Of a stretch of 64,000 bases of DNA, positions 1-64,000 are shown in pieces; position 1 is the stretch's first letter; the number at the start of each line of letters is the position of its first letter. The position numbers and the translations under genes are program-made. A model generated the notes under the pieces. That model did no database searches. It was not told the DNA's origin and saw nothing but the letters and a program-made list of their open reading frames with translations. This DNA is from Fusobacterium perfoetens ATCC 29250 (GTDB taxonomy: Bacteria > Fusobacteriota > Fusobacteriia > Fusobacteriales > Fusobacteriaceae). The stretch covers positions 1-64,000 of the forward strand of contig NZ_JHXW01000003.1 of assembly GCF_000622245.1 (NCBI RefSeq), written 5' to 3'.

Positions 1-13
1 TTAGGAGGAAAAA

Positions 14-1198
14 ATGGCAAAAGAAAAATTTGACAGAAGCAAACCCCATGTAAACATTGGTACAATAGGACACGTTGACCATGGAAAAACAACAACAACA
101 GCAGCAATATCAAAAGTATTATCAGACAGAGGACTAGCTGAAAGAGTAGACTTTGATAAAATCGACGTTGCTCCAGAAGAAAGAGAAAGAGGAATAACTA
201 TCAATACAGCTCACATAGAGTATACAACAGAAAAAAGACACTATGCACACGTTGACTGTCCAGGACATGCTGACTATGTAAAAAACATGATTACAGGAGC
301 AGCTCAAATGGACGGAGCAATCCTAGTTGTATCAGCAGCTGATGGACCAATGCCTCAAACAAGAGAACACATACTATTATCAAGACAAGTTGGAGTACCA
401 TACATCGTAGTATACTTAAATAAAGCAGATATGGTTGATGACGAAGAATTATTAGAATTAGTAGAAATGGAAGTAAGAGAATTATTAACTGAATATGGAT
501 TCCCAGGAGATGAAGTACCAGTAATAGTTGGATCATCATTAGGAGCATTAAACGGAGAACAAAAATGGGTAGATCAAATAATGGCATTAATGGATGCAGT
601 AGATAGCTACATTCCAGCGCCAGAAAGAACAATAGACAAACCATTCTTAATGCCAATCGAAGACGTATTCACAATAACAGGAAGAGGAACTGTTGTAACA
701 GGAAGAGTAGAAAGAGGAATCATTAAAGTTGGAGAAGAAGTAGAAATAATCGGAATCAAACCAACAGCAAAAACAACAGTAACTGGAGTAGAAATGTTCA
801 GAAAACTTCTTGATCAAGGAGAAGCAGGAGATAACATTGGAGCATTATTAAGAGGAACTAAGAAAGAAGAAGTAGAAAGAGGACAAGTATTAGCAAAACC
901 AGGAACAATAACTCCACATACAGAATTTAAAGGAGAAATCTACGTATTAACAAAAGAAGAAGGAGGAAGACATACTCCATTCTTTACAGGATATAGACCA
1001 CAATTCTACTTCAGAACAACAGATATAACAGGAGCAGTAAACTTACCAGAAGGAGTAGAAATGGTAATGCCAGGAGACAACATCACAGTAACAGTAAACT
1101 TAATTCACCCAATCGCAATGGAACCAGGATTAAGATTCGCAATCAGAGAAGGTGGAAGAACAGTAGCATCAGGAGTTGTTTCAGAAATCATCAAATAA
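14..1198 (+). CDS. tuf: Elongation factor Tu
   Basis: EF-Tu, 394 aa and full length, is the GTPase that delivers aminoacyl-tRNA to the ribosome in the cytoplasm. The G1 loop GHVDHGKT is at residues 19-26; the G3 motif DCPGH and the G4 motif NKAD follow, and the C-terminal half carries the domain 2/3 sequence [13 protein letters not shown]. An AGGAGG ribosome site sits 7 bases before the ATG at the very left edge of the window, so any upstream partner (often fusA in bacteria) is not visible. Codon choice is strongly biased to A-ending codons, as expected for a highly expressed gene. A terminator follows at 1223-1255. Confidence 0.99.
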
Positions 1199-1222
1199 TA
1201 ATAAAAATTATTAGAGATAAAA

Positions 1223-1255
1223 AAGGACTAAAGAAATTTAGTTCTTTTTTTATTT
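1223..1255 (+). terminator. Rho-independent terminator of tuf
   Basis: The arms AAGGACTAAA and TTTAGTTCTT (one G-U pair) enclose the loop GAAA and are followed by a T run, 25 bases after the tuf stop. Confidence 0.85.
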
Positions 1256-1382
1256 TTAAATTAATAATCTTTATTTTCTTTAATACTTTTTTATTAAAAA
1301 AATTTCATTAATTTATTTTTAAATTATTCAATAACTACTAATTTAGTAAAATATTTTGAATAAATTTTATTTTCAATTAATA

Positions 1383-1411
1383 ATAAAAAAGGTACAATAA
1401 AAGTTGTACCT
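1383..1411 (-). terminator. Terminator downstream of nfo
   Basis: The hairpin AGGTACAA / TTGTACCT is followed, read on the minus strand, by TTTTTTATTA. It lies about 90 bases past the nfo stop codon, so the nfo transcript probably has a long 3' tail. Confidence 0.7.
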
Positions 1412-1503
1412 CTTATACATAGAAAATAATTAAAATTACTATTAATATAACAAACAGAGTAAAGATATAAAATTAAATATAGATTTTTTATTTATATTAA
1501 TAA

Positions 1504-2361
1504 TTAATCTTCTATTAAGCTATATAAATATTCGATTTCTTGTTTCCATATATTACTATCAATAGTTTCTAAAATGATAGGAATATTATCAAATCTTTTA
1601 TCATTCATAAATCTAATAAAAAATTCTTTTCCCAATTTTCCTTTTCCAATGCTTTCATGTCTATCTTTTTTAGAACCTGTATCAAACATAGCATCATTAA
1701 GATGAATACCTTTTAAATATTTAAAGCCAATATGTTTTTCAAATTCTTTTATTGTTTTTTCATACCCGATTTTATCTTTTAGTTCATATCCTGAGGCTAA
1801 AGCATGACATGTATCAATACAAACTCCTATTCTTTTTTTATCTTTAATTTGTGATATAATCTTAGATAACTCTTCAAAATTACTACCAATATTTGTTCCT
1901 TGTCCAGCTGTATTTTCTAAAACTACAATAATATTAGGGATAATTTCATGAGCTTTATTTATAGAATCAGCAATTAAAGAAATACATTCATCTATAGAGA
2001 TTTCATTTAAATGACTCCCAGGATGAATATTTATATATTTTAATCCTAATAGATTACATCTTTCCATTTCATCTATAAAAGAGTCTAAAGATTTTTTTCT
2101 TTTTTCTTCATCAGGATTACCTAAATTTTGAAGATAACTATTATGTGGTAAAATATGATTAACAGATATTCCAGAAATTTTTAATAACTCTTTAAATTTT
2201 TTTATTTCTTCTTCTTCTAATGGTTTAGAATCCCATCTTCTTTGATTTTTAGTAAAAAGAGCAAAAGCTCTAGCCCCAATATTTCTAGCATTAATAAAGG
2301 CATTAGAAACTCCTCCTTGGGTAGAAACATGTGCACCTATAAATTTATTAATTTTTTCCAT
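1504..2361 (-). CDS. nfo: Deoxyribonuclease IV (endonuclease IV)
   Basis: A 285-aa AP endonuclease of base-excision repair. It cuts the backbone 5' of abasic sites using a trinuclear zinc centre. The family signatures are visible in order: GAHVSTQGG at the N-terminus, NIHPGSH near residue 111, ENTAGQG in the middle, CIDTCHALASGY near residue 180 and GIHLND near residue 218, which together supply the metal-binding His, Asp and Glu residues. Length is normal for the family. The start is supported by AGGAGG 5 bases upstream. It is probably a single-gene unit with its own promoter (2379-2384) and terminator. Confidence 0.96.
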   Translation of the reverse strand: MEKINKFIGAHVSTQGGVSNAFINARNIGARAFALFTKNQRRWDSKPLEEEEIKKFKELLKISGISVNHILPHNSYLQNLGNPDEEKRKKSLDSFIDEMERCNLLGLKYINIHPGSHLNEISIDECISLIADSINKAHEIIPNIIVVLENTAGQGTNIGSNFEELSKIISQIKDKKRIGVCIDTCHALASGYELKDKIGYEKTIKEFEKHIGFKYLKGIHLNDAMFDTGSKKDRHESIGKGKLGKEFFIRFMNDKRFDNIPIILETIDSNIWKQEIEYLYSLIED

Positions 2362-2378
2362 TTTTCCTCCTTTTACAT

Positions 2379-2384
2379 ATTATA
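2379..2384 (-). promoter_or_regulatory. Candidate -10 box of the nfo promoter
   Basis: Read on the minus strand this is TGTGTTATAAT, a perfect TATAAT with an upstream TG, just before the nfo ribosome site. No good -35 box was found. Confidence 0.5.
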
Positions 2385-2410
2385 ACACATTTAAAACTTT
2401 ATTATAATTT

Positions 2411-2475
2411 TTAATAAAATAAAAAGGAATATTAAAAATTATATTGTTATATTAACAATTTTTAATAATTCCTTT
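2411..2475 (-). terminator. Terminator of the pepF-MATE transcript
   Basis: Long inverted repeat with arms at 2423-2440 and 2457-2475 (AAAGGAAT... and ...ATTCCTTT, about 18 pairs with a one-base bulge), followed on the minus strand by TTTTTATTTTATT just after the MATE gene. Confidence 0.85.
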
Positions 2476-2481
2476 ATTAAA

Positions 2482-3861
2482 TTAATCTAGATTTTTATGT
2501 TTATTGTCAAATTCTTCTAATTCTTTTAAATGAACAAGTTCTCTTTTTACTAAAATAAATGTTAATAGTGTTGCTATAAAATCTGATGTTGGAGCTGCAA
2601 ACCAAATTCCATTAAGTCCAAATAGAGAAGATAAAATTAATATACATGGAATTAAAACAATAATTTGTCTTGAAAGTCCAATAAACATACTCATTTTAGG
2701 TTTTCCAATAGCTTGGAAATATATAGAAGAAACTATTTGGAAACCTACAATAGGGAGCATAAAAGTCTGTATTTTAAGACCTTTAGCAGCAATATTAATA
2801 AGGTTTTTTTCTTGTGTAAATATAAAAATAAAATATTTAGAGAAAAATTGAATTGTTATAAAATTTAATAAACAAATTATAGTAGCGGCAAAAATTCCTT
2901 TAAATAATGCTTCTTTAACTCTAGGAAAAAGTCTAGCCCCATAGTTATAACCTAAAATTGGAAGAAGTCCTTGATTTATTCCAAAAAGAGGCATAGTAAT
3001 AAACATTATAATTCCTTGAATAATAGCCATAGCACCAATAGCAATATCTCCACCATGAATTTTTAAAGTAGTATTAAATATATAATTGACTAAACTAATT
3101 CCTATCTGTAATGAAAAAGAAGCGCCTCCCATAATACAAATACTTTTTACTTTTGAGAAAGGTAATTTTATATTTTCTCTTTTTAATTTTAGACCACTGT
3201 ATTTTGATAAGAAATAAGAAGTAGCCCAAATAGCAGAAATATATTGAGAAATAATTGTAGCCCAAGCAGCTCCTTTAACTCCCATATCAAAATAGAAAAT
3301 AAATATAGGGTCTAAAATAATATTTGTGATAGCACCAATAAGAAGAGTAGCCATAGCCATTTTAGGATTTCCATCAGAACGAATAATAGTATTAGTAATA
3401 TATCCAATTAGGTTACCAGGAAATCCAAATGCAACAATATAAAGATAATCTTTGGCATATTTAAAAGTTTTTTCACTACCACCAAGTAAATTTATTAAAT
3501 CATCAATAAAGAAAATTACAAAAATAGCAGAAATAATAGAAATAATAATTCCTAAAGCAAAAGCTGTTCCTAAGTATCTTTCAGCCTTTAAAAGTTTTTT
3601 CTTTCCTAAATTTAAAGATATATTAGTAGCTCCTCCAAGTCCAATAAGAAGAGCAAAAGAAAAAATAAATAAAGTAATAGGAAATGTAATTCCAACACCA
3701 GCTATAGCTAAGTGTCCTACTTCCCTAATATTTCCGATATATATTCTATCTACAACGTTATATAGAGCATTTACTAACATTCCTATAATAGCTGGAATAG
3801 AAAAGTGAAGAAGAAGTTTGGTGATTTTTTCATTTCCCATAAATTGATGTTTTGCGTCCAT
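2482..3861 (-). CDS. MATE family efflux transporter (first copy)
   Basis: Inner-membrane multidrug/toxin exporter of the MATE family, about 459 aa with the usual twelve or so hydrophobic segments. MATE proteins export cationic compounds in exchange for Na+ or H+; the substrate here cannot be told. Family-like sequence includes FSIPAIIGMLVNALYNVVDRIYIGN near the N-terminus and NYGARLF in the middle. An upstream in-frame ATG at 3906 exists, but the ATG at 3861 has AGGAGG 7 bases before it and begins MDAKHQFMG, so I prefer it. It lies about 60 bases after pepF on the same strand, so the two are probably co-transcribed. The second MATE gene at 6052 is clearly divergent, not a recent duplicate. 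Confidence 0.92.
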   Translation of the reverse strand: MDAKHQFMGNEKITKLLLHFSIPAIIGMLVNALYNVVDRIYIGNIREVGHLAIAGVGITFPITLFIFSFALLIGLGGATNISLNLGKKKLLKAERYLGTAFALGIIISIISAIFVIFFIDDLINLLGGSEKTFKYAKDYLYIVAFGFPGNLIGYITNTIIRSDGNPKMAMATLLIGAITNIILDPIFIFYFDMGVKGAAWATIISQYISAIWATSYFLSKYSGLKLKRENIKLPFSKVKSICIMGGASFSLQIGISLVNYIFNTTLKIHGGDIAIGAMAIIQGIIMFITMPLFGINQGLLPILGYNYGARLFPRVKEALFKGIFAATIICLLNFITIQFFSKYFIFIFTQEKNLINIAAKGLKIQTFMLPIVGFQIVSSIYFQAIGKPKMSMFIGLSRQIIVLIPCILILSSLFGLNGIWFAAPTSDFIATLLTFILVKRELVHLKELEEFDNKHKNLD

Positions 3862-3921
3862 TAAAATCCTCCTAAAACAATTAATTTGACACAATATTTT
3901 TCCCAACTAAAATACATAATT

Positions 3922-5736
3922 TTATTTATTTAATTCTTTTTCTAATAAAATAATTAATTTTTCCATTTCTAAAGCAACAGATTTAAAATTTTCTTTATCT
4001 TCTAAATTAACACCTGCTTTCTTTAATTGATTAATAGGAAAATCATTTCCTCCAGATTTTAAAAGTTCTAAATAATTTTCTTGATATTTCTCTTTTTCAG
4101 ATTCAGATGAATTAAAAATTTTATCATATAATTTAGATGAAGCTGAAAAACTTGTAGCATATTGATAAACATAATAAGGAGAGTTAAAGAAATGAGGAAT
4201 TCTTGCCCAAACTATTTTTTGTAAATCATCAATAATAAGTTCATCTCCAAAATATTCTTTAAATAATTTACTCATTATATTATCTAAAGTTTCAGAAGTT
4301 ATTGGAGTACCATTTTCTACTAATTTATAAGCTTCATATTCATAATTAGCAAAAAGACTTTGTAAATAATAAGTTCCAACAATATTTCCTATAGCTTCTT
4401 CTATTAAAGCAATTCTTTCATTTTTATCAGTTGTTGTATTTAACATATAATCTAACAAAAGTTTTTCATTAAATGTAGAAGCAACTTCTGCAACAAAGAT
4501 AGTATAATCATGAGTAGAATAAGGTTGATTTTTAGTAGAGTACATGCTATGAAGAGTATGTCCTAATTCATGAGCTAAAGTGAATACTGAATCTAAAGTT
4601 CCGTTAAAATTTAAAAGCATATATGGATGAACATCATAGATATTTAAAGAATAAGCTCCACTTCTTTTGTTAGGAGTTTCAAAGACATCTAACCATCCTT
4701 CACTTATAGCAGTCTTTAGATTATTATAATAATCTTTTCCTAAAGGTTTTACAGAATTTAAAACAATTTCTTTAGCTTCTTCATAAGTAAAAGTCCTTTT
4801 ATAATCAACAATTTTAATTTGGTTATCATAATAGTGATATTCGGAAATATTAAGATATTTTTTTCTAAGTTTTAAATATTTTTTTAGTGGTTGAGAGTTT
4901 TCTTTAGCAGAATTAATAAGATTAATATATACATTTGTAGGAATATTATCAGGTTCTAAAGCTTTTTCTAAAGTAGAATTATAATTTTTAGCTTTCATAT
5001 TGGCAACATCTCTTAAGATTTGTCCTCTATAAATAGCAGCATAGGTATTTTTGTTTATAAAATAGGAATTATAATGTGCTTCAAAGGCTTTTTTTCTATC
5101 TTCTTGATTTTTATAGTTTTCTAATATTTTTGAGTATACAGCATTACTAACTTTAAATTTTTCTCCAGTAGAAAGCTCTATCTCATTCCATTTAATATCA
5201 GAAATAGAAAGTTCGTCATAAACTTCATTTATACTTCCCATATATTGAGAAAAATATGATAAAAGTTTTTCTTTATCTTTATCTAATACATGTTGCTTTA
5301 ATCTATAAAGTTCATTTAAATTGAATTTATGATTGTGTAATTCTTTATTTTCTTCAATCCATTTATCCATAATTTCTTTAGGAATTTCTAATATTTTAGG
5401 AGTAATCCAAGATGAAGATACACTATATTCAGCATAAATATGTTCAATAGTTTGCATTTTTTCAGCAGCTGTAACATCTTTTGAATTTAAATCTCTAAGC
5501 ATATATGGATAAAGATAAAGTTTATCCATAAGTCTACTTATTTTTTCTTCTAATTTTAAAAGTTTTATAAATTTCTTAGAATCTGTAGTAATGTTATTTT
5601 CAAAAGTTGGAATTTCTTTTATTAACTCAGTTAAAAGTTTTAAATCATTATCCCATTCATTCCAATTTTTATAAATATCTGATAGATTCCATTTATATTT
5701 AGTTTCAATATTATCTCTAGATGATATTATTTCCAT
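3922..5736 (-). CDS. pepF: Oligoendopeptidase F, M3 family
   Basis: Cytoplasmic zinc metallopeptidase of 604 aa that cleaves short peptides. The catalytic motif HELGHTLH (HExxH) is near residue 389, with the conserved downstream GT-x-YLQ and FFNSPYYVYQYATS segments typical of PepF in the C-terminal third. There is no signal peptide. Length matches the family (about 600 aa). AAGGAG precedes the start, and a good promoter lies at 5775-5803. It heads a two-gene unit with the MATE exporter; peptide turnover suits an amino-acid-fermenting anaerobe, but no functional link between the two genes can be read from the sequence. Confidence 0.96.
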   Translation of the reverse strand: MEIISSRDNIETKYKWNLSDIYKNWNEWDNDLKLLTELIKEIPTFENNITTDSKKFIKLLKLEEKISRLMDKLYLYPYMLRDLNSKDVTAAEKMQTIEHIYAEYSVSSSWITPKILEIPKEIMDKWIEENKELHNHKFNLNELYRLKQHVLDKDKEKLLSYFSQYMGSINEVYDELSISDIKWNEIELSTGEKFKVSNAVYSKILENYKNQEDRKKAFEAHYNSYFINKNTYAAIYRGQILRDVANMKAKNYNSTLEKALEPDNIPTNVYINLINSAKENSQPLKKYLKLRKKYLNISEYHYYDNQIKIVDYKRTFTYEEAKEIVLNSVKPLGKDYYNNLKTAISEGWLDVFETPNKRSGAYSLNIYDVHPYMLLNFNGTLDSVFTLAHELGHTLHSMYSTKNQPYSTHDYTIFVAEVASTFNEKLLLDYMLNTTTDKNERIALIEEAIGNIVGTYYLQSLFANYEYEAYKLVENGTPITSETLDNIMSKLFKEYFGDELIIDDLQKIVWARIPHFFNSPYYVYQYATSFSASSKLYDKIFNSSESEKEKYQENYLELLKSGGNDFPINQLKKAGVNLEDKENFKSVALEMEKLIILLEKELNK

Positions 5737-5774
5737 AAAAATTTTCTCCTTTTTAAAGTAAAGTTTTTAATAAT

Positions 5775-5803
5775 ATTATACAATTTTAAAAATTATAAAT
5801 CAA
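5775..5803 (-). promoter_or_regulatory. Promoter of pepF
   Basis: Minus strand: TTGATT, a 17-base spacer, then TATAAT, about 40 bases before the pepF start. Confidence 0.7.
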
Positions 5804-5840
5804 GAAAAACAATTTTTAATTAATATTTTTTACGATAATG

Positions 5841-5849
5841 TGATATAAT
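5841..5849 (+). promoter_or_regulatory. Extended -10 promoter of the small ORF/MATE unit
   Basis: TGATATAAT: a perfect -10 box at 5844-5849 with an upstream TG, 36 bases before the small gene at 5885. The -35 region is weak. Confidence 0.6.
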
Positions 5850-5884
5850 CTTTTAGTATAAGAATAAGTATCAAAGGAGAAAAA

Positions 5885-6028
5885 ATGGAGAATATTTTAT
5901 TGTGTTTAGGTGCTTTGATTTGTTTATGGATTTTTTGGAAAGTTACAAAAATAATGTTAAAAATTTTCTTTATATTGACATTTATAGGGATAATTTATTT
6001 TTATTTTTTTAATGGACAAATTGTATAA
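5885..6028 (+). CDS. Small membrane protein, 47 aa
   Basis: A short gene beginning MENILLCLG and ending NGQIV. Its ATG has AAAGGAG 6 bases upstream and follows a good promoter. Two hydrophobic stretches (about residues 4-18 and 26-42) are separated by the basic linker WKVTKIMLK, which suggests a helical hairpin in the inner membrane. It ends 23 bases before the MATE exporter on the same strand, so the two should share a transcript. I do not recognise the family. It could be a small accessory subunit of the exporter or an unrelated small membrane protein; the ribosome site and two-helix composition favour a real gene. Confidence 0.65.
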   Translation: MENILLCLGALICLWIFWKVTKIMLKIFFILTFIGIIYFYFFNGQIV

Positions 6029-6051
6029 GATAGAAATTAAAGGAGATTAAA

Positions 6052-7413
6052 ATGGAAGAATTAGATGAAAGAGAAATTAGTGAAAAAAATAAAAAAACAC
6101 TTAATATGACAGAGGGAAGTATTGTAAAAATACTTTTATTATTTTCAATTCCTTTAATTTTAGGAAATTTATTACAACAAACTTATAATACAGTTGATTC
6201 AATTATAGTTGGAAACTATGTAGGAAGTAATGCTTTAGCAGCAGTAGGGTCAAGTGCAATTATAATTAACTTACTAATAGGATTTAGTCAAGGAATATCT
6301 GTAGGAGCAGGTGTAATTATATCTCAGGCAATAGGAGCTAAAGATAATAAAAGAATAAATTTATCTGTACATACAGCTATAATGATAGCAATTTTATTAG
6401 GAATAATTTTATCAATAGTAGGGTTTATTTTTACTCCACAAATTTTAAAGTGGATGAAAACTCCAGAAGAAATATTTAAAGATTCAGTTGTTTATTTAAG
6501 ATTATTTTCTTTAGGATTAGTTTTTAGTATAGTTTATAATATGGAAGCTGGAATTTTAAATGCTGTTGGAAATTCAAAATGTTCTTTACTTTATTTAGGA
6601 GTAGCTTCAGTAACTAATATATTTTTAGATTTATTATTTGTTAGAGGTCTTAATATGGGGATAAAAGGAGTTGCAATAGCTACAAATATCAGTCAATTTA
6701 TTTCCTGTATGTTAGCTTTAGTATTTTTATTAAAAATAGATGATAGTTATAAAGTATATTTAAATAAAATAAAAATAAATAAAAAAATAGCTTTAAATAT
6801 GATTAGAGTAGGTTTCCCAACAGGAATACAAAGTACAGTAATTTCATTTTCAAATGTTTTAATTCAAAGTAGTATAAATGTATTTGGTCCAAGTATTATA
6901 GCAGGATTTGGAATATATTTAAAAATAGACGGCTTTAATGTTTTACCTATTTTAAGTTTAAGCATGGCTAGTACAACATTTACAGGACAAAATTATGGTG
7001 CTAGAAGAAAAGATAGGGTAAAAAAAGGTATGTGGATAACTCTTGGAATGGGAATTATTTATTCTATTATAATAGGAATTTTACTTCTTATATTTTCTCG
7101 TCCACTTGTAGAACTTTTTACAAATGATGAAAAAATAATACAGGCAGGGATTTCAGCTATGAAATATTTTTGTCCATTTTATTTTATACTTTCAATGTTA
7201 CATTCATTAGCAGGAACAGTAAGAGGTGTTGGAAAAACTATGCCACCTATGTTGATTTTACTTTTTTCAATGTGTATTTTTAGAATCTTTTGGATTAATT
7301 TTATTTTACCATTAGATAATACAATAAATAATATATTAATTTTGTACCCTATCACTTGGACAATAGGACTTATATTAATGACTTTATATACATGGAGAGC
7401 AAAATGGATATAA
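6052..7413 (+). CDS. MATE family efflux transporter (second copy)
   Basis: A 453-aa polytopic MATE exporter. The N-terminal segment LLFSIPLILGNLLQQTYNTVDSIIVGNYVG and the internal GQNYGARR match the family pattern (the QQ-YN-VDS form is typical of the DinF/NorM-related bacterial branch). A charged leader of about 25 residues precedes the first membrane helix. The ribosome site is AAAGGAG. It is second in a unit behind the 47-aa membrane protein. A bidirectional terminator follows directly. Substrate unknown. Confidence 0.93.
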   Translation: MEELDEREISEKNKKTLNMTEGSIVKILLLFSIPLILGNLLQQTYNTVDSIIVGNYVGSNALAAVGSSAIIINLLIGFSQGISVGAGVIISQAIGAKDNKRINLSVHTAIMIAILLGIILSIVGFIFTPQILKWMKTPEEIFKDSVVYLRLFSLGLVFSIVYNMEAGILNAVGNSKCSLLYLGVASVTNIFLDLLFVRGLNMGIKGVAIATNISQFISCMLALVFLLKIDDSYKVYLNKIKINKKIALNMIRVGFPTGIQSTVISFSNVLIQSSINVFGPSIIAGFGIYLKIDGFNVLPILSLSMASTTFTGQNYGARRKDRVKKGMWITLGMGIIYSIIIGILLLIFSRPLVELFTNDEKIIQAGISAMKYFCPFYFILSMLHSLAGTVRGVGKTMPPMLILLFSMCIFRIFWINFILPLDNTINNILILYPITWTIGLILMTLYTWRAKWI

Positions 7414-7444
7414 AAAAAGCTGAGAATTTTTCTCAGCTTTTTTA
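7413..7444. terminator. Bidirectional terminator between the MATE gene and argS
   Basis: The arms AAAAAGCTGAGAA / TTCTCAGCTTTTT form a hairpin with T runs on both strands, placed between two convergent genes. Confidence 0.9.
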
Positions 7445-7455
7445 TTAAGATTATT

Positions 7456-9168
7456 TTACATTCTATTTACTGTTTTAATACCTAATAAGTTAAGTCCTTC
7501 TTTTAAAGTTTTTGCAACTCTATCTATAAGAAGTAATCTTGAATAAAGAATATTATCTTCTTGATTTAAGATAGGACATGAATTATAGAAAGTATTGAAT
7601 TTTTTAGCAAGTTCAAATAAATAATCAGTAAGAAGATTTGGTTTATATGCTTCTCCAGCTTTTAGAGCCATTGTAGGGAATAAAGTTAAATATGTAGAAA
7701 GGGGTCTTTCGTTTTTATCAATAATTTGAATTTCTTTATTTTCATCTAAAGCTTTACCAAGTTCTTCTGCTTTTCTAAGTATAGATTGAATTCTTGCATA
7801 AGAGTATTGTAAATAAGGAGCTGTATTTCCTTCAAAACTTAAAATTTTATCCCATTCAAATATAATAGGACTTTGTCTATTTTGAGAAAGGTCAGCATAT
7901 TTAATAGCTCCAATTCCAACTACTTCAGCTATATTATCTTTTTCTTCGTCAGAAAGTGATGAATTTTTTTCCTCAATAATTTCTAATGCTTTTTTCTTTC
8001 CTTCATCAAGAAGTTGTTCTAATCTGATGACATTTCCTTTTCTTGTAGAAAATACTCCATCAGCAAATCTCATAATTCCAAACCAAATATGAACTTTTTC
8101 TATATCCCAACCAAGCATTTCAGTTATTTTAAAGAATTGTTTAAAATGGTCTTGTTGTCTTTCATCAGTTAAATAAATTATTTTATTAACATTATAATTT
8201 TCTTTTCTAAATTTTATAGTAGCGATATCAGATGTAGAGTAAAGGAAAGCTCCATCTTTCTTTTGTACTATACAAGGGTGAAGATTTTCTTTTTCATCAA
8301 AGAATACAACTTTTGCCCCTTGGTCTTCTACAGCTAATCCTTTTTCAACTAACTCATCAATAACTTTTGGCATAATTGGATGATAGAAAGATTCTCCATA
8401 GTAAGTATCAAAATGAACATCCATTCTTTCATATAATTTATTATATTCTTCAAGAGAAACTTTTATAAATTCTTGCCAAAGTTTATAATTTTCTTCATCA
8501 CCATCTTGAAGTTTTTTTAGTTCTTCTCTTGCAATATCTTCAAGTTCTGGATTTTTTTCACTTTCTTTTGTAAATTCTACATAAACTCTTTCAAGTTCTT
8601 CAATAGGATTTTTTTGGTAAGCATCTTTATCTAACCATTTGTGGTAACCAACTATAAGTTTTCCAAATTGAGTTCCCCAATCTCCTATATGGTTATCAGC
8701 AACAGTATGATACCCTAAGAAATTACATAATCTTTTAACAGAATCTCCTATAATAGTTGATCTTAAATGGCCGATGTGCATTCTTTTGGCTATATTAGGT
8801 GAAGAATAATCTATGATTATATCACCATCAGTGTTTAATTCTGTAAACTGATATTTTTCAGTTGTCATTTTTCTTACATATTCAGATACATAAGAATTTT
8901 TTAAAAATATATTTATAAATCCAGGACCAGCTATTTCTAATTTTTCAATAATATCATTTTCAGGAATATTATTAACTAAATCCTCAGCTATTTTTCTAGG
9001 ATTTCCACCAATAATTTTAGAATTCATCATAGCAAAATTACTTTGGAAATCTCCAAACTTTTCATTAGTTGCTATTGTAATTTCTATTGGTTTTAACTCT
9101 TTGTTAGGAAATGCTTTTTCTATAGCATTTTTTAAAATTCTTTCTATATACTTTTCTATTCTTAACAT
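7456..9168 (-). CDS. argS: Arginyl-tRNA synthetase
   Basis: Class I synthetase charging tRNA-Arg in the cytoplasm, about 570 aa. Visible are the N-terminal additional domain (GDFQSNFAM), the HIGH-type motif MHIGHLRST near residue 130 and the FSTRKGNVIRLE segment that replaces KMSKS in ArgRS; the C-terminal anticodon-binding helices end with the usual terminal Met (KTVNRM). The open frame extends to an ATG at 9180, but the ATG at 9168 has GGAG 6 bases upstream, so I place the start there. The gene starts about 30 bases after the terminator of the small RNA at 9199-9426, so it may be expressed by read-through or from a promoter not seen. Confidence 0.97.
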   Translation of the reverse strand: MLRIEKYIERILKNAIEKAFPNKELKPIEITIATNEKFGDFQSNFAMMNSKIIGGNPRKIAEDLVNNIPENDIIEKLEIAGPGFINIFLKNSYVSEYVRKMTTEKYQFTELNTDGDIIIDYSSPNIAKRMHIGHLRSTIIGDSVKRLCNFLGYHTVADNHIGDWGTQFGKLIVGYHKWLDKDAYQKNPIEELERVYVEFTKESEKNPELEDIAREELKKLQDGDEENYKLWQEFIKVSLEEYNKLYERMDVHFDTYYGESFYHPIMPKVIDELVEKGLAVEDQGAKVVFFDEKENLHPCIVQKKDGAFLYSTSDIATIKFRKENYNVNKIIYLTDERQQDHFKQFFKITEMLGWDIEKVHIWFGIMRFADGVFSTRKGNVIRLEQLLDEGKKKALEIIEEKNSSLSDEEKDNIAEVVGIGAIKYADLSQNRQSPIIFEWDKILSFEGNTAPYLQYSYARIQSILRKAEELGKALDENKEIQIIDKNERPLSTYLTLFPTMALKAGEAYKPNLLTDYLFELAKKFNTFYNSCPILNQEDNILYSRLLLIDRVAKTLKEGLNLLGIKTVNRM

Positions 9169-9197
9169 AGGCTTCTCCATAAAATAATTTAATAAAT

Positions 9198-9218
9198 AAA
9201 AAAGAGGACTAAGTCCTC
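9198..9218 (-). terminator. Terminator of the small RNA
   Basis: On the minus strand GAGGACTTAGTCCTC is followed by TTTTTTATTTATT, ending about 30 bases before the argS start. Confidence 0.8.
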
Positions 9219-9426
9219 AATCAGAATGAACACCGATCTACCGTCTCCCCCTCTGTTTTGGTCGCCATAAAAATAAGTGGTAGTTATTTGCTAGATGCAT
9301 ACAGGGTCCGTAAAACAAAGGTTTTCGTGACTTATCTGAGTTACTTCTAACAGGGACAACCCCAGTAGCGACCATAGGCCCAAAACATCAGAGAATAACG
9401 CGTAGACCAGAAATTTTCTATTCTTT
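9199..9426 (-). ncRNA. Structured small RNA, candidate 6S RNA
   Basis: A non-coding transcript of about 225 nt is predicted from a TTGCAT-N17-TATAAT promoter at one end and a T-tailed hairpin at the other. The two ends pair. GGTCTAC near 9403-9409 pairs with GTAGATC near 9235-9241. Further in, CTCTG and TTTTGG (9380-9393, split by an ATG bulge) pair with CCAAAACAGAG near 9251-9261. The interior is one long, interrupted hairpin. That architecture, the length and the 5' string CTCTGATGTTTTGG, which resembles the start of E. coli 6S RNA, suggest SsrS, the RNA that binds RNA polymerase holoenzyme. It lacks the T-box, SRP, RNase P and tmRNA consensus strings. Identity is tentative; an argS leader is the main alternative. 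Confidence 0.6.
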
Positions 9427-9432
9427 GATTGA

Positions 9433-9461
9433 ATTATATCACATTTTAACTGTAAATGCAA
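9433..9461 (-). promoter_or_regulatory. Promoter of the small RNA
   Basis: Minus strand: TTGCAT, a 17-base spacer ending TGTGA, then TATAAT. The predicted start is near 9426. Confidence 0.75.
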
Positions 9462-9527
9462 TATTAACTTTTCAAAAATAAATTTTTTAAATTGAAATTA
9501 GTTATAAACTATTGAAAAATATACAAA

Positions 9528-11300
9528 TTATTTTTCTTCCTTGAAAGTAGAAACTATAAATAATTCATCTAATTGTTCTTTTTCAACAATATTTGGAGCT
9601 TCAGTCATTAAACATTGACCTTTATTTGTTTTAGGGAAAGGAATAACATCTCTTATAGAGTTTTCTCCTAACATTACCATTAACCATCTATCTATTCCAA
9701 AAGCTAGTCCTCCATGAGGTGGTGCTCCATATTTAAATGCGTCAATAAAGAATCCAAATTTTTCACGAGCTTGTTCTTGAGTAAGTCCTAATTTTTCAAA
9801 AACTTTTTCTTGAACTTGAGGATTGTGAATTCTAATACTTCCACCACCAATTTCATTTCCATTTAGAACCAAATCATAAGTATTAGTTCTTATATCCATA
9901 TCTCCCTCAAAGAATCTTGGCATATCTTCTTCCATTATAGATGTAAATGGATGGTGTTCAGCTTTATATCTTTGTTCTTCATCATCATATTCAAACATAG
10001 GGAAGTGAACAACCCATAAAAATTTAAATTCATTTTTATCATAAAGATTTAATTCTTTTCCTATTCTTAATCTTAAAGCTCCTAAAGCAGCACGAACTAC
10101 TTTTACTTTATCAGCTACAATTAAGATTACATCTCCTTCATTAGCTTCAACTTTTTCAATTATAGCTTTCATTTCTTCTTCAGTTAAAAATTTAGCTATT
10201 GGAGAATTAATTCCACCTTTAGTAAGTTTTATATAAGCTAATCCTTTAGCTCCAAAATATCTTTTTACATATTCTTGATAATCATCAAGAATTTTTCTTG
10301 AAAATTTATCAGCTACTTGAGGAGCTACAATAGCTTTAACGATTCCACCATCAGCTATTGTAGAACTAAATGCTTTAAAACCACAGTTAGCAACGATTTC
10401 AGAAATATCTTTTAATTCTACTCCAAATCTAGTATCTGGTTTATCAGAACCAAATCTATCCATAGCATCTTTCCATTCCATTCTTGGGAAATCATAATTT
10501 GCTTCTTGTCCTGTTACTTGTTTAAATACTCTTTTTGCTAATCCTTCAATTTCAGTAATAACATCTTCTAGTTCAACAAAAGACATTTCAATGTCAAGTT
10601 GAGTAAATTCAGGTTGTCTGTCAGCTCTTAAATCTTCATCTCTAAAACATTTAGCAATTTGGAAATATTTTTCAACACCAGCTATCATTAAAAGTTGTTT
10701 AAATAATTGAGGTGATTGAGGTAAAGCATAGAATTGTCCTCCATTAGTTCTACTAGGAACTAAGAAGTCTCTAGCTCCTTCAGGAGTAGATTTTGTTAAT
10801 AAAGGAGTATCTACATCCAAAAATCCTTTTTCATCCATATAATTTCTAATAGACATAATCATTCTATGTCTTTTTTTCAAATTATTTATCATTTGTTCTC
10901 TTCTTAAATCTAGATATCTATATTTAAGTCTTATATTTTCACTTAATCCTTCATCTGTCATTTGGAAAGGTAAAGTATCACAAGAGTTTAAGATATCAAT
11001 AGAAGTAGCAAATACTTCTATTTCTCCAGTGGGGATATTAACATTTTTACTATATCTTTCTCTTACTTCTCCTTCTATTCTAATAACAGATTCTGTTTTT
11101 AATTTTTGAGCTTTATCAACAACTTCTTGACTAGCTACATCAGTATCAAAAACAATTTGAGTTATTCCTTCTCTATCTCTTAGGTCTACAAAAGTAAGTC
11201 CTCCAAGGTCTCTTTTAGTAGCAACCCAACCAGATAAAATAACTTTTTCACCGATATTATTTTTCCTTAGTTCGCCTAAGTTATGATTTCTATATATCAT
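9528..11300 (-). CDS. aspS: Aspartyl-tRNA synthetase
   Basis: Class II synthetase of 590 aa. In order: an N-terminal OB-fold anticodon domain ([15 protein letters not shown]), the class II catalytic core with motif 2 ([18 protein letters not shown]), a GAD insertion typical of bacterial AspRS, and motif 3 (GLAFGIDRW) near the C-terminus. Length is standard for the bacterial type. It may be discriminating or Asp/Asn non-discriminating; this cannot be decided here. It lies 20 bases after hisS on the same strand with AAAGGAG upstream, so it is the last gene of rarA-hisS-aspS. Confidence 0.98.
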
Positions 11301-11320
11301 TTTAAGTCTCCTTTAAGAAT

Positions 11321-12562
11321 TTATTTTTTTAATTTTTTTATTAATTCTTCAATTGTTAATTCTTCTTGAGTTCTAGCATTAAAATCTTTTAAAACTACAA
11401 TATTTTTAGCCATTTCATCTTCACCAATAATTATTGTATAATTAACATTTAATTTATCAGCTTTTTTCATATGACTTTTCATACCTTTAGAGTTAAAATC
11501 AATAGCTACTTTTAGTCCTTCTTTTCTTAAAATATTAGTTAATTTCATAGCAAAATCACAAGTATTTTCACCAAGCCAAGCTACATATATATCAGTTTCT
11601 TTAGAAGGAATAGTATCCATAAGCATCATAATTCTTTCAATTCCTGCAGCAAATCCAAAAGCTGGAGTTTCTCTATCACCTAATTGTTTTAGAAGATTAT
11701 CATATCTTCCACCTCCAAGGACAGTTCCTTGAGCTCCAAGTTTGTTAGTTACTATTTCAAATACTGTACTTGAATAATAATCTAATCCTCTAACTAATTT
11801 TGGATTTTCAACAAATGGAATACCAAATAAAGTTAAATATTTTTTCACAGTTTCATAATGATTTCTTTCAGCTTCAGATAAAGAATCTATTATACTAGGA
11901 GTATTTTCAGTATATTTTTTACAAGTTTCTACTTTACAATCTAATACTCTTAGAGGGTTTGTTTCTAGTCTTCTTTTACAATCTTCACATAAATGTTCTT
12001 TAACAGGCTCTAAATAGTTTAATAAAGCTTGTCTATATTTTTGACGAGATTCATTTTCGCCAACAGAGTTAATATTAACTTCAAGGTCAGTTATTCCTAA
12101 TTTTTCAAGTAAGTGATAGCTCATAGCTATAACTTCAGCATCAAGAATAGGAGAAGCCTCACCTAAAACTTCAACACCAACTTGATTAAATTCTCTTTGT
12201 CTTCCAGCTTGAGGTCTTTCATATCTAAACATAGATCCCATATAGAAAAATTTTGAAATATCTTCTTTTGCATAAATTTTATTTTCTAAATAAGCTCTTA
12301 CAACAGAGGCAGTTCCTTCAGGTCTTAAAGTAATACTTCTTTCTCCTCTATCAAGAAAAGTATACATCTCTTTTTCTACTACATCTGTAGCTTCTCCTAT
12401 TCCTCTTTTAAAAAGGTCTGTTTCCTCAAAAATAGGAGTTTTTATATAAGAGTATCCATATGCAGAAAATAAATCTTCAGCAATTCTGTGAATATGAGAA
12501 TATTTTGCAGCTGTTTCTTCAATAATGTCTTTAGTTCCTCTTACTGCTTTAATTAATTTCAT
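11321..12562 (-). CDS. hisS: Histidyl-tRNA synthetase
   Basis: Class II synthetase of 413 aa. Motif 2 is in FRYERPQAGRQREFNQ near residue 115, the histidine-binding signature is LVRGLDYYSSTVFE near residue 257, motif 3 is FGFAAGIERI, and an HGTP-type anticodon domain ends the protein. Start supported by GGAGGAG. It is second in rarA-hisS-aspS, 27 bases after rarA. hisS-aspS pairing is common in bacteria. Confidence 0.98.
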   Translation of the reverse strand: MKLIKAVRGTKDIIEETAAKYSHIHRIAEDLFSAYGYSYIKTPIFEETDLFKRGIGEATDVVEKEMYTFLDRGERSITLRPEGTASVVRAYLENKIYAKEDISKFFYMGSMFRYERPQAGRQREFNQVGVEVLGEASPILDAEVIAMSYHLLEKLGITDLEVNINSVGENESRQKYRQALLNYLEPVKEHLCEDCKRRLETNPLRVLDCKVETCKKYTENTPSIIDSLSEAERNHYETVKKYLTLFGIPFVENPKLVRGLDYYSSTVFEIVTNKLGAQGTVLGGGRYDNLLKQLGDRETPAFGFAAGIERIMMLMDTIPSKETDIYVAWLGENTCDFAMKLTNILRKEGLKVAIDFNSKGMKSHMKKADKLNVNYTIIIGEDEMAKNIVVLKDFNARTQEELTIEELIKKLKK

Positions 12563-12589
12563 TAAATCTCCTCCAATTTATTTTAATTT

Positions 12590-13825
12590 TTATTTTTTCC
12601 AAAGTCTATCTAATTTATCTTTAATTTGAATTTCAAATTTATTATTTCCAGGTTTATAATATTTTTTACTTGTATTTTTTCTATAATTTTGTTTAACAAA
12701 ATTTCCTTCATAATCATGAGGATATTTATATCCAACAGCTCTATCAGAAATATGAAGAGGGACTTCTTGCATATCCCCATTTTTAATATCTTCTAAAACT
12801 TCGTTAATACTATTATAACATGAATTGCTTTTACTTGAAATAGCTAAATAAATAACAGCATGAGCTAAAATTATTCTAATTTCAGGCATTCCTATTTTTT
12901 CACTAGCTGTATAAGCTGATGTAGCTATAACTAAAGCTTCTGGATTAGCCATTCCAATATCTTCACTGGCTGAAATGACAAGTCTTCTAGCTATATATCT
13001 AGGGTCTTCACCACCATATAAAAGTCTACCCATCCAATAAACAGCTGAATCAGGGTCACTTCCTCTAATACTTTTTATCATAGCAGAAATAATATTGTAT
13101 TTATCTTCTTCTTTGTGATAAGAAACTTTTCGTTTAGAAAAAAGTTTTTCTATATCTTCTAAATTTCCACTTTCAGAATTATTAAAAAATAATTCTAAAT
13201 AATTTAGAGCTATTCTACAATCTCCCTGTGAAATATCTAAAATAATATTTTTTATATTACTTGGCAAAATTTTATTATAATATTTTTCCCCTTTTATTAA
13301 AATTTTTTCTATATCTTTTCTTTCAAGAGGTTTGAATTCAAAAATGAGACATCTTGATAAAAGGGCATTATTAAGATTGTGATATGGATTTTCAGTAGTA
13401 GCTCCAATAAGAATTAATATTCCTGACTCTGTATAAGATAGCAAAGCATCTTGTTGCATTTTATTAAATCTATGAATTTCATCAAGAAATAAAACTGTTT
13501 TTTTATTATATAATTCTATAGATTTTTTTGCTTTTTCAACAATCTCTCTTAAATCATTTAGAGAAGCGATAGTAGCATTTAAGTTTTCTATGTTACAATT
13601 AAGTTCATTAGAAATTATTTCTCCTAAAGAACTTTTTCCGCAACCAGGTGGACCATATAAAATCATATTACTAATTTTTCCACTTTTTATTATTTTATTT
13701 AAAAGTTTTCCTTCTCCAAGTAATTCTTCTTGGCCTATAAATTCCTCTAGAGTCTTAGGTCTCAATTTTAGAGCAAGAGGTTTTATATCATGATAATTAT
13801 TTTGAAAAAGAGTTGGAGTTTCCAT
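12590..13825 (-). CDS. rarA: Replication-associated recombination protein A (MgsA/RarA)
   Basis: AAA+ ATPase of 411 aa, related to clamp loaders, acting at stalled replication forks. Walker A is GPPGCGKS at residues 58-65, Walker B is VLFLDEIHRFNK, and sensor 1 lies in ILIGATTENP; the C-terminal MgsA tetramerisation part contains GSDPDSAVYWMGRLLYGGEDP and ends YKYPHDYEGNFVKQ. Length matches the family. AAGGAGG precedes the ATG. Its start lies about 22 bases after the secG terminator, so transcription may depend on read-through. Confidence 0.96.
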   Translation of the reverse strand: METPTLFQNNYHDIKPLALKLRPKTLEEFIGQEELLGEGKLLNKIIKSGKISNMILYGPPGCGKSSLGEIISNELNCNIENLNATIASLNDLREIVEKAKKSIELYNKKTVLFLDEIHRFNKMQQDALLSYTESGILILIGATTENPYHNLNNALLSRCLIFEFKPLERKDIEKILIKGEKYYNKILPSNIKNIILDISQGDCRIALNYLELFFNNSESGNLEDIEKLFSKRKVSYHKEEDKYNIISAMIKSIRGSDPDSAVYWMGRLLYGGEDPRYIARRLVISASEDIGMANPEALVIATSAYTASEKIGMPEIRIILAHAVIYLAISSKSNSCYNSINEVLEDIKNGDMQEVPLHISDRAVGYKYPHDYEGNFVKQNYRKNTSKKYYKPGNNKFEIQIKDKLDRLWKK

Positions 13826-13837
13826 TCATCCTCCTTA

Positions 13838-13873
13838 AAATAATAAAAAGATGTGTTGTAATGAACACATCTT
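13838..13873 (-). terminator. Terminator between secG and rarA
   Basis: The arms AAGATGTGTT / AACACATCTT form a 10-pair stem, followed on the minus strand by TTTATTATTTT. The T tract runs almost into the rarA ribosome site. Confidence 0.85.
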
Positions 13874-13881
13874 AAATTGTT

Positions 13882-14112
13882 TTATTTTGCTGAGTATAGG
13901 TATAATAATAATGCTGTTATAATAAATAAAGTTGCAATTATTTTTGTAGCTTTAGCTAAAGGACCACCATCCTTAGAAAGACCAAATACTGTATTAGCAC
14001 TTCCCATTCCCATACTACCAGACATTCCACGACTCCTATCAGGTTGGATAAGAACAAGGATTATTAATACTAAGGCAAATATAAATAGTAAAACTGTTAA
14101 TATACTTTCCAT
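13882..14112 (-). CDS. secG: Preprotein translocase subunit SecG
   Basis: A 76-aa inner-membrane protein with two hydrophobic helices (residues about 4-24 and 54-73) joined by a Gly/Ser-rich cytoplasmic loop. The SecG signature LVLIQPDRSRGM... followed by GSANTVFG is present. It associates with SecYE and aids SecA-driven export. Ribosome site GGAGG. It has its own promoter (14172-14200) and terminator, so it is monocistronic. secD and secF lie elsewhere in the window at 26579-28740. Confidence 0.95.
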   Translation of the reverse strand: MESILTVLLFIFALVLIILVLIQPDRSRGMSGSMGMGSANTVFGLSKDGGPLAKATKIIATLFIITALLLYLYSAK

Positions 14113-14171
14113 TTTTCCTCCATAAAAAATCCTTTTTTAAAATAAAGAATTTTAATAATATTCTATTGAAT

Positions 14172-14200
14172 ATTATAATATAAAATGAAAAAAAATACAA
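14172..14200 (-). promoter_or_regulatory. Promoter of secG
   Basis: Minus strand: TTGTAT, a 17-base spacer, then TATAAT, about 60 bases before the secG start. Confidence 0.65.
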
Positions 14201-14229
14201 AGAAAATTTTATAGAAGTTATAAAATAAT

Positions 14230-14264
14230 TTAAGAAAAAACAAGGAAGAATAATCTTCCTTGTA
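14230..14264 (-). terminator. Terminator of the PIN-PhoH gene
   Basis: The arms ACAAGGAAGA / TCTTCCTTGT are followed on the minus strand by TTTTTTCTT, just past the stop codon at 14273. Confidence 0.85.
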
Positions 14265-14272
14265 AAAATAAA

Positions 14273-15577
14273 TTATAATAATTTTGCAGAAATTTCCGCT
14301 AAAGGAGAACGTTCTCCTTTTACAAGAGTAATATGTCCAATAATTTTTTCATCTTTTAATTTCTCTGCCATATAAGTAAGTCCATTTGTATTTGCATCAA
14401 GATAAGGACTGTCTATTTGGTAAGGGTCTCCTGTAAATACAATTTTAGTATTTTCTCCAGCTCTTGTTATAATAGTTTTTATTTCTAATGGAGTTAAGTT
14501 TTGAGCTTCATCAATTATAATAAATCCATTAGGAATACTTCTTCCTCTTATATATGTAAGAGCTTCAACTTTTAAAAGCCCCATAGTTTCAAGACCAGTT
14601 ATAACTTTTTCTCCTGTTTTATCTCCTTTAAAATCACTTAAAAGCTCTATATTATCAAAAATTGGTTGCATCCAAGGTCTTAATTTTTCTTTTTCATTAC
14701 CAGGCAAATATCCTAAATCTTTTCCCATTGGAATTATAGGTCTAGCGATATATAATTTAGAATATTTTTTTCTTTCAACAACTTGTTCAAGACCAGCAGC
14801 TATAGCAAGTAAAGTTTTTCCTGTACCAGCTTTTCCAACTAAAGTTACGGCTTTTATATCATCATCCATTAATAAATCCATAGCAAACTTTTGTTCATCA
14901 TTTCTTGCCCTAGCTCCCCAAGCACAAATATCTCCATTGACAAATTTTTTTATTTTATCTCCAACAACTCTACCTGTAGTTTTTTCTTGTCCAGCCTTCA
15001 TAATAAAGAAAAAGTTTGGAGATGGTTCAAAATCAAGATTTAGTTCAGATATATCTATTTTTCCAGTTTTATCATATTTATCAAATAAAGTTTTAGAAAT
15101 TTCAAGTTCTAAATATCCTTTATCAAGTTCATCATACATAACTCTATCAGTAGAATAATCCTCTACTTCTATACCAATAGCATCAGCTTTTATTCTAAGA
15201 TTTATATCTTTAGTTACTAAAATAACTTTTCTATCGGGATATTTATTTTTTATTTTTATAGTCATACCCAAAACACTGTTATCTGTAGAATCTTTTTTTA
15301 ATCCTTCAGGAATAGAATCTTTTCCACTTTCAACTATAACTTTAAAGAAAATTTCATCAGGAAGTTCAACACCTTTAGATAGGTTTCCTTTTTTTCTAAT
15401 TTCTTCAATAACTCTAGAAGCCATTCTAGCATTCATTCCAGTATCTTGCTTACCTTTTAATTTATCTATTTCCTCAATAACTTCTATAGGTAAAAAAACA
15501 TCATTGCCTCTAAAATTATAAATTGAATTAGGGTCATGAATTAAAATATTAGTATCTAATATAAATATTTTTCTCAT
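14273..15577 (-). CDS. PIN domain-PhoH family ATPase (YlaK type)
   Basis: A 434-aa cytoplasmic protein with an N-terminal PIN nuclease-like domain (ILDTNILIHDPNS, with the first acidic residue of the PIN site) and a C-terminal PhoH ATPase domain: Walker A VGKAGTGKTLLA, Walker B FIIIDEAQN, then FTGDPYQID. Bacterial PIN-PhoH fusions are described as RNA-directed helicase/nuclease enzymes; the exact substrate here is unknown. The frame extends to 15604, but the ATG at 15577 (MRKIFILDTN) has AAGGAG upstream and fits the family start. It lies about 85 bases after ruvA on the same strand and may be co-transcribed with it. Confidence 0.92.
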   Translation of the reverse strand: MRKIFILDTNILIHDPNSIYNFRGNDVFLPIEVIEEIDKLKGKQDTGMNARMASRVIEEIRKKGNLSKGVELPDEIFFKVIVESGKDSIPEGLKKDSTDNSVLGMTIKIKNKYPDRKVILVTKDINLRIKADAIGIEVEDYSTDRVMYDELDKGYLELEISKTLFDKYDKTGKIDISELNLDFEPSPNFFFIMKAGQEKTTGRVVGDKIKKFVNGDICAWGARARNDEQKFAMDLLMDDDIKAVTLVGKAGTGKTLLAIAAGLEQVVERKKYSKLYIARPIIPMGKDLGYLPGNEKEKLRPWMQPIFDNIELLSDFKGDKTGEKVITGLETMGLLKVEALTYIRGRSIPNGFIIIDEAQNLTPLEIKTIITRAGENTKIVFTGDPYQIDSPYLDANTNGLTYMAEKLKDEKIIGHITLVKGERSPLAEISAKLL

Positions 15578-15661
15578 AAATACATACTCCTTTTTGTGTG
15601 ACATTGATATTGTAACTTGAGTTATTTATACTAATATTCTATATAGATTAAAAAAATCCTT

Positions 15662-16258
15662 TTATTTTATTTGAAGATTTTTTAAAGTATCTTTTATAGC
15701 TTCTTGAATATTTTTATAAGATTTTATTTTATTTTTATCTATAATTTTATCAATATCCTTTTTATTGTATCCTAATCCTTCTAAAGCCATTATTAATTCA
15801 TCTTCAATTTCATAATTAACATTTATATTTAATGATTGTTCAATAGACACAAAATCTATCTTTTTAATTTTAGATTTTAAATCTAAAATTATTTGTTGAG
15901 CTTTTTTCTCACCAAGTTTTGGAACATTTTTTAGAGTCACATAATCCCCTTCTAAAATTAGTATACGAATTGTTTCACAATCAAAAGAAGACATTATAGA
16001 TAAAGCTAAAGACATTCCTATACCTTTCACAGAAAGTAACATTTCAAAAAGATTTCTTTCTCTTTCTTCTAAAAAACCAATAAGTTTGTATTCATCTTCT
16101 TTAATATAATTGAAAATAAAAAATTTAGTTTCAGAATTAGTATTTAATTTTTCATAAGTTCTAAGAGAAATAAAAATTTTATAACCAATTCCTCCAACAT
16201 CTAACGCAATATAATCTAATTTTTTATAAGAAATAATTCCTTTTAAATATTCAAACAT
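15662..16258 (-). CDS. ruvA: Holliday junction helicase subunit RuvA
   Basis: A 198-aa protein that binds four-way DNA junctions and loads the RuvB motor. The N-terminal OB fold (FEYLKGIISYKKLDYIALDVGGIGYKI), the helix-hairpin-helix segment (LLSVKGIGMSLALSIM and LKNVPKLGEKKAQQIILDLKSK) and a small C-terminal UBA-like domain (ALEGLGYNKKDIDKII) are all visible. An ATG exists 5 codons upstream, but the one at 16258 follows GGAGG with proper spacing. ruvB and ruvC are not in the window. Confidence 0.95.
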   Translation of the reverse strand: MFEYLKGIISYKKLDYIALDVGGIGYKIFISLRTYEKLNTNSETKFFIFNYIKEDEYKLIGFLEERERNLFEMLLSVKGIGMSLALSIMSSFDCETIRILILEGDYVTLKNVPKLGEKKAQQIILDLKSKIKKIDFVSIEQSLNINVNYEIEDELIMALEGLGYNKKDIDKIIDKNKIKSYKNIQEAIKDTLKNLQIK

Positions 16259-16345
16259 TAAATTATCCTCCAAAAATTTATTTATAAAATTATATCATAA
16301 AATAATTTAAAATTATATTATAAAAGAATAAATTTTGTAGATTAA

Positions 16346-16374
16346 TTGAAAAATTTGAAAAAATATGCTAGAAT
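16346..16374 (+). promoter_or_regulatory. Promoter of the dusB-mutS operon
   Basis: TTGAAA, a 17-base spacer ending ATGC, then TAGAAT. It lies in the divergent ruvA/dusB gap, about 70 bases before dusB. Confidence 0.65.
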
Positions 16375-16444
16375 TTAGTATTGTGGATAATTGTCAATAA
16401 TGAAATAAAAAACCAATAAAATTATTGAAAAAAATGGAGGTTTA

Positions 16445-17383
16445 ATGAAAATATATACAGCTCCTATGGCAGGAGTGACAGATTATACTTTTAGAAATAT
16501 TCTAAAAGAATTTGAACCAGATATGATATTTACTGAAATGGTTAGTGTAAATGCTTTAGAAGTTTTAAATGATAAAACTATAAATAAATTGTTAAGACTT
16601 AGGGATGGAGAGGCTGTTCAAGTTTTTGGTGCTGATATAGATAAAATTATTAATAGTGCTCTTTATTTAGAGAGTAAAGGAGTAAAACAAATAGATTTAA
16701 ATGCTGGTTGTCCAATGCCTAAAGTAACTAAAAATGGTTCAGGAGCAGCACTTTTAGAAAACCCAGAAAAAATCAGAGAGATTTTAACAAAAATGAGAGA
16801 AGTTTTAAAACCAGAAACAAATATTTCTATTAAAATAAGAGTTGGTTTTAAAGGTATAAAAGAATATATAAAAATAGCCAAAATAGCAGAAGAAGTAGGT
16901 TGTACTCATATAACAGTACATGGAAGAACAAGAGAACAAATGTATACAGGAAAAGCTGATTGGTCAAAAATAAAAGAGGTAAAAGAAGCAGTGAATATTC
17001 CTGTTATAGGAAATGGAGATATTTTTACAGCAGAGGATGCTTTGGAAAAAGTAAAATTTTCTGGAGTAGATGGAATTATGTTAGCTAGAGGAATGTGTGG
17101 AAATCCTTGGCTTATAAGAGATATAAGAGAAATTTTTGAATATGGAGAAGTAAAAACAAAAGTAACAGAAGAAGAAAAAATAGATATGGCAATAAAACAT
17201 ATTTATATGGCAAAAGAAGATAATGATAACGAGAAGTTTATTTTTGAAATGAGAAAGCATATTTGTTGGTATTTAAAAGGAATTAGAGGTTCAGCAGAGG
17301 CAAAAAATAGAATAAATAAACAAGAAGATTATAAAGAAGTTATAAAAATATTAGAAGAATTAAAAGAACAAATGAAAGGATAG
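16445..17383 (+). CDS. dusB: tRNA-dihydrouridine synthase, DusB/NifR3 type
   Basis: FMN-dependent enzyme of 312 aa that reduces specific uridines in tRNA to dihydrouridine. The TIM-barrel start is [14 protein letters not shown]; the active-site cysteine lies in [10 protein letters not shown] near residue 90, followed by GSGAALL, and FMN-binding segments include [15 protein letters not shown] and GNGDIF. Slightly shorter than E. coli DusB but complete. Ribosome site TGGAGG. It ends 2 bases before mutS, so the two are translationally linked at the head of a long plus-strand run. Confidence 0.94.
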
Positions 17384-17385
17384 AT

Positions 17386-20004
17386 ATGATAGTTGATGAA
17401 ACTCCTTTAATGAAACAATATATGGAAATAAAAAAGCAGTATCAAGATAGTATTTTATTTTTTAGGCTTGGTGATTTCTATGAAATGTTTTATGAGGATG
17501 CAAAAATAGCTTCAAAAGAATTAGGACTTACTTTAACAAAAAGAAATAAAAAAATGGATGTACCTTTAGCAGGAGTCCCATATCATTCTGTAGCTTCTTA
17601 TATAGCTAAATTAGTAAATAAAGGCTACAAAGTTGCTATATGTGAACAAGTGGAAGACCCAAAAGATGTAAAAGGTATAGTAAAAAGAGAAGTTGTAAGA
17701 GTTATTACTCCTGGAACTATTATAGATACTGAATATTTAGATGAAAAGAATAATAATTATCTAATGGGGATAATTATAAAAGAAAAAAATATAGTTATTA
17801 GTTATGTAGATATTACAACAGGAGAGTTTAAAACAACTAAAATAGTAGAAGGAAATTTAATATATAAACTTTTAGGTGAAATTAATAAAATTTTTCCAAA
17901 AGAGATAATAACAGATGAAAAAAGTTATTTAATACTTTTAAAAGAATTGGAAAATAGTAGAATTTTAGAAAAAATAAATTTAACAAAAATATCTTTTGTA
18001 AGAAATTCAGAAAAATATCTTTTAGAATATTTTAAAATTCAATCTCTAGATAGTTTTGGAATAAGTAAATCTGAAGAAGAAATTATTTTAATTTGTGCTA
18101 TGACTTTAAAATATGTTGTAGATTTACAAAAAGGTAAAGAATTACCAATAAATAAAATTTCTTATGTAAATTGCAATGATATAATGGAATTAAATCTTAC
18201 TACTCAAAGAAATTTAGATATAATAGAAAATTATAAAGGAAATAATACAGGAACATTACTTTGGGTATTAGATTATTGTAAAAACTCTATGGGAAGTAGA
18301 TTACTAAAAAAAATAGTTAAAAATCCTACTTTAAATATAAATGAAATTAGAAAAAGACAAGAAGATATAGGATATTTTATAAATGAAGTTTTGGTTAGAG
18401 AAGAAGTACGTGAAAGATTAAAAGATATTTATGATATTGAAAGAATTATTGGAAAATTGACTTTAGAAACTATAAATGGAAGAGATTTAGTAGCTTTAAA
18501 GGAGTCAATAAAAAATACTTTAGAAATATATAAAATTCTTCTTAGAAATAATTCTACAATATTAACTGTAGATATAGAAAAAAGTGTAGAGATTTATAAT
18601 CTAATAGAAAAAGTTATAGTTAATGAACCACCATTTTCAATAAGAGAAGGTGGGATTATAAAAGATGGATATAATGAAGAATTAGATGAATTAAGAAATA
18701 TAGCTGAACATGGTCAAGATTATTTATTAAAAATAGAGGCTAGTGAAAGAGAAAAAACAGGGATAAAAGGACTAAAAATAAAATATAATAAAGTATTTGG
18801 ATATTTCATAGAAGTAACTAAAACTAATTCAGAATTGGTTCCTGATTATTATATAAGGAAACAAACTTTAGTAAATGCTGAAAGATATATAGTTCCAGAA
18901 TTAAAAGAATATGAAGATAAGATATTAAATGCAAAAAATAGAATAGAAAGTTTAGAATACTATTTATTTAAAGAAGTAACAGGAAAACTAAAAGAATATA
19001 TAGAAATGTTACAAGAATTAAGTAATAAAATTTCATATCTTGATGTAATTTCTACTTTAGCTTATGTGGCAATAAAGAATAATTATATAAAGCCTGAAAT
19101 AGTGGAAACTGGAGAAATGGAAATATTGGGTGGAAGGCATCCAATAGTTGAAAAATTAATTCCTACTGGAGAATTTGTAAAAAATAATGTTACTTTAAAT
19201 GAAAATAAAAATTTTATAATTCTTACAGGACCTAATATGTCTGGAAAATCAACTTATATGAAGCAAATAGCATTGATAATAATAATGGCTCATATAGGAA
19301 GTTATGTTCCAGCAGATTATGCTAAAATTTCTTTAGTAGATAAAATATTTACTAGAATAGGTGCTAGTGATGACTTAATTACAGGACAATCAACATTTAT
19401 GTTAGAGATGAGTGAAGTAGCTAATATACTAAATAGTGCAACAGAAAAATCTTTTATTATATTAGATGAAATAGGCAGAGGAACTTCAACATTTGATGGA
19501 ATTTCTATAGCTTCAGCTATAACAGAATATATTCATGATAAAATAAAAGCAAAAACGATTTTTGCTACTCATTATCATGAACTTACTGAATTAGGAGAAA
19601 GATTAGAAAGAGCAGCTAATTATAGAATTGAAGTACAAGAAAAAAATAATGAAATTAAATTTCTAAGAGAAATAGTACAAGGAGGAGCTGATAAATCTTA
19701 TGGAATTGAAGTAGCAAGGTTAGCAGGTCTTCCTAAAGAAATATTAAAAAATTCTAAAAAAATATTAAATATTTTAGAAGAAAGAAAAAATGTTATTGAA
19801 AGAAATTTAGGAATAGAACAAATGATATTATTTGGAAATAATAGTGGGATAAATATAGAAACTTCTAAAGAGGAAATTTTTGAAGAAAAATTAAAAGAAG
19901 AAGAGAAAAAAGTATTGGATTTAATTAGAGAAATAGATATAAATAATTTTACTCCAATGGAGGCATTACTAAAAATAAATGAGTTGAAAAAAATCCTAAA
20001 TTAA
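17386..20004 (+). CDS. mutS: DNA mismatch repair protein MutS
   Basis: An 872-aa mismatch-recognition ATPase. The N-terminal mismatch-binding domain carries the FxE motif within GDFYEMFYED near residue 30. The ATPase domain has Walker A GPNMSGKST near residue 620 and Walker B FIILDEIGRGTSTFDG, then a helix-turn-helix dimer segment. Full length for the MutS1 family. The neighbouring partner mutL is not in the window. AAAGGA precedes the ATG. Confidence 0.98.
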   Translation: MIVDETPLMKQYMEIKKQYQDSILFFRLGDFYEMFYEDAKIASKELGLTLTKRNKKMDVPLAGVPYHSVASYIAKLVNKGYKVAICEQVEDPKDVKGIVKREVVRVITPGTIIDTEYLDEKNNNYLMGIIIKEKNIVISYVDITTGEFKTTKIVEGNLIYKLLGEINKIFPKEIITDEKSYLILLKELENSRILEKINLTKISFVRNSEKYLLEYFKIQSLDSFGISKSEEEIILICAMTLKYVVDLQKGKELPINKISYVNCNDIMELNLTTQRNLDIIENYKGNNTGTLLWVLDYCKNSMGSRLLKKIVKNPTLNINEIRKRQEDIGYFINEVLVREEVRERLKDIYDIERIIGKLTLETINGRDLVALKESIKNTLEIYKILLRNNSTILTVDIEKSVEIYNLIEKVIVNEPPFSIREGGIIKDGYNEELDELRNIAEHGQDYLLKIEASEREKTGIKGLKIKYNKVFGYFIEVTKTNSELVPDYYIRKQTLVNAERYIVPELKEYEDKILNAKNRIESLEYYLFKEVTGKLKEYIEMLQELSNKISYLDVISTLAYVAIKNNYIKPEIVETGEMEILGGRHPIVEKLIPTGEFVKNNVTLNENKNFIILTGPNMSGKSTYMKQIALIIIMAHIGSYVPADYAKISLVDKIFTRIGASDDLITGQSTFMLEMSEVANILNSATEKSFIILDEIGRGTSTFDGISIASAITEYIHDKIKAKTIFATHYHELTELGERLERAANYRIEVQEKNNEIKFLREIVQGGADKSYGIEVARLAGLPKEILKNSKKILNILEERKNVIERNLGIEQMILFGNNSGINIETSKEEIFEEKLKEEEKKVLDLIREIDINNFTPMEALLKINELKKILN

Positions 20005-20034
20005 ATTTTAAATGACTTAAACTTAGGAGGAGGA

Positions 20035-22740
20035 ATGAATAAAAAATTAAAAAATTCTATAATAGCTATAGGAATAATTTTGATAGTTTATTTAAATTAT
20101 TATAAACCAGAAAAAGGTTTAGGTGTGATAAAAAATGTTATAGAGACAACTAATGTTGTATATGATACAGACGGATATCATATAGAAGCAGGAAGACAAA
20201 TAGATGATATGGATTTAGATACAACAAAATTTGAAAGAGCTACAGCTAAATATGAAGATATGACTCTTTCAGGAAATAAAGCATTTATAGATGCTGGAAA
20301 AAATTTATTTTTAGAAGAAAATATAGTTGGAGATAATGGAAAAGGGTGGAAAATATTCTCTAATAAATTAAATTATAATCAATATAAAGATTTATTAGTT
20401 TCTAATGATGGAATAAAAGCTATAAATGAATTAGAAAATGTTATTTTAGAAGGAAATGAATTGATAACTAATAAAAAGTTTGATGTTATCAATATAAAAA
20501 AACAAGTAAAAATGTCTAATGATAAATTTTTAATAGAAGGAGATAACGGAGTTTATCAAGAAAAGAAAAAAATATTTACTCTTACAGGAAATGGAAAATT
20601 TAAAAATATTAATCCTGAAGAGAATAGTTTTTCAGGTGAATTTAAAAATGGAAAATATTATATTGATAAAAATAAAATAGAAATCAGAAATGGTTTTACA
20701 GGATATTATGGAAAAGGAGTTATACAAGGAAAAAATTTAGATTATAATAATCTAAAAGAGACTTTTATAGCTAATGATAACCCAGTAATAACAATTGATG
20801 GATATATAATAAATTCTCAAAAAATACAAAAAATAAGACCAGAAAGGGAAATTGATATAATTGGTAAAGTTAATGGAACTAATGGGGATATAAAATTTGT
20901 TGGGGATAATGGAATTTATAAAATAGATGAAAAGATTATTGAATTAAATGGAAATGTAGAGATAACTAATGCAAAAGGTGAAAAAATTATAGGAGATTCA
21001 GCAATTTATAATGTAGAATCTAAAATAGGATATTTTACATCTAAAAAAGATAAAGTTGTATATACTTATGAAGATAGAAAAGCAACTTCTAAAAATTTCG
21101 TTTATAATTTTGATAAAGAAGAGATGGAGTTAAAAGAAGGATATATTTATGAAGATAAGGACTATATAAGTATTGGACAACAAATGAATTATAATAATAT
21201 AACTAAAATAGGAGATATAATTTTAGGAAATGTTATTTCTAAAGTAAATAATAATAAAATAGAAGCAGAAAAAATAATTTTTGATACTCAAAAGAAAGAT
21301 TATTATGCTATAGGAAAAGTAAAAGCAACTAATAAAACTAATATTTTAAAAACAGATAAGTTAGAATACTATACTTCTAAAGATAGAGGTGCTATACCAA
21401 ATGACTTTACTATAGAAAATTTAGAGGATAAAAGTATAATAACAAGTAAAAATGTAGAATATATTATTTCTAAAAATGAGATTCAAACAGATGAAGTATT
21501 TAATTATGAAACTTTAACTTCTACATTTACAGGAAAAGGATTAACTTATAATTTAACTAGTGAGTTAGGATATATTTTAAATGAAGTAAAATATGTAAGT
21601 AAAGATACTGAAAATATAATTACAGGAGATACTGGAGAGTTTAAAAAAGATGAATTTTTAAAGATAAAAAATAATGTAAAATTACTTACTGAAAAAGAGG
21701 AATTTTTAACTTCAGAAGCAAATTATAAATTAAAAGAAGAAGTTATAAAATTTGATAATAACATTACTTTTAAGACTAAAGATAATAAATTTAATGGACT
21801 AGTAGAAAATGGTATTTTAAGAAATAAAGAAAAAATATTTACAGGAAATAAATTTAGTGGTACAAGTGATAAAAATGAAAAAATAACTTCAAATAATTTA
21901 GAATATTTAATGGAAGAGAAAATTTTAAAATTAAAAGGTAATGTATTGGTTTATAATGAAGAATCTAAATTAAAAGGTAATGAAGTTATTTATAATACAC
22001 AACAAAATACTATATTTGCAACAGGTAATGTTTCAATTGACCATCAAAACAATATAAAAATGTTAGCAGATAATATTTTATCAAATACAATAACTAGAGA
22101 CATATTTGGAGAAAAAATAAGCATAAAAACAGCTACAGAAGAAATAAAAGCAGATAAATTTTCTGGAAATTCAGATAAATTAATATTCAATTTTGTAGAT
22201 AATGTAAAAGGAAAGGTTGTTACAATGGATAAAGGAAAAAAAGTTGTAACAGACTTATCAGGAAAAAGTTTGAAAACATATTTTAGATTAAAAAGTGGAA
22301 AATATGAAGTTCAAAAAATCATTGGAAAAAAAGATACTATTATTTCAAGAGATAAACAAAATATAAAATCAGATGATATAGAGTATGATTTTATAAAAGG
22401 TAATATAATAGCTAGAAAAAATAATAAAATATATGCTGAAACAGAAAAAAATAAAACTTTAATTTTGGGAGAAAATATAAGTGGAAATATTAAGGAAGAA
22501 AAATTAAATTTAAATTCTAAAACAACTATAGAAAACATAGATAATAAAGGAGAAAAAACTATATTAATAGGAGATAGAGGAATTTTAAATAATATTAATC
22601 AAACATTAGAATTAATAGGAAATGTAAAAATAGAAAATAGTCAACTTATATTTAATTCAGATAGAGCTATATATAATAGAAATACTCAAAAAATAAAAGC
22701 ATATGGTAAGTCTAATATTAATTATAAAACAAACAAATAA
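20035..22740 (+). CDS. Giant LptC/LptA-like (OstA-like) LPS transport protein
   Basis: A 901-aa protein with one N-terminal membrane helix (residues about 8-22) and a very long periplasmic part built of short recurring beta repeats, for example GDNGIYKIDEKIIELNGNV, KGNEVIYNTQQNTIFATGNV and GDRGILNNINQTLELIGNV. This is the pattern of OstA/LptA/LptC jellyroll strands. LptC is normally about 190 aa and LptA about 180 aa. This one protein occupies the lptC-lptA position, 12 bases before lptB, and no separate lptA is present. I infer that it anchors in the inner membrane and forms much or all of the periplasmic LPS bridge. Ribosome site AGGAGGAGG. The family call rests on repeats and context, not on a search. 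Confidence 0.8.
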   Translation: MNKKLKNSIIAIGIILIVYLNYYKPEKGLGVIKNVIETTNVVYDTDGYHIEAGRQIDDMDLDTTKFERATAKYEDMTLSGNKAFIDAGKNLFLEENIVGDNGKGWKIFSNKLNYNQYKDLLVSNDGIKAINELENVILEGNELITNKKFDVINIKKQVKMSNDKFLIEGDNGVYQEKKKIFTLTGNGKFKNINPEENSFSGEFKNGKYYIDKNKIEIRNGFTGYYGKGVIQGKNLDYNNLKETFIANDNPVITIDGYIINSQKIQKIRPEREIDIIGKVNGTNGDIKFVGDNGIYKIDEKIIELNGNVEITNAKGEKIIGDSAIYNVESKIGYFTSKKDKVVYTYEDRKATSKNFVYNFDKEEMELKEGYIYEDKDYISIGQQMNYNNITKIGDIILGNVISKVNNNKIEAEKIIFDTQKKDYYAIGKVKATNKTNILKTDKLEYYTSKDRGAIPNDFTIENLEDKSIITSKNVEYIISKNEIQTDEVFNYETLTSTFTGKGLTYNLTSELGYILNEVKYVSKDTENIITGDTGEFKKDEFLKIKNNVKLLTEKEEFLTSEANYKLKEEVIKFDNNITFKTKDNKFNGLVENGILRNKEKIFTGNKFSGTSDKNEKITSNNLEYLMEEKILKLKGNVLVYNEESKLKGNEVIYNTQQNTIFATGNVSIDHQNNIKMLADNILSNTITRDIFGEKISIKTATEEIKADKFSGNSDKLIFNFVDNVKGKVVTMDKGKKVVTDLSGKSLKTYFRLKSGKYEVQKIIGKKDTIISRDKQNIKSDDIEYDFIKGNIIARKNNKIYAETEKNKTLILGENISGNIKEEKLNLNSKTTIENIDNKGEKTILIGDRGILNNINQTLELIGNVKIENSQLIFNSDRAIYNRNTQKIKAYGKSNINYKTNK

Positions 22741-22752
22741 AAGGAGAAATCA

Positions 22753-23478
22753 ATGATAAGTATAGAGGGACAACATCTATGTAAAACATATAAAAAAAGA
22801 CAAGTTGTAAAAGATGTAAGTCTTAAGGTAAAAAAAGGTGAAATTGTGGGACTTTTAGGACCAAATGGAGCTGGAAAAACAACTACTTTTTATATGATAA
22901 CAGGAATAATAAAGCCAGATAGTGGAAAGATATACTGTAATGATGAGGATATATCAACATTTCCAATGTATAAAAGAGCAAATTTAGGAATAGGATATTT
23001 AGCTCAAGAAGCTTCTGTATTTAGAAATTTAACTGTTGAAGATAATATATATGCTGTTTTAGAGATGAAGAATTTATCAAAAGAAGAGCAGAAAAAAATA
23101 GTTGAAGAATTATTAGCAGAGTTTAAATTATCTCATATAGCTAAATCTTATGGATATTCTTTATCAGGAGGGGAAAGAAGAAGAGTAGAAATAGCTAGAA
23201 CAATAGCTAATAACCCAGATTTTATTTTACTTGATGAACCTTTTGCAGGAGTAGACCCTATAGCTGTAGAAGATATTCAAGATATAATAAAATATTTAAA
23301 AGAAAAAGGATTAGGTATTTTAATTACAGACCATAGTGTAAGAGAAACTTTAAGAATAACAGATAGAGCTTATATTATGGCTGAAGGAGAAGTTTTAATA
23401 AGTGGAACACCAGAAGAAATAGCAAAGAATGAGGTAGCTAAAAAAGTTTATCTTGGTGAGAACTTTAAATTAGATTAA
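22753..23478 (+). CDS. lptB: LPS export ABC transporter ATP-binding protein LptB
   Basis: A 241-aa ABC ATPase on the cytoplasmic face that powers LPS extraction by LptFG. Walker [12 protein letters not shown] is near residues 36-46, the signature is LSGGERRR, Walker B is [13 protein letters not shown], and the His switch is in ITDHSVRE. The sequence [20 protein letters not shown] is typical of LptB rather than other ABC proteins. Its membrane partners are at 31608-33757 in the same run of genes. Ribosome site AAGGAG. Confidence 0.96.
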
Positions 23479-23514
23479 TAAAAACAAAATTAATATATAG
23501 ATATTGGAGGAAAA

Positions 23515-26124
23515 ATGTTAACAGGTAACGAAATTAGAGAAAAATTTATAGAATTTTTCGAGAGCAAAAATCACAGACACTTTGAAAGTTCATCATTAAT
23601 TCCAGATGACCCAACTCTACTTTTAACAGTAGCAGGAATGGTTCCTTTTAAACCTTATTTTTTAGGGCAAAAACCAGCTCCTACTCCAAGAGTAACAACA
23701 TTTCAAAAATGTATAAGAACAAATGATTTAGATAATGTTGGAAAAACAGCTAGACATCATACATTTTTTGAAATGTTAGGAAATTTCTCTTTTGGAGATT
23801 ATTTTAAAAAAGAGTCAATAAGATGGTCTTATGAATTTATAACAGAAGTTTTAAAAATAGATAAAAATAGATTATGGGTATCTGTTTTTGAAACTGATGA
23901 TGAAGCTGAAAGTTTATGGATATCAGAATGTAATTTTCCTAAAGAAAGAATAGTAAGATTGGGAGAAGATGACAACTGGTGGGCAGCTGGACCTACAGGT
24001 TCTTGTGGACCATGTTCAGAAATATATGTAGATTTAGGTATAAAATTTGGTGGAAATGAAAATTCTAGACTTGGAGATCCAGATACAGATGACCGTTTTA
24101 TAGAAATTTGGAACCTTGTATTTACTGAATGGAATAGAATGGAAGATGGGCATTTAGAACCATTACCTAAGAAAAATATAGATACAGGAGCTGGATTAGA
24201 AAGAATAACTTCAGTTATTCAAGGAAAAGCAAATAACTTTGAAACAGATTTATTATTTCCAATAGTTGAAGCTATGGCAAAAGTAGCTGGAATAAAATAT
24301 GGAGAAAATCCTAAATATGATTATTCTTTAAAAGTTATTGCTGACCATGGTAGAGCAGTTACTTTCTTGATTAATGATGGAGTAATTCCATCAAATGAAG
24401 GAAGAGGATATGTATTAAGAAGAATTTTAAGAAGAGCTATAAGACATGGAAGACTTTTAGGAGTAAAAGAATTATTCCTTTATAATATAGTAGATGTAGT
24501 TGTAGAATTAATGAAGGGAGCTTATCCTGATTTAGCAACAAATTTAAAACATATAAAGAAAGTAGTAAAAATAGAAGAAGAAAAATTCTCTAATACTCTT
24601 GATTTAGGAATTCAACATGTTATGAATGCTATTGAAGAGGCAAAAATTAAAGGGGAAGATTTTTTATCTGGAGAAATAACATTTAAATTATATGATACTT
24701 ATGGGTTCCCTTATGAATTAACAGAAGAAATTTGTAATGAAAATCAAATAAAAGTTTATAAAAATGAATTTGACCAAAAAATGGAAGAACAAAGAGAACT
24801 TGCTAGAAATTCAAGAGAAGTTGTAATGGAAAAAGGACAAGATGCTTTTATTGAAGCTTTCTTTGATGAACATGGAAAAACAATTTTTACAGGATATAGA
24901 AGTACAAAAGAAACAGCAAAAATTCTTTTTGTAAAAAAATTAGAAGAAGATAAATTTATGGTTATTACAGATAAAACTCCATTTTATGCTGAATCAGGAG
25001 GACAAGAAGCAGATTTTGGTACTATAGTTTCTTCTACAGGAAGTAGTGGAGTTATTATAGATGTAAAAAAACAAAAAGATATTTTTATGCATACAGTTAA
25101 AGTAGTAAATGGAATTTATAATCTAGTTGAAGGAGCAGAAGTTAAATTAGCTGTTGATGAAAACAGAAGAGCAGCTATATCTAAAAACCATAGTGCAACT
25201 CATCTATTACATAAAGCTTTAAGAGAAGTTCTAGGAACTCATGTTCAACAAGCTGGTTCCTTAGTATCTGCTGATAAATTAAGATTTGACTTTAACCATT
25301 ATGAAGCATTAACAGATGAAGAATTAGAAAAAGTTGAAAGACTTGTAAATGCTAAAATATCTGAATCAATATTTTCAACTATAAGGGAGATGCCAATAGA
25401 TGAAGCTAAAAAATTAGGGGCTATGGCATTATTTGGAGATAAATATCAAGATATAGTAAGAGTAGTTTCTTTTGGAGAATTTTCAACAGAGTTATGTGGT
25501 GGAATACATGTTTTAAATACATCAGAAATAGGATTATTTAAAATTATATCTGAAACAGGAATAGCTGCTGGAATAAGAAGAATAGAAGCTCAAACTGGAT
25601 ACCATGCTTATGAAACAGTAAAATCTATGGAAAAATTAATAGATAAAGTTTCTAGAACACTAAAAACAGAATCAACTAAGCTAGAAGAAAAAGTAGAAAA
25701 AATTATGGAAGAATTAAAATCTTCATTAAAAGAAATTGAAGAATTAAAATCTAAAATAGCTACTTATGAAGTAAATTCTTTATTTGAACAAGTAACTGAG
25801 ATAAATGGAGTCAAAGTTTTAGTTAAAGGATTTGAAAACAAAGAAAGTGATTCATTAAGAGAAATTGTAGATAAAGCTAAAGATAAATTAGGAAGCTGTG
25901 TAGTTGTTTTAGGAGCAAATAATGGAAAAGCTATATTTGCAGTTGGAGTAACAAAGGATTTAACTTCTAAAGTAAAAGCCGGAGAATTAGTAAAACAATT
26001 AGCGATATTAACAGGTGGAAACGGAGGAGGAAGACCTGACTTTGCCCAAGCTGGTGGAAAAGAAGGAAACAAAGTTAATGAAGTTTTAGAAGTAACAAAA
26101 AATATATTAAAAGAAAAACTTTAA
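23515..26124 (+). CDS. alaS: Alanyl-tRNA synthetase
   Basis: Class II synthetase of 869 aa. In order: the catalytic core (FQKCIRTNDLDNVGKTARHHTFFEMLGNFSFGDYF spans motif 2), the tRNA-recognition region, the editing domain with zinc-binding HSATHLLH and CGGIHV segments, and a C-terminal coiled-coil/DHHA1 domain ending in GGNGGGRPDFAQAGG. All hallmarks are intact and length is normal. Ribosome site TGGAGG. Confidence 0.98.
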   Translation: MLTGNEIREKFIEFFESKNHRHFESSSLIPDDPTLLLTVAGMVPFKPYFLGQKPAPTPRVTTFQKCIRTNDLDNVGKTARHHTFFEMLGNFSFGDYFKKESIRWSYEFITEVLKIDKNRLWVSVFETDDEAESLWISECNFPKERIVRLGEDDNWWAAGPTGSCGPCSEIYVDLGIKFGGNENSRLGDPDTDDRFIEIWNLVFTEWNRMEDGHLEPLPKKNIDTGAGLERITSVIQGKANNFETDLLFPIVEAMAKVAGIKYGENPKYDYSLKVIADHGRAVTFLINDGVIPSNEGRGYVLRRILRRAIRHGRLLGVKELFLYNIVDVVVELMKGAYPDLATNLKHIKKVVKIEEEKFSNTLDLGIQHVMNAIEEAKIKGEDFLSGEITFKLYDTYGFPYELTEEICNENQIKVYKNEFDQKMEEQRELARNSREVVMEKGQDAFIEAFFDEHGKTIFTGYRSTKETAKILFVKKLEEDKFMVITDKTPFYAESGGQEADFGTIVSSTGSSGVIIDVKKQKDIFMHTVKVVNGIYNLVEGAEVKLAVDENRRAAISKNHSATHLLHKALREVLGTHVQQAGSLVSADKLRFDFNHYEALTDEELEKVERLVNAKISESIFSTIREMPIDEAKKLGAMALFGDKYQDIVRVVSFGEFSTELCGGIHVLNTSEIGLFKIISETGIAAGIRRIEAQTGYHAYETVKSMEKLIDKVSRTLKTESTKLEEKVEKIMEELKSSLKEIEELKSKIATYEVNSLFEQVTEINGVKVLVKGFENKESDSLREIVDKAKDKLGSCVVVLGANNGKAIFAVGVTKDLTSKVKAGELVKQLAILTGGNGGGRPDFAQAGGKEGNKVNEVLEVTKNILKEKL

Positions 26125-26139
26125 GAAGAGGTATATTGA

Positions 26140-26562
26140 ATGTATAAAAAATATATTTCTTTAGATATAGGAGATGTAAGAATAGGAGTAGCAAAATCTG
26201 ATATTATGGGAGTTGTTGCTACTCCCTATGAAGTTATTGATAGAAAAAAAGTTAAATCTGTAAAAAGAATATCTGAAATTTTAGAAGAGAATAATACTAA
26301 ATCTCTTGTAGTTGGAATTCCAAAGAGTTTAGATGGAACTGAAAAAAGACAAGCTGAAAAGGTAAGAGAATATATAGAAAAATTAAAAAGAAATATACCT
26401 AATTTAGAAGTTTATGAAGTAGATGAAAGAATGACAACAGTATCAGCAGATAGAATGCTTACAGATGGGGGAAAAAAAGGAGCATTGGAAAAAAGAAAGG
26501 TAGTTGATAAAATAGCTGCAGCTATAATTTTACAAACTTTTTTAGATTCCAAGAGAAAATAG
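26140..26562 (+). CDS. ruvX: Putative pre-16S rRNA nuclease YqgF/RuvX
   Basis: A 140-aa RNase H-fold protein. It starts YISLDIGDVRIGVAKSD, carrying the first catalytic Asp, and has VVGIPKSLDGTEKRQAE in the middle and YEVDERMTTVSADRML near the end, the standard YqgF signatures. The family matures the 16S rRNA 5' end. The alaS-ruvX order, with a 15-base gap, is common in bacteria. Confidence 0.94.
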   Translation: MYKKYISLDIGDVRIGVAKSDIMGVVATPYEVIDRKKVKSVKRISEILEENNTKSLVVGIPKSLDGTEKRQAEKVREYIEKLKRNIPNLEVYEVDERMTTVSADRMLTDGGKKGALEKRKVVDKIAAAIILQTFLDSKRK

Positions 26563-26578
26563 TATTTGGAGGAATTTC

Positions 26579-27802
26579 ATGAGAGGAAAAATATTCATGA
26601 GGGCTTTATTAGTATTGGTAGTATTAATGGGAGCTTTGTTTATTATAAAAAAAGAACCTATGAAATTAGGATTGGACTTAAAAGGGGGAGTTTATGCTGT
26701 ATTAGAAGCTTCACCTGAAAATCCTAATGAACAAATTGATTCAGAAACAATGGATAGTTTAATTGAAGTATTAGACAGAAGAATCAACGGAATTGGTGTA
26801 GCAGAATCAGTTGTACAAAAAGCAGGAGATAATAGAGTAATTATAGAATTACCAGGTATTAAAGATACTCAAGAAGCTATAAATATGATAGGAAAAACAG
26901 CTCTTTTAGAATTTAAAATAATGGATGAGAATGGAAATTTAGGAGAAACTCTTTTAACAGGTGGGGCTTTAAAAAAAGCACAAGTTGGATATGGACAGTT
27001 AGGAGACCCTCAAATTAATTTTGAATTGAAACCAGAAGGAGCAGTTGAATTTGCTAGAATTACTAGAGAGAATATTGGAAGACAATTAGCAATAGTTTTA
27101 GATGGAAAAGTACAAACAGCTCCAGTTATAAAAACAGAAATTTCAGGAGGAAGTGGAAGTATAAGTGGAAATTATACAGTAGAAGAAGCTCAAAAAACAG
27201 CAATGCTTTTAAACTCAGGAGCTCTTCCTATAAAAGCTGAAATAGTAGAAACAAGAACAGTAGGAGCGACTTTAGGGGATGAATCTATAGCAGCAAGTTT
27301 AATAGCTGGAAAAGTGGGAATAGTTTTAATAATGGTATTTATGTTATTGTTCTATAGAATGCCAGGACTTTTAGCTGATATTGCACTAATATGTTTTGGA
27401 ATAATAAACTTTGGGGTAATAAATTTTATAGGAGCAACCTTAACATTACCAGGAATTGCAGGATTCATATTATCTACAGGAATGGCTGTTGATGCTAATG
27501 TAATTATATTTGAAAGAATAAAAGAGGAATTAAGATTTGGAAATACTGTAAGAGGAGCTATAGCAGCAGGATTTAGTAAAGGATTTATAGCTATTTTTGA
27601 TTCTAACTTAACTACTTTAATAATTACAACAATATTATTTATCTTTGGAACAGGACCTGTAAAAGGATTTGCAGTAACTCTTACAATAGGAACTTTAGCT
27701 TCTATGTTCACAGCAATTACAATAACAAGAGTCTTACTTGATATATTTGTAGAAGTATTTGGAATAAAAAATCCAAGATTATTTGGAGTAAGGGGGAAAT
27801 AA
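26579..27802 (+). CDS. secD: Protein translocase subunit SecD
   Basis: A 407-aa inner-membrane protein that uses the proton gradient to help pull exported proteins through SecYEG. It has one N-terminal helix, the signature LGLDLKGGVYAVLE near residue 30, a periplasmic P1 domain (somewhat short) and five C-terminal helices including GFILSTGMAVDANVIIFERIKEE, the RND-type motif with the conserved Asp. Ribosome site TTGGAGG. It is directly followed by secF. Confidence 0.97.
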   Translation: MRGKIFMRALLVLVVLMGALFIIKKEPMKLGLDLKGGVYAVLEASPENPNEQIDSETMDSLIEVLDRRINGIGVAESVVQKAGDNRVIIELPGIKDTQEAINMIGKTALLEFKIMDENGNLGETLLTGGALKKAQVGYGQLGDPQINFELKPEGAVEFARITRENIGRQLAIVLDGKVQTAPVIKTEISGGSGSISGNYTVEEAQKTAMLLNSGALPIKAEIVETRTVGATLGDESIAASLIAGKVGIVLIMVFMLLFYRMPGLLADIALICFGIINFGVINFIGATLTLPGIAGFILSTGMAVDANVIIFERIKEELRFGNTVRGAIAAGFSKGFIAIFDSNLTTLIITTILFIFGTGPVKGFAVTLTIGTLASMFTAITITRVLLDIFVEVFGIKNPRLFGVRGK

Positions 27803-27804
27803 AG

Positions 27805-28740
27805 ATGCAAATAGAAGTAATAAAAAATAGTAAAAAATGGATATCTATATCACTTATATTTATTTTTATTTCTATAGGTTCTCTTATAGTAAAAGGATTA
27901 AACTATGGAATTGATTTCTCAGGAGGAAGTTTATTTCAATTAAGATTTGAAAATACTGTAAATTTAAAAGAAGTTAATTCTACTTTAGATAAAATTGGAA
28001 AAGAAATATCTCAATTTGCTGGAACAGGTAGAAAAGTCCAAATTTCTGAAGGAAAAGAAGTACTTATAAGAGTTCAAGAAATAGCTGAACAAGATAAAGA
28101 TAAATTTTATGATAAAATTAGTGAAATTGGAAAATATGAAATAATAAAAGAAGATAAAGTAGGAGCAAGTGTAGGTAAAGAACTAAAAACATCAGCTATT
28201 TATTCTCTTTTAATAGGAGGAACTCTTATAGTAGGGTATATTACTTTAAGATTTGAGTTTATGTTTGCTTTAGCTGCTATTTTAGCGTTATTACATGATA
28301 TTATAATAGCTATAGGTGGAATTTCAATTTTAGGATATGAAATAGATACTCCGTTTATAGCAGCAGTTTTAACAATTTTAGGATATTCAATAAATAATAC
28401 AATAGTAGTATTTGATAGGATAAGAGAAACATTAAAGAAAAAAACAGATTTAACTTTTGGTGAAGTATTAAATAAAAGTATAAATCAAGTAATGGTAAGA
28501 TCATTAAACACTTCAGTGACAACATTACTTGCTATAATATCAATATTGATATTTGGTGGAGAATCATTAAGAACATTTATCACAACTTTATTAATAGGAA
28601 TGATAGCAGGGACATATTCATCAATATTTATAGCATCTCCTATTATTTATTTCTTAGAAAAAGATAGAGATAAAAAAGTAGAAAATTCAAAATATTTAGA
28701 GAAAGAAGAAGATGAATATAAAGAAAAAATAGTAGTTTAA
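27805..28740 (+). CDS. secF: Protein translocase subunit SecF
   Basis: A 311-aa partner of SecD. An N-terminal helix is followed by LNYGIDFSGGSLFQL, a periplasmic domain and five helices containing LGYSINNTIVVFDRIRE and the conserved NTSVTTLLA segment. It starts 2 bases after the secD stop. The charged C-terminal tail faces the cytoplasm. A hairpin without a clear T run follows at 28750-28780, before alr. Confidence 0.97.
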   Translation: MQIEVIKNSKKWISISLIFIFISIGSLIVKGLNYGIDFSGGSLFQLRFENTVNLKEVNSTLDKIGKEISQFAGTGRKVQISEGKEVLIRVQEIAEQDKDKFYDKISEIGKYEIIKEDKVGASVGKELKTSAIYSLLIGGTLIVGYITLRFEFMFALAAILALLHDIIIAIGGISILGYEIDTPFIAAVLTILGYSINNTIVVFDRIRETLKKKTDLTFGEVLNKSINQVMVRSLNTSVTTLLAIISILIFGGESLRTFITTLLIGMIAGTYSSIFIASPIIYFLEKDRDKKVENSKYLEKEEDEYKEKIVV

Positions 28741-28749
28741 GAATTAAAT

Positions 28750-28780
28750 ATAGATTGCCTTTTAATAAAAGGCAATCTAT
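28750..28780. terminator. Hairpin between secF and alr (weak terminator or processing site)
   Basis: The arms TAGATTGCCTTTT / AAAAGGCAATCTA form a 13-pair stem with loop AATA. On the plus strand only TAAAAATTAT follows, so it is not a canonical intrinsic terminator. Confidence 0.5.
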
Positions 28781-28802
28781 AAAAATTATCAGGAGATAAA
28801 AA

Positions 28803-29876
28803 ATGAGAACTTGGTTAGAAATAAATACTAAAAATCTAAAGTATAATATTGAGAAAATTTATGAGAAAATAGGAAATAAAAAAATAATAGGAATAGTAAA
28901 AGCAAATTCTTATGGATTAGGATCAGTTGAAATAACAAAAGAATTGATAAAATGTGGTATAGATTTTTTTGCTGTAGCTACTCTTTCAGAAGGAATGGAA
29001 CTTAGGAAAGCAGGTATCAAAGAAAAAATATTAATACTTGGTGGAGTATTTGATGAAGAACTAAGAGAAGTAGAGAAATATAATTTACAAATAGCTTTAT
29101 CTCGATTTGAACAATTAGTGTATATACATAAAAATAATATACAAGTAAAATGTCATTTAGCAATAGAAACTGGAATGGGAAGAATTGGTGTTAATTCAGA
29201 GGAAGTAGAAAAAATAAAAGAGTATGTAAATGAAAATAAATTGACTAATATAATAGGTGTGTATACTCATTTATCTGTAGCAGATGAAGAGGGAGAAGAT
29301 AATAGATTATATACAGAAAAACAAATAGAAAAATTTAATAATTTTAGTGGAATAGATACTATTGAGTATAGACACGTATTAAATAGTGGTGGAATTTTAA
29401 AATACTCTAATAAAGATAATGGAAATTATGTTAGAGTTGGAATAGTGATGTATGGAATTTGTGGAGAGAATTGGATAGAGGGGTTAAAACCAGTTATAAC
29501 TTTTAAAAGTAAAGTTTTATTTATTAAAACTTTAATAGAGGATACAGATATTTCATATGGAAGAGAATGTACTTTAAAAAAAGGTGATATTGTAGGAACT
29601 ATAGCTGCTGGATATGCTGATGGATTTAAAAGAGGAGCTCTAAATAAAATAACTGTTAAAATAAAAAATAGGGAATATACAGTTGTTGGAAAAGTATGTA
29701 TGGATATGTTGATGATAAAAATTCCCAATGAATTAAAAGATGAAGTAAAAATAGGAGAAGAAGTAACTCTTTATGGGGAAGATTTAGTGGAAAAAGCTAA
29801 ACTTTTAGGAACGACAACATATGAAATAATAACAGGAATAAACACAAGAGTAAAAAGAGTATATATAGAGGAGTAA
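28803..29876 (+). CDS. alr: Alanine racemase
   Basis: PLP-dependent enzyme of 357 aa making D-alanine for peptidoglycan. The PLP lysine is K33 in VKANSYGLG; the second catalytic Tyr lies in AAGYADGFKRG near residue 264; GMGRIGV and CMDMLMI are the other conserved blocks. Slightly shorter than average but complete. Ribosome site AGGAG, and it runs into the next gene with a 2-base gap. Confidence 0.96.
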   Translation: MRTWLEINTKNLKYNIEKIYEKIGNKKIIGIVKANSYGLGSVEITKELIKCGIDFFAVATLSEGMELRKAGIKEKILILGGVFDEELREVEKYNLQIALSRFEQLVYIHKNNIQVKCHLAIETGMGRIGVNSEEVEKIKEYVNENKLTNIIGVYTHLSVADEEGEDNRLYTEKQIEKFNNFSGIDTIEYRHVLNSGGILKYSNKDNGNYVRVGIVMYGICGENWIEGLKPVITFKSKVLFIKTLIEDTDISYGRECTLKKGDIVGTIAAGYADGFKRGALNKITVKIKNREYTVVGKVCMDMLMIKIPNELKDEVKIGEEVTLYGEDLVEKAKLLGTTTYEIITGINTRVKRVYIEE

Positions 29877-29878
29877 AA

Positions 29879-31054
29879 ATGGCACAAGTTATATTAATAA
29901 AAGATAAAGAGAAAAAAATTCAAAATTTTTATCCAAATGTTTTTAAGGATGAAATAAAATATATTCTTGGAGAAGTAAAAACAGGAGATGTAGTTGATGT
30001 TTTAAGAGAAGATATGTTATTTATTGGGCGTGGATATGTAACAGAAGGGACTTCTGCTTTTGTGCGTGTATTAACAACAAAAGATGAAAAAATAGATAAA
30101 GACTTTATTTATAAAAAGATAAAAGAAGCTTATGACAAAAGACAAAATTTAAAAGAAGAAACAAATTGTATGAGAGTATTCTTTTCTGAAGGAGATGGAA
30201 TACCAGGATTAGTTATAGATAAATTTGATAAATATATTTCAATTCAATTTAGAAATTCAGGTGTAGAAGCTTTTAGACAAGAAATAATCAATGCTGTAAA
30301 GAAATACATGAAACCTAAAGGAATTTATGAAAGAAGTGATGTAGAAAATAGAATACATGAAGGTGTAGAAGAAAAAACAGGAATAATATATGGAGAAATT
30401 CCAGAAGAAATTATTATGGAAGATAATGGACTTAAATATACAATAGACATTATAAATGGACAAAAAACAGGATTCTTTTTAGACCAAAGAGATTCTAGAA
30501 AATTTATAAGACCATTTTTAAATGATAAAACTAGATTTTTAGATGTATTTTCTAGTAGTGGAGGTTTTTCAATGGCAGCTTTAAAAGAAGGATGTCAAAA
30601 AGTAGTAGCAATTGATAAAGAACCTCATGCTTTAGAACTTTGCAAAAAAAATTATAAATTAAATGAATTTGAAAATAAATTTGAAACTTTAGAAGGAGAT
30701 GCTTTTATGTTATTAAAAACATTAATTTCTAGAGGTGAAAAATATGATGTAATAACTTTAGATCCACCATCATTAATTAAGAAAAAAACAGATATAAAAA
30801 AAGGAAGAGATTTTTTCTATGAATTATGTAATAGTAGTTTTAAATTATTAGATAAAGGTGGAATTTTAGGAGTAATAACTTGTGCTTATCATATTGGGTT
30901 ACAAGATTTATTAGAAGTAACTAGAATGGCTGCTTCTAATAATGGAAAATTATTACAAGTTATAGGAATAAATTATCAACCTGAAGACCATCCATGGATA
31001 TTACATATTCCAGAAACTCTTTATTTAAAAGCATTGTGGGTAAAAATAATATAA
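29879..31054 (+). CDS. Class I SAM-dependent rRNA methyltransferase (RlmI family)
   Basis: A 391-aa protein with an N-terminal PUA-like RNA-binding domain (residues about 1-80), a linker domain and a Rossmann methyltransferase domain: FLDVFSSSGGFSMAAL is the SAM-binding motif I, and LDPPSLIKKK is the catalytic DPP motif IV. It resembles RlmI, which methylates C5 of a 23S rRNA cytosine; a cysteine in VITCAYHIG fits the catalytic position. Exact target unproven. Overlapping operon context with alr and cvpA gives no functional clue. Confidence 0.9.
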   Translation: MAQVILIKDKEKKIQNFYPNVFKDEIKYILGEVKTGDVVDVLREDMLFIGRGYVTEGTSAFVRVLTTKDEKIDKDFIYKKIKEAYDKRQNLKEETNCMRVFFSEGDGIPGLVIDKFDKYISIQFRNSGVEAFRQEIINAVKKYMKPKGIYERSDVENRIHEGVEEKTGIIYGEIPEEIIMEDNGLKYTIDIINGQKTGFFLDQRDSRKFIRPFLNDKTRFLDVFSSSGGFSMAALKEGCQKVVAIDKEPHALELCKKNYKLNEFENKFETLEGDAFMLLKTLISRGEKYDVITLDPPSLIKKKTDIKKGRDFFYELCNSSFKLLDKGGILGVITCAYHIGLQDLLEVTRMAASNNGKLLQVIGINYQPEDHPWILHIPETLYLKALWVKII

Positions 31055-31063
31055 GGAGGTAAA

Positions 31064-31603
31064 ATGTATTTAGATATAATAGTATTAATAATTTTAGGAT
31101 TATCAATAATAGGTGGAATAAATAATGGTTTTATTGTTGAGTTTATATCAACTTTTGGTATTTTAATAAATTTATATATAACTCATAAATTAACTCCATC
31201 AGTTTGTCACATAACAGAAAGATATTTGACAAAACAAAATGATACTTATATTTATGCTATAACTTTTTTAGGTCTATTTATTATAATAGCTATTTTATTA
31301 CATTTATTAAATACATTTTTAAAAAATCAACAAGTTCCATTTTTGTTTAGAATTTTAGGTGGAGGAATAAGTTTTTTAAAAGGTTTATTAATTTGTGGAA
31401 TATTTTTAGTTTTCTATAATATAGGGCAAGAAAAAATAAAATCTTTATCTAAAATAGGAGAATCTAGTATAGCAAATGAATATTTTTTACAAATTACAGA
31501 TGAAGTAGATTTTTATATTCCAACTGAACTAAAAGAAAAAATAAATGAAATTAAAACAAATAAAACAATAGATAAATATATGAATAAAATTATAGGAGAA
31601 TAA
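31064..31603 (+). CDS. CvpA family membrane protein
   Basis: A 179-aa protein with four predicted helices in its first 120 residues. It opens YLDIIVLIILGLSIIGGINNGFIVEF, the typical CvpA start, and has a helical cytoplasmic tail. CvpA proteins are linked to colicin V export and to envelope-stress and bile tolerance in other bacteria; the biochemical role is unknown. Ribosome site AAGGAGG. It sits 4 bases before lptF. Confidence 0.85.
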   Translation: MYLDIIVLIILGLSIIGGINNGFIVEFISTFGILINLYITHKLTPSVCHITERYLTKQNDTYIYAITFLGLFIIIAILLHLLNTFLKNQQVPFLFRILGGGISFLKGLLICGIFLVFYNIGQEKIKSLSKIGESSIANEYFLQITDEVDFYIPTELKEKINEIKTNKTIDKYMNKIIGE

Positions 31604-31607
31604 ACAG

Positions 31608-32684
31608 ATGAAGATAATAAATGATTACATTTTAAAAGAAACAAAAATGTCAATAGTTTTTGGAATAACTCTGTTTACTTTTATATTTTTAATAGAAATG
31701 ATAGTATCTATGATGGAAAGTATTTTGGTAAGAGGATTATCAATTATAGATGTATCTAGAATGATATCTTTTTATTTACCCATGATATTATCCCAAACTA
31801 TACCAATGGGGATATTTTTAGGAATAATGATAACATTTGGAAATCTTACAAGAAATAATGAGATAACTGCTTTGAATTCAATGGGAGTATCATTAAATAA
31901 ATTATTAAAACCTATTATTGGAATAGGAGTTGTAGGAACTATATTTATTTTCTTTTTACAAGAGAGTTTAATTCCAAGGTCTTATATAAAATTACAACAA
32001 ATATCATATAAAATGATATATGAAAATCCAGTATTTCAATTAAAAGATAGAGTTTTAATTGATGGAATTTCAGAATATAAAATTTATATAGATTCAATCA
32101 ATAAAAAGACTAAAGACGCTGAAAATGTCTTAGTTATGATAAATGATAAAAAATCAGAGTATCCTACATTAGTTTTGGGTAAAACAGCTTATTGGGAAGA
32201 TGCTGCATTACTTTTAAATGATGCTGATTTTTATAAACATGATGAAAAAGGAAATGTTAGTGTAACAGGAAATTTTGAAAAGAAAAGAGTACCATTTACA
32301 TCATATTTTGAGGATATAAAAGTAAAAATAAAAGATATAGAAGGAATGAATATAAAACAACTTTTATCAGAAATTAAAACAAGAGATAAAATAGAAATTT
32401 TACCATATATTGTAGAAATTAATAGAAAAATAGCTGTTCCAATATCAACGATAGCTTTAGCTATATTAGGAGTTTTACTTTCTATAGGAAATGCTAGAAC
32501 AGGAAAAGGTGTAAACTTTGGTATAGGAATAATAGTAATATTTTTATATATTGTTTTACTAAATATAGGAATGGTTTTAGCTTATAGAAGTATAATATCA
32601 CCATTTTTAGGAGTTTGGTTTCCAAATATAGTTTTATATATTTATACATTATTTTTATATAGTAGAAAGGTTAGGTTGGTATAA
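31608..32684 (+). CDS. lptF: LPS export permease LptF (YjgP/YjgQ family)
   Basis: A 358-aa inner-membrane permease with three N-terminal helices, a periplasmic jellyroll domain (about residues 125-250) and three C-terminal helices. The N-terminal IINDYILKETKMSIVFGITLFTFIFLIEM and PMILSQTIPMGIFLGIMITFGNLTRNNEITAL are standard for the family. With LptG and LptB it forms the LPS extractor. The F versus G assignment rests on gene order only. Its stop overlaps the next start (TAATG). Confidence 0.9.
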   Translation: MKIINDYILKETKMSIVFGITLFTFIFLIEMIVSMMESILVRGLSIIDVSRMISFYLPMILSQTIPMGIFLGIMITFGNLTRNNEITALNSMGVSLNKLLKPIIGIGVVGTIFIFFLQESLIPRSYIKLQQISYKMIYENPVFQLKDRVLIDGISEYKIYIDSINKKTKDAENVLVMINDKKSEYPTLVLGKTAYWEDAALLLNDADFYKHDEKGNVSVTGNFEKKRVPFTSYFEDIKVKIKDIEGMNIKQLLSEIKTRDKIEILPYIVEINRKIAVPISTIALAILGVLLSIGNARTGKGVNFGIGIIVIFLYIVLLNIGMVLAYRSIISPFLGVWFPNIVLYIYTLFLYSRKVRLV

Positions 32685-33757
32685 TGAAAAAATTAGATAT
32701 ATATGTGAGTAAAAATTTTATAAAATCTTTTTTCATATGCCTAATTGCTTTTATAAATATATTTATACTGAGCCAACTTTTTAAAGTTTTTAGACTTGTA
32801 GGAGATGGAAGGCTTACTACAGGAGATGGAGTTTTATATATTATTTGTATGTTACCTAAAATAATAGTTAATGTAACTCCTTTGGCTGTTCTTCTTGGAG
32901 CATTGATGTTTATTAGTAAAATGGCTGGAAATTTGGAGGTTATATCTTTAAAAACATCAGGAATAAGTTTTAAAAGAATAGTTTTATTCCCAATAATAAT
33001 ATCATTTTTTATTTCTATATTTGTATTTATTGTAAGTGGATATTTATATCCAAAAGGGGAAAAGAAGATGAGAGAATTGAGAGGAGATGTAGTATCAACT
33101 CTTTTACCTACTCAGAAAAGAAATGGATTTATAAGAGATGAAAATAATAACTTATATTTATTAGATTACTTAAATGTAACTGATGGAAAAGCTAAAAAAG
33201 TAAAAATAATTGAGATGAGTGATAATTTTGAAAAAATTGAAAGAGTTATTTTTGCTGATAGTGGATATTTTGACAGAAATGAAAAAATTTGGAAATTAAA
33301 AAAAGTAAAAATAAATAATTTACAATTAGGAACTCAAGAAAATTTAGAAAGTTATTCTTCTGATGAATATAAAGAAGAACCAGAAAAATTTGTTACTTTA
33401 TTAGTTGACCCAGAAATTTTAGATAATAGAGAATTAAAAAAGGAACTAGTTAATTTAAAAAATACTGGAATAGATACAAGAGAAGGAATATCAGAAATAG
33501 CTAATAGATATTCATTTCCTTTTGCAAGTTTTGTAGTTGTATTTTTAGGATTAGCTTTAGGAAGTAGATATGTAAGGTCATCTTCGGCTATGAATGTAAT
33601 TTTAAGTATCTTTTTAGGGTATGGATATTATATTGTTCATGCTTCTTTTGAGGCTTATGGAAAAAATGGATATATGAATCCATTTATTTGTGGGTGGATA
33701 GCTAATATAATATTCTTAATAGTAGGTATTTATTTTATTCAAAAAGCTGAATATTAG
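32684..33757 (+). CDS. lptG: LPS export permease LptG (YjgP/YjgQ family)
   Basis: A 357-aa paralogue of the preceding gene with the same layout: LDIYVSKNFIKSFFICLIAFINIFILSQ at the N-terminus, PLAVLLGALMFISKMAGNLEVISLKTSGIS, a periplasmic jellyroll and three C-terminal helices. It overlaps lptF by one base, which suggests coupled translation and the 1:1 LptFG pair. Gene order is the only basis for choosing G over F. Confidence 0.9.
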   Translation: MKKLDIYVSKNFIKSFFICLIAFINIFILSQLFKVFRLVGDGRLTTGDGVLYIICMLPKIIVNVTPLAVLLGALMFISKMAGNLEVISLKTSGISFKRIVLFPIIISFFISIFVFIVSGYLYPKGEKKMRELRGDVVSTLLPTQKRNGFIRDENNNLYLLDYLNVTDGKAKKVKIIEMSDNFEKIERVIFADSGYFDRNEKIWKLKKVKINNLQLGTQENLESYSSDEYKEEPEKFVTLLVDPEILDNRELKKELVNLKNTGIDTREGISEIANRYSFPFASFVVVFLGLALGSRYVRSSSAMNVILSIFLGYGYYIVHASFEAYGKNGYMNPFICGWIANIIFLIVGIYFIQKAEY

Positions 33758-33768
33758 GAGGAAAATTT

Positions 33769-35019
33769 GTGTCAGAAGATAATATAAAAGTTTATTCATT
33801 AGAAAATGGTGTTCCTATTTTAATGGATAAAATTCAAGGAATAAATAGTGTATCATTAGGAATATTTGTAAAAACAGGTGCAAAAAATGAATTAGCTGGT
33901 GAAGAGGGAATATCTCATTTTATAGAGCATATGATGTTTAAAGGAACTGTGAATAGAACTGCTAAAGAGATATCTGAAGAAGTAGATAATGTAGGTGGAA
34001 TTATTAACGCTTATACAGGAAAAGAAACGACAACTTATTATATTCAACTTCTTTCAAATAGAATAGATGTTGGAATAGATATATTAACAGATATGTTTTT
34101 AAATTCTACTTTCCTTGAAGAAAATATTGAAAGAGAAAAAGGTGTTGTAATAGAAGAAATAAATATGTATGAAGATATACCAGAAGAAATAATCCATGAT
34201 AAAAATGGAAGTCTTGTTATAGAGGGTCCTCAAAGTAATACAATTTTAGGAACTGTTGAAAGTGTACAAGGACTTAATAGAGAAAAAATATTGAAATATT
34301 TTAAAGAACAGTATAGCCCTAAAAATTTAGTTATATCTATTGCAGGAAATTTTTCTGAATCTGAAGTTTTAGAAAAACTTAATAGTGGAATTGGAAAAAT
34401 GAAATCTATTGAAAAGTCAAGAGATTATAATGGAGAAATGAAAATAAAAACTCCAAAAACTATACTAAAAAAAGATAGCAATCAAGTACATCTTTGTTTT
34501 AATACTATAGGTAGGTCATCTCTTGATAAAAATAGATATGAGTTAGCTATTATTTCTAATACTTTAGGTGGAAATATGAGTTCAAGACTTTTCCAAAAAA
34601 TAAGAGAAGATAGAGGATTAGCATATTCTGTTTATAGTTATACATCTTCATTTGAAGAAGGAGGAATATTAACTATATATGCAGGAACTACTTTAAAAGA
34701 TTATAAAACTGTTATAAAACTTATAAAAGAAGAATTTGAAGATATTAAAAATAATGGAATAAGTGAAAAAGAGTTACAAAAAACAAAAAATCAATTTTTA
34801 AGTGGAATAACATTTGGACTTGAAAGTAGTAAAGGAAGAATGACTAGAATGGCAAATTCTTATCTTTTTCATGGAGAGGTAAAAAGCTTAGAAGAAATTT
34901 TAGGTGAAATAGAGAAAATAACTGTTGAAGATATAAAAAAATTAGCAAAAGAAATATTTAATGAAAAATATTATTCATTAACAGTATTAGGAAATATTAA
35001 AGAAGGAGAATTAAATTAA
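33769..35019 (+). CDS. M16 family zinc peptidase (processing-peptidase like)
   Basis: A 416-aa single-unit M16B peptidase. The inverted zinc motif HFIEH is near residues 48-52 ([13 protein letters not shown]) and the distal Glu lies in the [16 protein letters not shown] segment. The C-terminal half has the family block [25 protein letters not shown]. It starts with GTG after AGGAGG. There is no signal peptide, so it is probably cytoplasmic. Its stop overlaps the dut start (TAATG). The substrate is unknown. Confidence 0.92.
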
Positions 35020-35456
35020 TGGAAAAAATCATAGTTAAAGTAATTTTAGAAGAGGGTGTAGAAAAACCAGTATATATGACAGAGGGTTCAGCTGGAATGG
35101 ATGTAAGAGCTAATATAAAAGAACCAATTACATTAAAATCTTTAGATAGAGTATTAGTTCCTACAGGAATAAAAATGGAAATACCATTAGGTTATGAGGT
35201 ACAAGTAAGACCAAGAAGTGGGTTAGCATTAAAACATGGAATTACTTTAGTAAATAGTCCAGGAACAATAGATTCTGATTATAGAGGAGAAATTGGAATT
35301 ATAATGGCTAATATAGGAAGAGAAGATTTTGTTATTAATCCAGGAGAGAGAATAGCTCAACTAGTTCTTGGAAAAGTTTACCAAATGGATTTAGTAGAAG
35401 GAGAATTATCTGAAACTGAAAGAGGAGCAGGTGGATTTGGCCATACTGGAAAATAA
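35019..35456 (+). CDS. dut: dUTP diphosphatase
   Basis: A 145-aa trimeric dUTPase that removes dUTP and supplies dUMP. The five motifs are visible: GSAGMDVRA (I), [12 protein letters not shown] (II), [15 protein letters not shown] (III), RIAQLVL (IV) and the Gly-rich C-terminal [11 protein letters not shown] (V). It begins inside the stop codon of the M16 peptidase gene. Confidence 0.97.
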
Positions 35457-35458
35457 AT

Positions 35459-36340
35459 ATGAAATATATAATAGAAAAAGACAATGAAGGAGTAAGATTA
35501 GATAGATATCTTAGAAAAAAATTATCTGATGTTCCTTTAACTGAGATTTTCAAAGCTTTAAGAATTGGAAAAATTAAAGTAAATAACAAAAAGAAAAAAG
35601 AAAATTATAGATTAGTAGAAGGAGATAAAATTTTTATAGGAATCGGAAATTTAGAAGAAAATGAAGAAAAACAAGAGGAATTTTTGATTCTTGATGAAAA
35701 AGATAAAAACTTTTTACAAAAAAATATAATTTTTGAAAATGAAGATTTAATAATATTTAATAAAGAAAAAGATATTGTTATGCATAAAGGTAGTGGCTTT
35801 GAATACGGAATATCTGAAATGTTTAAAAGTTATTATCAAACAAATGATTTTAATTTTATAAATAGAATAGATAAAAAAACTTCAGGACTTGTAATAGGAG
35901 CTAAAAATAAAATTTCTACAAGAATTTTAGCAGAAGAGTTGAGAGAAAATAATATTAAGAAAAAATATTATATTTTAGTTCATGGAGAAATAGAAAAAAA
36001 TAAATTTATTATAGAAAATTATTTAAAAAAAATAGAAGATAAAGTTGTAGTAACTACAAAATATGATAATGAAGGAAAGATAGCTATTACTTATTTTACA
36101 ACTATTAAAAGAAATAAAAAATATACTTTATTAGAAGGAGAACTAGTTACAGGTAGAACTCATCAACTGAGAGTACAACTTTCAAATTTAGGATATCCAA
36201 TAGTAGGGGATACTCGTTATGGAAAGAAAGATGGAGAATCTATACTTTATTTAAATTCTCATTATTGTGAAATACCAAAATATAATATAAAAATAGATAA
36301 TGATTTACCAAATTATTTTAAGAAAAAATTAGAGGAGTAA
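35459..36340 (+). CDS. RluA family RNA pseudouridine synthase
   Basis: A 293-aa enzyme with an N-terminal S4 RNA-binding domain (GVRLDRYLRKKLSDVPLTEIFKALRIGKIKVN) and a catalytic domain holding the RluA signature INRIDKKTSGLVIGAK with the catalytic Asp near residue 141, then TGRTHQLRVQL and GDTRYGKK. Whether its target is 23S rRNA (RluC or RluD) or tRNA cannot be told. It begins 2 bases after dut. Confidence 0.92.
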   Translation: MKYIIEKDNEGVRLDRYLRKKLSDVPLTEIFKALRIGKIKVNNKKKKENYRLVEGDKIFIGIGNLEENEEKQEEFLILDEKDKNFLQKNIIFENEDLIIFNKEKDIVMHKGSGFEYGISEMFKSYYQTNDFNFINRIDKKTSGLVIGAKNKISTRILAEELRENNIKKKYYILVHGEIEKNKFIIENYLKKIEDKVVVTTKYDNEGKIAITYFTTIKRNKKYTLLEGELVTGRTHQLRVQLSNLGYPIVGDTRYGKKDGESILYLNSHYCEIPKYNIKIDNDLPNYFKKKLEE

Positions 36341-36344
36341 TGGA

Positions 36345-37079
36345 ATGTTTTTTATGAATTTTTTAAAGGGTATAGGAATAGGGATAGCTAATGTAATTCC
36401 AGGAGTATCTGGTGGAACTATGGCAGTAGTTTTTGGAATATATGATAAATTGATAGAATGTATTGCTAATTTTTTACAAGCTTCTATGAAAAAGAAAATG
36501 GAATATGTAAAATTTATGCTTCCACTTTTATTAGGATGTGCAGTAGGGATACTTTTCTTTGCTAATGTAATAGGATATTTATATGAAAATTATCCTGTTT
36601 ATACAAAAGGAGTTTTTGTGATTTTAGTATTGCCTTCAATACCAATTATAATAAAAGGTGAAAATATAAAAGATATAAAGAATATTTTATCTTTTTCTTT
36701 TGGATTATTATTTGTTGTAGCATTTTTTATGTTTACACATGATTTAGAGGGAAATACTTTTACAAAACAAGAATTTTTTACTTTTACATATGGACTGAAA
36801 CTTGCTTTATGTGGAGCATTAGCAGGTGGAGCTATGATAATTCCTGGAATATCAGGTTCATTGCTTCTTTTGGCTTTAGGGGAGCATGAAAATGTTATAA
36901 ATTATATTGGAAATATAGAAATAATACCACTTTTATATTTTGGGATTGGAGTTGGAATAGGAATACTTATATTTACAAAAATAATAAATTATTTTTTACA
37001 AAATTATAGGAGTAAAACTTTATTTGTAATACTTGGAATTGTTATAGCTTCTTTAATAGAATTATTGATAAATATTTAA
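36345..37079 (+). CDS. DUF368 membrane protein, PopT-type polyprenyl-phosphate transporter
   Basis: A 244-aa inner-membrane protein with about seven helices. The two inverted family motifs are clear: ANVIPGVSGGTMAVVFGIYD near residue 20 and GAMIIPGISGSLLLLALGEHE near residue 170. DUF368 proteins (PopT) recycle undecaprenyl phosphate across the membrane for cell-wall and glycan synthesis. GAGGAG overlaps the end of the preceding gene. It is the last gene of the long plus-strand run; a terminator follows. Confidence 0.9.
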   Translation: MFFMNFLKGIGIGIANVIPGVSGGTMAVVFGIYDKLIECIANFLQASMKKKMEYVKFMLPLLLGCAVGILFFANVIGYLYENYPVYTKGVFVILVLPSIPIIIKGENIKDIKNILSFSFGLLFVVAFFMFTHDLEGNTFTKQEFFTFTYGLKLALCGALAGGAMIIPGISGSLLLLALGEHENVINYIGNIEIIPLLYFGIGVGIGILIFTKIINYFLQNYRSKTLFVILGIVIASLIELLINI

Positions 37080-37106
37080 AAAGAAAAAATATTACAAAAA
37101 AGAAAG

Positions 37107-37132
37107 AATCCAGAAACATAAGTTTCTGGATT
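37107..37132. terminator. Bidirectional terminator between the DUF368 gene and rpsT
   Basis: An 11-pair stem, AATCCAGAAAC / GTTTCTGGATT, with T-rich flanks on both strands. Confidence 0.8.
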
Positions 37133-37152
37133 TATTTTAGTTATTAATCAAA

Positions 37153-37413
37153 TTATAAAGCGTTAACTTTTGCAGCTAATCTAGCTTTTTTTCTAGATAC
37201 AGTATTTTTCTTTAAAACACCTTTAGTAACTGCTTTGTCGAATTCTTTGTATGCAACTGATAAAGCTTCTAAAGCAACTGCTTTGTCTTTACCTTCAACT
37301 GCTGCTAATACTTTTTTAGCTACGTTTTTAACTCTAGTCTTGATAGCTTGATTTCTAACTCTGTTTCTTTCGTTTAATTCTACTCTCTTTTTAGCTGATT
37401 TGTTGTTTGCCAT
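37153..37413 (-). CDS. rpsT: 30S ribosomal protein S20
   Basis: An 86-aa basic protein, MANNKSAKKRVELNERNRVRN, typical of S20, which binds 16S rRNA early in 30S assembly. The rest is Lys/Ala-rich helix ending in a KKARLAAKVNAL tail. AGGAGG lies 11 bases before the ATG, a rather long spacing. It stands alone between convergent and divergent neighbours. Confidence 0.98.
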   Translation of the reverse strand: MANNKSAKKRVELNERNRVRNQAIKTRVKNVAKKVLAAVEGKDKAVALEALSVAYKEFDKAVTKGVLKKNTVSRKKARLAAKVNAL

Positions 37414-37602
37414 TTTTTAAAAAACCTCCTAAATTATAAAAAACAATAAAATATAGTAACATTATTTTTAATTTAACAGGTAAGATCTAAAAAGAGACAC
37501 ATATTAAAAACAATGGACCTCAATTATTATAGCATAAAATTTCAAAAAAGAAAAGAAAAAATAAAAAAAAAGTTCCTATTTTCAAAAAAAAATAGTATCA
37601 TA

Positions 37603-37608
37603 TATACT
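37603..37608 (+). promoter_or_regulatory. Candidate -10 box before the JAMM-DinG gene
   Basis: TATACT lies 35 bases before the helicase start; the -35 position holds only a weak TTTCAA with 17-base spacing. Confidence 0.4.
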
Positions 37609-37642
37609 AGGGAAAATATTTATTACAAAAGAAAGGATAAAT

Positions 37643-40153
37643 ATGGATATAAATTTAAGGATAACTCCAGAAATTCAAGAGGAGATAAAAAATAATATTA
37701 TAGAAGCTGGTGGAAATGAAGTTTTTTTTAGAGGAATTTTAGATGAAGAAAAAAAAGTTTCTAAAATTTTTGTAATTGCTAGAGGAAATAAATATAGTGT
37801 ACCAGCTATTCTTAGTAGAATGAAAAGAGAAGAGATTATAATTCATAATCATCCTTCAGGATATATTTATCCGTCAGATAATGATATAGAAGTTGCTACA
37901 ACTTATGCTAATAGAATGAATGGTGGATTCTATATTATTAATAATGATGTTAATGATATTTATGTTGTTATAGAACCAGAAAATGAAGAATTAAAAACAA
38001 TTGATATAATTCCATATTTTGAAAAAAAAGGAATTATAGCTCAAAATTTTAAAGAATTTGAATATAGAGAAGAACAACTTTCTATGGCACAACATATTCA
38101 AGAGGGAATTAATGATGAAAAAAAGATTATAGTAGAAGCTGGGACAGGAACAGGAAAAACTTTGGCTTATTTAATTCCAAGTATAGAATGGGCTATTACA
38201 AATGAAAAAAGAGTTATAATAAGTACAAATACAATTAATTTACAAGAACAACTTTTAAAAAAAGATATTCCTATGTTACAAAAAATAATGGAGAAAAAAT
38301 TTAAGTATGCTCTTGTAAAAGGTAGAGGAAATTACTTATGCAATAGAAAATATTTTAATATAGAAAAAAAATTAAAGGATATGAAAGAAATTTCTCAAGA
38401 ACAAAAAAATCAAATTAAAGAGCTTTTAGTTTGGGGAAGAGAGACAAAAACAGGGGATAAATCAGAACTTAATTTTGAACCTGATTATAGTATTTGGGAA
38501 TTATTTCAAAGTGAAACTGACTTATGTTTTTCAAAATGTCCACATAGAGAAGAATGTTTTTTCTTTAAAGCTAGAGATGAAAAAAAGAGAGCTGATGTTT
38601 TAATAGCAAATCATCACATATTTTTTTCTGACTTGGCAATAAAAAAAGAAATTGGATTTAATAATGATTTTTCTATATTACCAGAATATGGAATGGTAGT
38701 TTTTGATGAAGCACATAATATAGAAAAAGTTGCTAGAGATTATTTTTCTTATGAAATATCAAGATATTCTTTTGTGAAAGCAATGAATAAAATCTTGAAT
38801 GTAAGTAAATTAAAAGATGAAAATGAAATAAATGAAATAAAGTTATTTGATGAAAATATAAAAAATATAAAAATAACAGGACAGATAGAAGAAATTATTT
38901 CAATTGCAAAGCTAGATATATCAGAAAATGGCAGTGAAATTGAAGAAATAATAAGAAAAGATTTTATTAATGACCATATAGAATTATTTCAATATGGAGT
39001 AAAATATTTTGAAAGAATAATAGAAATTTTTTCAAAAGGACAAAATGGAAATATTGCAATAAGAATAAAAAAAGATGATATTGCAATGAATAATTTTTCT
39101 AAATTAATGGAAGAAGTTAAACAGGATTTTGTTTTAAGTTTTTTTAGATATTTGAAAACAGCAAAAAAACTAAAAGATAGATTAGAAGAAGTAGATGAAG
39201 CAACTGGAAAAATAAATGAATTTATAAAATATATTGAAAGATTAGAAAACTTTTTTGAAAATTTCCAATTTATAAATAAATTTGAAGATGAAAGTTTTAT
39301 ATATTGGATAGAAGTAAATGAGAAAAAAAATAATTCAAAACTTGTGGCAACACCTTTAAAAGTTGATAATGAATTATCAGAAACTCTTTATGAAAATTTA
39401 AAGCAAATAGTTTTTACATCAGCAACATTATCAGTAGAAAATAATTTTGAATATTTTAAAAATTCTATAGGATTGCAAGAAGAAACTTATGAAAAAATAA
39501 TAAAATCACCTTTTGATTATGATAAACAAATGAAGGTATATATTCCTAAAGGATTACCAGACCCAAATGATAGAGATTTTATAGATTCTATTCAAGAGGT
39601 TCTAAAAAGTTTTATATTAAAAAATAAAGGAAGAACATTTGTACTATTTACTTCTTATAAGATGCTAAATTATGTTTATTATTCAATGAAAGATGATTTA
39701 GAAGAAAATGGAATAAATTTATTTATTCAAGGAATGTTTCCAAGAACAAAATTAGTTGATATTTTTAAAAAAAGTGAAGCTCCAGTACTTTTTGGAACAG
39801 ATTCTTTTTGGGAAGGTGTAGATGTAAAAGGAGACCAATTAAGTTCTGTAATAATTGTAAAATTACCATTTAAAGTACCTAGTGACCCTGTCACAGAAGC
39901 TATTATAGAAACTTTTGAACAGCAAGGAAAAAATTCATTTTTAGAATATCAAATTCCAGAATCAATTATAAAATTTAAACAAGGAATAGGAAGACTTATA
40001 AGAAGTAAAGAAGATAAAGGAATTATTGTTATTTTAGATAATAGAGTAATAACGAAATTTTATGGAAAATACTTTTTAGATAGTATTCCTACAAAGAATA
40101 TATCAAGAATAGATGTTTTTGATATTATTAAAGAAAATGGAGGAAAGAAATGA
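37643..40153 (+). CDS. JAMM/MPN domain fused to a DinG/XPD-type Fe-S helicase
   Basis: An 836-aa two-part protein. Residues 1-125 form a JAMM (RadC/Mov34-like) metal domain with every expected ligand: Glu26, His68, His70 (HNHPSG), Ser78 and Asp81. From about residue 140 it is a superfamily 2 helicase of the DinG/XPD type: a Q-motif-like YREEQLSMA, Walker A AGTGTGKT (166-173), the DEAH box at 355-358, four Cys (233, 295, 299, 305) placed to bind a 4Fe-4S cluster, and C-terminal motifs V/VI (GTDSFWEGVDVKGD and QGIGRLIRSKEDKG). DinG helicases unwind R-loops and forked DNA. Standard E. coli DinG lacks a JAMM domain, so this layout is unusual; the JAMM part could be a protease, isopeptidase or inactive binding module. 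It overlaps the next gene by 4 bases (ATGA). Confidence 0.9.
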   Translation: MDINLRITPEIQEEIKNNIIEAGGNEVFFRGILDEEKKVSKIFVIARGNKYSVPAILSRMKREEIIIHNHPSGYIYPSDNDIEVATTYANRMNGGFYIINNDVNDIYVVIEPENEELKTIDIIPYFEKKGIIAQNFKEFEYREEQLSMAQHIQEGINDEKKIIVEAGTGTGKTLAYLIPSIEWAITNEKRVIISTNTINLQEQLLKKDIPMLQKIMEKKFKYALVKGRGNYLCNRKYFNIEKKLKDMKEISQEQKNQIKELLVWGRETKTGDKSELNFEPDYSIWELFQSETDLCFSKCPHREECFFFKARDEKKRADVLIANHHIFFSDLAIKKEIGFNNDFSILPEYGMVVFDEAHNIEKVARDYFSYEISRYSFVKAMNKILNVSKLKDENEINEIKLFDENIKNIKITGQIEEIISIAKLDISENGSEIEEIIRKDFINDHIELFQYGVKYFERIIEIFSKGQNGNIAIRIKKDDIAMNNFSKLMEEVKQDFVLSFFRYLKTAKKLKDRLEEVDEATGKINEFIKYIERLENFFENFQFINKFEDESFIYWIEVNEKKNNSKLVATPLKVDNELSETLYENLKQIVFTSATLSVENNFEYFKNSIGLQEETYEKIIKSPFDYDKQMKVYIPKGLPDPNDRDFIDSIQEVLKSFILKNKGRTFVLFTSYKMLNYVYYSMKDDLEENGINLFIQGMFPRTKLVDIFKKSEAPVLFGTDSFWEGVDVKGDQLSSVIIVKLPFKVPSDPVTEAIIETFEQQGKNSFLEYQIPESIIKFKQGIGRLIRSKEDKGIIVILDNRVITKFYGKYFLDSIPTKNISRIDVFDIIKENGGKK

Positions 40154-42273
40154 AAAAAATAAATTTTTTAGGATTTCGTCTTCGATTTGATTTAGAAAAA
40201 GAAAGTAGAGATGAAATTCGGGAGTACACTAGTGTAGAACAGATGAAAGATAGAATATTATATCTTTTGATATTTTTAGTATTAGTTGTGGCTAGTGCAC
40301 AATTTAAACAAGTTTTAGAAAATAAAAATTATGTAAATGGAACAATTATTAAAGAAAATATATATGCTCCAAAAAGTATAAGATATAAAGATAATTTTAA
40401 GAGAGATGAAATCATAAAAAAAATTATAGATAGTTCAGCAAAAAAATATATTTATATTCCTGAGATAAGTAAAAATTATATTGAAGGAATAAGAGAATTT
40501 TATGATGAAATATTACTAGTTAAGAAAAATAAAAATAGAAAATTTAATTTTGAAAATTTTAGTCAAAAATATAAAATAAATATACCAGAAAATCTAGTTA
40601 ATGAATTAGAAGCTCAATCTGCAAGAAATATAGAGTCACAGAAAAAAAAATTAGAAATTATTTTAAATAAAATATATTATCAAGGAGTAAAGGATGGAGA
40701 AACTTTACTTTCTATTTTATCAGATTCAGAAGATAAAGAAAAATATTATGGAAATAAATTGAATAATTTAGAGTTAAAAATATTAGATAAATTTGTTGTA
40801 CCTAATTATATTTATGATGAAAAAAGTACAAAAGATGATATCAAAGAAAAAGTATCAAGTATTAAAGAGCAATATGTAGTTATTAAAGCAGGAGATTTAG
40901 TATTAAAAAAAGGAGATATACTAACACCAGAAAAACTAAAAATGTTAAATGCTATTGGGATACATTCTCCTATTGAAAATATAGCAAGAACTATTGTTAA
41001 TTTACTATATTTAACAGCAATTTCTACAATATTTTATAATACTTTAATAAGTAAATTTAAAAAAGAACTTCTTAATAAAAATATATATAGAGCTACATTT
41101 TTAATTTGTTCTCTTTTATTTTTAACATTTAGATTTAGTGATAGAGACTATTTATATTTAATTCCTTTTGAATCTGGATTCTTTCTTTTACAAATTCTTG
41201 TAAATTCTGTATATGCTTTTTATTTAGGAATTGGATTATTAATTTTTATGTTACCAATGATAAACTATGATTTAGTTTATACAACAGTTACATTATTAAC
41301 TATATTATTTGCAACAAAATTTTTACAAAGTGCAAAAACAAGAGTACAGTTTATAAATTTAGGAATACAATTATCAATAGTAAAAGTAGTAATATATTTT
41401 TCAATCTCATTCTTAACTATAGGGGTATCTCAAGAACTTATATTAGATTCTGCTAAAATTATTTTATCTGGAGTATTTTCTGGAGTATTAACTTTAGCTT
41501 TAGTACCTTATTTAGAAAGAACCTTTAATATATTATCATCTTTTAAGTTGTTAGAGTTAGGAGATTTATCAAACCCACTTTTGAAAAATTTATCAGTAAA
41601 AACTCCAGGAACTTTTTATCATTCAATGATGGTTGCTGCTGTATCAGAGGCTGCAGCAGAAGCTATAGGAGCTGACCCAATATTTACAAGGGTGGCAAGT
41701 TATTATCATGATATAGGAAAAATGAAAAGACCTAAGTTTTATGTAGAAAATCAAGAGGGTGGAGAAAATCCTCATGATAAAATTTCTCCATTTTTAAGTG
41801 CTCTAGTTATTCTTGCTCATCCAAAAGATGGATTTGAATTGGCTAAGAAATATCAAATTCCTAAGGAAATAAGAGACATAATGTTGGAGCATCATGGAAC
41901 AACTTTTTTAGCATATTTTTATAATAAAGCAAAAAGTTTGGATGAAAATGTAAGGGAAGATGATTTTAGATATGCTGGCCCTAAACCAAAAACAAAAGAA
42001 TCAGCTATAATTATGTTAGCTGACTCAATAGAAGCAGCAGTAAGAAGTATTGAAAATAAAACTTATAATAATATAGAAGAAATGATAAGGAAAATAGTTT
42101 TTAATAAAATAGATGATGGCCAATTAGTTGATGCTGATTTAACGTTTAAAGAAATAGACACTATAATAAAAGTTTTTACAAAAACAATTATGGGAATACA
42201 TCATGTAAGAATAAAATATCCTGATCAAGAAAAAGAAAGAGAAATTGAAGAAAAATTGGAGGAAAAATCATGA
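40150..42273 (+). CDS. pgpH: 7TM-HD family c-di-AMP phosphodiesterase (PgpH type)
   Basis: A 707-aa membrane protein. One N-terminal helix (about residues 37-55) leads to a roughly 220-residue extracytoplasmic 7TMR-HDED domain, then seven helices, then a cytoplasmic HD domain with HSMMVAAVSEAAAEA, the metal pair in SYYHDIGKMKRPKF and later LEHHGTTFLAYFYNKA. PgpH proteins of this layout hydrolyse c-di-AMP. That role is inferred from architecture; no diadenylate cyclase lies in the window. Neighbour order with ybeY directly downstream (ATGA overlap) is common in Firmicutes. Confidence 0.9.
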   Translation: MKKINFLGFRLRFDLEKESRDEIREYTSVEQMKDRILYLLIFLVLVVASAQFKQVLENKNYVNGTIIKENIYAPKSIRYKDNFKRDEIIKKIIDSSAKKYIYIPEISKNYIEGIREFYDEILLVKKNKNRKFNFENFSQKYKINIPENLVNELEAQSARNIESQKKKLEIILNKIYYQGVKDGETLLSILSDSEDKEKYYGNKLNNLELKILDKFVVPNYIYDEKSTKDDIKEKVSSIKEQYVVIKAGDLVLKKGDILTPEKLKMLNAIGIHSPIENIARTIVNLLYLTAISTIFYNTLISKFKKELLNKNIYRATFLICSLLFLTFRFSDRDYLYLIPFESGFFLLQILVNSVYAFYLGIGLLIFMLPMINYDLVYTTVTLLTILFATKFLQSAKTRVQFINLGIQLSIVKVVIYFSISFLTIGVSQELILDSAKIILSGVFSGVLTLALVPYLERTFNILSSFKLLELGDLSNPLLKNLSVKTPGTFYHSMMVAAVSEAAAEAIGADPIFTRVASYYHDIGKMKRPKFYVENQEGGENPHDKISPFLSALVILAHPKDGFELAKKYQIPKEIRDIMLEHHGTTFLAYFYNKAKSLDENVREDDFRYAGPKPKTKESAIIMLADSIEAAVRSIENKTYNNIEEMIRKIVFNKIDDGQLVDADLTFKEIDTIIKVFTKTIMGIHHVRIKYPDQEKEREIEEKLEEKS

Positions 42274-42740
42274 AAATAAATTTAGATTTAGGAATGGATA
42301 TTGAAGGGTTTGAAAATGAAATTGTATATGAAGATGTGGAAAAATATGTAATAGATGTATTAAATAAAGAATATGAAAGTGATAAAGAGGTTTATGTGTC
42401 AATATTATTAACAGGAAATGAAGAAATTCAAAGAGTTAATAGAGATTTTAGAGGAAAGGATATGCCAACAGATGTAATATCTTTTGCTTATCATGATAAT
42501 GAAGAAGCTGATAATGGACTATATGATAGTTTAGGAGATATAATAATTTCTTTAGAAAGAGTAGAAGAACAAAGAAAAGATTATGGACATTCTTTTAAAA
42601 GAGAATTTTATTATGTATTAACTCATGGACTTTTACATTTAATGGGATATGACCATATAGAAGAGGAAGATAAAAAAATAATGAGAGCAAAAGAGGAAGA
42701 GATATTGGAAGGATATGGATATACTAGAGAGATAAAGTAG
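42270..42740 (+). CDS. ybeY: Endoribonuclease YbeY
   Basis: A 156-aa metal-dependent RNase involved in 16S rRNA 3'-end maturation and ribosome quality control. The zinc motif HGLLHLMGYDH is near residues 114-124, and MPTDVISFAYHD is the other conserved block. It starts within the stop of the upstream gene. Length is normal. Confidence 0.97.
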   Translation: MKINLDLGMDIEGFENEIVYEDVEKYVIDVLNKEYESDKEVYVSILLTGNEEIQRVNRDFRGKDMPTDVISFAYHDNEEADNGLYDSLGDIIISLERVEEQRKDYGHSFKREFYYVLTHGLLHLMGYDHIEEEDKKIMRAKEEEILEGYGYTREIK

Positions 42741-44261
42741 GTGATGAGTTTGGAAACATCAAGAGAATATCTGTTTTTGAGTATTCTTTCTTATTATAAT
42801 TTTACAGAAAAATTTCAAGGAAAATACATAAAAGATTTGTTAGAAGAAATAGAAACTTTTTCTTTATCTTCTAGTTTAAACATTATAAGAAGTGATATAA
42901 AAGGAAAGAATAAAAGTTTTTTTGATAAAGAGATAAATGAGTGGAAAGTTTATAGAGTTGATGATAGAACTAGAAATAGAAAATCTGGTTCAGGATTTTT
43001 TGCTGTGATTTTTCAAAAAGAAGATAAGTATGTAATATCTTATAGAGGAAGTGAAACTTATCCTTTTGAAGAAGCTTATAAAGATTTTATAGATACAGAT
43101 TTGGTTATAGGATTAGGAAAAAAGCCTTTACAGTTTTGGGAAGGATTGGAAGTATTTGAAAATCTTTTAAAAGATAATATACCTTTTGAAAATATAAGTA
43201 TCACAGGACATTCTCTTGGTGGAGGGATAGCTCAATTTGTAGCTATAATGAGTTACAAAAAGTATAATATTTGCCCTTATGTATGTACTTGGAATTCTGT
43301 AGGTATAAAAAGAGAAGGAATAATAGGAATAGAAGACTTTATAGAATATGATAAAATTTTAAAAAATTGTAATTTATCAGAAAAAGAGATAAAAGTTTTA
43401 AAAGAATTTGAAGAAGATTATGTTAATTTTATTATGAAAGAATTAAAAAAATTAAGAATTATCAAAGATAATAGAACAGTTTTAATTACAGATAAATTTC
43501 AATTAACTTTTGAATTAAATCAAGAATTTTTTCATGAGCTTATAAAACAAACAAACTTAAATAGAGTTTTAAAGAAAATTCCACTTATAAGAAGAAGACA
43601 AATATTATTAAATGAAAGAATATTAGAAAAATTATTTTTAAGGGATGATTTATATTTAATATTAAGAGAAGCAAAAGAATTTATAAATAAGTTAAGTGAA
43701 AATAAAATTTTTAATGGAAAAATAATAAATTTTTGTCATTCAAAAGATTTTGTAGGTTCTCTTTTTTTACATTTTGGAACTACTTATCAGGTAGACTTGA
43801 ATTTTCTAAAAAAGGATATTTCTAAAAATAGAATTTTAAGTAATCTTTTATTTTTTAATAAATCTATACAAGAATATCATTTTGAAGATGTATTTATACC
43901 ATTACTTGATAAAAAAGGAGTTTTTACTCAAAAAATATCAGAAGAATATATAGCTAGTGTTATAAGAAAAATAATATATTTAGAAAAAAGTTTCAGCAAA
44001 GAATTTTTAGGAGAATATTTTTTATTAAGAGAAAATCCATTTGAAAATTTTGAAAGATTTTTATTAGAGTTACAAAGAGGATTAAGAAATAATACTGATA
44101 ATATTTTATATAAAGAAAAGATTATTGAATTTTTAAGAAAAATATCTCAAGAAGATTTGAGTAGAATATGGAAAAAAGTTATAGAAAAATTATCTAGTCC
44201 ATATATACCAAGAGATATTTATGATTTAATAGTATTTAAAGATATTTATTCAGAAAGATAA
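42741..44261 (+). CDS. Lipase class 3-like alpha/beta hydrolase (DUF2974/Mbeg1-like)
   Basis: A predicted cytoplasmic hydrolase of about 506 aa. The nucleophile elbow is GHSLGGG near residue 155, preceded by YVISYRGSETYP, which resembles the oxyanion-side block of lipase class 3 proteins. No signal peptide or membrane helix was seen. The C-terminal 300 residues are Lys/Glu/Leu-rich and unrecognised; an Asp or His for the catalytic triad may lie near NFCHSKDFVGS. The start is uncertain: GTG 42741, ATG 42744 and TTG 42750 are all in frame and the GGTGAT ribosome site fits the last best. It precedes a patatin gene, so two potential lipid hydrolases sit side by side. Confidence 0.7.
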   Translation: MMSLETSREYLFLSILSYYNFTEKFQGKYIKDLLEEIETFSLSSSLNIIRSDIKGKNKSFFDKEINEWKVYRVDDRTRNRKSGSGFFAVIFQKEDKYVISYRGSETYPFEEAYKDFIDTDLVIGLGKKPLQFWEGLEVFENLLKDNIPFENISITGHSLGGGIAQFVAIMSYKKYNICPYVCTWNSVGIKREGIIGIEDFIEYDKILKNCNLSEKEIKVLKEFEEDYVNFIMKELKKLRIIKDNRTVLITDKFQLTFELNQEFFHELIKQTNLNRVLKKIPLIRRRQILLNERILEKLFLRDDLYLILREAKEFINKLSENKIFNGKIINFCHSKDFVGSLFLHFGTTYQVDLNFLKKDISKNRILSNLLFFNKSIQEYHFEDVFIPLLDKKGVFTQKISEEYIASVIRKIIYLEKSFSKEFLGEYFLLRENPFENFERFLLELQRGLRNNTDNILYKEKIIEFLRKISQEDLSRIWKKVIEKLSSPYIPRDIYDLIVFKDIYSER

Positions 44262-44272
44262 AGGGTGAGTAA

Positions 44273-45155
44273 ATGAAAATAGGGATTGTATTAGAAGGGG
44301 GAGGACTTCGTGGATGTTATACTACAGGAGTTCTTGATAGTTTTTTGAAATATAACTTTATGGGCGATTATGTAGTAGGAGTTTCAGCAGGAGCTTCTCA
44401 TGGTGTTTCTTATATTTCAAGACAGTATGGAAGAAATATGAGAATAAATAAAAATTATATCCAAGATAAAAGATATTTAAGTTTTTATAATTTAATAACT
44501 AAAGGTTCTTTGTTTGGAATGGAATTTTTATATGAAACAGTACCTAATGAATTAGATAAATTTGATTATGATAGTTTTTTTGAGAATAAATGTGAATTTA
44601 GAGCTGGAGTAACTAATATAAATACAGGTAAAGAAGAATTTTTTTGGAAAAGAAGCTTTAAAAGATGGGGCAGAAGTTCTAAAAGCTTCTTCATCAATAC
44701 CTTTGATTTCTCATCCTGTAAAATATAAAGGACAATTATATTTAGATGGAGGACTTACTACTCCTATACCAATTGATAAAGCATTTGAAGATGGATGTGA
44801 TAAGGTTATTGTAGTTTTAACAAGAGATAGAAAATACAATAAACCTAAATTAAAATGTCTTCCATTAATAAAATTAAGATTGAGAGAGTTTCCAAAACTT
44901 GCCTCACTTATGGAACGCCACCATGTGATATATAAAGAAAATCAACAAAAGATTGAAAAATATGAAAAAGAAGGAAAAGCTATTATAATAGCTCCTAAGA
45001 TGCCTTTAAAAATTGATAGGTTTGAAAAAAATCCTGATAAGTTAATGGATGTTTATGAAGAGGGAGTTAAAGATGGAGAAATATTTTTAAAGGAAAAATT
45101 TGAAAAGTTTTTTAAAATATCAATAGAAGAATATCAAAATAATAAAAAAATATAA
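44273..45155 (+). pseudogene. Patatin-like phospholipase (YjjU/RssA type), frameshifted
   Basis: Two open frames together make one full-length patatin of about 294 aa. The first (from 44273) gives GIVLEGGGLRGCYTTGVLD with the oxyanion GGGxxG and the GVSAGAS nucleophile Ser; the second (through 45155) gives LYLDGGLTTPIPIDKA with the catalytic Asp in DGG. They are separated by one extra A in the run AAAA at 44648-44651: removing it restores FWKEALKDGAEVLKASSS joined to SIPLISHPVKYKG without a gap. There are no other lesions. It may be a recent mutation, a phase-variable tract or a sequencing error. GGGTGAG precedes the start, 11 bases after the lipase gene. No export signal. Confidence 0.85.
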
Positions 45156-45158
45156 AAT

Positions 45159-45198
45159 AAAAAGAGATACTATAAAGTATTTAATAGTATCTCTTTTT
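45159..45198. terminator. Bidirectional terminator between the patatin gene and malQ
   Basis: The arms AAAAAGAGATACTAT / ATAGTATCTCTTTTT form a 15-pair stem with A and T tracts on both sides, between convergent genes. Confidence 0.9.
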
Positions 45199-45210
45199 AT
45201 TTTATATTAG

Positions 45211-46710
45211 TTATCTATAAAAAAGTTTATTAAGATTTTTTATAAACTCTTTATCAATATTATTTAATTGTTCTTCAGTAATTCTATAAAACCAATTTCC
45301 TTGAGCTCTACCAGGTTTATTCATTCTAGTATCAGCTCCAAATCCACATAAATCTTGTATAGGTAAAATAACTATATTGGCAGAACTTTTCCATAAAGTT
45401 TTAATAATAGCTCTACAAGATTCACTATAAAATCCACCAAATTTCCAATTTTCACCACTTTTAAAATCACAATAATCTAAAGCAAAATTTCTTTCTTCAG
45501 GTGTAGCTTCCCATAGCCAACCTAAAATTGTATTATTATCATGAGTTCCAGAGTAGGCGATTACATTTTTATCATAATTATGTGGAAGATGAATACTATT
45601 ATCTCCAGAAAAACCAAATTGTATTACTCTCATTCCAGGAAAACCTGTTTCTTCTAAAAGAGTTCTAGTTTTTTCGTCTATATCCCCTAAATCTTCTGCT
45701 ATTATACAATTTTTATCTATTTTTTTTAAAATAGCATTAAAAAAATCTAACCCAGGACCATCAACCCAGTTTCCATCCTTTGCAGTCTCACTTTCAGCTG
45801 GAATAGCCCAATAAGCAGAAAAACCTCTGAAATGATCAATTCTAATTATATCAAATATAGAAAGAGAATGCTCTAATCTTTTTATCCACCAACTATATCT
45901 ACCTTTTTTTATTGATTTCCAATTATATAATGGATTTCCCCATTTTTGACCATCTTCTGAAAAATAATCAGGTGGAACTCCAGAAATAAATCTAGGGCTA
46001 CCATCTTCTGTAAGATCAAAAATATGAGGATTTCCCCAGACATCAGAACTTTCATAAGATACATAAATAGGTACATCTCCTATTATTTTTATTCCTTTTT
46101 CATTTATTTGTTTTTTGATTTCTTCCCATTGAGTGTAAAATTCATATTGTAAAAATTCATAAAATAAAACTTCAGAAAGATTTTCTTCTCTAAATTTTTT
46201 TATAGCATCTTTATCATGAAATTTTAATTTTTCATCTTCCCATTGATACCAGTCTTTATTATTATTTTTTTCTCTAATTGTCATATAAAGAGAAAAATCA
46301 TATAACCAATTTTTATGTAGTTTTGAAAATTTTAAAATTTCTTTTTTATATTCATTATCTATTCTTAAATAAGCTTTTTTTAAAATTTCCATTCTTTTTT
46401 CATTTAACCATTTAAAATTTACTATATAAGGGTCATTATATTCGTTTTCTTTAAGTTCTTCTTTTGTAATTAATCCCTTTTCGTATAATTTAGGTAAATT
46501 AATAAATAAAGGATTTCCAGCAAAAGCGGAAAAACTTTTATATGGAGAACCAAAATTATCAATTGTACCAAAAGGTAAAGTTTGCCAATATTTTATTCCC
46601 ATATCTTTTAAAAAATCACAAAACTTAATAACTTCTTCTCCAAAACTTCCAATACCATATTTATTTGGTAAAGATGAGATATGAAGAAGAATCCCACTAG
46701 CTCTATTCAT
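45211..46710 (-). CDS. malQ: 4-alpha-glucanotransferase (amylomaltase)
   Basis: A 499-aa cytoplasmic GH77 enzyme that transfers alpha-1,4-glucan chains between maltodextrins. The start RASGILLHISSLPNKYGIGSFG is the family signature. Catalytic residues fall in IRIDHFRGFSAYWAIP (nucleophile Asp), AEDLGDI (acid/base Glu) and SGTHDNNTILGW (Asp); ARG-type conserved ends are present (RMNKPGRAQGNWFYR). Ribosome site AAAGGAG. It is alone: no malP, malT or transporter is nearby. An inverted repeat at 46736-46756 lies in its promoter region. Confidence 0.97.
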   Translation of the reverse strand: MNRASGILLHISSLPNKYGIGSFGEEVIKFCDFLKDMGIKYWQTLPFGTIDNFGSPYKSFSAFAGNPLFINLPKLYEKGLITKEELKENEYNDPYIVNFKWLNEKRMEILKKAYLRIDNEYKKEILKFSKLHKNWLYDFSLYMTIREKNNNKDWYQWEDEKLKFHDKDAIKKFREENLSEVLFYEFLQYEFYTQWEEIKKQINEKGIKIIGDVPIYVSYESSDVWGNPHIFDLTEDGSPRFISGVPPDYFSEDGQKWGNPLYNWKSIKKGRYSWWIKRLEHSLSIFDIIRIDHFRGFSAYWAIPAESETAKDGNWVDGPGLDFFNAILKKIDKNCIIAEDLGDIDEKTRTLLEETGFPGMRVIQFGFSGDNSIHLPHNYDKNVIAYSGTHDNNTILGWLWEATPEERNFALDYCDFKSGENWKFGGFYSESCRAIIKTLWKSSANIVILPIQDLCGFGADTRMNKPGRAQGNWFYRITEEQLNNIDKEFIKNLNKLFYR

Positions 46711-46735
46711 AATATTCTCCTTTCTATATTCTTTG

Positions 46736-46756
46736 TAGTATATTATAATTATACTA
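46736..46756. repeat. Inverted repeat upstream of malQ
   Basis: TAGTATA and TATACTA are separated by 7 bases, about 26-46 bases before the malQ start. It could be an operator, but the sequence is all A/T-rich and overlaps possible -10 boxes. Confidence 0.35.
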
Positions 46757-46842
46757 TAAAAGATTTTATTTTCCTCTTTTTTTTATTTAGGTATTGAAAA
46801 TAAAAGAAAAATAACAAAAATATAAAAAAATAAAAAAAAAAC

Positions 46843-46871
46843 TTGCAAAAATGTGTAAAATTTAGTATACT
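46843..46871 (+). promoter_or_regulatory. Promoter of the tRNA cluster
   Basis: TTGCAA at 46843-46848, a 17-base spacer, TATACT at 46866-46871, 10 bases before tRNA-Val. Confidence 0.75.
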
Positions 46872-46881
46872 TATACATGTG

Positions 46882-46957
46882 GGTCGCATAGCTCAGTTGG
46901 GAGAGCACCTGCCTTACAAGCAGGGGGTCATAGGTTCAAGTCCTATTGTGACCACCA
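46882..46957 (+). tRNA. tRNA-Val (UAC)
   Basis: 76 nt with a complete cloverleaf. The acceptor GGTCGCA pairs with TGTGACC (one G-U pair). The anticodon stem CCTGC/GCAGG encloses loop CTTACAA with anticodon TAC at 46915-46917. The T loop is TTCAAGT and CCA is encoded. First of four tRNAs in one transcript. Confidence 0.97.
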
Positions 46958-46964
46958 TTAAAAT

Positions 46965-47041
46965 GGGGGTGTAGCTCAGTTGGTTAGAGCACTAGCCTGT
47001 CACGTTAGGGGTCGCGAGTTCGAGTCTCGTCACTCCCGCCA
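46965..47041 (+). tRNA. tRNA-Asp (GUC)
   Basis: 77 nt. The acceptor GGGGGTG pairs with CACTCCC. Anticodon loop CTGTCAC with anticodon GTC at 46999-47001. Encoded GCCA end. It lies 7 bases after tRNA-Val. Confidence 0.97.
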
Positions 47042-47047
47042 TTTTAT

Positions 47048-47123
47048 GGCCAGATAGCTCAGTCGGTAGAGCAGGGGACTGAAAATCCCCGTGTCGGTGG
47101 TTCGATTCCGCCTCTGGCCACCA
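47048..47123 (+). tRNA. tRNA-Phe (GAA)
   Basis: 76 nt. The acceptor GGCCAGA pairs with TCTGGCC. The anticodon stem GGGGA/TCCCC holds loop CTGAAAA with anticodon GAA. Encoded ACCA end. Confidence 0.97.
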
Positions 47124-47132
47124 TAAATAAAA

Positions 47133-47206
47133 GGCGATGTCGCCAAGTGGTAAGGCAGAGGTCTGCAAAATCTCCACCACCAGTTCGAATCTGGTCGTCG
47201 CCTCCA
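47133..47206 (+). tRNA. tRNA-Cys (GCA)
   Basis: 74 nt. The acceptor GGCGATG pairs with CGTCGCC. The anticodon stem GAGGT/ATCTC holds loop CTGCAAA with anticodon GCA. Discriminator T (U73), as expected for tRNA-Cys, and CCA encoded. Confidence 0.97.
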
Positions 47207-47216
47207 GATAAAAACT

Positions 47217-47241
47217 AACTGTCTTTTGACAGTTTTTTTTT
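47217..47241 (+). terminator. Terminator of the tRNA cluster
   Basis: AACTGTC, loop TTTT, GACAGTT, then a run of T, starting 11 bases after tRNA-Cys. Confidence 0.9.
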
Positions 47242-47312
47242 ATATATTTTTTGTTTATTTGTGATATAATAGTTTTTAATAGAAATATTATAAAATGTGT
47301 GGAGGACTTATT

Positions 47313-48152
47313 GTGAAAAAGATAAGAGTTACTGTACCAGAAGATATTTGGCGTATGATGAAAAATGATATAGAAGAATTTGGAATAAATAACAATAAGT
47401 TATGTAATTATATTTTAGAACAATTAAAATATAAAAAAGAAATAGATGTAGAAAAAGAATTAGAAAGTCAAGGTAGACCTCTAAAAAAAATAATTCAATT
47501 TGATTTAAATGTAGCTAATAGAGAGATTTATTATGATGTTTTAAAAGATAATGGTGTTGATGTAGAAGCTGAATTTTTTAGAGAGTTATTTGAAAAATAT
47601 TGTTCTAAGTTTAAATATATAAGAGAACTTTTTGTTTTTCAAGAAACAGTAAAAAAAATATTAGAAGCTATAAAAGAAAAGAAAAAATTAAAATTGAAAT
47701 ATGGTTCTAAATTAACAACTGTTGAACCTTATTTTATAAAAAGAGATGAACAAGGAGATGAAAATTATCTTTTCTGTTATTGTGATACAGAAAAGAAATA
47801 TTATAATTATAAATTAAAAGATTTAGAAGTTATTTCTATATTGGAAGAAAAAATAAAAGGAAAAGATAAAAAGTATATAGAAAATGTTAGAAAAAAATTT
47901 GACCCATTTTTAGGAAATGGAAATTTTATAAAAGTTAGATTGTCGGAAGAGGGACAAAAACTTTTAAAAGGATTAACAAATTATAGACCAAGATTTGTAG
48001 AAAAAGAGGGAGATATCTATGTATTTGAGGCTTCTAATGAAAATGCTAAACTTTATTTTAGACAATTTTCAAAAGAAGCAATAATACTAGAACCCATTGA
48101 ACTTAGAGAAGAGATGAAACAAGATTTTTTAGAAGCGTTAAAAAATTATTAA
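47313..48152 (+). CDS. WYL-domain regulator with ribbon-helix-helix N-terminus
   Basis: A predicted transcription factor of about 279 aa. The first 45 residues (KKIRVTVPEDIWRMMK... then NNNKLCNYILEQL) look like a ribbon-helix-helix DNA-binding unit: a beta strand and two helices. Residues about 120-185 fit a WYL domain (LKLKYGSKLTTVEPYFIK, then YLFCYCDTEKKYYNYKL). The rest resembles the WCX extension (FIKVRLSEEGQKLL through YFRQFSKEAIILEPIELREEM). WYL domains sense ligands, including nucleotides, in regulators of stress and defence systems; most have a winged helix, so this combination is less usual. I place the start at GTG 47313, which follows GGAGG; the ATG at 47295 would put the ribosome site inside the gene. 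Its target is unknown; it lies just after the tRNA cluster. Confidence 0.75.
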   Translation: MKKIRVTVPEDIWRMMKNDIEEFGINNNKLCNYILEQLKYKKEIDVEKELESQGRPLKKIIQFDLNVANREIYYDVLKDNGVDVEAEFFRELFEKYCSKFKYIRELFVFQETVKKILEAIKEKKKLKLKYGSKLTTVEPYFIKRDEQGDENYLFCYCDTEKKYYNYKLKDLEVISILEEKIKGKDKKYIENVRKKFDPFLGNGNFIKVRLSEEGQKLLKGLTNYRPRFVEKEGDIYVFEASNENAKLYFRQFSKEAIILEPIELREEMKQDFLEALKNY

Positions 48153-48162
48153 TATAAAAGGG

Positions 48163-48197
48163 AAACAGGAGTCTAAATTTAGACTCCTGTTTTTTAT
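48163..48197. terminator. Bidirectional terminator between the WYL gene and kdgK
   Basis: A perfect inverted repeat, AACAGGAGTCTAAA / TTTAGACTCCTGTT, followed by TTTT on the plus strand, between convergent genes. Confidence 0.9.
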
Positions 48198-48220
48198 GGT
48201 TTAATAATGAGTTGGCAAAA

Positions 48221-49252
48221 TTATCTATTCATTTCTGAACTAGAACCCTCTTCGTGGTCTTTTATAATAGAATCAACTGTGTTTTTAGAAAAAGCTACCA
48301 CATCTCCTAAAAGGGTATTTTTTAAACTTCCTAAAGCATTTCCGTACTTTAATGCTTTTAAAGGACAATCAAAAGTAGTTAAACCGTAAAGAACTCCAGC
48401 TACATAAGCATCACCACTTCCGATTCTATCTATGATTTCAATATTATTATAAGATTTTTCTGAATAAAATTTATCTTCAATAGCACTATAAATTATAGAT
48501 GTAAAATTATGAGATTTTGGTGAATTTACAGTTCTTTGTGTTGAAATTAGAAGAGAAATATTATTATCTTTAGCAAAATTTTTCATAATTTCTTCCATTC
48601 TTCCTGTTTGTTTAAACATTTTTCTTAATGTTTCTTCAGAGGCGAAAAGAATATCTATTTCAGGTAAAATAGTTACTATTTCTTTTCTTGCATTTTCTTC
48701 ATCTCCCCAAAGATTTCTTCTAAAGTTTACATCAAAAGAAATTAATGCTCCACCTTTTTTAAAATTTTTAATAAGGTCTTTAACTAAAACTTTAGAGTTT
48801 TCACAAAGTCCTAAAGAAATACCACTAGTATGAAAAACTTTTGTAGAAGAATATACTTCTGGGTTTATTTCATTAGAATGTAAAAATTGGAATGAAGAAT
48901 CATTTCTATCATAAACAACGCTAGGTTTTCTAGGAGAAGAACCATATTCATAATAATAAAGAGCTAATCTTTTATTCTTAGAAGAGTCATATACTAAATA
49001 ATCAGAGTTTACACCACTTAAATCTATACATCTTTTAGCATACATCCCTAAATCATGGTCAGGTATTTTAGAAAGGAAACTTGTTTTTCCTCCAAGAGTA
49101 GATATCCCTGTAACTACATTAAGTTCAGCTCCACCAAGATTTCTATCTAAAGGACCATCTTGAATTAGAATTTTTCCAATTGCAGGAGATAATCTCATTA
49201 TTATCTCTCCACAAGAAATAACATCAAATTTTTTTTCAGAAAAATTAAACAT
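48221..49252 (-). CDS. kdgK: 2-dehydro-3-deoxygluconokinase (PfkB family)
   Basis: Sugar kinase of about 343 aa that phosphorylates 2-keto-3-deoxygluconate to KDPG. It has the PfkB N-terminal substrate block (GEIIMRLSP and NLGGAELNVVTGISTLGG) and the C-terminal signature DRIGSGDAYVAGVLYGL with the catalytic Asp near residue 285. An ATG lies four codons upstream, but GGAGGAG falls between it and the ATG at 49252, which I choose. The stop of kdgA lies 15 bases upstream, so the two form an operon. The role is supported by the surrounding uronate genes. Confidence 0.93.
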   Translation of the reverse strand: MFNFSEKKFDVISCGEIIMRLSPAIGKILIQDGPLDRNLGGAELNVVTGISTLGGKTSFLSKIPDHDLGMYAKRCIDLSGVNSDYLVYDSSKNKRLALYYYEYGSSPRKPSVVYDRNDSSFQFLHSNEINPEVYSSTKVFHTSGISLGLCENSKVLVKDLIKNFKKGGALISFDVNFRRNLWGDEENARKEIVTILPEIDILFASEETLRKMFKQTGRMEEIMKNFAKDNNISLLISTQRTVNSPKSHNFTSIIYSAIEDKFYSEKSYNNIEIIDRIGSGDAYVAGVLYGLTTFDCPLKALKYGNALGSLKNTLLGDVVAFSKNTVDSIIKDHEEGSSSEMNR

Positions 49253-49267
49253 AATCTCCTCCATTAA

Positions 49268-49903
49268 TTATTTATTTCTAATTTCTTTTATTTTATTAAC
49301 AAATGCTTTAGCAGTTTCTGTTATAGATTCACTAGTTCCAGAAGCTAATTTTCCTCCAGCACCTACAGCTACAACACCATTTTTGAACCATTCTTCTATA
49401 TTATCAAGACTAACTCCTCCTGTAGGCATAATATTAACTTGAGGTAATGGAGCTTTAACAGCTTTTACAAATGAAGGACCAAAAGCACTTCCAGGGAATA
49501 ACTTGATAATATCACAACCATATTCCATAGCTTTTGTCATTTCAGTTATAGTCATACAACCAGGCATATATGGAATTTGGTATAAATTACATAATTTAGC
49601 AGTTTCTAAATCAAATCCAGGAGAAACAATATATTCAGCCCCAGCTAAAATAGCTATTCTTGCTGTAGTAGCATCTAATACAGTTCCAGCTCCAACTATT
49701 AATTCAGAAGGAGAAAATTCATTTTTTAAAGCTTTGATAACTTCTGTAGCTCCAGGAACAGTATATGTAACTTCGATAGCAGGAATTCCTCCTTGAACAC
49801 AAGCTTTAGAAATTCTTATTCCTTCTTCAATACTTTCACTTCTTACAACGGCTACTATACCAGTATTTATAATTTTTTCAATAGTTTCATGTTTTTTTAA
49901 CAA
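49268..49903 (-). CDS. kdgA: KDPG/KHG aldolase
   Basis: A 211-aa class I aldolase that splits 2-keto-3-deoxy-6-phosphogluconate into pyruvate and glyceraldehyde-3-phosphate. The TIM-barrel signatures are GIVAVVRSES, GIPAIEVTYTVPGA (with the Glu), GAGTVLDATTA, and SPGFDLE; the Schiff-base Lys lies in DIIKLFPGSAFGPSFVKAVKAPLP near residue 135, followed by PTGGVSLDN. The start is TTG at 49903 with GAGGT just upstream. It is the first gene of kdgA-kdgK, divergent from uxuB. Confidence 0.96.
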   Translation of the reverse strand: MLKKHETIEKIINTGIVAVVRSESIEEGIRISKACVQGGIPAIEVTYTVPGATEVIKALKNEFSPSELIVGAGTVLDATTARIAILAGAEYIVSPGFDLETAKLCNLYQIPYMPGCMTITEMTKAMEYGCDIIKLFPGSAFGPSFVKAVKAPLPQVNIMPTGGVSLDNIEEWFKNGVVAVGAGGKLASGTSESITETAKAFVNKIKEIRNK

Positions 49904-49938
49904 TTACCTCACCTCTAGACATTTTATTTTATAATAAA

Positions 49939-49967
49939 TTTATAACTTATAATTTATAAAAAAACAA
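49939..49967 (-). promoter_or_regulatory. Candidate promoter of kdgA-kdgK
   Basis: Minus strand: TTGTTT, a 17-base spacer, TATAAA, about 35 bases before the TTG start. The match is moderate in a very AT-rich region. Confidence 0.4.
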
Positions 49968-49985
49968 TAATAAAATAAAAAAAAA

Positions 49986-50079
49986 GTTTCATATAAGAAA
50001 AAAATAATGGAACAAAAAAATAAATTTATTTTTTATAAAGATTTAGAGAAAGAATAAAAAATAAAAAAAGTTTCATATA
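49986..50079. repeat. Direct repeat GTTTCATATA, two copies
   Basis: The element GTTTCATATA, each time preceded by an A run, occurs at 49986-49995 and 50070-50079, 84 bases (eight helical turns) apart. They lie upstream of both divergent promoters. The half site TATGAAAC recalls the half site of the enterobacterial KdgR operator, but the full palindrome is not present. Confidence 0.4.
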
Positions 50080-50167
50080 TAAAAATTTAGCATCTAAATA
50101 AATTTTGTATATAAAATGTATTATTTTGTTTTATTTTGTTTTTTTTTAAGAAAAAAATAAAAAAGTA

Positions 50168-50196
50168 TTGACAATATAATTTTGTTATTATATAAT
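50168..50196 (+). promoter_or_regulatory. Strong promoter of the uxuB operon
   Basis: A perfect consensus: TTGACA at 50168-50173, 17-base spacer, TATAAT at 50191-50196. Confidence 0.88.
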
Positions 50197-50197
50197 T

Positions 50198-50209
50198 CTA
50201 GTATACAAG
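50198..50209 (+). promoter_or_regulatory. Candidate GntR operator at the uxuB start site
   Basis: CTAGTATACAAG, centred on the palindrome GTATAC, lies directly at the expected transcription start. A near copy, CTAGAATACAAA, lies in the promoter of the GntR gene (59068-59079). FadR-type GntR sites commonly have the form TnGT...ACnA. Binding here would block initiation; this is inference. Confidence 0.5.
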
Positions 50210-50234
50210 TATAAAATAAAAAAAGGAGGATAAA

Positions 50235-51830
50235 ATGAAGTTATCTCTAAATGAATTAGAAACAATGGCTTCTAATAATATAAAAATACCTTTATATGAT
50301 ATAAAAAAAATAAGAGAAAATACTCTAAAAACACCAAAGTGGTTACATTTTGGAGGGGGAAATATTTTTAGGGCTTATGTAGCTAAAATGCAAGAAAATT
50401 TATTAAATAATAGAAAAGAGAATACAGGGATAATAGTAGCTGAGAGTTTTGATGAGGAAATAATTGATAAGGTATATAGACCTTTTGATAATTTATCTGT
50501 TTCAGTTGTACTATCTAAAGATGGAAAATTTTCACCAGAAATTATAGGAAGCGTTATTGAATCTTTGAAGGTTAAAGAGAATAAAGATGACTTGGTGAAA
50601 ATCGTAACTTCTCCAAGTTTACAAATAATAAGTTTTACAATTACAGAAAAAGGTTATAATTTAAAAGATCCAAATGGGGAATTTTTTGATATAGTCAAAG
50701 AAGATATACAAAATTTACCTGAAAAATCAAAACATATTATGAGTATAATAACTTATTTGTTATATAAAAGATTTAAAAATAATAGAGGGCCAATAGCTCT
50801 AGTTAGTATGGATAATTGTTCTGGAAATGGAGATAAAATTAGAGAAGCTGTTTTAAATATAGCTATTTTTTGGGTAAATAATGGATATCTTGAAGAAGAA
50901 TTTCTAGACTATTTAACAGATGAAAAAAAAGTAAGTTATCCTATATCAATGATAGATAAAATTACTCCTAGACCAGCCCAAGTTGTAAAAGAGTATTTAG
51001 AGAAATTAGGGTTTGAAAATATGGATATAATAGTTACTAATAAGAATACATATACTTCAGCTTTTGTAAATTCAGAGACAGCAGAATATTTTGTTGTAGA
51101 GGATAAGTTTCCAAATGGAAGGCCATTATTGGAAGAGGCAGAAGCAGGAGTTTATATAACGAATAGAGAAATAGTAGAAAAAACAGAAAGAATGAAAGTA
51201 ACTACTTGCTTAAATCCATTACACACAACATTAGCTATATTTGGGTGTTTATTAAATAAAAAAACTATTTATGAAGCTGTATCAGATCCTTTACTAAACA
51301 AATTGATAAAAAAAATAGGTTATGATGAAGCACTGAAAGTTGTAGATGATCCAAAAATTTTAGATCCTAAAAAATTTATAGATGAGGTTATAAATGAAAG
51401 ATTTGCTAATCCATTTATTCCAGATCAACCAGAAAGAATAGCAACAGATACTTCTCAAAAAGTAGGTATAAGATTTGGAGAAACTTTAAAAGCATATTTA
51501 GCGAATGATGAATTAAAAATAGAAAATATAAAATACATTCCTTTAGTATATGCAGGATGGTTTAGATACCTAATGGGAATAGATGATGAAGGAAATGAAA
51601 GAAGTATTAGTTCAGATCCAATGTTAGAAATGCTGAAAGAGAAAATGAGGGGTATAGAATATGGAAATATAACTTCATATCAAGGACAATTAAAAGAAAT
51701 TTTAAAAAATAAAATTATTTTTGGAGTTGATTTAGAAGAAATAGGAATAGCAGATAAAGTTGAAAAATATTTTGTAGAAATGTTGAATGGGAAAAATGCA
51801 GTAATTAATACACTAAAAAAATATATATAA
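50235..51830 (+). CDS. uxuB: Fructuronate reductase (mannitol dehydrogenase family)
   Basis: A 531-aa NAD-dependent long-chain polyol dehydrogenase. The N-terminal nucleotide-binding part has WLHFGGGNIFRAYVAKMQ; the catalytic region includes SMIDKITPRPAQ (with the Lys of the family's K-x5-N-x2-H pattern partly visible further on in TTCLNPLHTTLAIFGCLL, which supplies Asn and His). In the uronate pathway it interconverts D-fructuronate and D-mannonate; a tagaturonate-reductase role is the main alternative, but the uxuA neighbour favours UxuB. It heads the operon, with AAGGAGG upstream. Confidence 0.9.
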   Translation: MKLSLNELETMASNNIKIPLYDIKKIRENTLKTPKWLHFGGGNIFRAYVAKMQENLLNNRKENTGIIVAESFDEEIIDKVYRPFDNLSVSVVLSKDGKFSPEIIGSVIESLKVKENKDDLVKIVTSPSLQIISFTITEKGYNLKDPNGEFFDIVKEDIQNLPEKSKHIMSIITYLLYKRFKNNRGPIALVSMDNCSGNGDKIREAVLNIAIFWVNNGYLEEEFLDYLTDEKKVSYPISMIDKITPRPAQVVKEYLEKLGFENMDIIVTNKNTYTSAFVNSETAEYFVVEDKFPNGRPLLEEAEAGVYITNREIVEKTERMKVTTCLNPLHTTLAIFGCLLNKKTIYEAVSDPLLNKLIKKIGYDEALKVVDDPKILDPKKFIDEVINERFANPFIPDQPERIATDTSQKVGIRFGETLKAYLANDELKIENIKYIPLVYAGWFRYLMGIDDEGNERSISSDPMLEMLKEKMRGIEYGNITSYQGQLKEILKNKIIFGVDLEEIGIADKVEKYFVEMLNGKNAVINTLKKYI

Positions 51831-51847
51831 AAATTAGGAGGAGAAAT

Positions 51848-52855
51848 ATGAAAGGGAGAATGATTAAAGGGGCATTATTTTGTATGTTATTAGGAGGATT
51901 AGTAGCATGTGGTGGAAATAAGGAGGCTGGTTCAAAAGCTGAAGAAAAGAAAGTTTATGAGCTAAAAATTTCTACTACTCAAGCAGAATCTTCAGTTATA
52001 GTTCAAGGATTACAAGAATTAGCAAAAGAAGTTGATGAGAAAACAAGCGGAGGATTAAAAATAACAGTTTATCCATCTAGTTCATTAGGAGTAGAAGAAG
52101 ATATAATAGATCAAGCGGTACAAGGAATAAATGTAGCAGTATTGACTGATGCAGGACGTATGTCAGACTATGTTCCAGAAATAGGAATATTTAATATGGC
52201 ATATTTTGTAGATAATTATGATGAAGCGTTAAAAGTAATGGAAACAGAAACATTTAAAGGATGGTTAAATGAATTAACAGAACATAATTTGAGAGTCTTA
52301 ACATTTAATTATTATGATGGAGCACGTTCTTTTATGGGACATAAAGAAGCAAAAGTACCAGCTGATTTAAAAGGGATTGTAGTTAGAACACCAGGAGCAG
52401 CTCCTTATGTAGAAAGTATGAAAGCCATGGGAGTGACACCTTATAATATTGCATGGAGTGAAGTTTATAATGGTATTCAAACAAAATCTATAGATGGTTG
52501 TGAAGTTCAGTATACATCAGCAGTAAGTTCACATATTTATGAAGTTTGTAAAGTTGTTAATAAAACAGAGCATATTAATTTATTAAATTGTTTAGTAACA
52601 GGAGAAGGATGGTTTAGTAAATTACCAGAAGAGTATAAAACAATATTATTAGAAACAGCAAATGAAACTGCTTATAATAATGGTAAAAAAATAGAATCTA
52701 TGCAAGCTGAGATGGAAAAAACTTTAGTAGATAATGGAATGAAAATTGTAGAAGTAGACAAAGAAGCATTTAAAAAATCTGTAGAAAAGGCTTATGATGC
52801 ATTAAAATATACAGATTTACGTAAAAAAATATATGAAGAAATAGGAAAAAATTAG
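51848..52855 (+). CDS. TRAP transporter solute-binding lipoprotein (DctP type), first system
   Basis: A 335-aa periplasmic binding protein. The N-terminal signal ends in the lipobox LVACGG, so it should be a lipoprotein anchored in the envelope. The DctP fold is shown by YPSSSLGVEEDIIDQAVQG, a central segment GIVVRTPGAAPYVESMKAMGVTPYNIAWSEVYNGIQTKSIDG with the carboxylate-binding Arg, and GEGWFSKLPEEYKTI. The substrate is probably a hexuronate such as fructuronate, glucuronate or mannonate, from its place between uxuB and uxuA. Ribosome site AGGAGGAG. Confidence 0.9.
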   Translation: MKGRMIKGALFCMLLGGLVACGGNKEAGSKAEEKKVYELKISTTQAESSVIVQGLQELAKEVDEKTSGGLKITVYPSSSLGVEEDIIDQAVQGINVAVLTDAGRMSDYVPEIGIFNMAYFVDNYDEALKVMETETFKGWLNELTEHNLRVLTFNYYDGARSFMGHKEAKVPADLKGIVVRTPGAAPYVESMKAMGVTPYNIAWSEVYNGIQTKSIDGCEVQYTSAVSSHIYEVCKVVNKTEHINLLNCLVTGEGWFSKLPEEYKTILLETANETAYNNGKKIESMQAEMEKTLVDNGMKIVEVDKEAFKKSVEKAYDALKYTDLRKKIYEEIGKN

Positions 52856-52876
52856 AATTTTAGGAGGCAAGATAAG

Positions 52877-53362
52877 TTGTTAAAATTATACAATAAATTT
52901 TGTAAATTAGAAAGTTTAATAGCTAGTATATTACTTATAGGAATATTTTTCTTAGTTTTTAGTTCAGCAATTTTTAGAACAGTAGGATATCCTATAAACT
53001 GGGCTCAAGATGCTGCTTTAGTTGCTTTTGCTTGGATGATATTTTTAGGAAGTGATTTAGCGATAAGAAATACTAAGTTAATAGGAATTGAGGTATTAAC
53101 TAAATATTTTCCTAAATTATTTCAAAAATATTTAGATATTATATTTAAATGTATAATAATCTGTTTTTTACTAATATTGGTAAAATATGGATATGTAATG
53201 GCAATAACAGGTGCTAAAAGAACAATTACAACTTTAGGAATAAGTTATGCTTGGGTTACGGCTTCTGTTCCTGTAGGTGCAGTATTAATGATAATATCTA
53301 CAGCTATTAGATTAAAAGAAAGTATAAAAATTTCTAGTGATAAGTGGGGTGAAAATAATTAA
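52877..53362 (+). CDS. TRAP transporter small permease (DctQ type), first system
   Basis: A 161-aa inner-membrane protein with four helices. NWAQDAALVAFAWMIFLGSDLAIRNTKLIGIE matches the DctQ pattern of E-x-W/F-MIFLG followed by a charged loop. It starts with TTG after AGGAGG, and its stop overlaps the dctM start. It pairs with the large permease and the binding protein on either side. Confidence 0.9.
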   Translation: MLKLYNKFCKLESLIASILLIGIFFLVFSSAIFRTVGYPINWAQDAALVAFAWMIFLGSDLAIRNTKLIGIEVLTKYFPKLFQKYLDIIFKCIIICFLLILVKYGYVMAITGAKRTITTLGISYAWVTASVPVGAVLMIISTAIRLKESIKISSDKWGENN

Positions 53363-54648
53363 TGGAATTTGCAATACCAGTGTTTTTAGTATTTTTATTT
53401 TTAGGAATGCCTGTTGCATTTTCAATAGGACTATCAGGATTAACATTTTTCATAGTTAGGGATCTTCCAATGTCTGTGTTAGTACAAAAGTCGATTTCAA
53501 CAAGCCAATCTTTTACAATGTTAGCTATTCCATTATTTATATTTGCTGGAAATTTAATGAATAGTAGTGGGATAACAAATAGACTTATGAAGTTAGCTGA
53601 TGTCTGTACAGGACATATGTGGGGAAATTTAGGTCAAGTATCATGCGTATTGAGTACTCTTATGGGAGGAGTTTCTGGTTCTGCAGTAGCTGATGCAGCT
53701 ATGGAATCGAGAATACTAGGACCTGAGATGACAAGATTAGGATATGCTAGAGGTTGGAGCGCAGCTATAAATGGTTTATCAGGTTTAATAGTTGCTACAA
53801 TTCCACCTAGTATGGGATTAATAATATATGGTACAGTAGGAGAAGTATCTATAGGAAGATTATTTATGGCTGGTTGGGTACCAGGAATTTTAATGATGAT
53901 TCTTTTAATGATAGCTTGTTCTATATCAGCTCGTAAATTTGGATATAAACCTGAGAGAGAGAAAAGAGCTAGCCTTAGTGAAATTTTAAAAACTTTTATT
54001 GTAAGTATATGGGCTTTGATATTTCCAATTTTATTAATTGCTTTAATAAGATTTGGAGTAATGAGTCCAACAGAATCTGGGTCATTTGCTGTTGCTTATG
54101 CTTTATTTGTAGGAATATTTATATATAAAGAATTAAATATGAAAACTTTTATGCAAACAGTAAAAGATAGTGTAAAAGATATTACAGTAATAACAATTAT
54201 ATTAGCATTTTCTGGAACTTTTGGATATGGAGTAGTTTATGATAATATTACTATAAGATTAGCAGAATCATTAGCTGGAATTTCTTCAAATTCTACAATT
54301 TTATTAGTTTTAGTTGTTTTATTTTTACTGGCTTGTGGAATGTTTATGGAAACTACTGTAATTGCATTGATTTTAACACCAATATTATTACCAGTTATGC
54401 AAAATGTAGGAGTAGATCCAGTAGTTTTTGGAATGATAATGATGACTTGTGTAACATTTGGAGTAATGACTCCACCAGTAGGAACAGCATTATATACAGT
54501 TTCAGATATAATGGAATGTTCAGTAGAAGAAACAGTTAAATATGGATGGCCATTTTATATAGCTGTATTATTAGTTGTAGTATTTATGATATTTTTCCCA
54601 GGAGCAGTATTATATTTACCGAATTTAGTTTATGGAGTAGCAGGATAA
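53362..54648 (+). CDS. TRAP transporter large permease (DctM type), first system
   Basis: A 428-aa polytopic inner-membrane transporter with about twelve helices, the Na+-coupled channel subunit. Family blocks include PLFIFAGNLMNSSGITNRL near residue 60, GGVSGSAVADAAMESRILGPEM, IPPSMGLIIYGTVGEVSIGRLFMAGWVPG, and VMTPPVGTALYTVSD near the end. It overlaps dctQ by one base. Same substrate inference as its binding protein. Confidence 0.94.
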   Translation: MEFAIPVFLVFLFLGMPVAFSIGLSGLTFFIVRDLPMSVLVQKSISTSQSFTMLAIPLFIFAGNLMNSSGITNRLMKLADVCTGHMWGNLGQVSCVLSTLMGGVSGSAVADAAMESRILGPEMTRLGYARGWSAAINGLSGLIVATIPPSMGLIIYGTVGEVSIGRLFMAGWVPGILMMILLMIACSISARKFGYKPEREKRASLSEILKTFIVSIWALIFPILLIALIRFGVMSPTESGSFAVAYALFVGIFIYKELNMKTFMQTVKDSVKDITVITIILAFSGTFGYGVVYDNITIRLAESLAGISSNSTILLVLVVLFLLACGMFMETTVIALILTPILLPVMQNVGVDPVVFGMIMMTCVTFGVMTPPVGTALYTVSDIMECSVEETVKYGWPFYIAVLLVVVFMIFFPGAVLYLPNLVYGVAG

Positions 54649-54673
54649 GAATAGAAAAAGAGGGGTATTTAAT

Positions 54674-55747
54674 ATGCAAATGTCATGGAGATGGTATGGT
54701 CAAAATAATGATGAGATAACATTAGATCATATTAAGCAAATTCCAGGAGTAACTTCGATTGTCTGGTCATTACATGATAAAGTGGCTGGAGAAGAATGGG
54801 AATTTGAAAGAATAAAAGAGGTTACAGATTATATAAAGTCAAAAGGTTTTAATGCAGATGTAGTAGAAAGTGTAAATGTTCATGATGATATAAAAATTGG
54901 TAAGCCAACAAGAGACAAATATATAGATATATATATAGATACTATAAAAAAATTGGCTAAAGTTGGAGTGAAAGTTATATGTTATAATTTTATGCCAGTA
55001 TTCGATTGGACAAGAACAGATTTATATAAAAAATTACCAGATGGTTCAAATGCACTTTTTTATCAAAAAAATTTAGTATCAGATGTTACACCTCAAGAAG
55101 TAACTAGACGAATTTTAGAGGGAGCAGGAAATAAAACAATGCCTGGATGGGAACCAGAAAGACTTTCTAGATTAAATGAACTATTTGAAGAGTATAAAGA
55201 TGTTACAGAAGAAAAATTAACAGAGAATTTTAAATATTTTTTAGAAAGAATAATTCCTGTATGTGAAGAGGTGGGAGTGAAAATGGCAGTTCATCCTGAC
55301 GATCCACCTTGGCCAATATTTGGACTTCCTAGAATAGTAAGAGATGAAGAACATATAGAAAAAGTTTTAAAATTAGTAGATAGTCCATATAATGGTTTAA
55401 CATTATGTAGTGGTTCTTTAGGTCCTAATTTAAAAAATGATATACCTAAACTTATAAGAAGATTTGGAGACAGAATTCATTTTGCTCATATAAGAAATGT
55501 AAAAGTGTTTGAAAATGGTGATTTTATAGAGAGTTCTCATAGAGCATGTGATGGTAATGTAGATATAGTTGAAGTGGTAAAGGCATATCATGAGATTAAT
55601 TTTAAAGGATACATTAGACCAGACCATGGGAGACATTTATGGGGTGAAGAAAAAACTTGTAGACCAGGATATGGTTTATATGATAGAGCTTTAGGTGTTA
55701 TGTATCTTTTAGGAATTTGGGATACTTTAGAAAAAAAATATAAATAA
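54674..55747 (+). CDS. uxuA: Mannonate dehydratase
   Basis: A 357-aa cytoplasmic enzyme that dehydrates D-mannonate to 2-keto-3-deoxygluconate. Conserved blocks are MSWRWYGQNNDEITLDHIKQ, the FMPVFDWTRTDL segment near residue 105, KMAVHPDDPPWPIFGLPRI near residue 207, CSGSLG, HFAHIRNVK, and RPDHGRHLWGE near residue 310, which hold the metal-binding His, Cys and Asp. Length matches the family (about 350-390 aa). It receives the UxuB product and passes KDG to KdgK. A hairpin follows at 55754-55783. Confidence 0.97.
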   Translation: MQMSWRWYGQNNDEITLDHIKQIPGVTSIVWSLHDKVAGEEWEFERIKEVTDYIKSKGFNADVVESVNVHDDIKIGKPTRDKYIDIYIDTIKKLAKVGVKVICYNFMPVFDWTRTDLYKKLPDGSNALFYQKNLVSDVTPQEVTRRILEGAGNKTMPGWEPERLSRLNELFEEYKDVTEEKLTENFKYFLERIIPVCEEVGVKMAVHPDDPPWPIFGLPRIVRDEEHIEKVLKLVDSPYNGLTLCSGSLGPNLKNDIPKLIRRFGDRIHFAHIRNVKVFENGDFIESSHRACDGNVDIVEVVKAYHEINFKGYIRPDHGRHLWGEEKTCRPGYGLYDRALGVMYLLGIWDTLEKKYK

Positions 55748-55753
55748 AGAGAT

Positions 55754-55783
55754 AAAGGGTATTCTTAAAGAATACCCTTTTCT
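55754..55783 (+). terminator. Hairpin terminator after uxuA
   Basis: AAAGGGTATTC, loop TTAAA, GAATACCCTTT, then TCT; the T tract is short, so termination is probably partial. It separates the decayed uxaC from the intact genes before it. Confidence 0.65.
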
Positions 55784-55805
55784 ATAATTTGTTGAAAGGA
55801 AAAAT

Positions 55806-57189
55806 ATGTTTATAACAGAAGAATTTTTATTAAAGAATGATACAAGTAAAAAACTTTATCAAAAATATGCTAAAAATATACCTATTTTTGATTATCATAA
55901 TCATTTGAGTCCAAGAGACATAGCAGAAAATAAAAAATATAAAAATATTACAGAGATTTGGTTGAATGATCATATAAAATGGAGAGTTATGAGAGCCAAT
56001 GGAATAAATGAAAAATATATAACTGGTAATGCAAGTGACTATGAAAAATTTTTAGCTTTGCTAAAACGATGGAATATTGTTACAGAAACCCTTTATATCA
56101 TTGGTGTCATTTAGAATTGAAGAGATTTTTTGATATAGATGATATTTTAAATGAAAAAAATACTCTAGTTATTTGGGAAAAAGTAAATATCTTATTAAAA
56201 AAAGAAGAATATTCAACCAGAAATTTAATAAAAAAAATGAAGATAAAAGCATTATGTACTACAGATGACCCTATAGATACTTTAGAATATCATAAAATTT
56301 TATCTTGTGATAAAGAATTTAAAATAAAAGTTTTGCCAACTTTCAGACCAGATAAAGCATTTACAATGGAAAAAAATGATTATATTGAATGGATAGAAAA
56401 ATTACTAATAAAAAAATTGATACTTTTAAAAAATTAATAGAAGCTTTAAAAGAAAGGATATGTTTTTGTAGAAAATGGATGTTTAATAACAGATTTAAGT
56501 ATGGAAAAACTATTTTTTAAACTGGTATCTAATGATGAAATTGAAGAGATTTTTTTTAAAATTATACAAAGAAAAGAAATTCTTTCTTGGGAAATAAAAG
56601 CGTATAAAACCAAATTATTATTAGAATTAGCTAAAGAATACAAAAAATATGATTTAGGAATGCAAATTCATATTGGAGCAATGAGAAATAATAATACTAG
56701 AATGTATAATAAACTAGGACCAGATATAGGGACTGATTCTATGGGAGATTATAATTATGCTAGAGAATTATCTGCCTTATTAAATGAATTGGATAAAAAT
56801 GATGAATTACCAAAAACAATTCTTTATTGTATAAATCTAAAAGAAAATGAAGTTTTAGCATCTATGATAGGAAATTTTCAATCAGATGAACGTCCTGGAA
56901 AAATGCAATTTGGATCTATATGGTGGTTTTTAGATCAAAAAAAGGGATAGAAGAACAAATAAATACTTTAGCTAATTTTGGACTTTTAAGAAGATTTGTT
57001 GGAATGTTGACAGATTCAAGAAGTATATCATCTATTACAAGATATGAATATTTTAGAAGAATTTTATGTAATTTAATAGGAGAATTAGTCGAAGAAGGAG
57101 AAGTTCCTGATGATGAAGAAATATTAAAGTCAATGATAAATGAAATATGTTATTTAAATATAAAAGAATATTTAAATTTAGAAGATTAA
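55806..57189 (+). pseudogene. uxaC: Glucuronate isomerase, full length but broken by four indels
   Basis: 1384 bases cover a whole UxaC (about 461 codons), which isomerises glucuronate to fructuronate and galacturonate to tagaturonate. The start [17 protein letters not shown] holds the metal His pair; CTTDDPID, KVLPTFRPDKA, QIHIGAMRNNNTRM and GMLTDSRS are all recognisable. The frame is broken four times: a missing base near 56062 (CTTTGCTAAAACG), a missing A in the A run near 56407-56416, an extra base near 56460 and a missing A in the A run near 56937-56943. Positions 2 and 3 compensate each other but span a stop at 56435. A normal start and ribosome site remain. The number of lesions argues for real decay rather than one sequencing error. 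Confidence 0.88.
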
Positions 57190-57205
57190 AATAAAGGAGA
57201 AAATT

Positions 57206-58261
57206 ATGCAAATAAAAGAATTAACAGGAGGAAGAGCTTGGAGAACTTATACAGGTGGAAAATTATTAGATATTTTACATAAAAAAGAAAATTCAAGTGA
57301 TAGTTATTATCCAGAAGAATGGATGTTTTCTACAACAATAGCTAGAAATTCTGGAAGAGAAGATATAGTAGAAGGATTATCATATTTAAAAAATGAGAAT
57401 AAATTATTTGTAGACTTTATCAAAGAAAATCCTAAAGTTTTGGGAGAAAAACATATACAAAAATGGGGAGTAAATTTAGGAGTTCTAGTAAAATTGATTG
57501 ATAGTGAAGAAAGATTAACTATTCAAGTTCATCCAAATAATCAAAAAGCAAAAGAATTATTTAATAGTAAATTTGGAAAAACAGAATCATGGCATATATT
57601 AGATACAAGAGAAGAGAAAAGTTATATTTATTTAGGTTTTAAGGAAGGAATATCAAAAGAAAAATTTAAAGAATACTTCAGAGAACAAGATTTAAATGCG
57701 ATGTTAAATTGTTTAAATAAAATTGAAGTAAAAAAAGGAGAAACATATTTAGTAAAGGGAGGAATTCCACATGCGATTGGAGCAGGGTGCCTTATTTTAG
57801 AAGTTCAAGAACCAACTGATTATACAATTAGAGTTGAAAAAACAACTCCTTCTGGATTTCTAATAGATGATAAAATGTGTCATCAAGGATTAGGATTTGA
57901 GAAAATGTTTGAATGCTTTGATTTTGTTGGTTATTCTGAAAAAGAGATAAGAAATAATTTTCAAATGAAAGAAACAGAAATTTTTTTTGAAGATGGTAGA
58001 GAAGTTAACGAAATAATAACTTATAAAGATACTTCGTGTTTTTCCTTAATAAGATTAGTGATAAATAATAAAATAAAAATAGAAAAGAATGAAACTTATA
58101 CATGTTTATATGTTATTTCAGGAATAGGAAAAATAGAAGATGAATTACAGGAAATAAAATTAGAAAAAAATGTACAAATATTTATTCCAGCAAATAAAGA
58201 ATTTAATATAGTGGGAGAAAAATTGAATATTTTATTAATAAAAGGACCAAATGTAAAATAA
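57206..58261 (+). CDS. manA: Class I mannose-6-phosphate isomerase-like protein
   Basis: A 351-aa cupin-type aldose-ketose isomerase. The zinc ligands of ManA are in place: Gln and His in TIQVHPNNQ near residue 110, Glu in KTESWHIL near residue 130, and His in GIPHAIGAGCLILEVQEPTDYTIRVE near residue 190. ManA interconverts mannose-6-P and fructose-6-P. Its location at the end of a uronate operon is unexpected, so it may act on another sugar acid or sugar phosphate here; that is speculation. Ribosome site AAGGAG, 16 bases after the uxaC remnant. Confidence 0.85.
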   Translation: MQIKELTGGRAWRTYTGGKLLDILHKKENSSDSYYPEEWMFSTTIARNSGREDIVEGLSYLKNENKLFVDFIKENPKVLGEKHIQKWGVNLGVLVKLIDSEERLTIQVHPNNQKAKELFNSKFGKTESWHILDTREEKSYIYLGFKEGISKEKFKEYFREQDLNAMLNCLNKIEVKKGETYLVKGGIPHAIGAGCLILEVQEPTDYTIRVEKTTPSGFLIDDKMCHQGLGFEKMFECFDFVGYSEKEIRNNFQMKETEIFFEDGREVNEIITYKDTSCFSLIRLVINNKIKIEKNETYTCLYVISGIGKIEDELQEIKLEKNVQIFIPANKEFNIVGEKLNILLIKGPNVK

Positions 58262-58269
58262 AAAATATA

Positions 58270-58305
58270 AAAATAGCAGATTTACTTTAATTAATCTGCT
58301 ATTTT
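58270..58305. terminator. Bidirectional terminator between manA and the GntR gene
   Basis: The arms AAAATAGCAGATT / AATCTGCTATTTT are flanked by T-rich tracts on both strands, between convergent genes. Confidence 0.85.
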
Positions 58306-58998
58306 TTATTTTAAAAAATAATGAGGATATCTTTTTAAATATGTAGAAATAACATGCTTAAATTTAGATAAATGTTCTGAAACAAAAGAGTCAATAATAT
58401 CTATTTTTTTATATTTAATGATATTTACTATTTCTTGGTGTTGTTCGAAAGTTTTTGTAGCATTTGAAATCTGTAAAGCATCGATAAGTCTTAGTCTATC
58501 AAAATGTGTTGCTAATCTTTTGATACTTTTCCAAACATTGGATTTACCATAATATTCAAATATAATAGAATGGAATTCATTATCAAGATCAAAAAATTTA
58601 TGTAAATTTTCATCAAAATCAATGATAATTTTTTGATAAGCTAGATTTTTTTCTAATGATTTTAATAATGGTTCTGGAATTTTATCTTCACAAGCCATAG
58701 TTAAAAGTTTCTTTTCACATAAATCTCTTAAAAATAAAGCTTCTTCTACTAATTTTAAATCTATTTTAGAGACGAAAGAACCTTTTTGAGGGAAAACATC
58801 AATTAACTTTTCCTCGGTTAATCTAACAAGAGCTTCCCTTATAGGTGTTCTACTAATATTTAGAAGATTTCCTAATTCGATTTCACTAATACATTCACCA
58901 GGTTCAATATTCAAAACCATAATATTCTCTTTTATTACTCTATAGGCATATTGACGACTATTTTCATTTTTGTTTTTAATTACATTATCTAATTTCAT
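58306..58998 (-). CDS. GntR family regulator, FadR subfamily (UxuR/ExuR-like)
   Basis: A DNA-binding repressor of about 230 aa. The N-terminal winged helix holds GECISEIELGNLLNISRTPIREALVRLTEEKLIDVFPQKGSFVSKID; the C-terminal all-helical FCD ligand domain has the metal-binding pattern (D/H positions in EALFLRDLCEKK, DNEFHSIIF and EQHQEIVNII). FadR-type regulators beside uxu genes usually respond to hexuronates. An in-frame TTG lies upstream, but the ATG at 58998 follows AAGGAG. The motif CTAGAATACAAA in its own promoter matches one at the uxuB start site, suggesting autoregulation and control of the uxu operon. Confidence 0.9.
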   Translation of the reverse strand: MKLDNVIKNKNENSRQYAYRVIKENIMVLNIEPGECISEIELGNLLNISRTPIREALVRLTEEKLIDVFPQKGSFVSKIDLKLVEEALFLRDLCEKKLLTMACEDKIPEPLLKSLEKNLAYQKIIIDFDENLHKFFDLDNEFHSIIFEYYGKSNVWKSIKRLATHFDRLRLIDALQISNATKTFEQHQEIVNIIKYKKIDIIDSFVSEHLSKFKHVISTYLKRYPHYFLK

Positions 58999-59050
58999 TT
59001 TTTCTCCTTGATTCGCCAATAAACTTGGAATTTACATTTAAGATAGTATA

Positions 59051-59079
59051 ATTATACCATAATAATACTAGAATACAAA
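59051..59079 (-). promoter_or_regulatory. GntR gene promoter with overlapping operator-like site
   Basis: Minus strand: TTTGTA, a 17-base spacer, TATAAT. The operator-like CTAGAATACAAA (plus-strand 59068-59079) covers the -35 box and resembles the uxuB operator CTAGTATACAAG at 10 of 12 positions. Confidence 0.5.
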
Positions 59080-59095
59080 TAAAAAAATAAAAAAA

Positions 59096-59866
59096 TTATA
59101 CAATACTTTTTATATTTAATTCTTCAAATTCTTTAGATATTGTAGATGAGTGTTCTTTTAATAAAGTTTTTATATTAAGAATATGTTGTTCAGTAGCTCG
59201 AATGGTTGAAAGGCTAACTCCTAGAGCTCCTCTGATATTATTATTAATATAAATAGGAACAGCAATACAACAAGCATCTGATGTCACTTCTCCAAATTCA
59301 GAAGCAAAACCATTTTGTTTAGCTAGATTGATAATATTAAGTAAATCTTCAACATTATCAATAGTATTTTTTGTAAATTTTTCTAATTTATCAGAATATA
59401 AATTTCTAATAGCTGATTCAGAATATTCCATAAGGAAAACTCTACCTAAAGCTGTACAATATAAAGGCAAATTATGACCAATAGATGAAAGAAGCTTTAT
59501 TGGATAAGAAGATTCAACTTTAGTAAGATAAAGAACTTCATGATTATTGTTAATCCCTAATTGACATGTTTCATTGCATTTTTCTGAAATGATTCTCATA
59601 TGAGATTTTATAATATTTAATCCACTTTTATTTTCTAAATATGATTGTCCTATCTTAAAAACTGATAAACCGATAGAATATGTTTGAGATATTGGATCTA
59701 AAATTATCATTTCTAAATCTGTAAGAGTTTTTAATATAGGAGAGAGAGTACTTTTAGGGATATTTAGTGATTTTGAAATATTTGAAAATGTTAATTTACC
59801 AGAATTTTTTGCTATAGTATTTAAAATATTTATTACTCTTTCTGTTGGTTTGTGAATATTATCCAT
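59096..59866 (-). CDS. IclR family regulator (KdgR-like)
   Basis: A 256-aa regulator with an N-terminal winged helix (RVINILNTIAKNSGKLTFSNISKSLNIPKSTLSPILKTLTDLEMI) and a C-terminal GAF-like IclR effector domain (LPLYCTALGRVFLMEYS, then CCIAVPIYINNNIRGALGVSL). It diverges from the second TRAP/kduID operon. KdgR of enterobacteria is an IclR protein that senses 2-keto-3-deoxygluconate, so a similar role is likely but unproven. Candidate sites are the tandem CTTAAATACGAAC repeats at 60048-60078. It ends about 77 bases before the GntR start. Confidence 0.88.
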   Translation of the reverse strand: MDNIHKPTERVINILNTIAKNSGKLTFSNISKSLNIPKSTLSPILKTLTDLEMIILDPISQTYSIGLSVFKIGQSYLENKSGLNIIKSHMRIISEKCNETCQLGINNNHEVLYLTKVESSYPIKLLSSIGHNLPLYCTALGRVFLMEYSESAIRNLYSDKLEKFTKNTIDNVEDLLNIINLAKQNGFASEFGEVTSDACCIAVPIYINNNIRGALGVSLSTIRATEQHILNIKTLLKEHSSTISKEFEELNIKSIV

Positions 59867-60009
59867 ATTTTTCCTACTTTCTATAATTTTTCTATTTAAA
59901 ATAATATCAGAAAAAAGAAAAAAAATCTACTTAAATATAAAGAAAATATATAATATGTATTTATTTAGAAAATATATCTATAAAAAAGACAAAAAATATA
60001 AAAAAAGTC

Positions 60010-60038
60010 TTGACACTATAAAAAAAATATAGTATATA
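60010..60038 (+). promoter_or_regulatory. Promoter of the second TRAP-kduID operon
   Basis: TTGACA at 60010-60015, 17-base spacer, TATATA at 60033-60038. Confidence 0.8.
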
Positions 60039-60047
60039 TTTAATATA

Positions 60048-60078
60048 CTTAAATACGAACCAGTTCTTAAATACGAAC
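60048..60078 (+). promoter_or_regulatory. Tandem 13-bp operator-like repeats
   Basis: CTTAAATACGAAC occurs twice exactly (60048-60060 and 60066-60078), with the 5-base spacer CAGTT. They lie just downstream of the predicted start site, 18 bases apart. The junction GAACCAGTTC is itself a near palindrome. The placement suits a repressor, probably the divergent IclR protein. Confidence 0.65.
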
Positions 60079-60100
60079 ATAAAAAATAGGGAGGATTTAT

Positions 60101-61111
60101 ATGAAAAAAGTATTATTTGTTGGAAGTTTATTAGCAATGGGAATTTTAATGGGATGTTCTGGAGACAAAGGAAAAGCTGAAGGGAAACAAGAGACTGTAA
60201 AAACTCAAGTTTTAAAAGTAGCATTTAACCAATCAGAGAATCATCCTCAATACAAAGCTTTAGAAGAATTTGGTAAAAAATTAGAGGAACAAACAAAAGG
60301 AGCATATAAATTAGAAATTTCTCCTAATGAATTACTAGGAGACCAAAGAGCAACAGCAGAATTAGTCCAAAATGGAGTTATTCAAATGTCTGTTGTTGGA
60401 AATCCTGTAGTTGAAAGTTTTAACTCAGATTTCGCTGTAATTGGATTACCATACTTATATGATAGTTTAGAGCATCAAAAGAAAGTATTTTTATCAGATG
60501 TGTTAGATCCATTATTTGAGTCAGTAAAATCAAGTGGATTTGAAGTAATAGGAGCCTTTACAGCAGGAGCAAGATGTTTATATACTGATAAACCAATGGT
60601 AAAACCAGAAGATTTAAAAGGATATAAATTTAGAGTAATGCAATCTGATACAATGAAAAAAATGGTAGATTATATGGGTGGAATAGGAACTCCTATGGGA
60701 CAAGGTGAGGTTTATACAGCAGTTCAACAAGGAGTTATTGAAGGAGGAGAAAATAATGAAGTTACTTATGTTGATTTAAAACATTATGAAATAGCACCAT
60801 ATTTCTCTTATACTAACCACTTAATGGTTCCAGATTTAATTATAATTAATGAAAAATTATATAATGGAATGACACCAGAAAATAGAAAAATATTTGATGA
60901 TTTAATGAAACAAACAATTGAAAATGAATTTGAAGTTTGGAATGAAAATGTAGAAGTAGCTAAAAAAGTAGCAACAGATAATGGAGCTAAATTTATAGAA
61001 GTAGATATAAAACCATTCCAAGAAAGAGTAAAACCACTACAAGAAGAAGTAGCAAATAGATCAGAAATGACTAAGAAAATATACTCAGATGTAAGAGCAT
61101 TAGCACAATAA
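60101..61111 (+). CDS. TRAP transporter solute-binding lipoprotein (DctP type), second system
   Basis: A 336-aa binding protein. The signal peptide ends in lipobox ILMGCS. DctP blocks are LLGDQRATAELVQNGVIQMSV, the ligand-Arg segment KGYKFRVMQSDTMKKMVDYMGGIGTPMGQGEVYTAVQQGVIEGGENN, and YTNHLMVPDLIIINEKLY. It differs clearly from the first system, so the ligand probably differs too; the kduI/kduD partners point to a 4-deoxy-5-keto-uronate or an unsaturated uronate. Ribosome site GGGAGG. Confidence 0.9.
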   Translation: MKKVLFVGSLLAMGILMGCSGDKGKAEGKQETVKTQVLKVAFNQSENHPQYKALEEFGKKLEEQTKGAYKLEISPNELLGDQRATAELVQNGVIQMSVVGNPVVESFNSDFAVIGLPYLYDSLEHQKKVFLSDVLDPLFESVKSSGFEVIGAFTAGARCLYTDKPMVKPEDLKGYKFRVMQSDTMKKMVDYMGGIGTPMGQGEVYTAVQQGVIEGGENNEVTYVDLKHYEIAPYFSYTNHLMVPDLIIINEKLYNGMTPENRKIFDDLMKQTIENEFEVWNENVEVAKKVATDNGAKFIEVDIKPFQERVKPLQEEVANRSEMTKKIYSDVRALAQ

Positions 61112-61136
61112 TTAAATGTCTATTAGAGGTAAACAT

Positions 61137-61604
61137 ATGGAAAAAATAAAAAATATTTTAGACAAGATTATTGAAAAATTTTGTATAGCAATAATGGGTA
61201 TAATGACTCTTCTAGTTACATGGCAAGTTATAACAAGATATTTTTTTAATAATCCTAGTATAGTAACAGAGCAAACATCACAATATCTTTTTGTTTGGTT
61301 AGTAATGTATGGTTCTGCTTATGTATTTGGGAAAAGAGAACATATGCAAATATCATTTATTAGAGATTTGGCTTCTCCATCTATCAGAAAAATAATTGAT
61401 ATTATTCAAGAAATAATTATAACTATATTTGTTATAACAGTTATGATTTATGGGGGGTATTTTACATCTCTTAGACAAATGGGACAAGTAGATGCAGCTT
61501 TACAAATACCTATGGGGGTTGTTTATTCTGCTATTCCAATAAGTGGGATATTTATAATATTTTATGCAATTTTAAATATAACAAAAATTGCTAAAAGAGA
61601 TTAA
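61137..61604 (+). CDS. TRAP transporter small permease (DctQ type), second system
   Basis: A protein of about 155 aa with four helices; the pattern TEQTSQYLFVWLVMYGSAYVFGKREHMQI is typical of DctQ. An in-frame ATG lies at 61116, but the ATG at 61137 follows AGAGGT at the right distance and gives the normal start MEKIKNILDKIIEKFC. It lies between the binding protein and the large permease. Confidence 0.9.
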   Translation: MEKIKNILDKIIEKFCIAIMGIMTLLVTWQVITRYFFNNPSIVTEQTSQYLFVWLVMYGSAYVFGKREHMQISFIRDLASPSIRKIIDIIQEIIITIFVITVMIYGGYFTSLRQMGQVDAALQIPMGVVYSAIPISGIFIIFYAILNITKIAKRD

Positions 61605-61616
61605 AAGGAGAAATAT

Positions 61617-62924
61617 ATGGATTTAGCAGTACAAGTAGGATTAATAATATTTATATCATTGGCAATATTTTTAGCTTTAGGAGTTCCTATAAGTATTAGT
61701 ATAGGTCTTTCTTCTACAATGGCAATGTTATTGATTTTGCCTTTTGACGGGGCTATGATAACATCAGCTCAGAGAGTATTTATAGGAACAAATTCATTTT
61801 CATTGTTAGCTATTCCATTTTTCATTTTAGCTGGGAATATAATGAATACAGGTGGAATAGCTATAAGACTTATAAATTGTGCTAAATTATTTGGTAGAAG
61901 ATTCTATGGACCATTGGCACAAGCTAATGTTGTAGCAAATATGTTATTTGGGGCTATTAGTGGTTCAGGTGTTGCAGCTGCAGCAGCTGTAGGAGGAACA
62001 ATTTCTCCAATTGAAGAAAAAGAGGGATATGATAAAAAATTCAGTGCTGCAGTAAATATATCCTCAGCTCCAACAGGAATGCTGATACCACCAAGTAACA
62101 CCTTAATTGTATACTCAACAGTTGCTGGAAGTGTCTCTGTATCAGCTTTATTTATTGCAGGTTATTTACCTGGAATATTATGGGGAATTGGTATAATGAT
62201 AGTAGCAGCTATTATGGCTAAAAAATTAAATTATAAATCTGAATCTGATATAAATAAAAAAATAATAATAAAAACAATATTAGATGCAATTCCAAGTTTA
62301 TTATTGATTATAATAGTAATAGGTGGAATATTAAAAGGAATATTTACAGCTACAGAGGGTTCAGCGATAGCAGTTGTTTATTCACTATTTTTATCTTTTA
62401 TTTATAAAGAAATGAAAATGAGTGATTTACCAAAAATATTTTTAAGTTCAGCTCAAATGACAGCAATAGTTATTTTTATGATAGGAGTTTCTTCTATAAT
62501 GTCTTGGGTAATGGCATTTGCTCATATACCACAAAAAATAGCTGAAATACTTTTAGGTATTACAGATAGTAAAATAATTATATTAATAATAATGAATATA
62601 TTATTATTAATAGTTGGTACTTTTATGGACCCAACACCAGCAGTATTAATATTTACACCTATATTTTTACCAATAGTACAAAGTTTTGGAATGACACCTG
62701 TTCATTTTGGTATAATGTTGGTATTTAACTTATGCATAGGAACTATAACACCACCAGTAGGACCAATATTATTTACAGGATGTAAAGTTGGGGGAGTGAC
62801 CATTGAAGATGTATTTAAGTGGTTATTACCATTCTATGGAATAACAATAATAATTTTATTTATAGTAACATTTGTACCAGCATTTTCACTATTCTTACCT
62901 CAAGTTTTAGGTTTGATAAAATAA
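61617..62924 (+). CDS. TRAP transporter large permease (DctM type), second system
   Basis: A 435-aa polytopic permease with about twelve helices. Family blocks are PFFILAGNIMNTGGIAIRLINCAKL, GAISGSGVAAAAAVGGTISPIE, GMLIPPSNTLIVYSTVAG and ITPPVGPILFTGC. It forms the membrane part of the second uronate-linked TRAP system with the preceding small permease. Ribosome site AAGGAG. It is followed by kduI after about 50 bases without a visible terminator. Confidence 0.94.
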   Translation: MDLAVQVGLIIFISLAIFLALGVPISISIGLSSTMAMLLILPFDGAMITSAQRVFIGTNSFSLLAIPFFILAGNIMNTGGIAIRLINCAKLFGRRFYGPLAQANVVANMLFGAISGSGVAAAAAVGGTISPIEEKEGYDKKFSAAVNISSAPTGMLIPPSNTLIVYSTVAGSVSVSALFIAGYLPGILWGIGIMIVAAIMAKKLNYKSESDINKKIIIKTILDAIPSLLLIIIVIGGILKGIFTATEGSAIAVVYSLFLSFIYKEMKMSDLPKIFLSSAQMTAIVIFMIGVSSIMSWVMAFAHIPQKIAEILLGITDSKIIILIIMNILLLIVGTFMDPTPAVLIFTPIFLPIVQSFGMTPVHFGIMLVFNLCIGTITPPVGPILFTGCKVGGVTIEDVFKWLLPFYGITIIILFIVTFVPAFSLFLPQVLGLIK

Positions 62925-62975
62925 TAAAGATTTGATAAAATATATATAATAGAAACAGATTATTAGGAGGATTAT

Positions 62976-63806
62976 ATGGAAATTCGTTATGCTTCAAGTA
63001 ATAAAGATGCTAAGGCATATGATACAACAAGACTTAGAGAAGAGTATTTAATACAAGATTTATTTACACCAAATAATATAAAATTAGTTTATTCACATTA
63101 TGATAGAATAATTGTTGGAGGGGTTTGTCCAACAACAGAAGAAATAAAATTAGAGGGAAGTAAAGAACTAGGTTCTAATTTCTTTTTAGAGAGAAGAGAA
63201 ATGGGAATTATAAATGTTGGAGAAGCAGGTGTAGTTACATTAGATGGGGAAGAATATACTTTAAATAATAAAGATGCTATTTATATAGGAATGGGAATAG
63301 AAAAAGTAACATTTAAATCTTTGAATCCAGAAAAACCAGCTAAATTTTATCTAAATTCAGCACCAGCTCATCATAAATATCCAACAGTAAAAATTGGATT
63401 AGAGGATGCTAGAAAAGTAAAATTAGGAAGTATTGAAACATCAAATAAAAGAACAATAAACCAATATATACATCCAGATGTTTGTCAATCATGTCAACTA
63501 GTTATGGGAATGACTATGTTAGAAGATGGATCTGTATGGAATAGTATGCCTTGTCATACACATGATAGAAGAATGGAAGTTTATTTCTATTTTGATATGG
63601 AAGAAGACACAAGAATATTCCATTTAATGGGAGAACCAACAGAAACAAGACATATAGTGATGAAAAAAGAAGAAGCAGTGATTTCACCTTCATGGTCAAT
63701 TCATAGTGGAGTAGGAACAGCAAGTTATACATTTATTTGGGGAATGGTTGGGGAAAATCAAACATTCACAGATATGGACCATATAGCAATGAAAGATTTA
63801 AGATAG
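62976..63806 (+). CDS. kduI: 4-deoxy-L-threo-5-hexosulose-uronate ketol-isomerase
   Basis: A 276-aa cupin enzyme that converts 4-deoxy-5-ketouronate (DKI) to 2,5-diketo-3-deoxygluconate, a step in using unsaturated uronates released by pectin or glycosaminoglycan lyases. The zinc site is visible in MPCHTHDRRMEVYFYF near residue 195 (two His and Glu) and SWSIHSGVG near residue 242 (His). Length equals that of E. coli KduI (278 aa). AGGAGG precedes the ATG. KduI of E. coli is also reported to act on glucuronate and galacturonate, which matters because uxaC is broken here. Confidence 0.97.
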   Translation: MEIRYASSNKDAKAYDTTRLREEYLIQDLFTPNNIKLVYSHYDRIIVGGVCPTTEEIKLEGSKELGSNFFLERREMGIINVGEAGVVTLDGEEYTLNNKDAIYIGMGIEKVTFKSLNPEKPAKFYLNSAPAHHKYPTVKIGLEDARKVKLGSIETSNKRTINQYIHPDVCQSCQLVMGMTMLEDGSVWNSMPCHTHDRRMEVYFYFDMEEDTRIFHLMGEPTETRHIVMKKEEAVISPSWSIHSGVGTASYTFIWGMVGENQTFTDMDHIAMKDLR

Positions 63807-63825
63807 TATTATTTAGGAGGAAATT

Positions 63826-64000
63826 ATGTTAAACGAATTCTCAATGGATTTCTTTTCTTTAAAAGGAAAAGTTGCAATAGTAACAGGAGGAAATACTGGA
63901 CTAGGGCAAGGATATGTAGTAGCTTTTGCTAAAGCTGGAGCAGATTTATTTGTAGTTACTTATGATAGAGAGTGGGAAGAAACAAGAAAATTAGTAGAAG
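63826..64000 (+). CDS. kduD: 2-dehydro-3-deoxy-D-gluconate 5-dehydrogenase, partial
   Basis: The first 58 codons of a short-chain dehydrogenase cut by the window edge. It begins MLNEFSMDFFSLKGKVAIVTGG and has the NAD-binding TGGNTGLGQG. The SDR call is firm. KduD, which reduces 2,5-diketo-3-deoxygluconate to 2-keto-3-deoxygluconate, is inferred from the directly preceding kduI. Ribosome site AGGAGG 5 bases upstream. Confidence 0.88.
   Translation, partial: MLNEFSMDFFSLKGKVAIVTGGNTGLGQGYVVAFAKAGADLFVVTYDREWEETRKLVE

Follow-up and report, generated by a model that had tools for sequence, protein, structure and literature searches.

The DinG helicases include a named subgroup, "RadC-like DinG", presented in section 3.8 of Cheng 2025 (PMC11981726). 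In the accessible part of that paper, its members share E, H, H and D with the protein studied here and have a YoaA-like core and no HolC, experimental work on them is said to be nil, and a DALI search is reported to have pointed to metalloproteases and not to nucleases. Aravind's group had already drawn attention to RadC-DinG/RAD3 helicase fusions and, in the parts of these papers accessible to us, predicted a nuclease rather than a peptidase (PMC5512222, PMC3482391), on the basis of the fusion to nucleic-acid domains and of a position equivalent to that of nucleases (PMC5512222). The same authors argue that RadC is devoid of a ubiquitin-tail groove, and the biochemically characterised JAMM enzymes that they cite are peptidases (PMC5512222).

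The protein described here is an instance of this architecture: it is of a described kind and not new, because the architecture was published in PMC11981726 (as far as its accessible text goes) and the fusions are cited in PMC5512222, so that the novelty implied by the first-pass annotation of this DNA has to be given up. Its gene lies in the window (the whole stretch of 64,000 nucleotides of Fusobacterium perfoetens ATCC 29250, contig NZ_JHXW01000003.1, that was analysed) and is a single uninterrupted ORF with an ATG start, closely preceded on its 5' side by AAAGGA. The host genome is fusobacterial (2.1 Mb, 99.97% complete), and this is the sole DinG/XPD-type helicase found in it at E <= 0.001; the closest named relative in another collection, from a Fusobacterium sp. 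MAG, is 81% identical. For the family as a whole we used an alignment of 43 non-redundant members (<85% identity) from many phyla, to which the 43/43 counts below refer. The features, in window coordinates, are as follows.

37153-37413, minus strand: rpsT (ribosomal protein S20), upstream divergent neighbour, read from the sequence; this neighbour is kept in L001, L002 and L008
37643-40153, plus strand: RadC-like DinG gene, 836 aa, coding for a RadC-type JAMM domain, a linker and a YoaA/DinG-type Fe-S SF2 helicase (ORF, Pfam, NCBIfam, alignment, full-length model)
37643-37978, plus strand: RadC-type JAMM/MPN domain, residues 1-112, to the last beta strand (Pfam RadC; AF2 strands to residue 110; Foldseek RadC 2qlc)
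37718-37720, plus strand: Glu26, which is predicted to serve as general base in the JAMM centre (invariant, 43/43; S or D in decayed clades)
37844-37852, plus strand: His68-Asn69-His70, with the predicted metal ligands, RadC-type HNHPSG motif (invariant, 43/43; lost in both decayed clades)
37874-37885, plus strand: Ser78 to Asp81 (SxxD), remainder of the JAMM motif (invariant, 43/43)
37979-38053, plus strand: linker preceding the helicase, residues 113-137; F126 and G130 are conserved (alignment)
38135-38158, plus strand: Walker A region EAGTGTGK, residues 165-172 (sequence and alignment)
38339-38341, plus strand: Cys233, first Fe-S cysteine (117/121 rows)
38525-38557, plus strand: Cys295, Cys299 and Cys305, the other Fe-S cysteines (116, 119 and 120 of 121 rows)
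38705-38716, plus strand: DEAH box, residues 355-358 (sequence and alignment)
39980-40003, plus strand: motif VI QGIGRLIR, residues 780-787 (sequence and alignment)
40150-42273, plus strand: PgpH-type 7TMR-HD gene, downstream neighbour, overlapping the RadC-like DinG stop by 4 bases

The helicase is complete, with Walker A, DEAH, motif VI and the four Fe-S cysteines all intact (in alignment A1, C299 and C305 are invariant, and conservation is 90% or more for C233 and C295). It matches DEAD_2 and Helicase_C_2; its top NCBIfam model is YoaA, at 616.8 bits and under the equivalog cut-off of 680. The full-length model (pLDDT 87.9, pTM 0.85) has as its best PDB match E. coli DinG with ssDNA (6fwr, E 1.9e-40). 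DinG and XPD helicases translocate on single-stranded DNA, and this one presumably does likewise; a 5'-to-3' polarity of this motor would follow from its membership of the DinG/XPD family.

For the N-terminal domain, Pfam RadC (PF04002) covers residues 25-89 and gives 28.1 bits with the domain alone, against a curated cut-off of 22.1, and the RadC NCBIfam models remain below theirs (25.5 against 180 and 20.7 against 133.85 bits). The AlphaFold2 model of residues 1-137 has a mean pLDDT of 89.6, and in a Foldseek search of the PDB it finds RadC (2qlc) first (E 2.5e-6), then BubCD, Rpn11, CSN5 and AMSH, all of them MPN folds. RadC is also nearest by alignment-profile search; such a profile is required to reach it, since a phmmer search of the PDB with just the domain returned noise and a weak RadC match only. 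The domain thus has the JAMM/MPN+ pattern E...HxHP...SxxD on an MPN fold, and E26, H68, N69, H70, P71, P77, S78 and D81 are invariant in the 43-member alignment. The JAMM motif is not a matter of chance because all 43 non-redundant homologues match Pfam RadC individually; the profile, the family-wide conservation and the fold likewise rule out a chance motif. In this respect the first-pass annotation was right about the MPN/JAMM fold of the RadC branch, the complete ligand set E26, H68, H70, S78 and D81, and the fusion, in one ORF, to a complete Fe-S SF2 helicase. From the sequence and the model, we infer that the domain would bind metal and act as a hydrolase.

In Fusobacteriota, this domain presents a natural decay series. 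At positions 26, 68, 70, 78 and 81, intact proteins have E-H-H-S-D, and the ligands have been lost, with the domain retained, in two separate fusobacterial clades (L091-L096), both of which keep the helicase: the residues are S-R-A-S-E, S-R-T-S-E and S-K-A-S-D in G016, G017 and G018, respectively, and D-R-Y-S-D in G073, G075 and G077. In the sister lineage of the first three (G037 and G038), the JAMM domain has been deleted. Among intact Fusobacteriota the mean identity is 0.59 for the domain against 0.56 for the helicase, whereas between the two ligand-less clades and their intact fusobacterial relatives it is 0.24 against 0.46 and 0.40 against 0.50, simple identity serving here as a proxy of rate and the 83 intact rows containing near-duplicates. 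Ligand loss, greater divergence of the domain and retention of the helicase together argue that the metal site is what selection preserves, and that the helicase can do without it. The domain therefore probably does a catalytic or metal-dependent job, is not needed by the helicase, and comes under constraint only as long as its metal centre remains whole. In both decayed clades the loss of the ligands is accompanied by that of eight further residues (I19, N25, V27, F28, R47, A55, N69 and G73), which we take to belong to one functional site; R47 may contact the substrate. Judged by their residues, the ligand-less proteins are natural inactive controls. The decay series and the set of co-lost residues are additions to the published account, neither being found in the accessible main text of PMC11981726. 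As separate observations, the gene of G077 is split into two ORFs, and that of G028 (G028:C1:943015-945451, L107) appears fragmented with several stops, by assembly error or as a pseudogene.

The architecture is close to universal in Fusobacteriota. In 98 fusobacterial genomes, the domain profile gives a strong match in 76 and a weak one in 6 (the ligand-less genomes above); the helicase occurs without the JAMM domain in 11 (G037, G038, G064, G082, G083 and G091-G096), and 5, mostly incomplete assemblies, have no helicase match (G001, G025, G046, G067 and G086). The first-pass annotation had named as its own refutation a long-known annotated architecture shared by all DinG proteins of these phyla; this largely applies, although some fusobacterial DinG do not have the domain. 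Going by record labels, intact homologues outside Fusobacteriota occur in Geobacter/Desulfuromonadales, Planctomycetota, Sumerlaeota, Auribacterota, Acidobacteria, Spirochaetota, Desulfurellaceae and Bacillota. The combination of JAMM domain and helicase is ancient. In a helicase-only tree (quick method, LG+G4, best 80 loci sampled), the JAMM-bearing rows and the domain-less fusobacterial relatives are split from plain YoaA/DinG by one starred branch (SH-aLRT 96), the fusobacterial protein shares a clade with proteobacterial members of RadC-like DinG, and the three domain states require 5 changes. The domain-less Leptotrichiaceae form a long branch outside the other Fusobacteriota in this quick tree, at odds with their family label, so that we take from it neither a root nor an exact count of losses. 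A profile search for stand-alone copies of the domain in the domain-less lineages found none at E <= 0.001 beyond weak RadC-like matches of about 30 bits, part of which were inspected.

As to genomic setting, the gene is likely on the same transcript as the overlapping pgpH-type gene, by their arrangement, which does not imply a functional tie; ybeY follows. Neighbourhood comparison finds pgpH and ybeY downstream in Fusobacteriota and not in the Geobacter relatives, so this context gives no hint of a substrate, and the same comparison revealed no partner gene conserved across phyla. A CRISPR-associated DinG or a defence island can be rejected on the neighbours (rpsT, pgpH and ybeY, not Csf) and on the Fe-S cysteines, which CasDinG of type IV CRISPR would not have; the PADLOC typeIV_DinG match is limited to the helicase core. 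As to SOS regulation, the sole LexA-type DNA-binding match of the host genome (G000:C6:52742-52897, L129) is a winged helix within a Fic-domain protein; the genome thus seems, from its sequence, to be without LexA, and we claim no LexA-controlled induction.

Two other sequences of this genome deserve mention. An HflX GTPase of about 595 aa, which lies beyond the window on the same contig (G000:C1:75104-76900; L085:1240-3036, L136), is extended at its N-terminus by about 150 aa that carry a JAMM-like signature (KEISIAID...IIHTHPNGNPKLSDVD). The extension falls under the Pfam cut-offs for RadC and Prok-JAB, occurs in 45 of the 98 fusobacterial genomes (in one of the 45 with a weak cross-match to its RadC-like DinG as well), and keeps E, HTHP, S and D in six aligned relatives; it is possible, on this signature, that HflX is here a JAMM domain fused to a ribosome-splitting GTPase, and a literature text search found no paper on HflX with a JAB domain. 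The second, a 118-codon ORF (G000:C25:30273-30416, L084), matches the RadC domain over its first half alone and has no HNH motif; it adjoins a Fic/Doc-like ORF and an integrase fragment, and is probably a truncated radC remnant.

What, then, may the domain do? We tentatively favour, with somewhat less than even confidence, the view that RadC-like DinG is a YoaA-type Fe-S helicase with a JAMM metal hydrolase in cis, for which nucleic acid would be the likeliest class of substrate. The motor would load on the single-stranded DNA of stalled forks or damaged sites, and the metal centre at its N-terminus, acting in cis with it, would process whatever the motor exposes or meets, by analogy with the nucleases of ExoDinG and EndoDinG in the same N-terminal position a nucleic acid end or strand. 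Nucleic acid is favoured because of this positional equivalence and of the RadC lineage. The nuclease-like reading agrees with the invariance of the ligands in 43 members of many phyla, with a conservation of the domain that equals that of the helicase among intact Fusobacteriota and falls below it between the ligand-less clades and intact relatives, with the co-loss of the eight residues, with RadC as the nearest fold, with the retention of the helicase after domain loss, and with the fusions and nuclease-equivalent position on which the published prediction was based (PMC5512222). However, the domain has an acidic composition (mean net charge -5.7 and pI 5.0 over 83 rows), and its well-conserved basic positions number just two, R47 and K/R16, which would be unusual in a domain that cuts DNA; both the characterised peptidases cited in PMC5512222 and the isopeptidases among the fold neighbours call for caution. 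Taken as a claim in itself, that the domain is a working metallohydrolase which acts on nucleic acid, in cis with a motor of the XPD family, is in our view rather unlikely.

That the domain is instead a metallopeptidase, which trims or removes a protein met by the helicase (a modifier, a DNA-bound protein or the tail of a partner) or cuts its own linker, is in our opinion unlikely, if a serious candidate. The JAMM set is full, Ser78 included, the Foldseek neighbours after RadC are isopeptidases, and the published DALI search, in the accessible text of PMC11981726, leans the same way. Against this, the closest branch is RadC, argued to have no ubiquitin-tail groove (PMC5512222); the invariant Asn69 stands between the two histidines, where the JAMM protease motif has Ser or Thr (H[ST]H; PMC300881); no partner gene conserved across phyla was found; and the E1-like ThiF genes of the host genome are no more than possible members of a conjugation system. 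We found no evidence pointing to a protein substrate, and the preference of the first-pass annotation for removal of a protein modifier is not sustained. The same acidity, with N25, N69, R47 and the almost invariant N101 as a conceivable ligand pocket and with several lineages keeping the helicase alone, would also suit a metal-bound module that senses or binds a nucleotide, small ligand or partner and gates the helicase without cutting; we consider this unlikely as well, in that the general base E26 and Ser78 are conserved and mere metal binding needs neither. Finally, an evolutionary leftover, a scaffold at most, is very improbable: decayed and deleted versions exist, but they are minority forms (6 and 11, against 76 strong matches, among 98 fusobacterial genomes), and the intact domain, with its invariant ligands, is constrained as strongly as the helicase. 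The first-pass annotation was right, for this lineage, to argue against a relic.

We know of no demonstrated JAMM nuclease, nor of an established peptidase activity of RadC. If the domain does prove to be a JAMM nuclease in cis with an XPD-family motor, it would be, to our knowledge, the first nuclease of the JAMM fold and an explanation of the RadC clade, and its repeated natural inactivation in Fusobacteriota would represent the loss of a specific repair step. The fusion couples a RadC-type centre to a motor with assayable activity, and in Fusobacteriota the same helicase occurs with an intact domain, with a ligand-less one and with none; these matched natural controls provide a clean genetic handle and make the question of the RadC domain (whether it cuts DNA, cuts protein or senses something) directly testable.

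In comparison with known systems, the fusobacterial protein is closest to RadC-like DinG as modelled for Desulfuromonas soudanensis in PMC11981726, whose accessible text gives the parts in the same order (an N-terminal RadC-like domain, then MD1 with FeS and Arch, then MD2), the same E/H/H/D set, similarity to YoaA and a genome without HolC; that main text, as far as accessible, does not name Fusobacteriota or report decayed or domain-less relatives. With RadC (PF04002; 2qlc), its best Foldseek and profile match, the domain shares the HNHPSG...PSxxD signature and the MPN fold, but it has neither the PRE/PRK-motif loop before HNH nor the LDHIII segment, where Asn101 replaces the His of RadC, and the N-terminal part of RadC is missing, a helicase being fused instead. 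The helicase core resembles that of E. coli YoaA and DinG, from which the JAMM domain is absent; E. coli YoaA works with HolC, a partnership that we exclude here since PF04364 has no match in the host genome (99.97% complete). ExoDinG (of the B. subtilis / S. aureus type) and EndoDinG, as described in the accessible literature, likewise carry an N-terminal catalytic domain on a DinG helicase, but theirs has an exonuclease or endonuclease fold, whereas that of the fusobacterial protein is JAMM.
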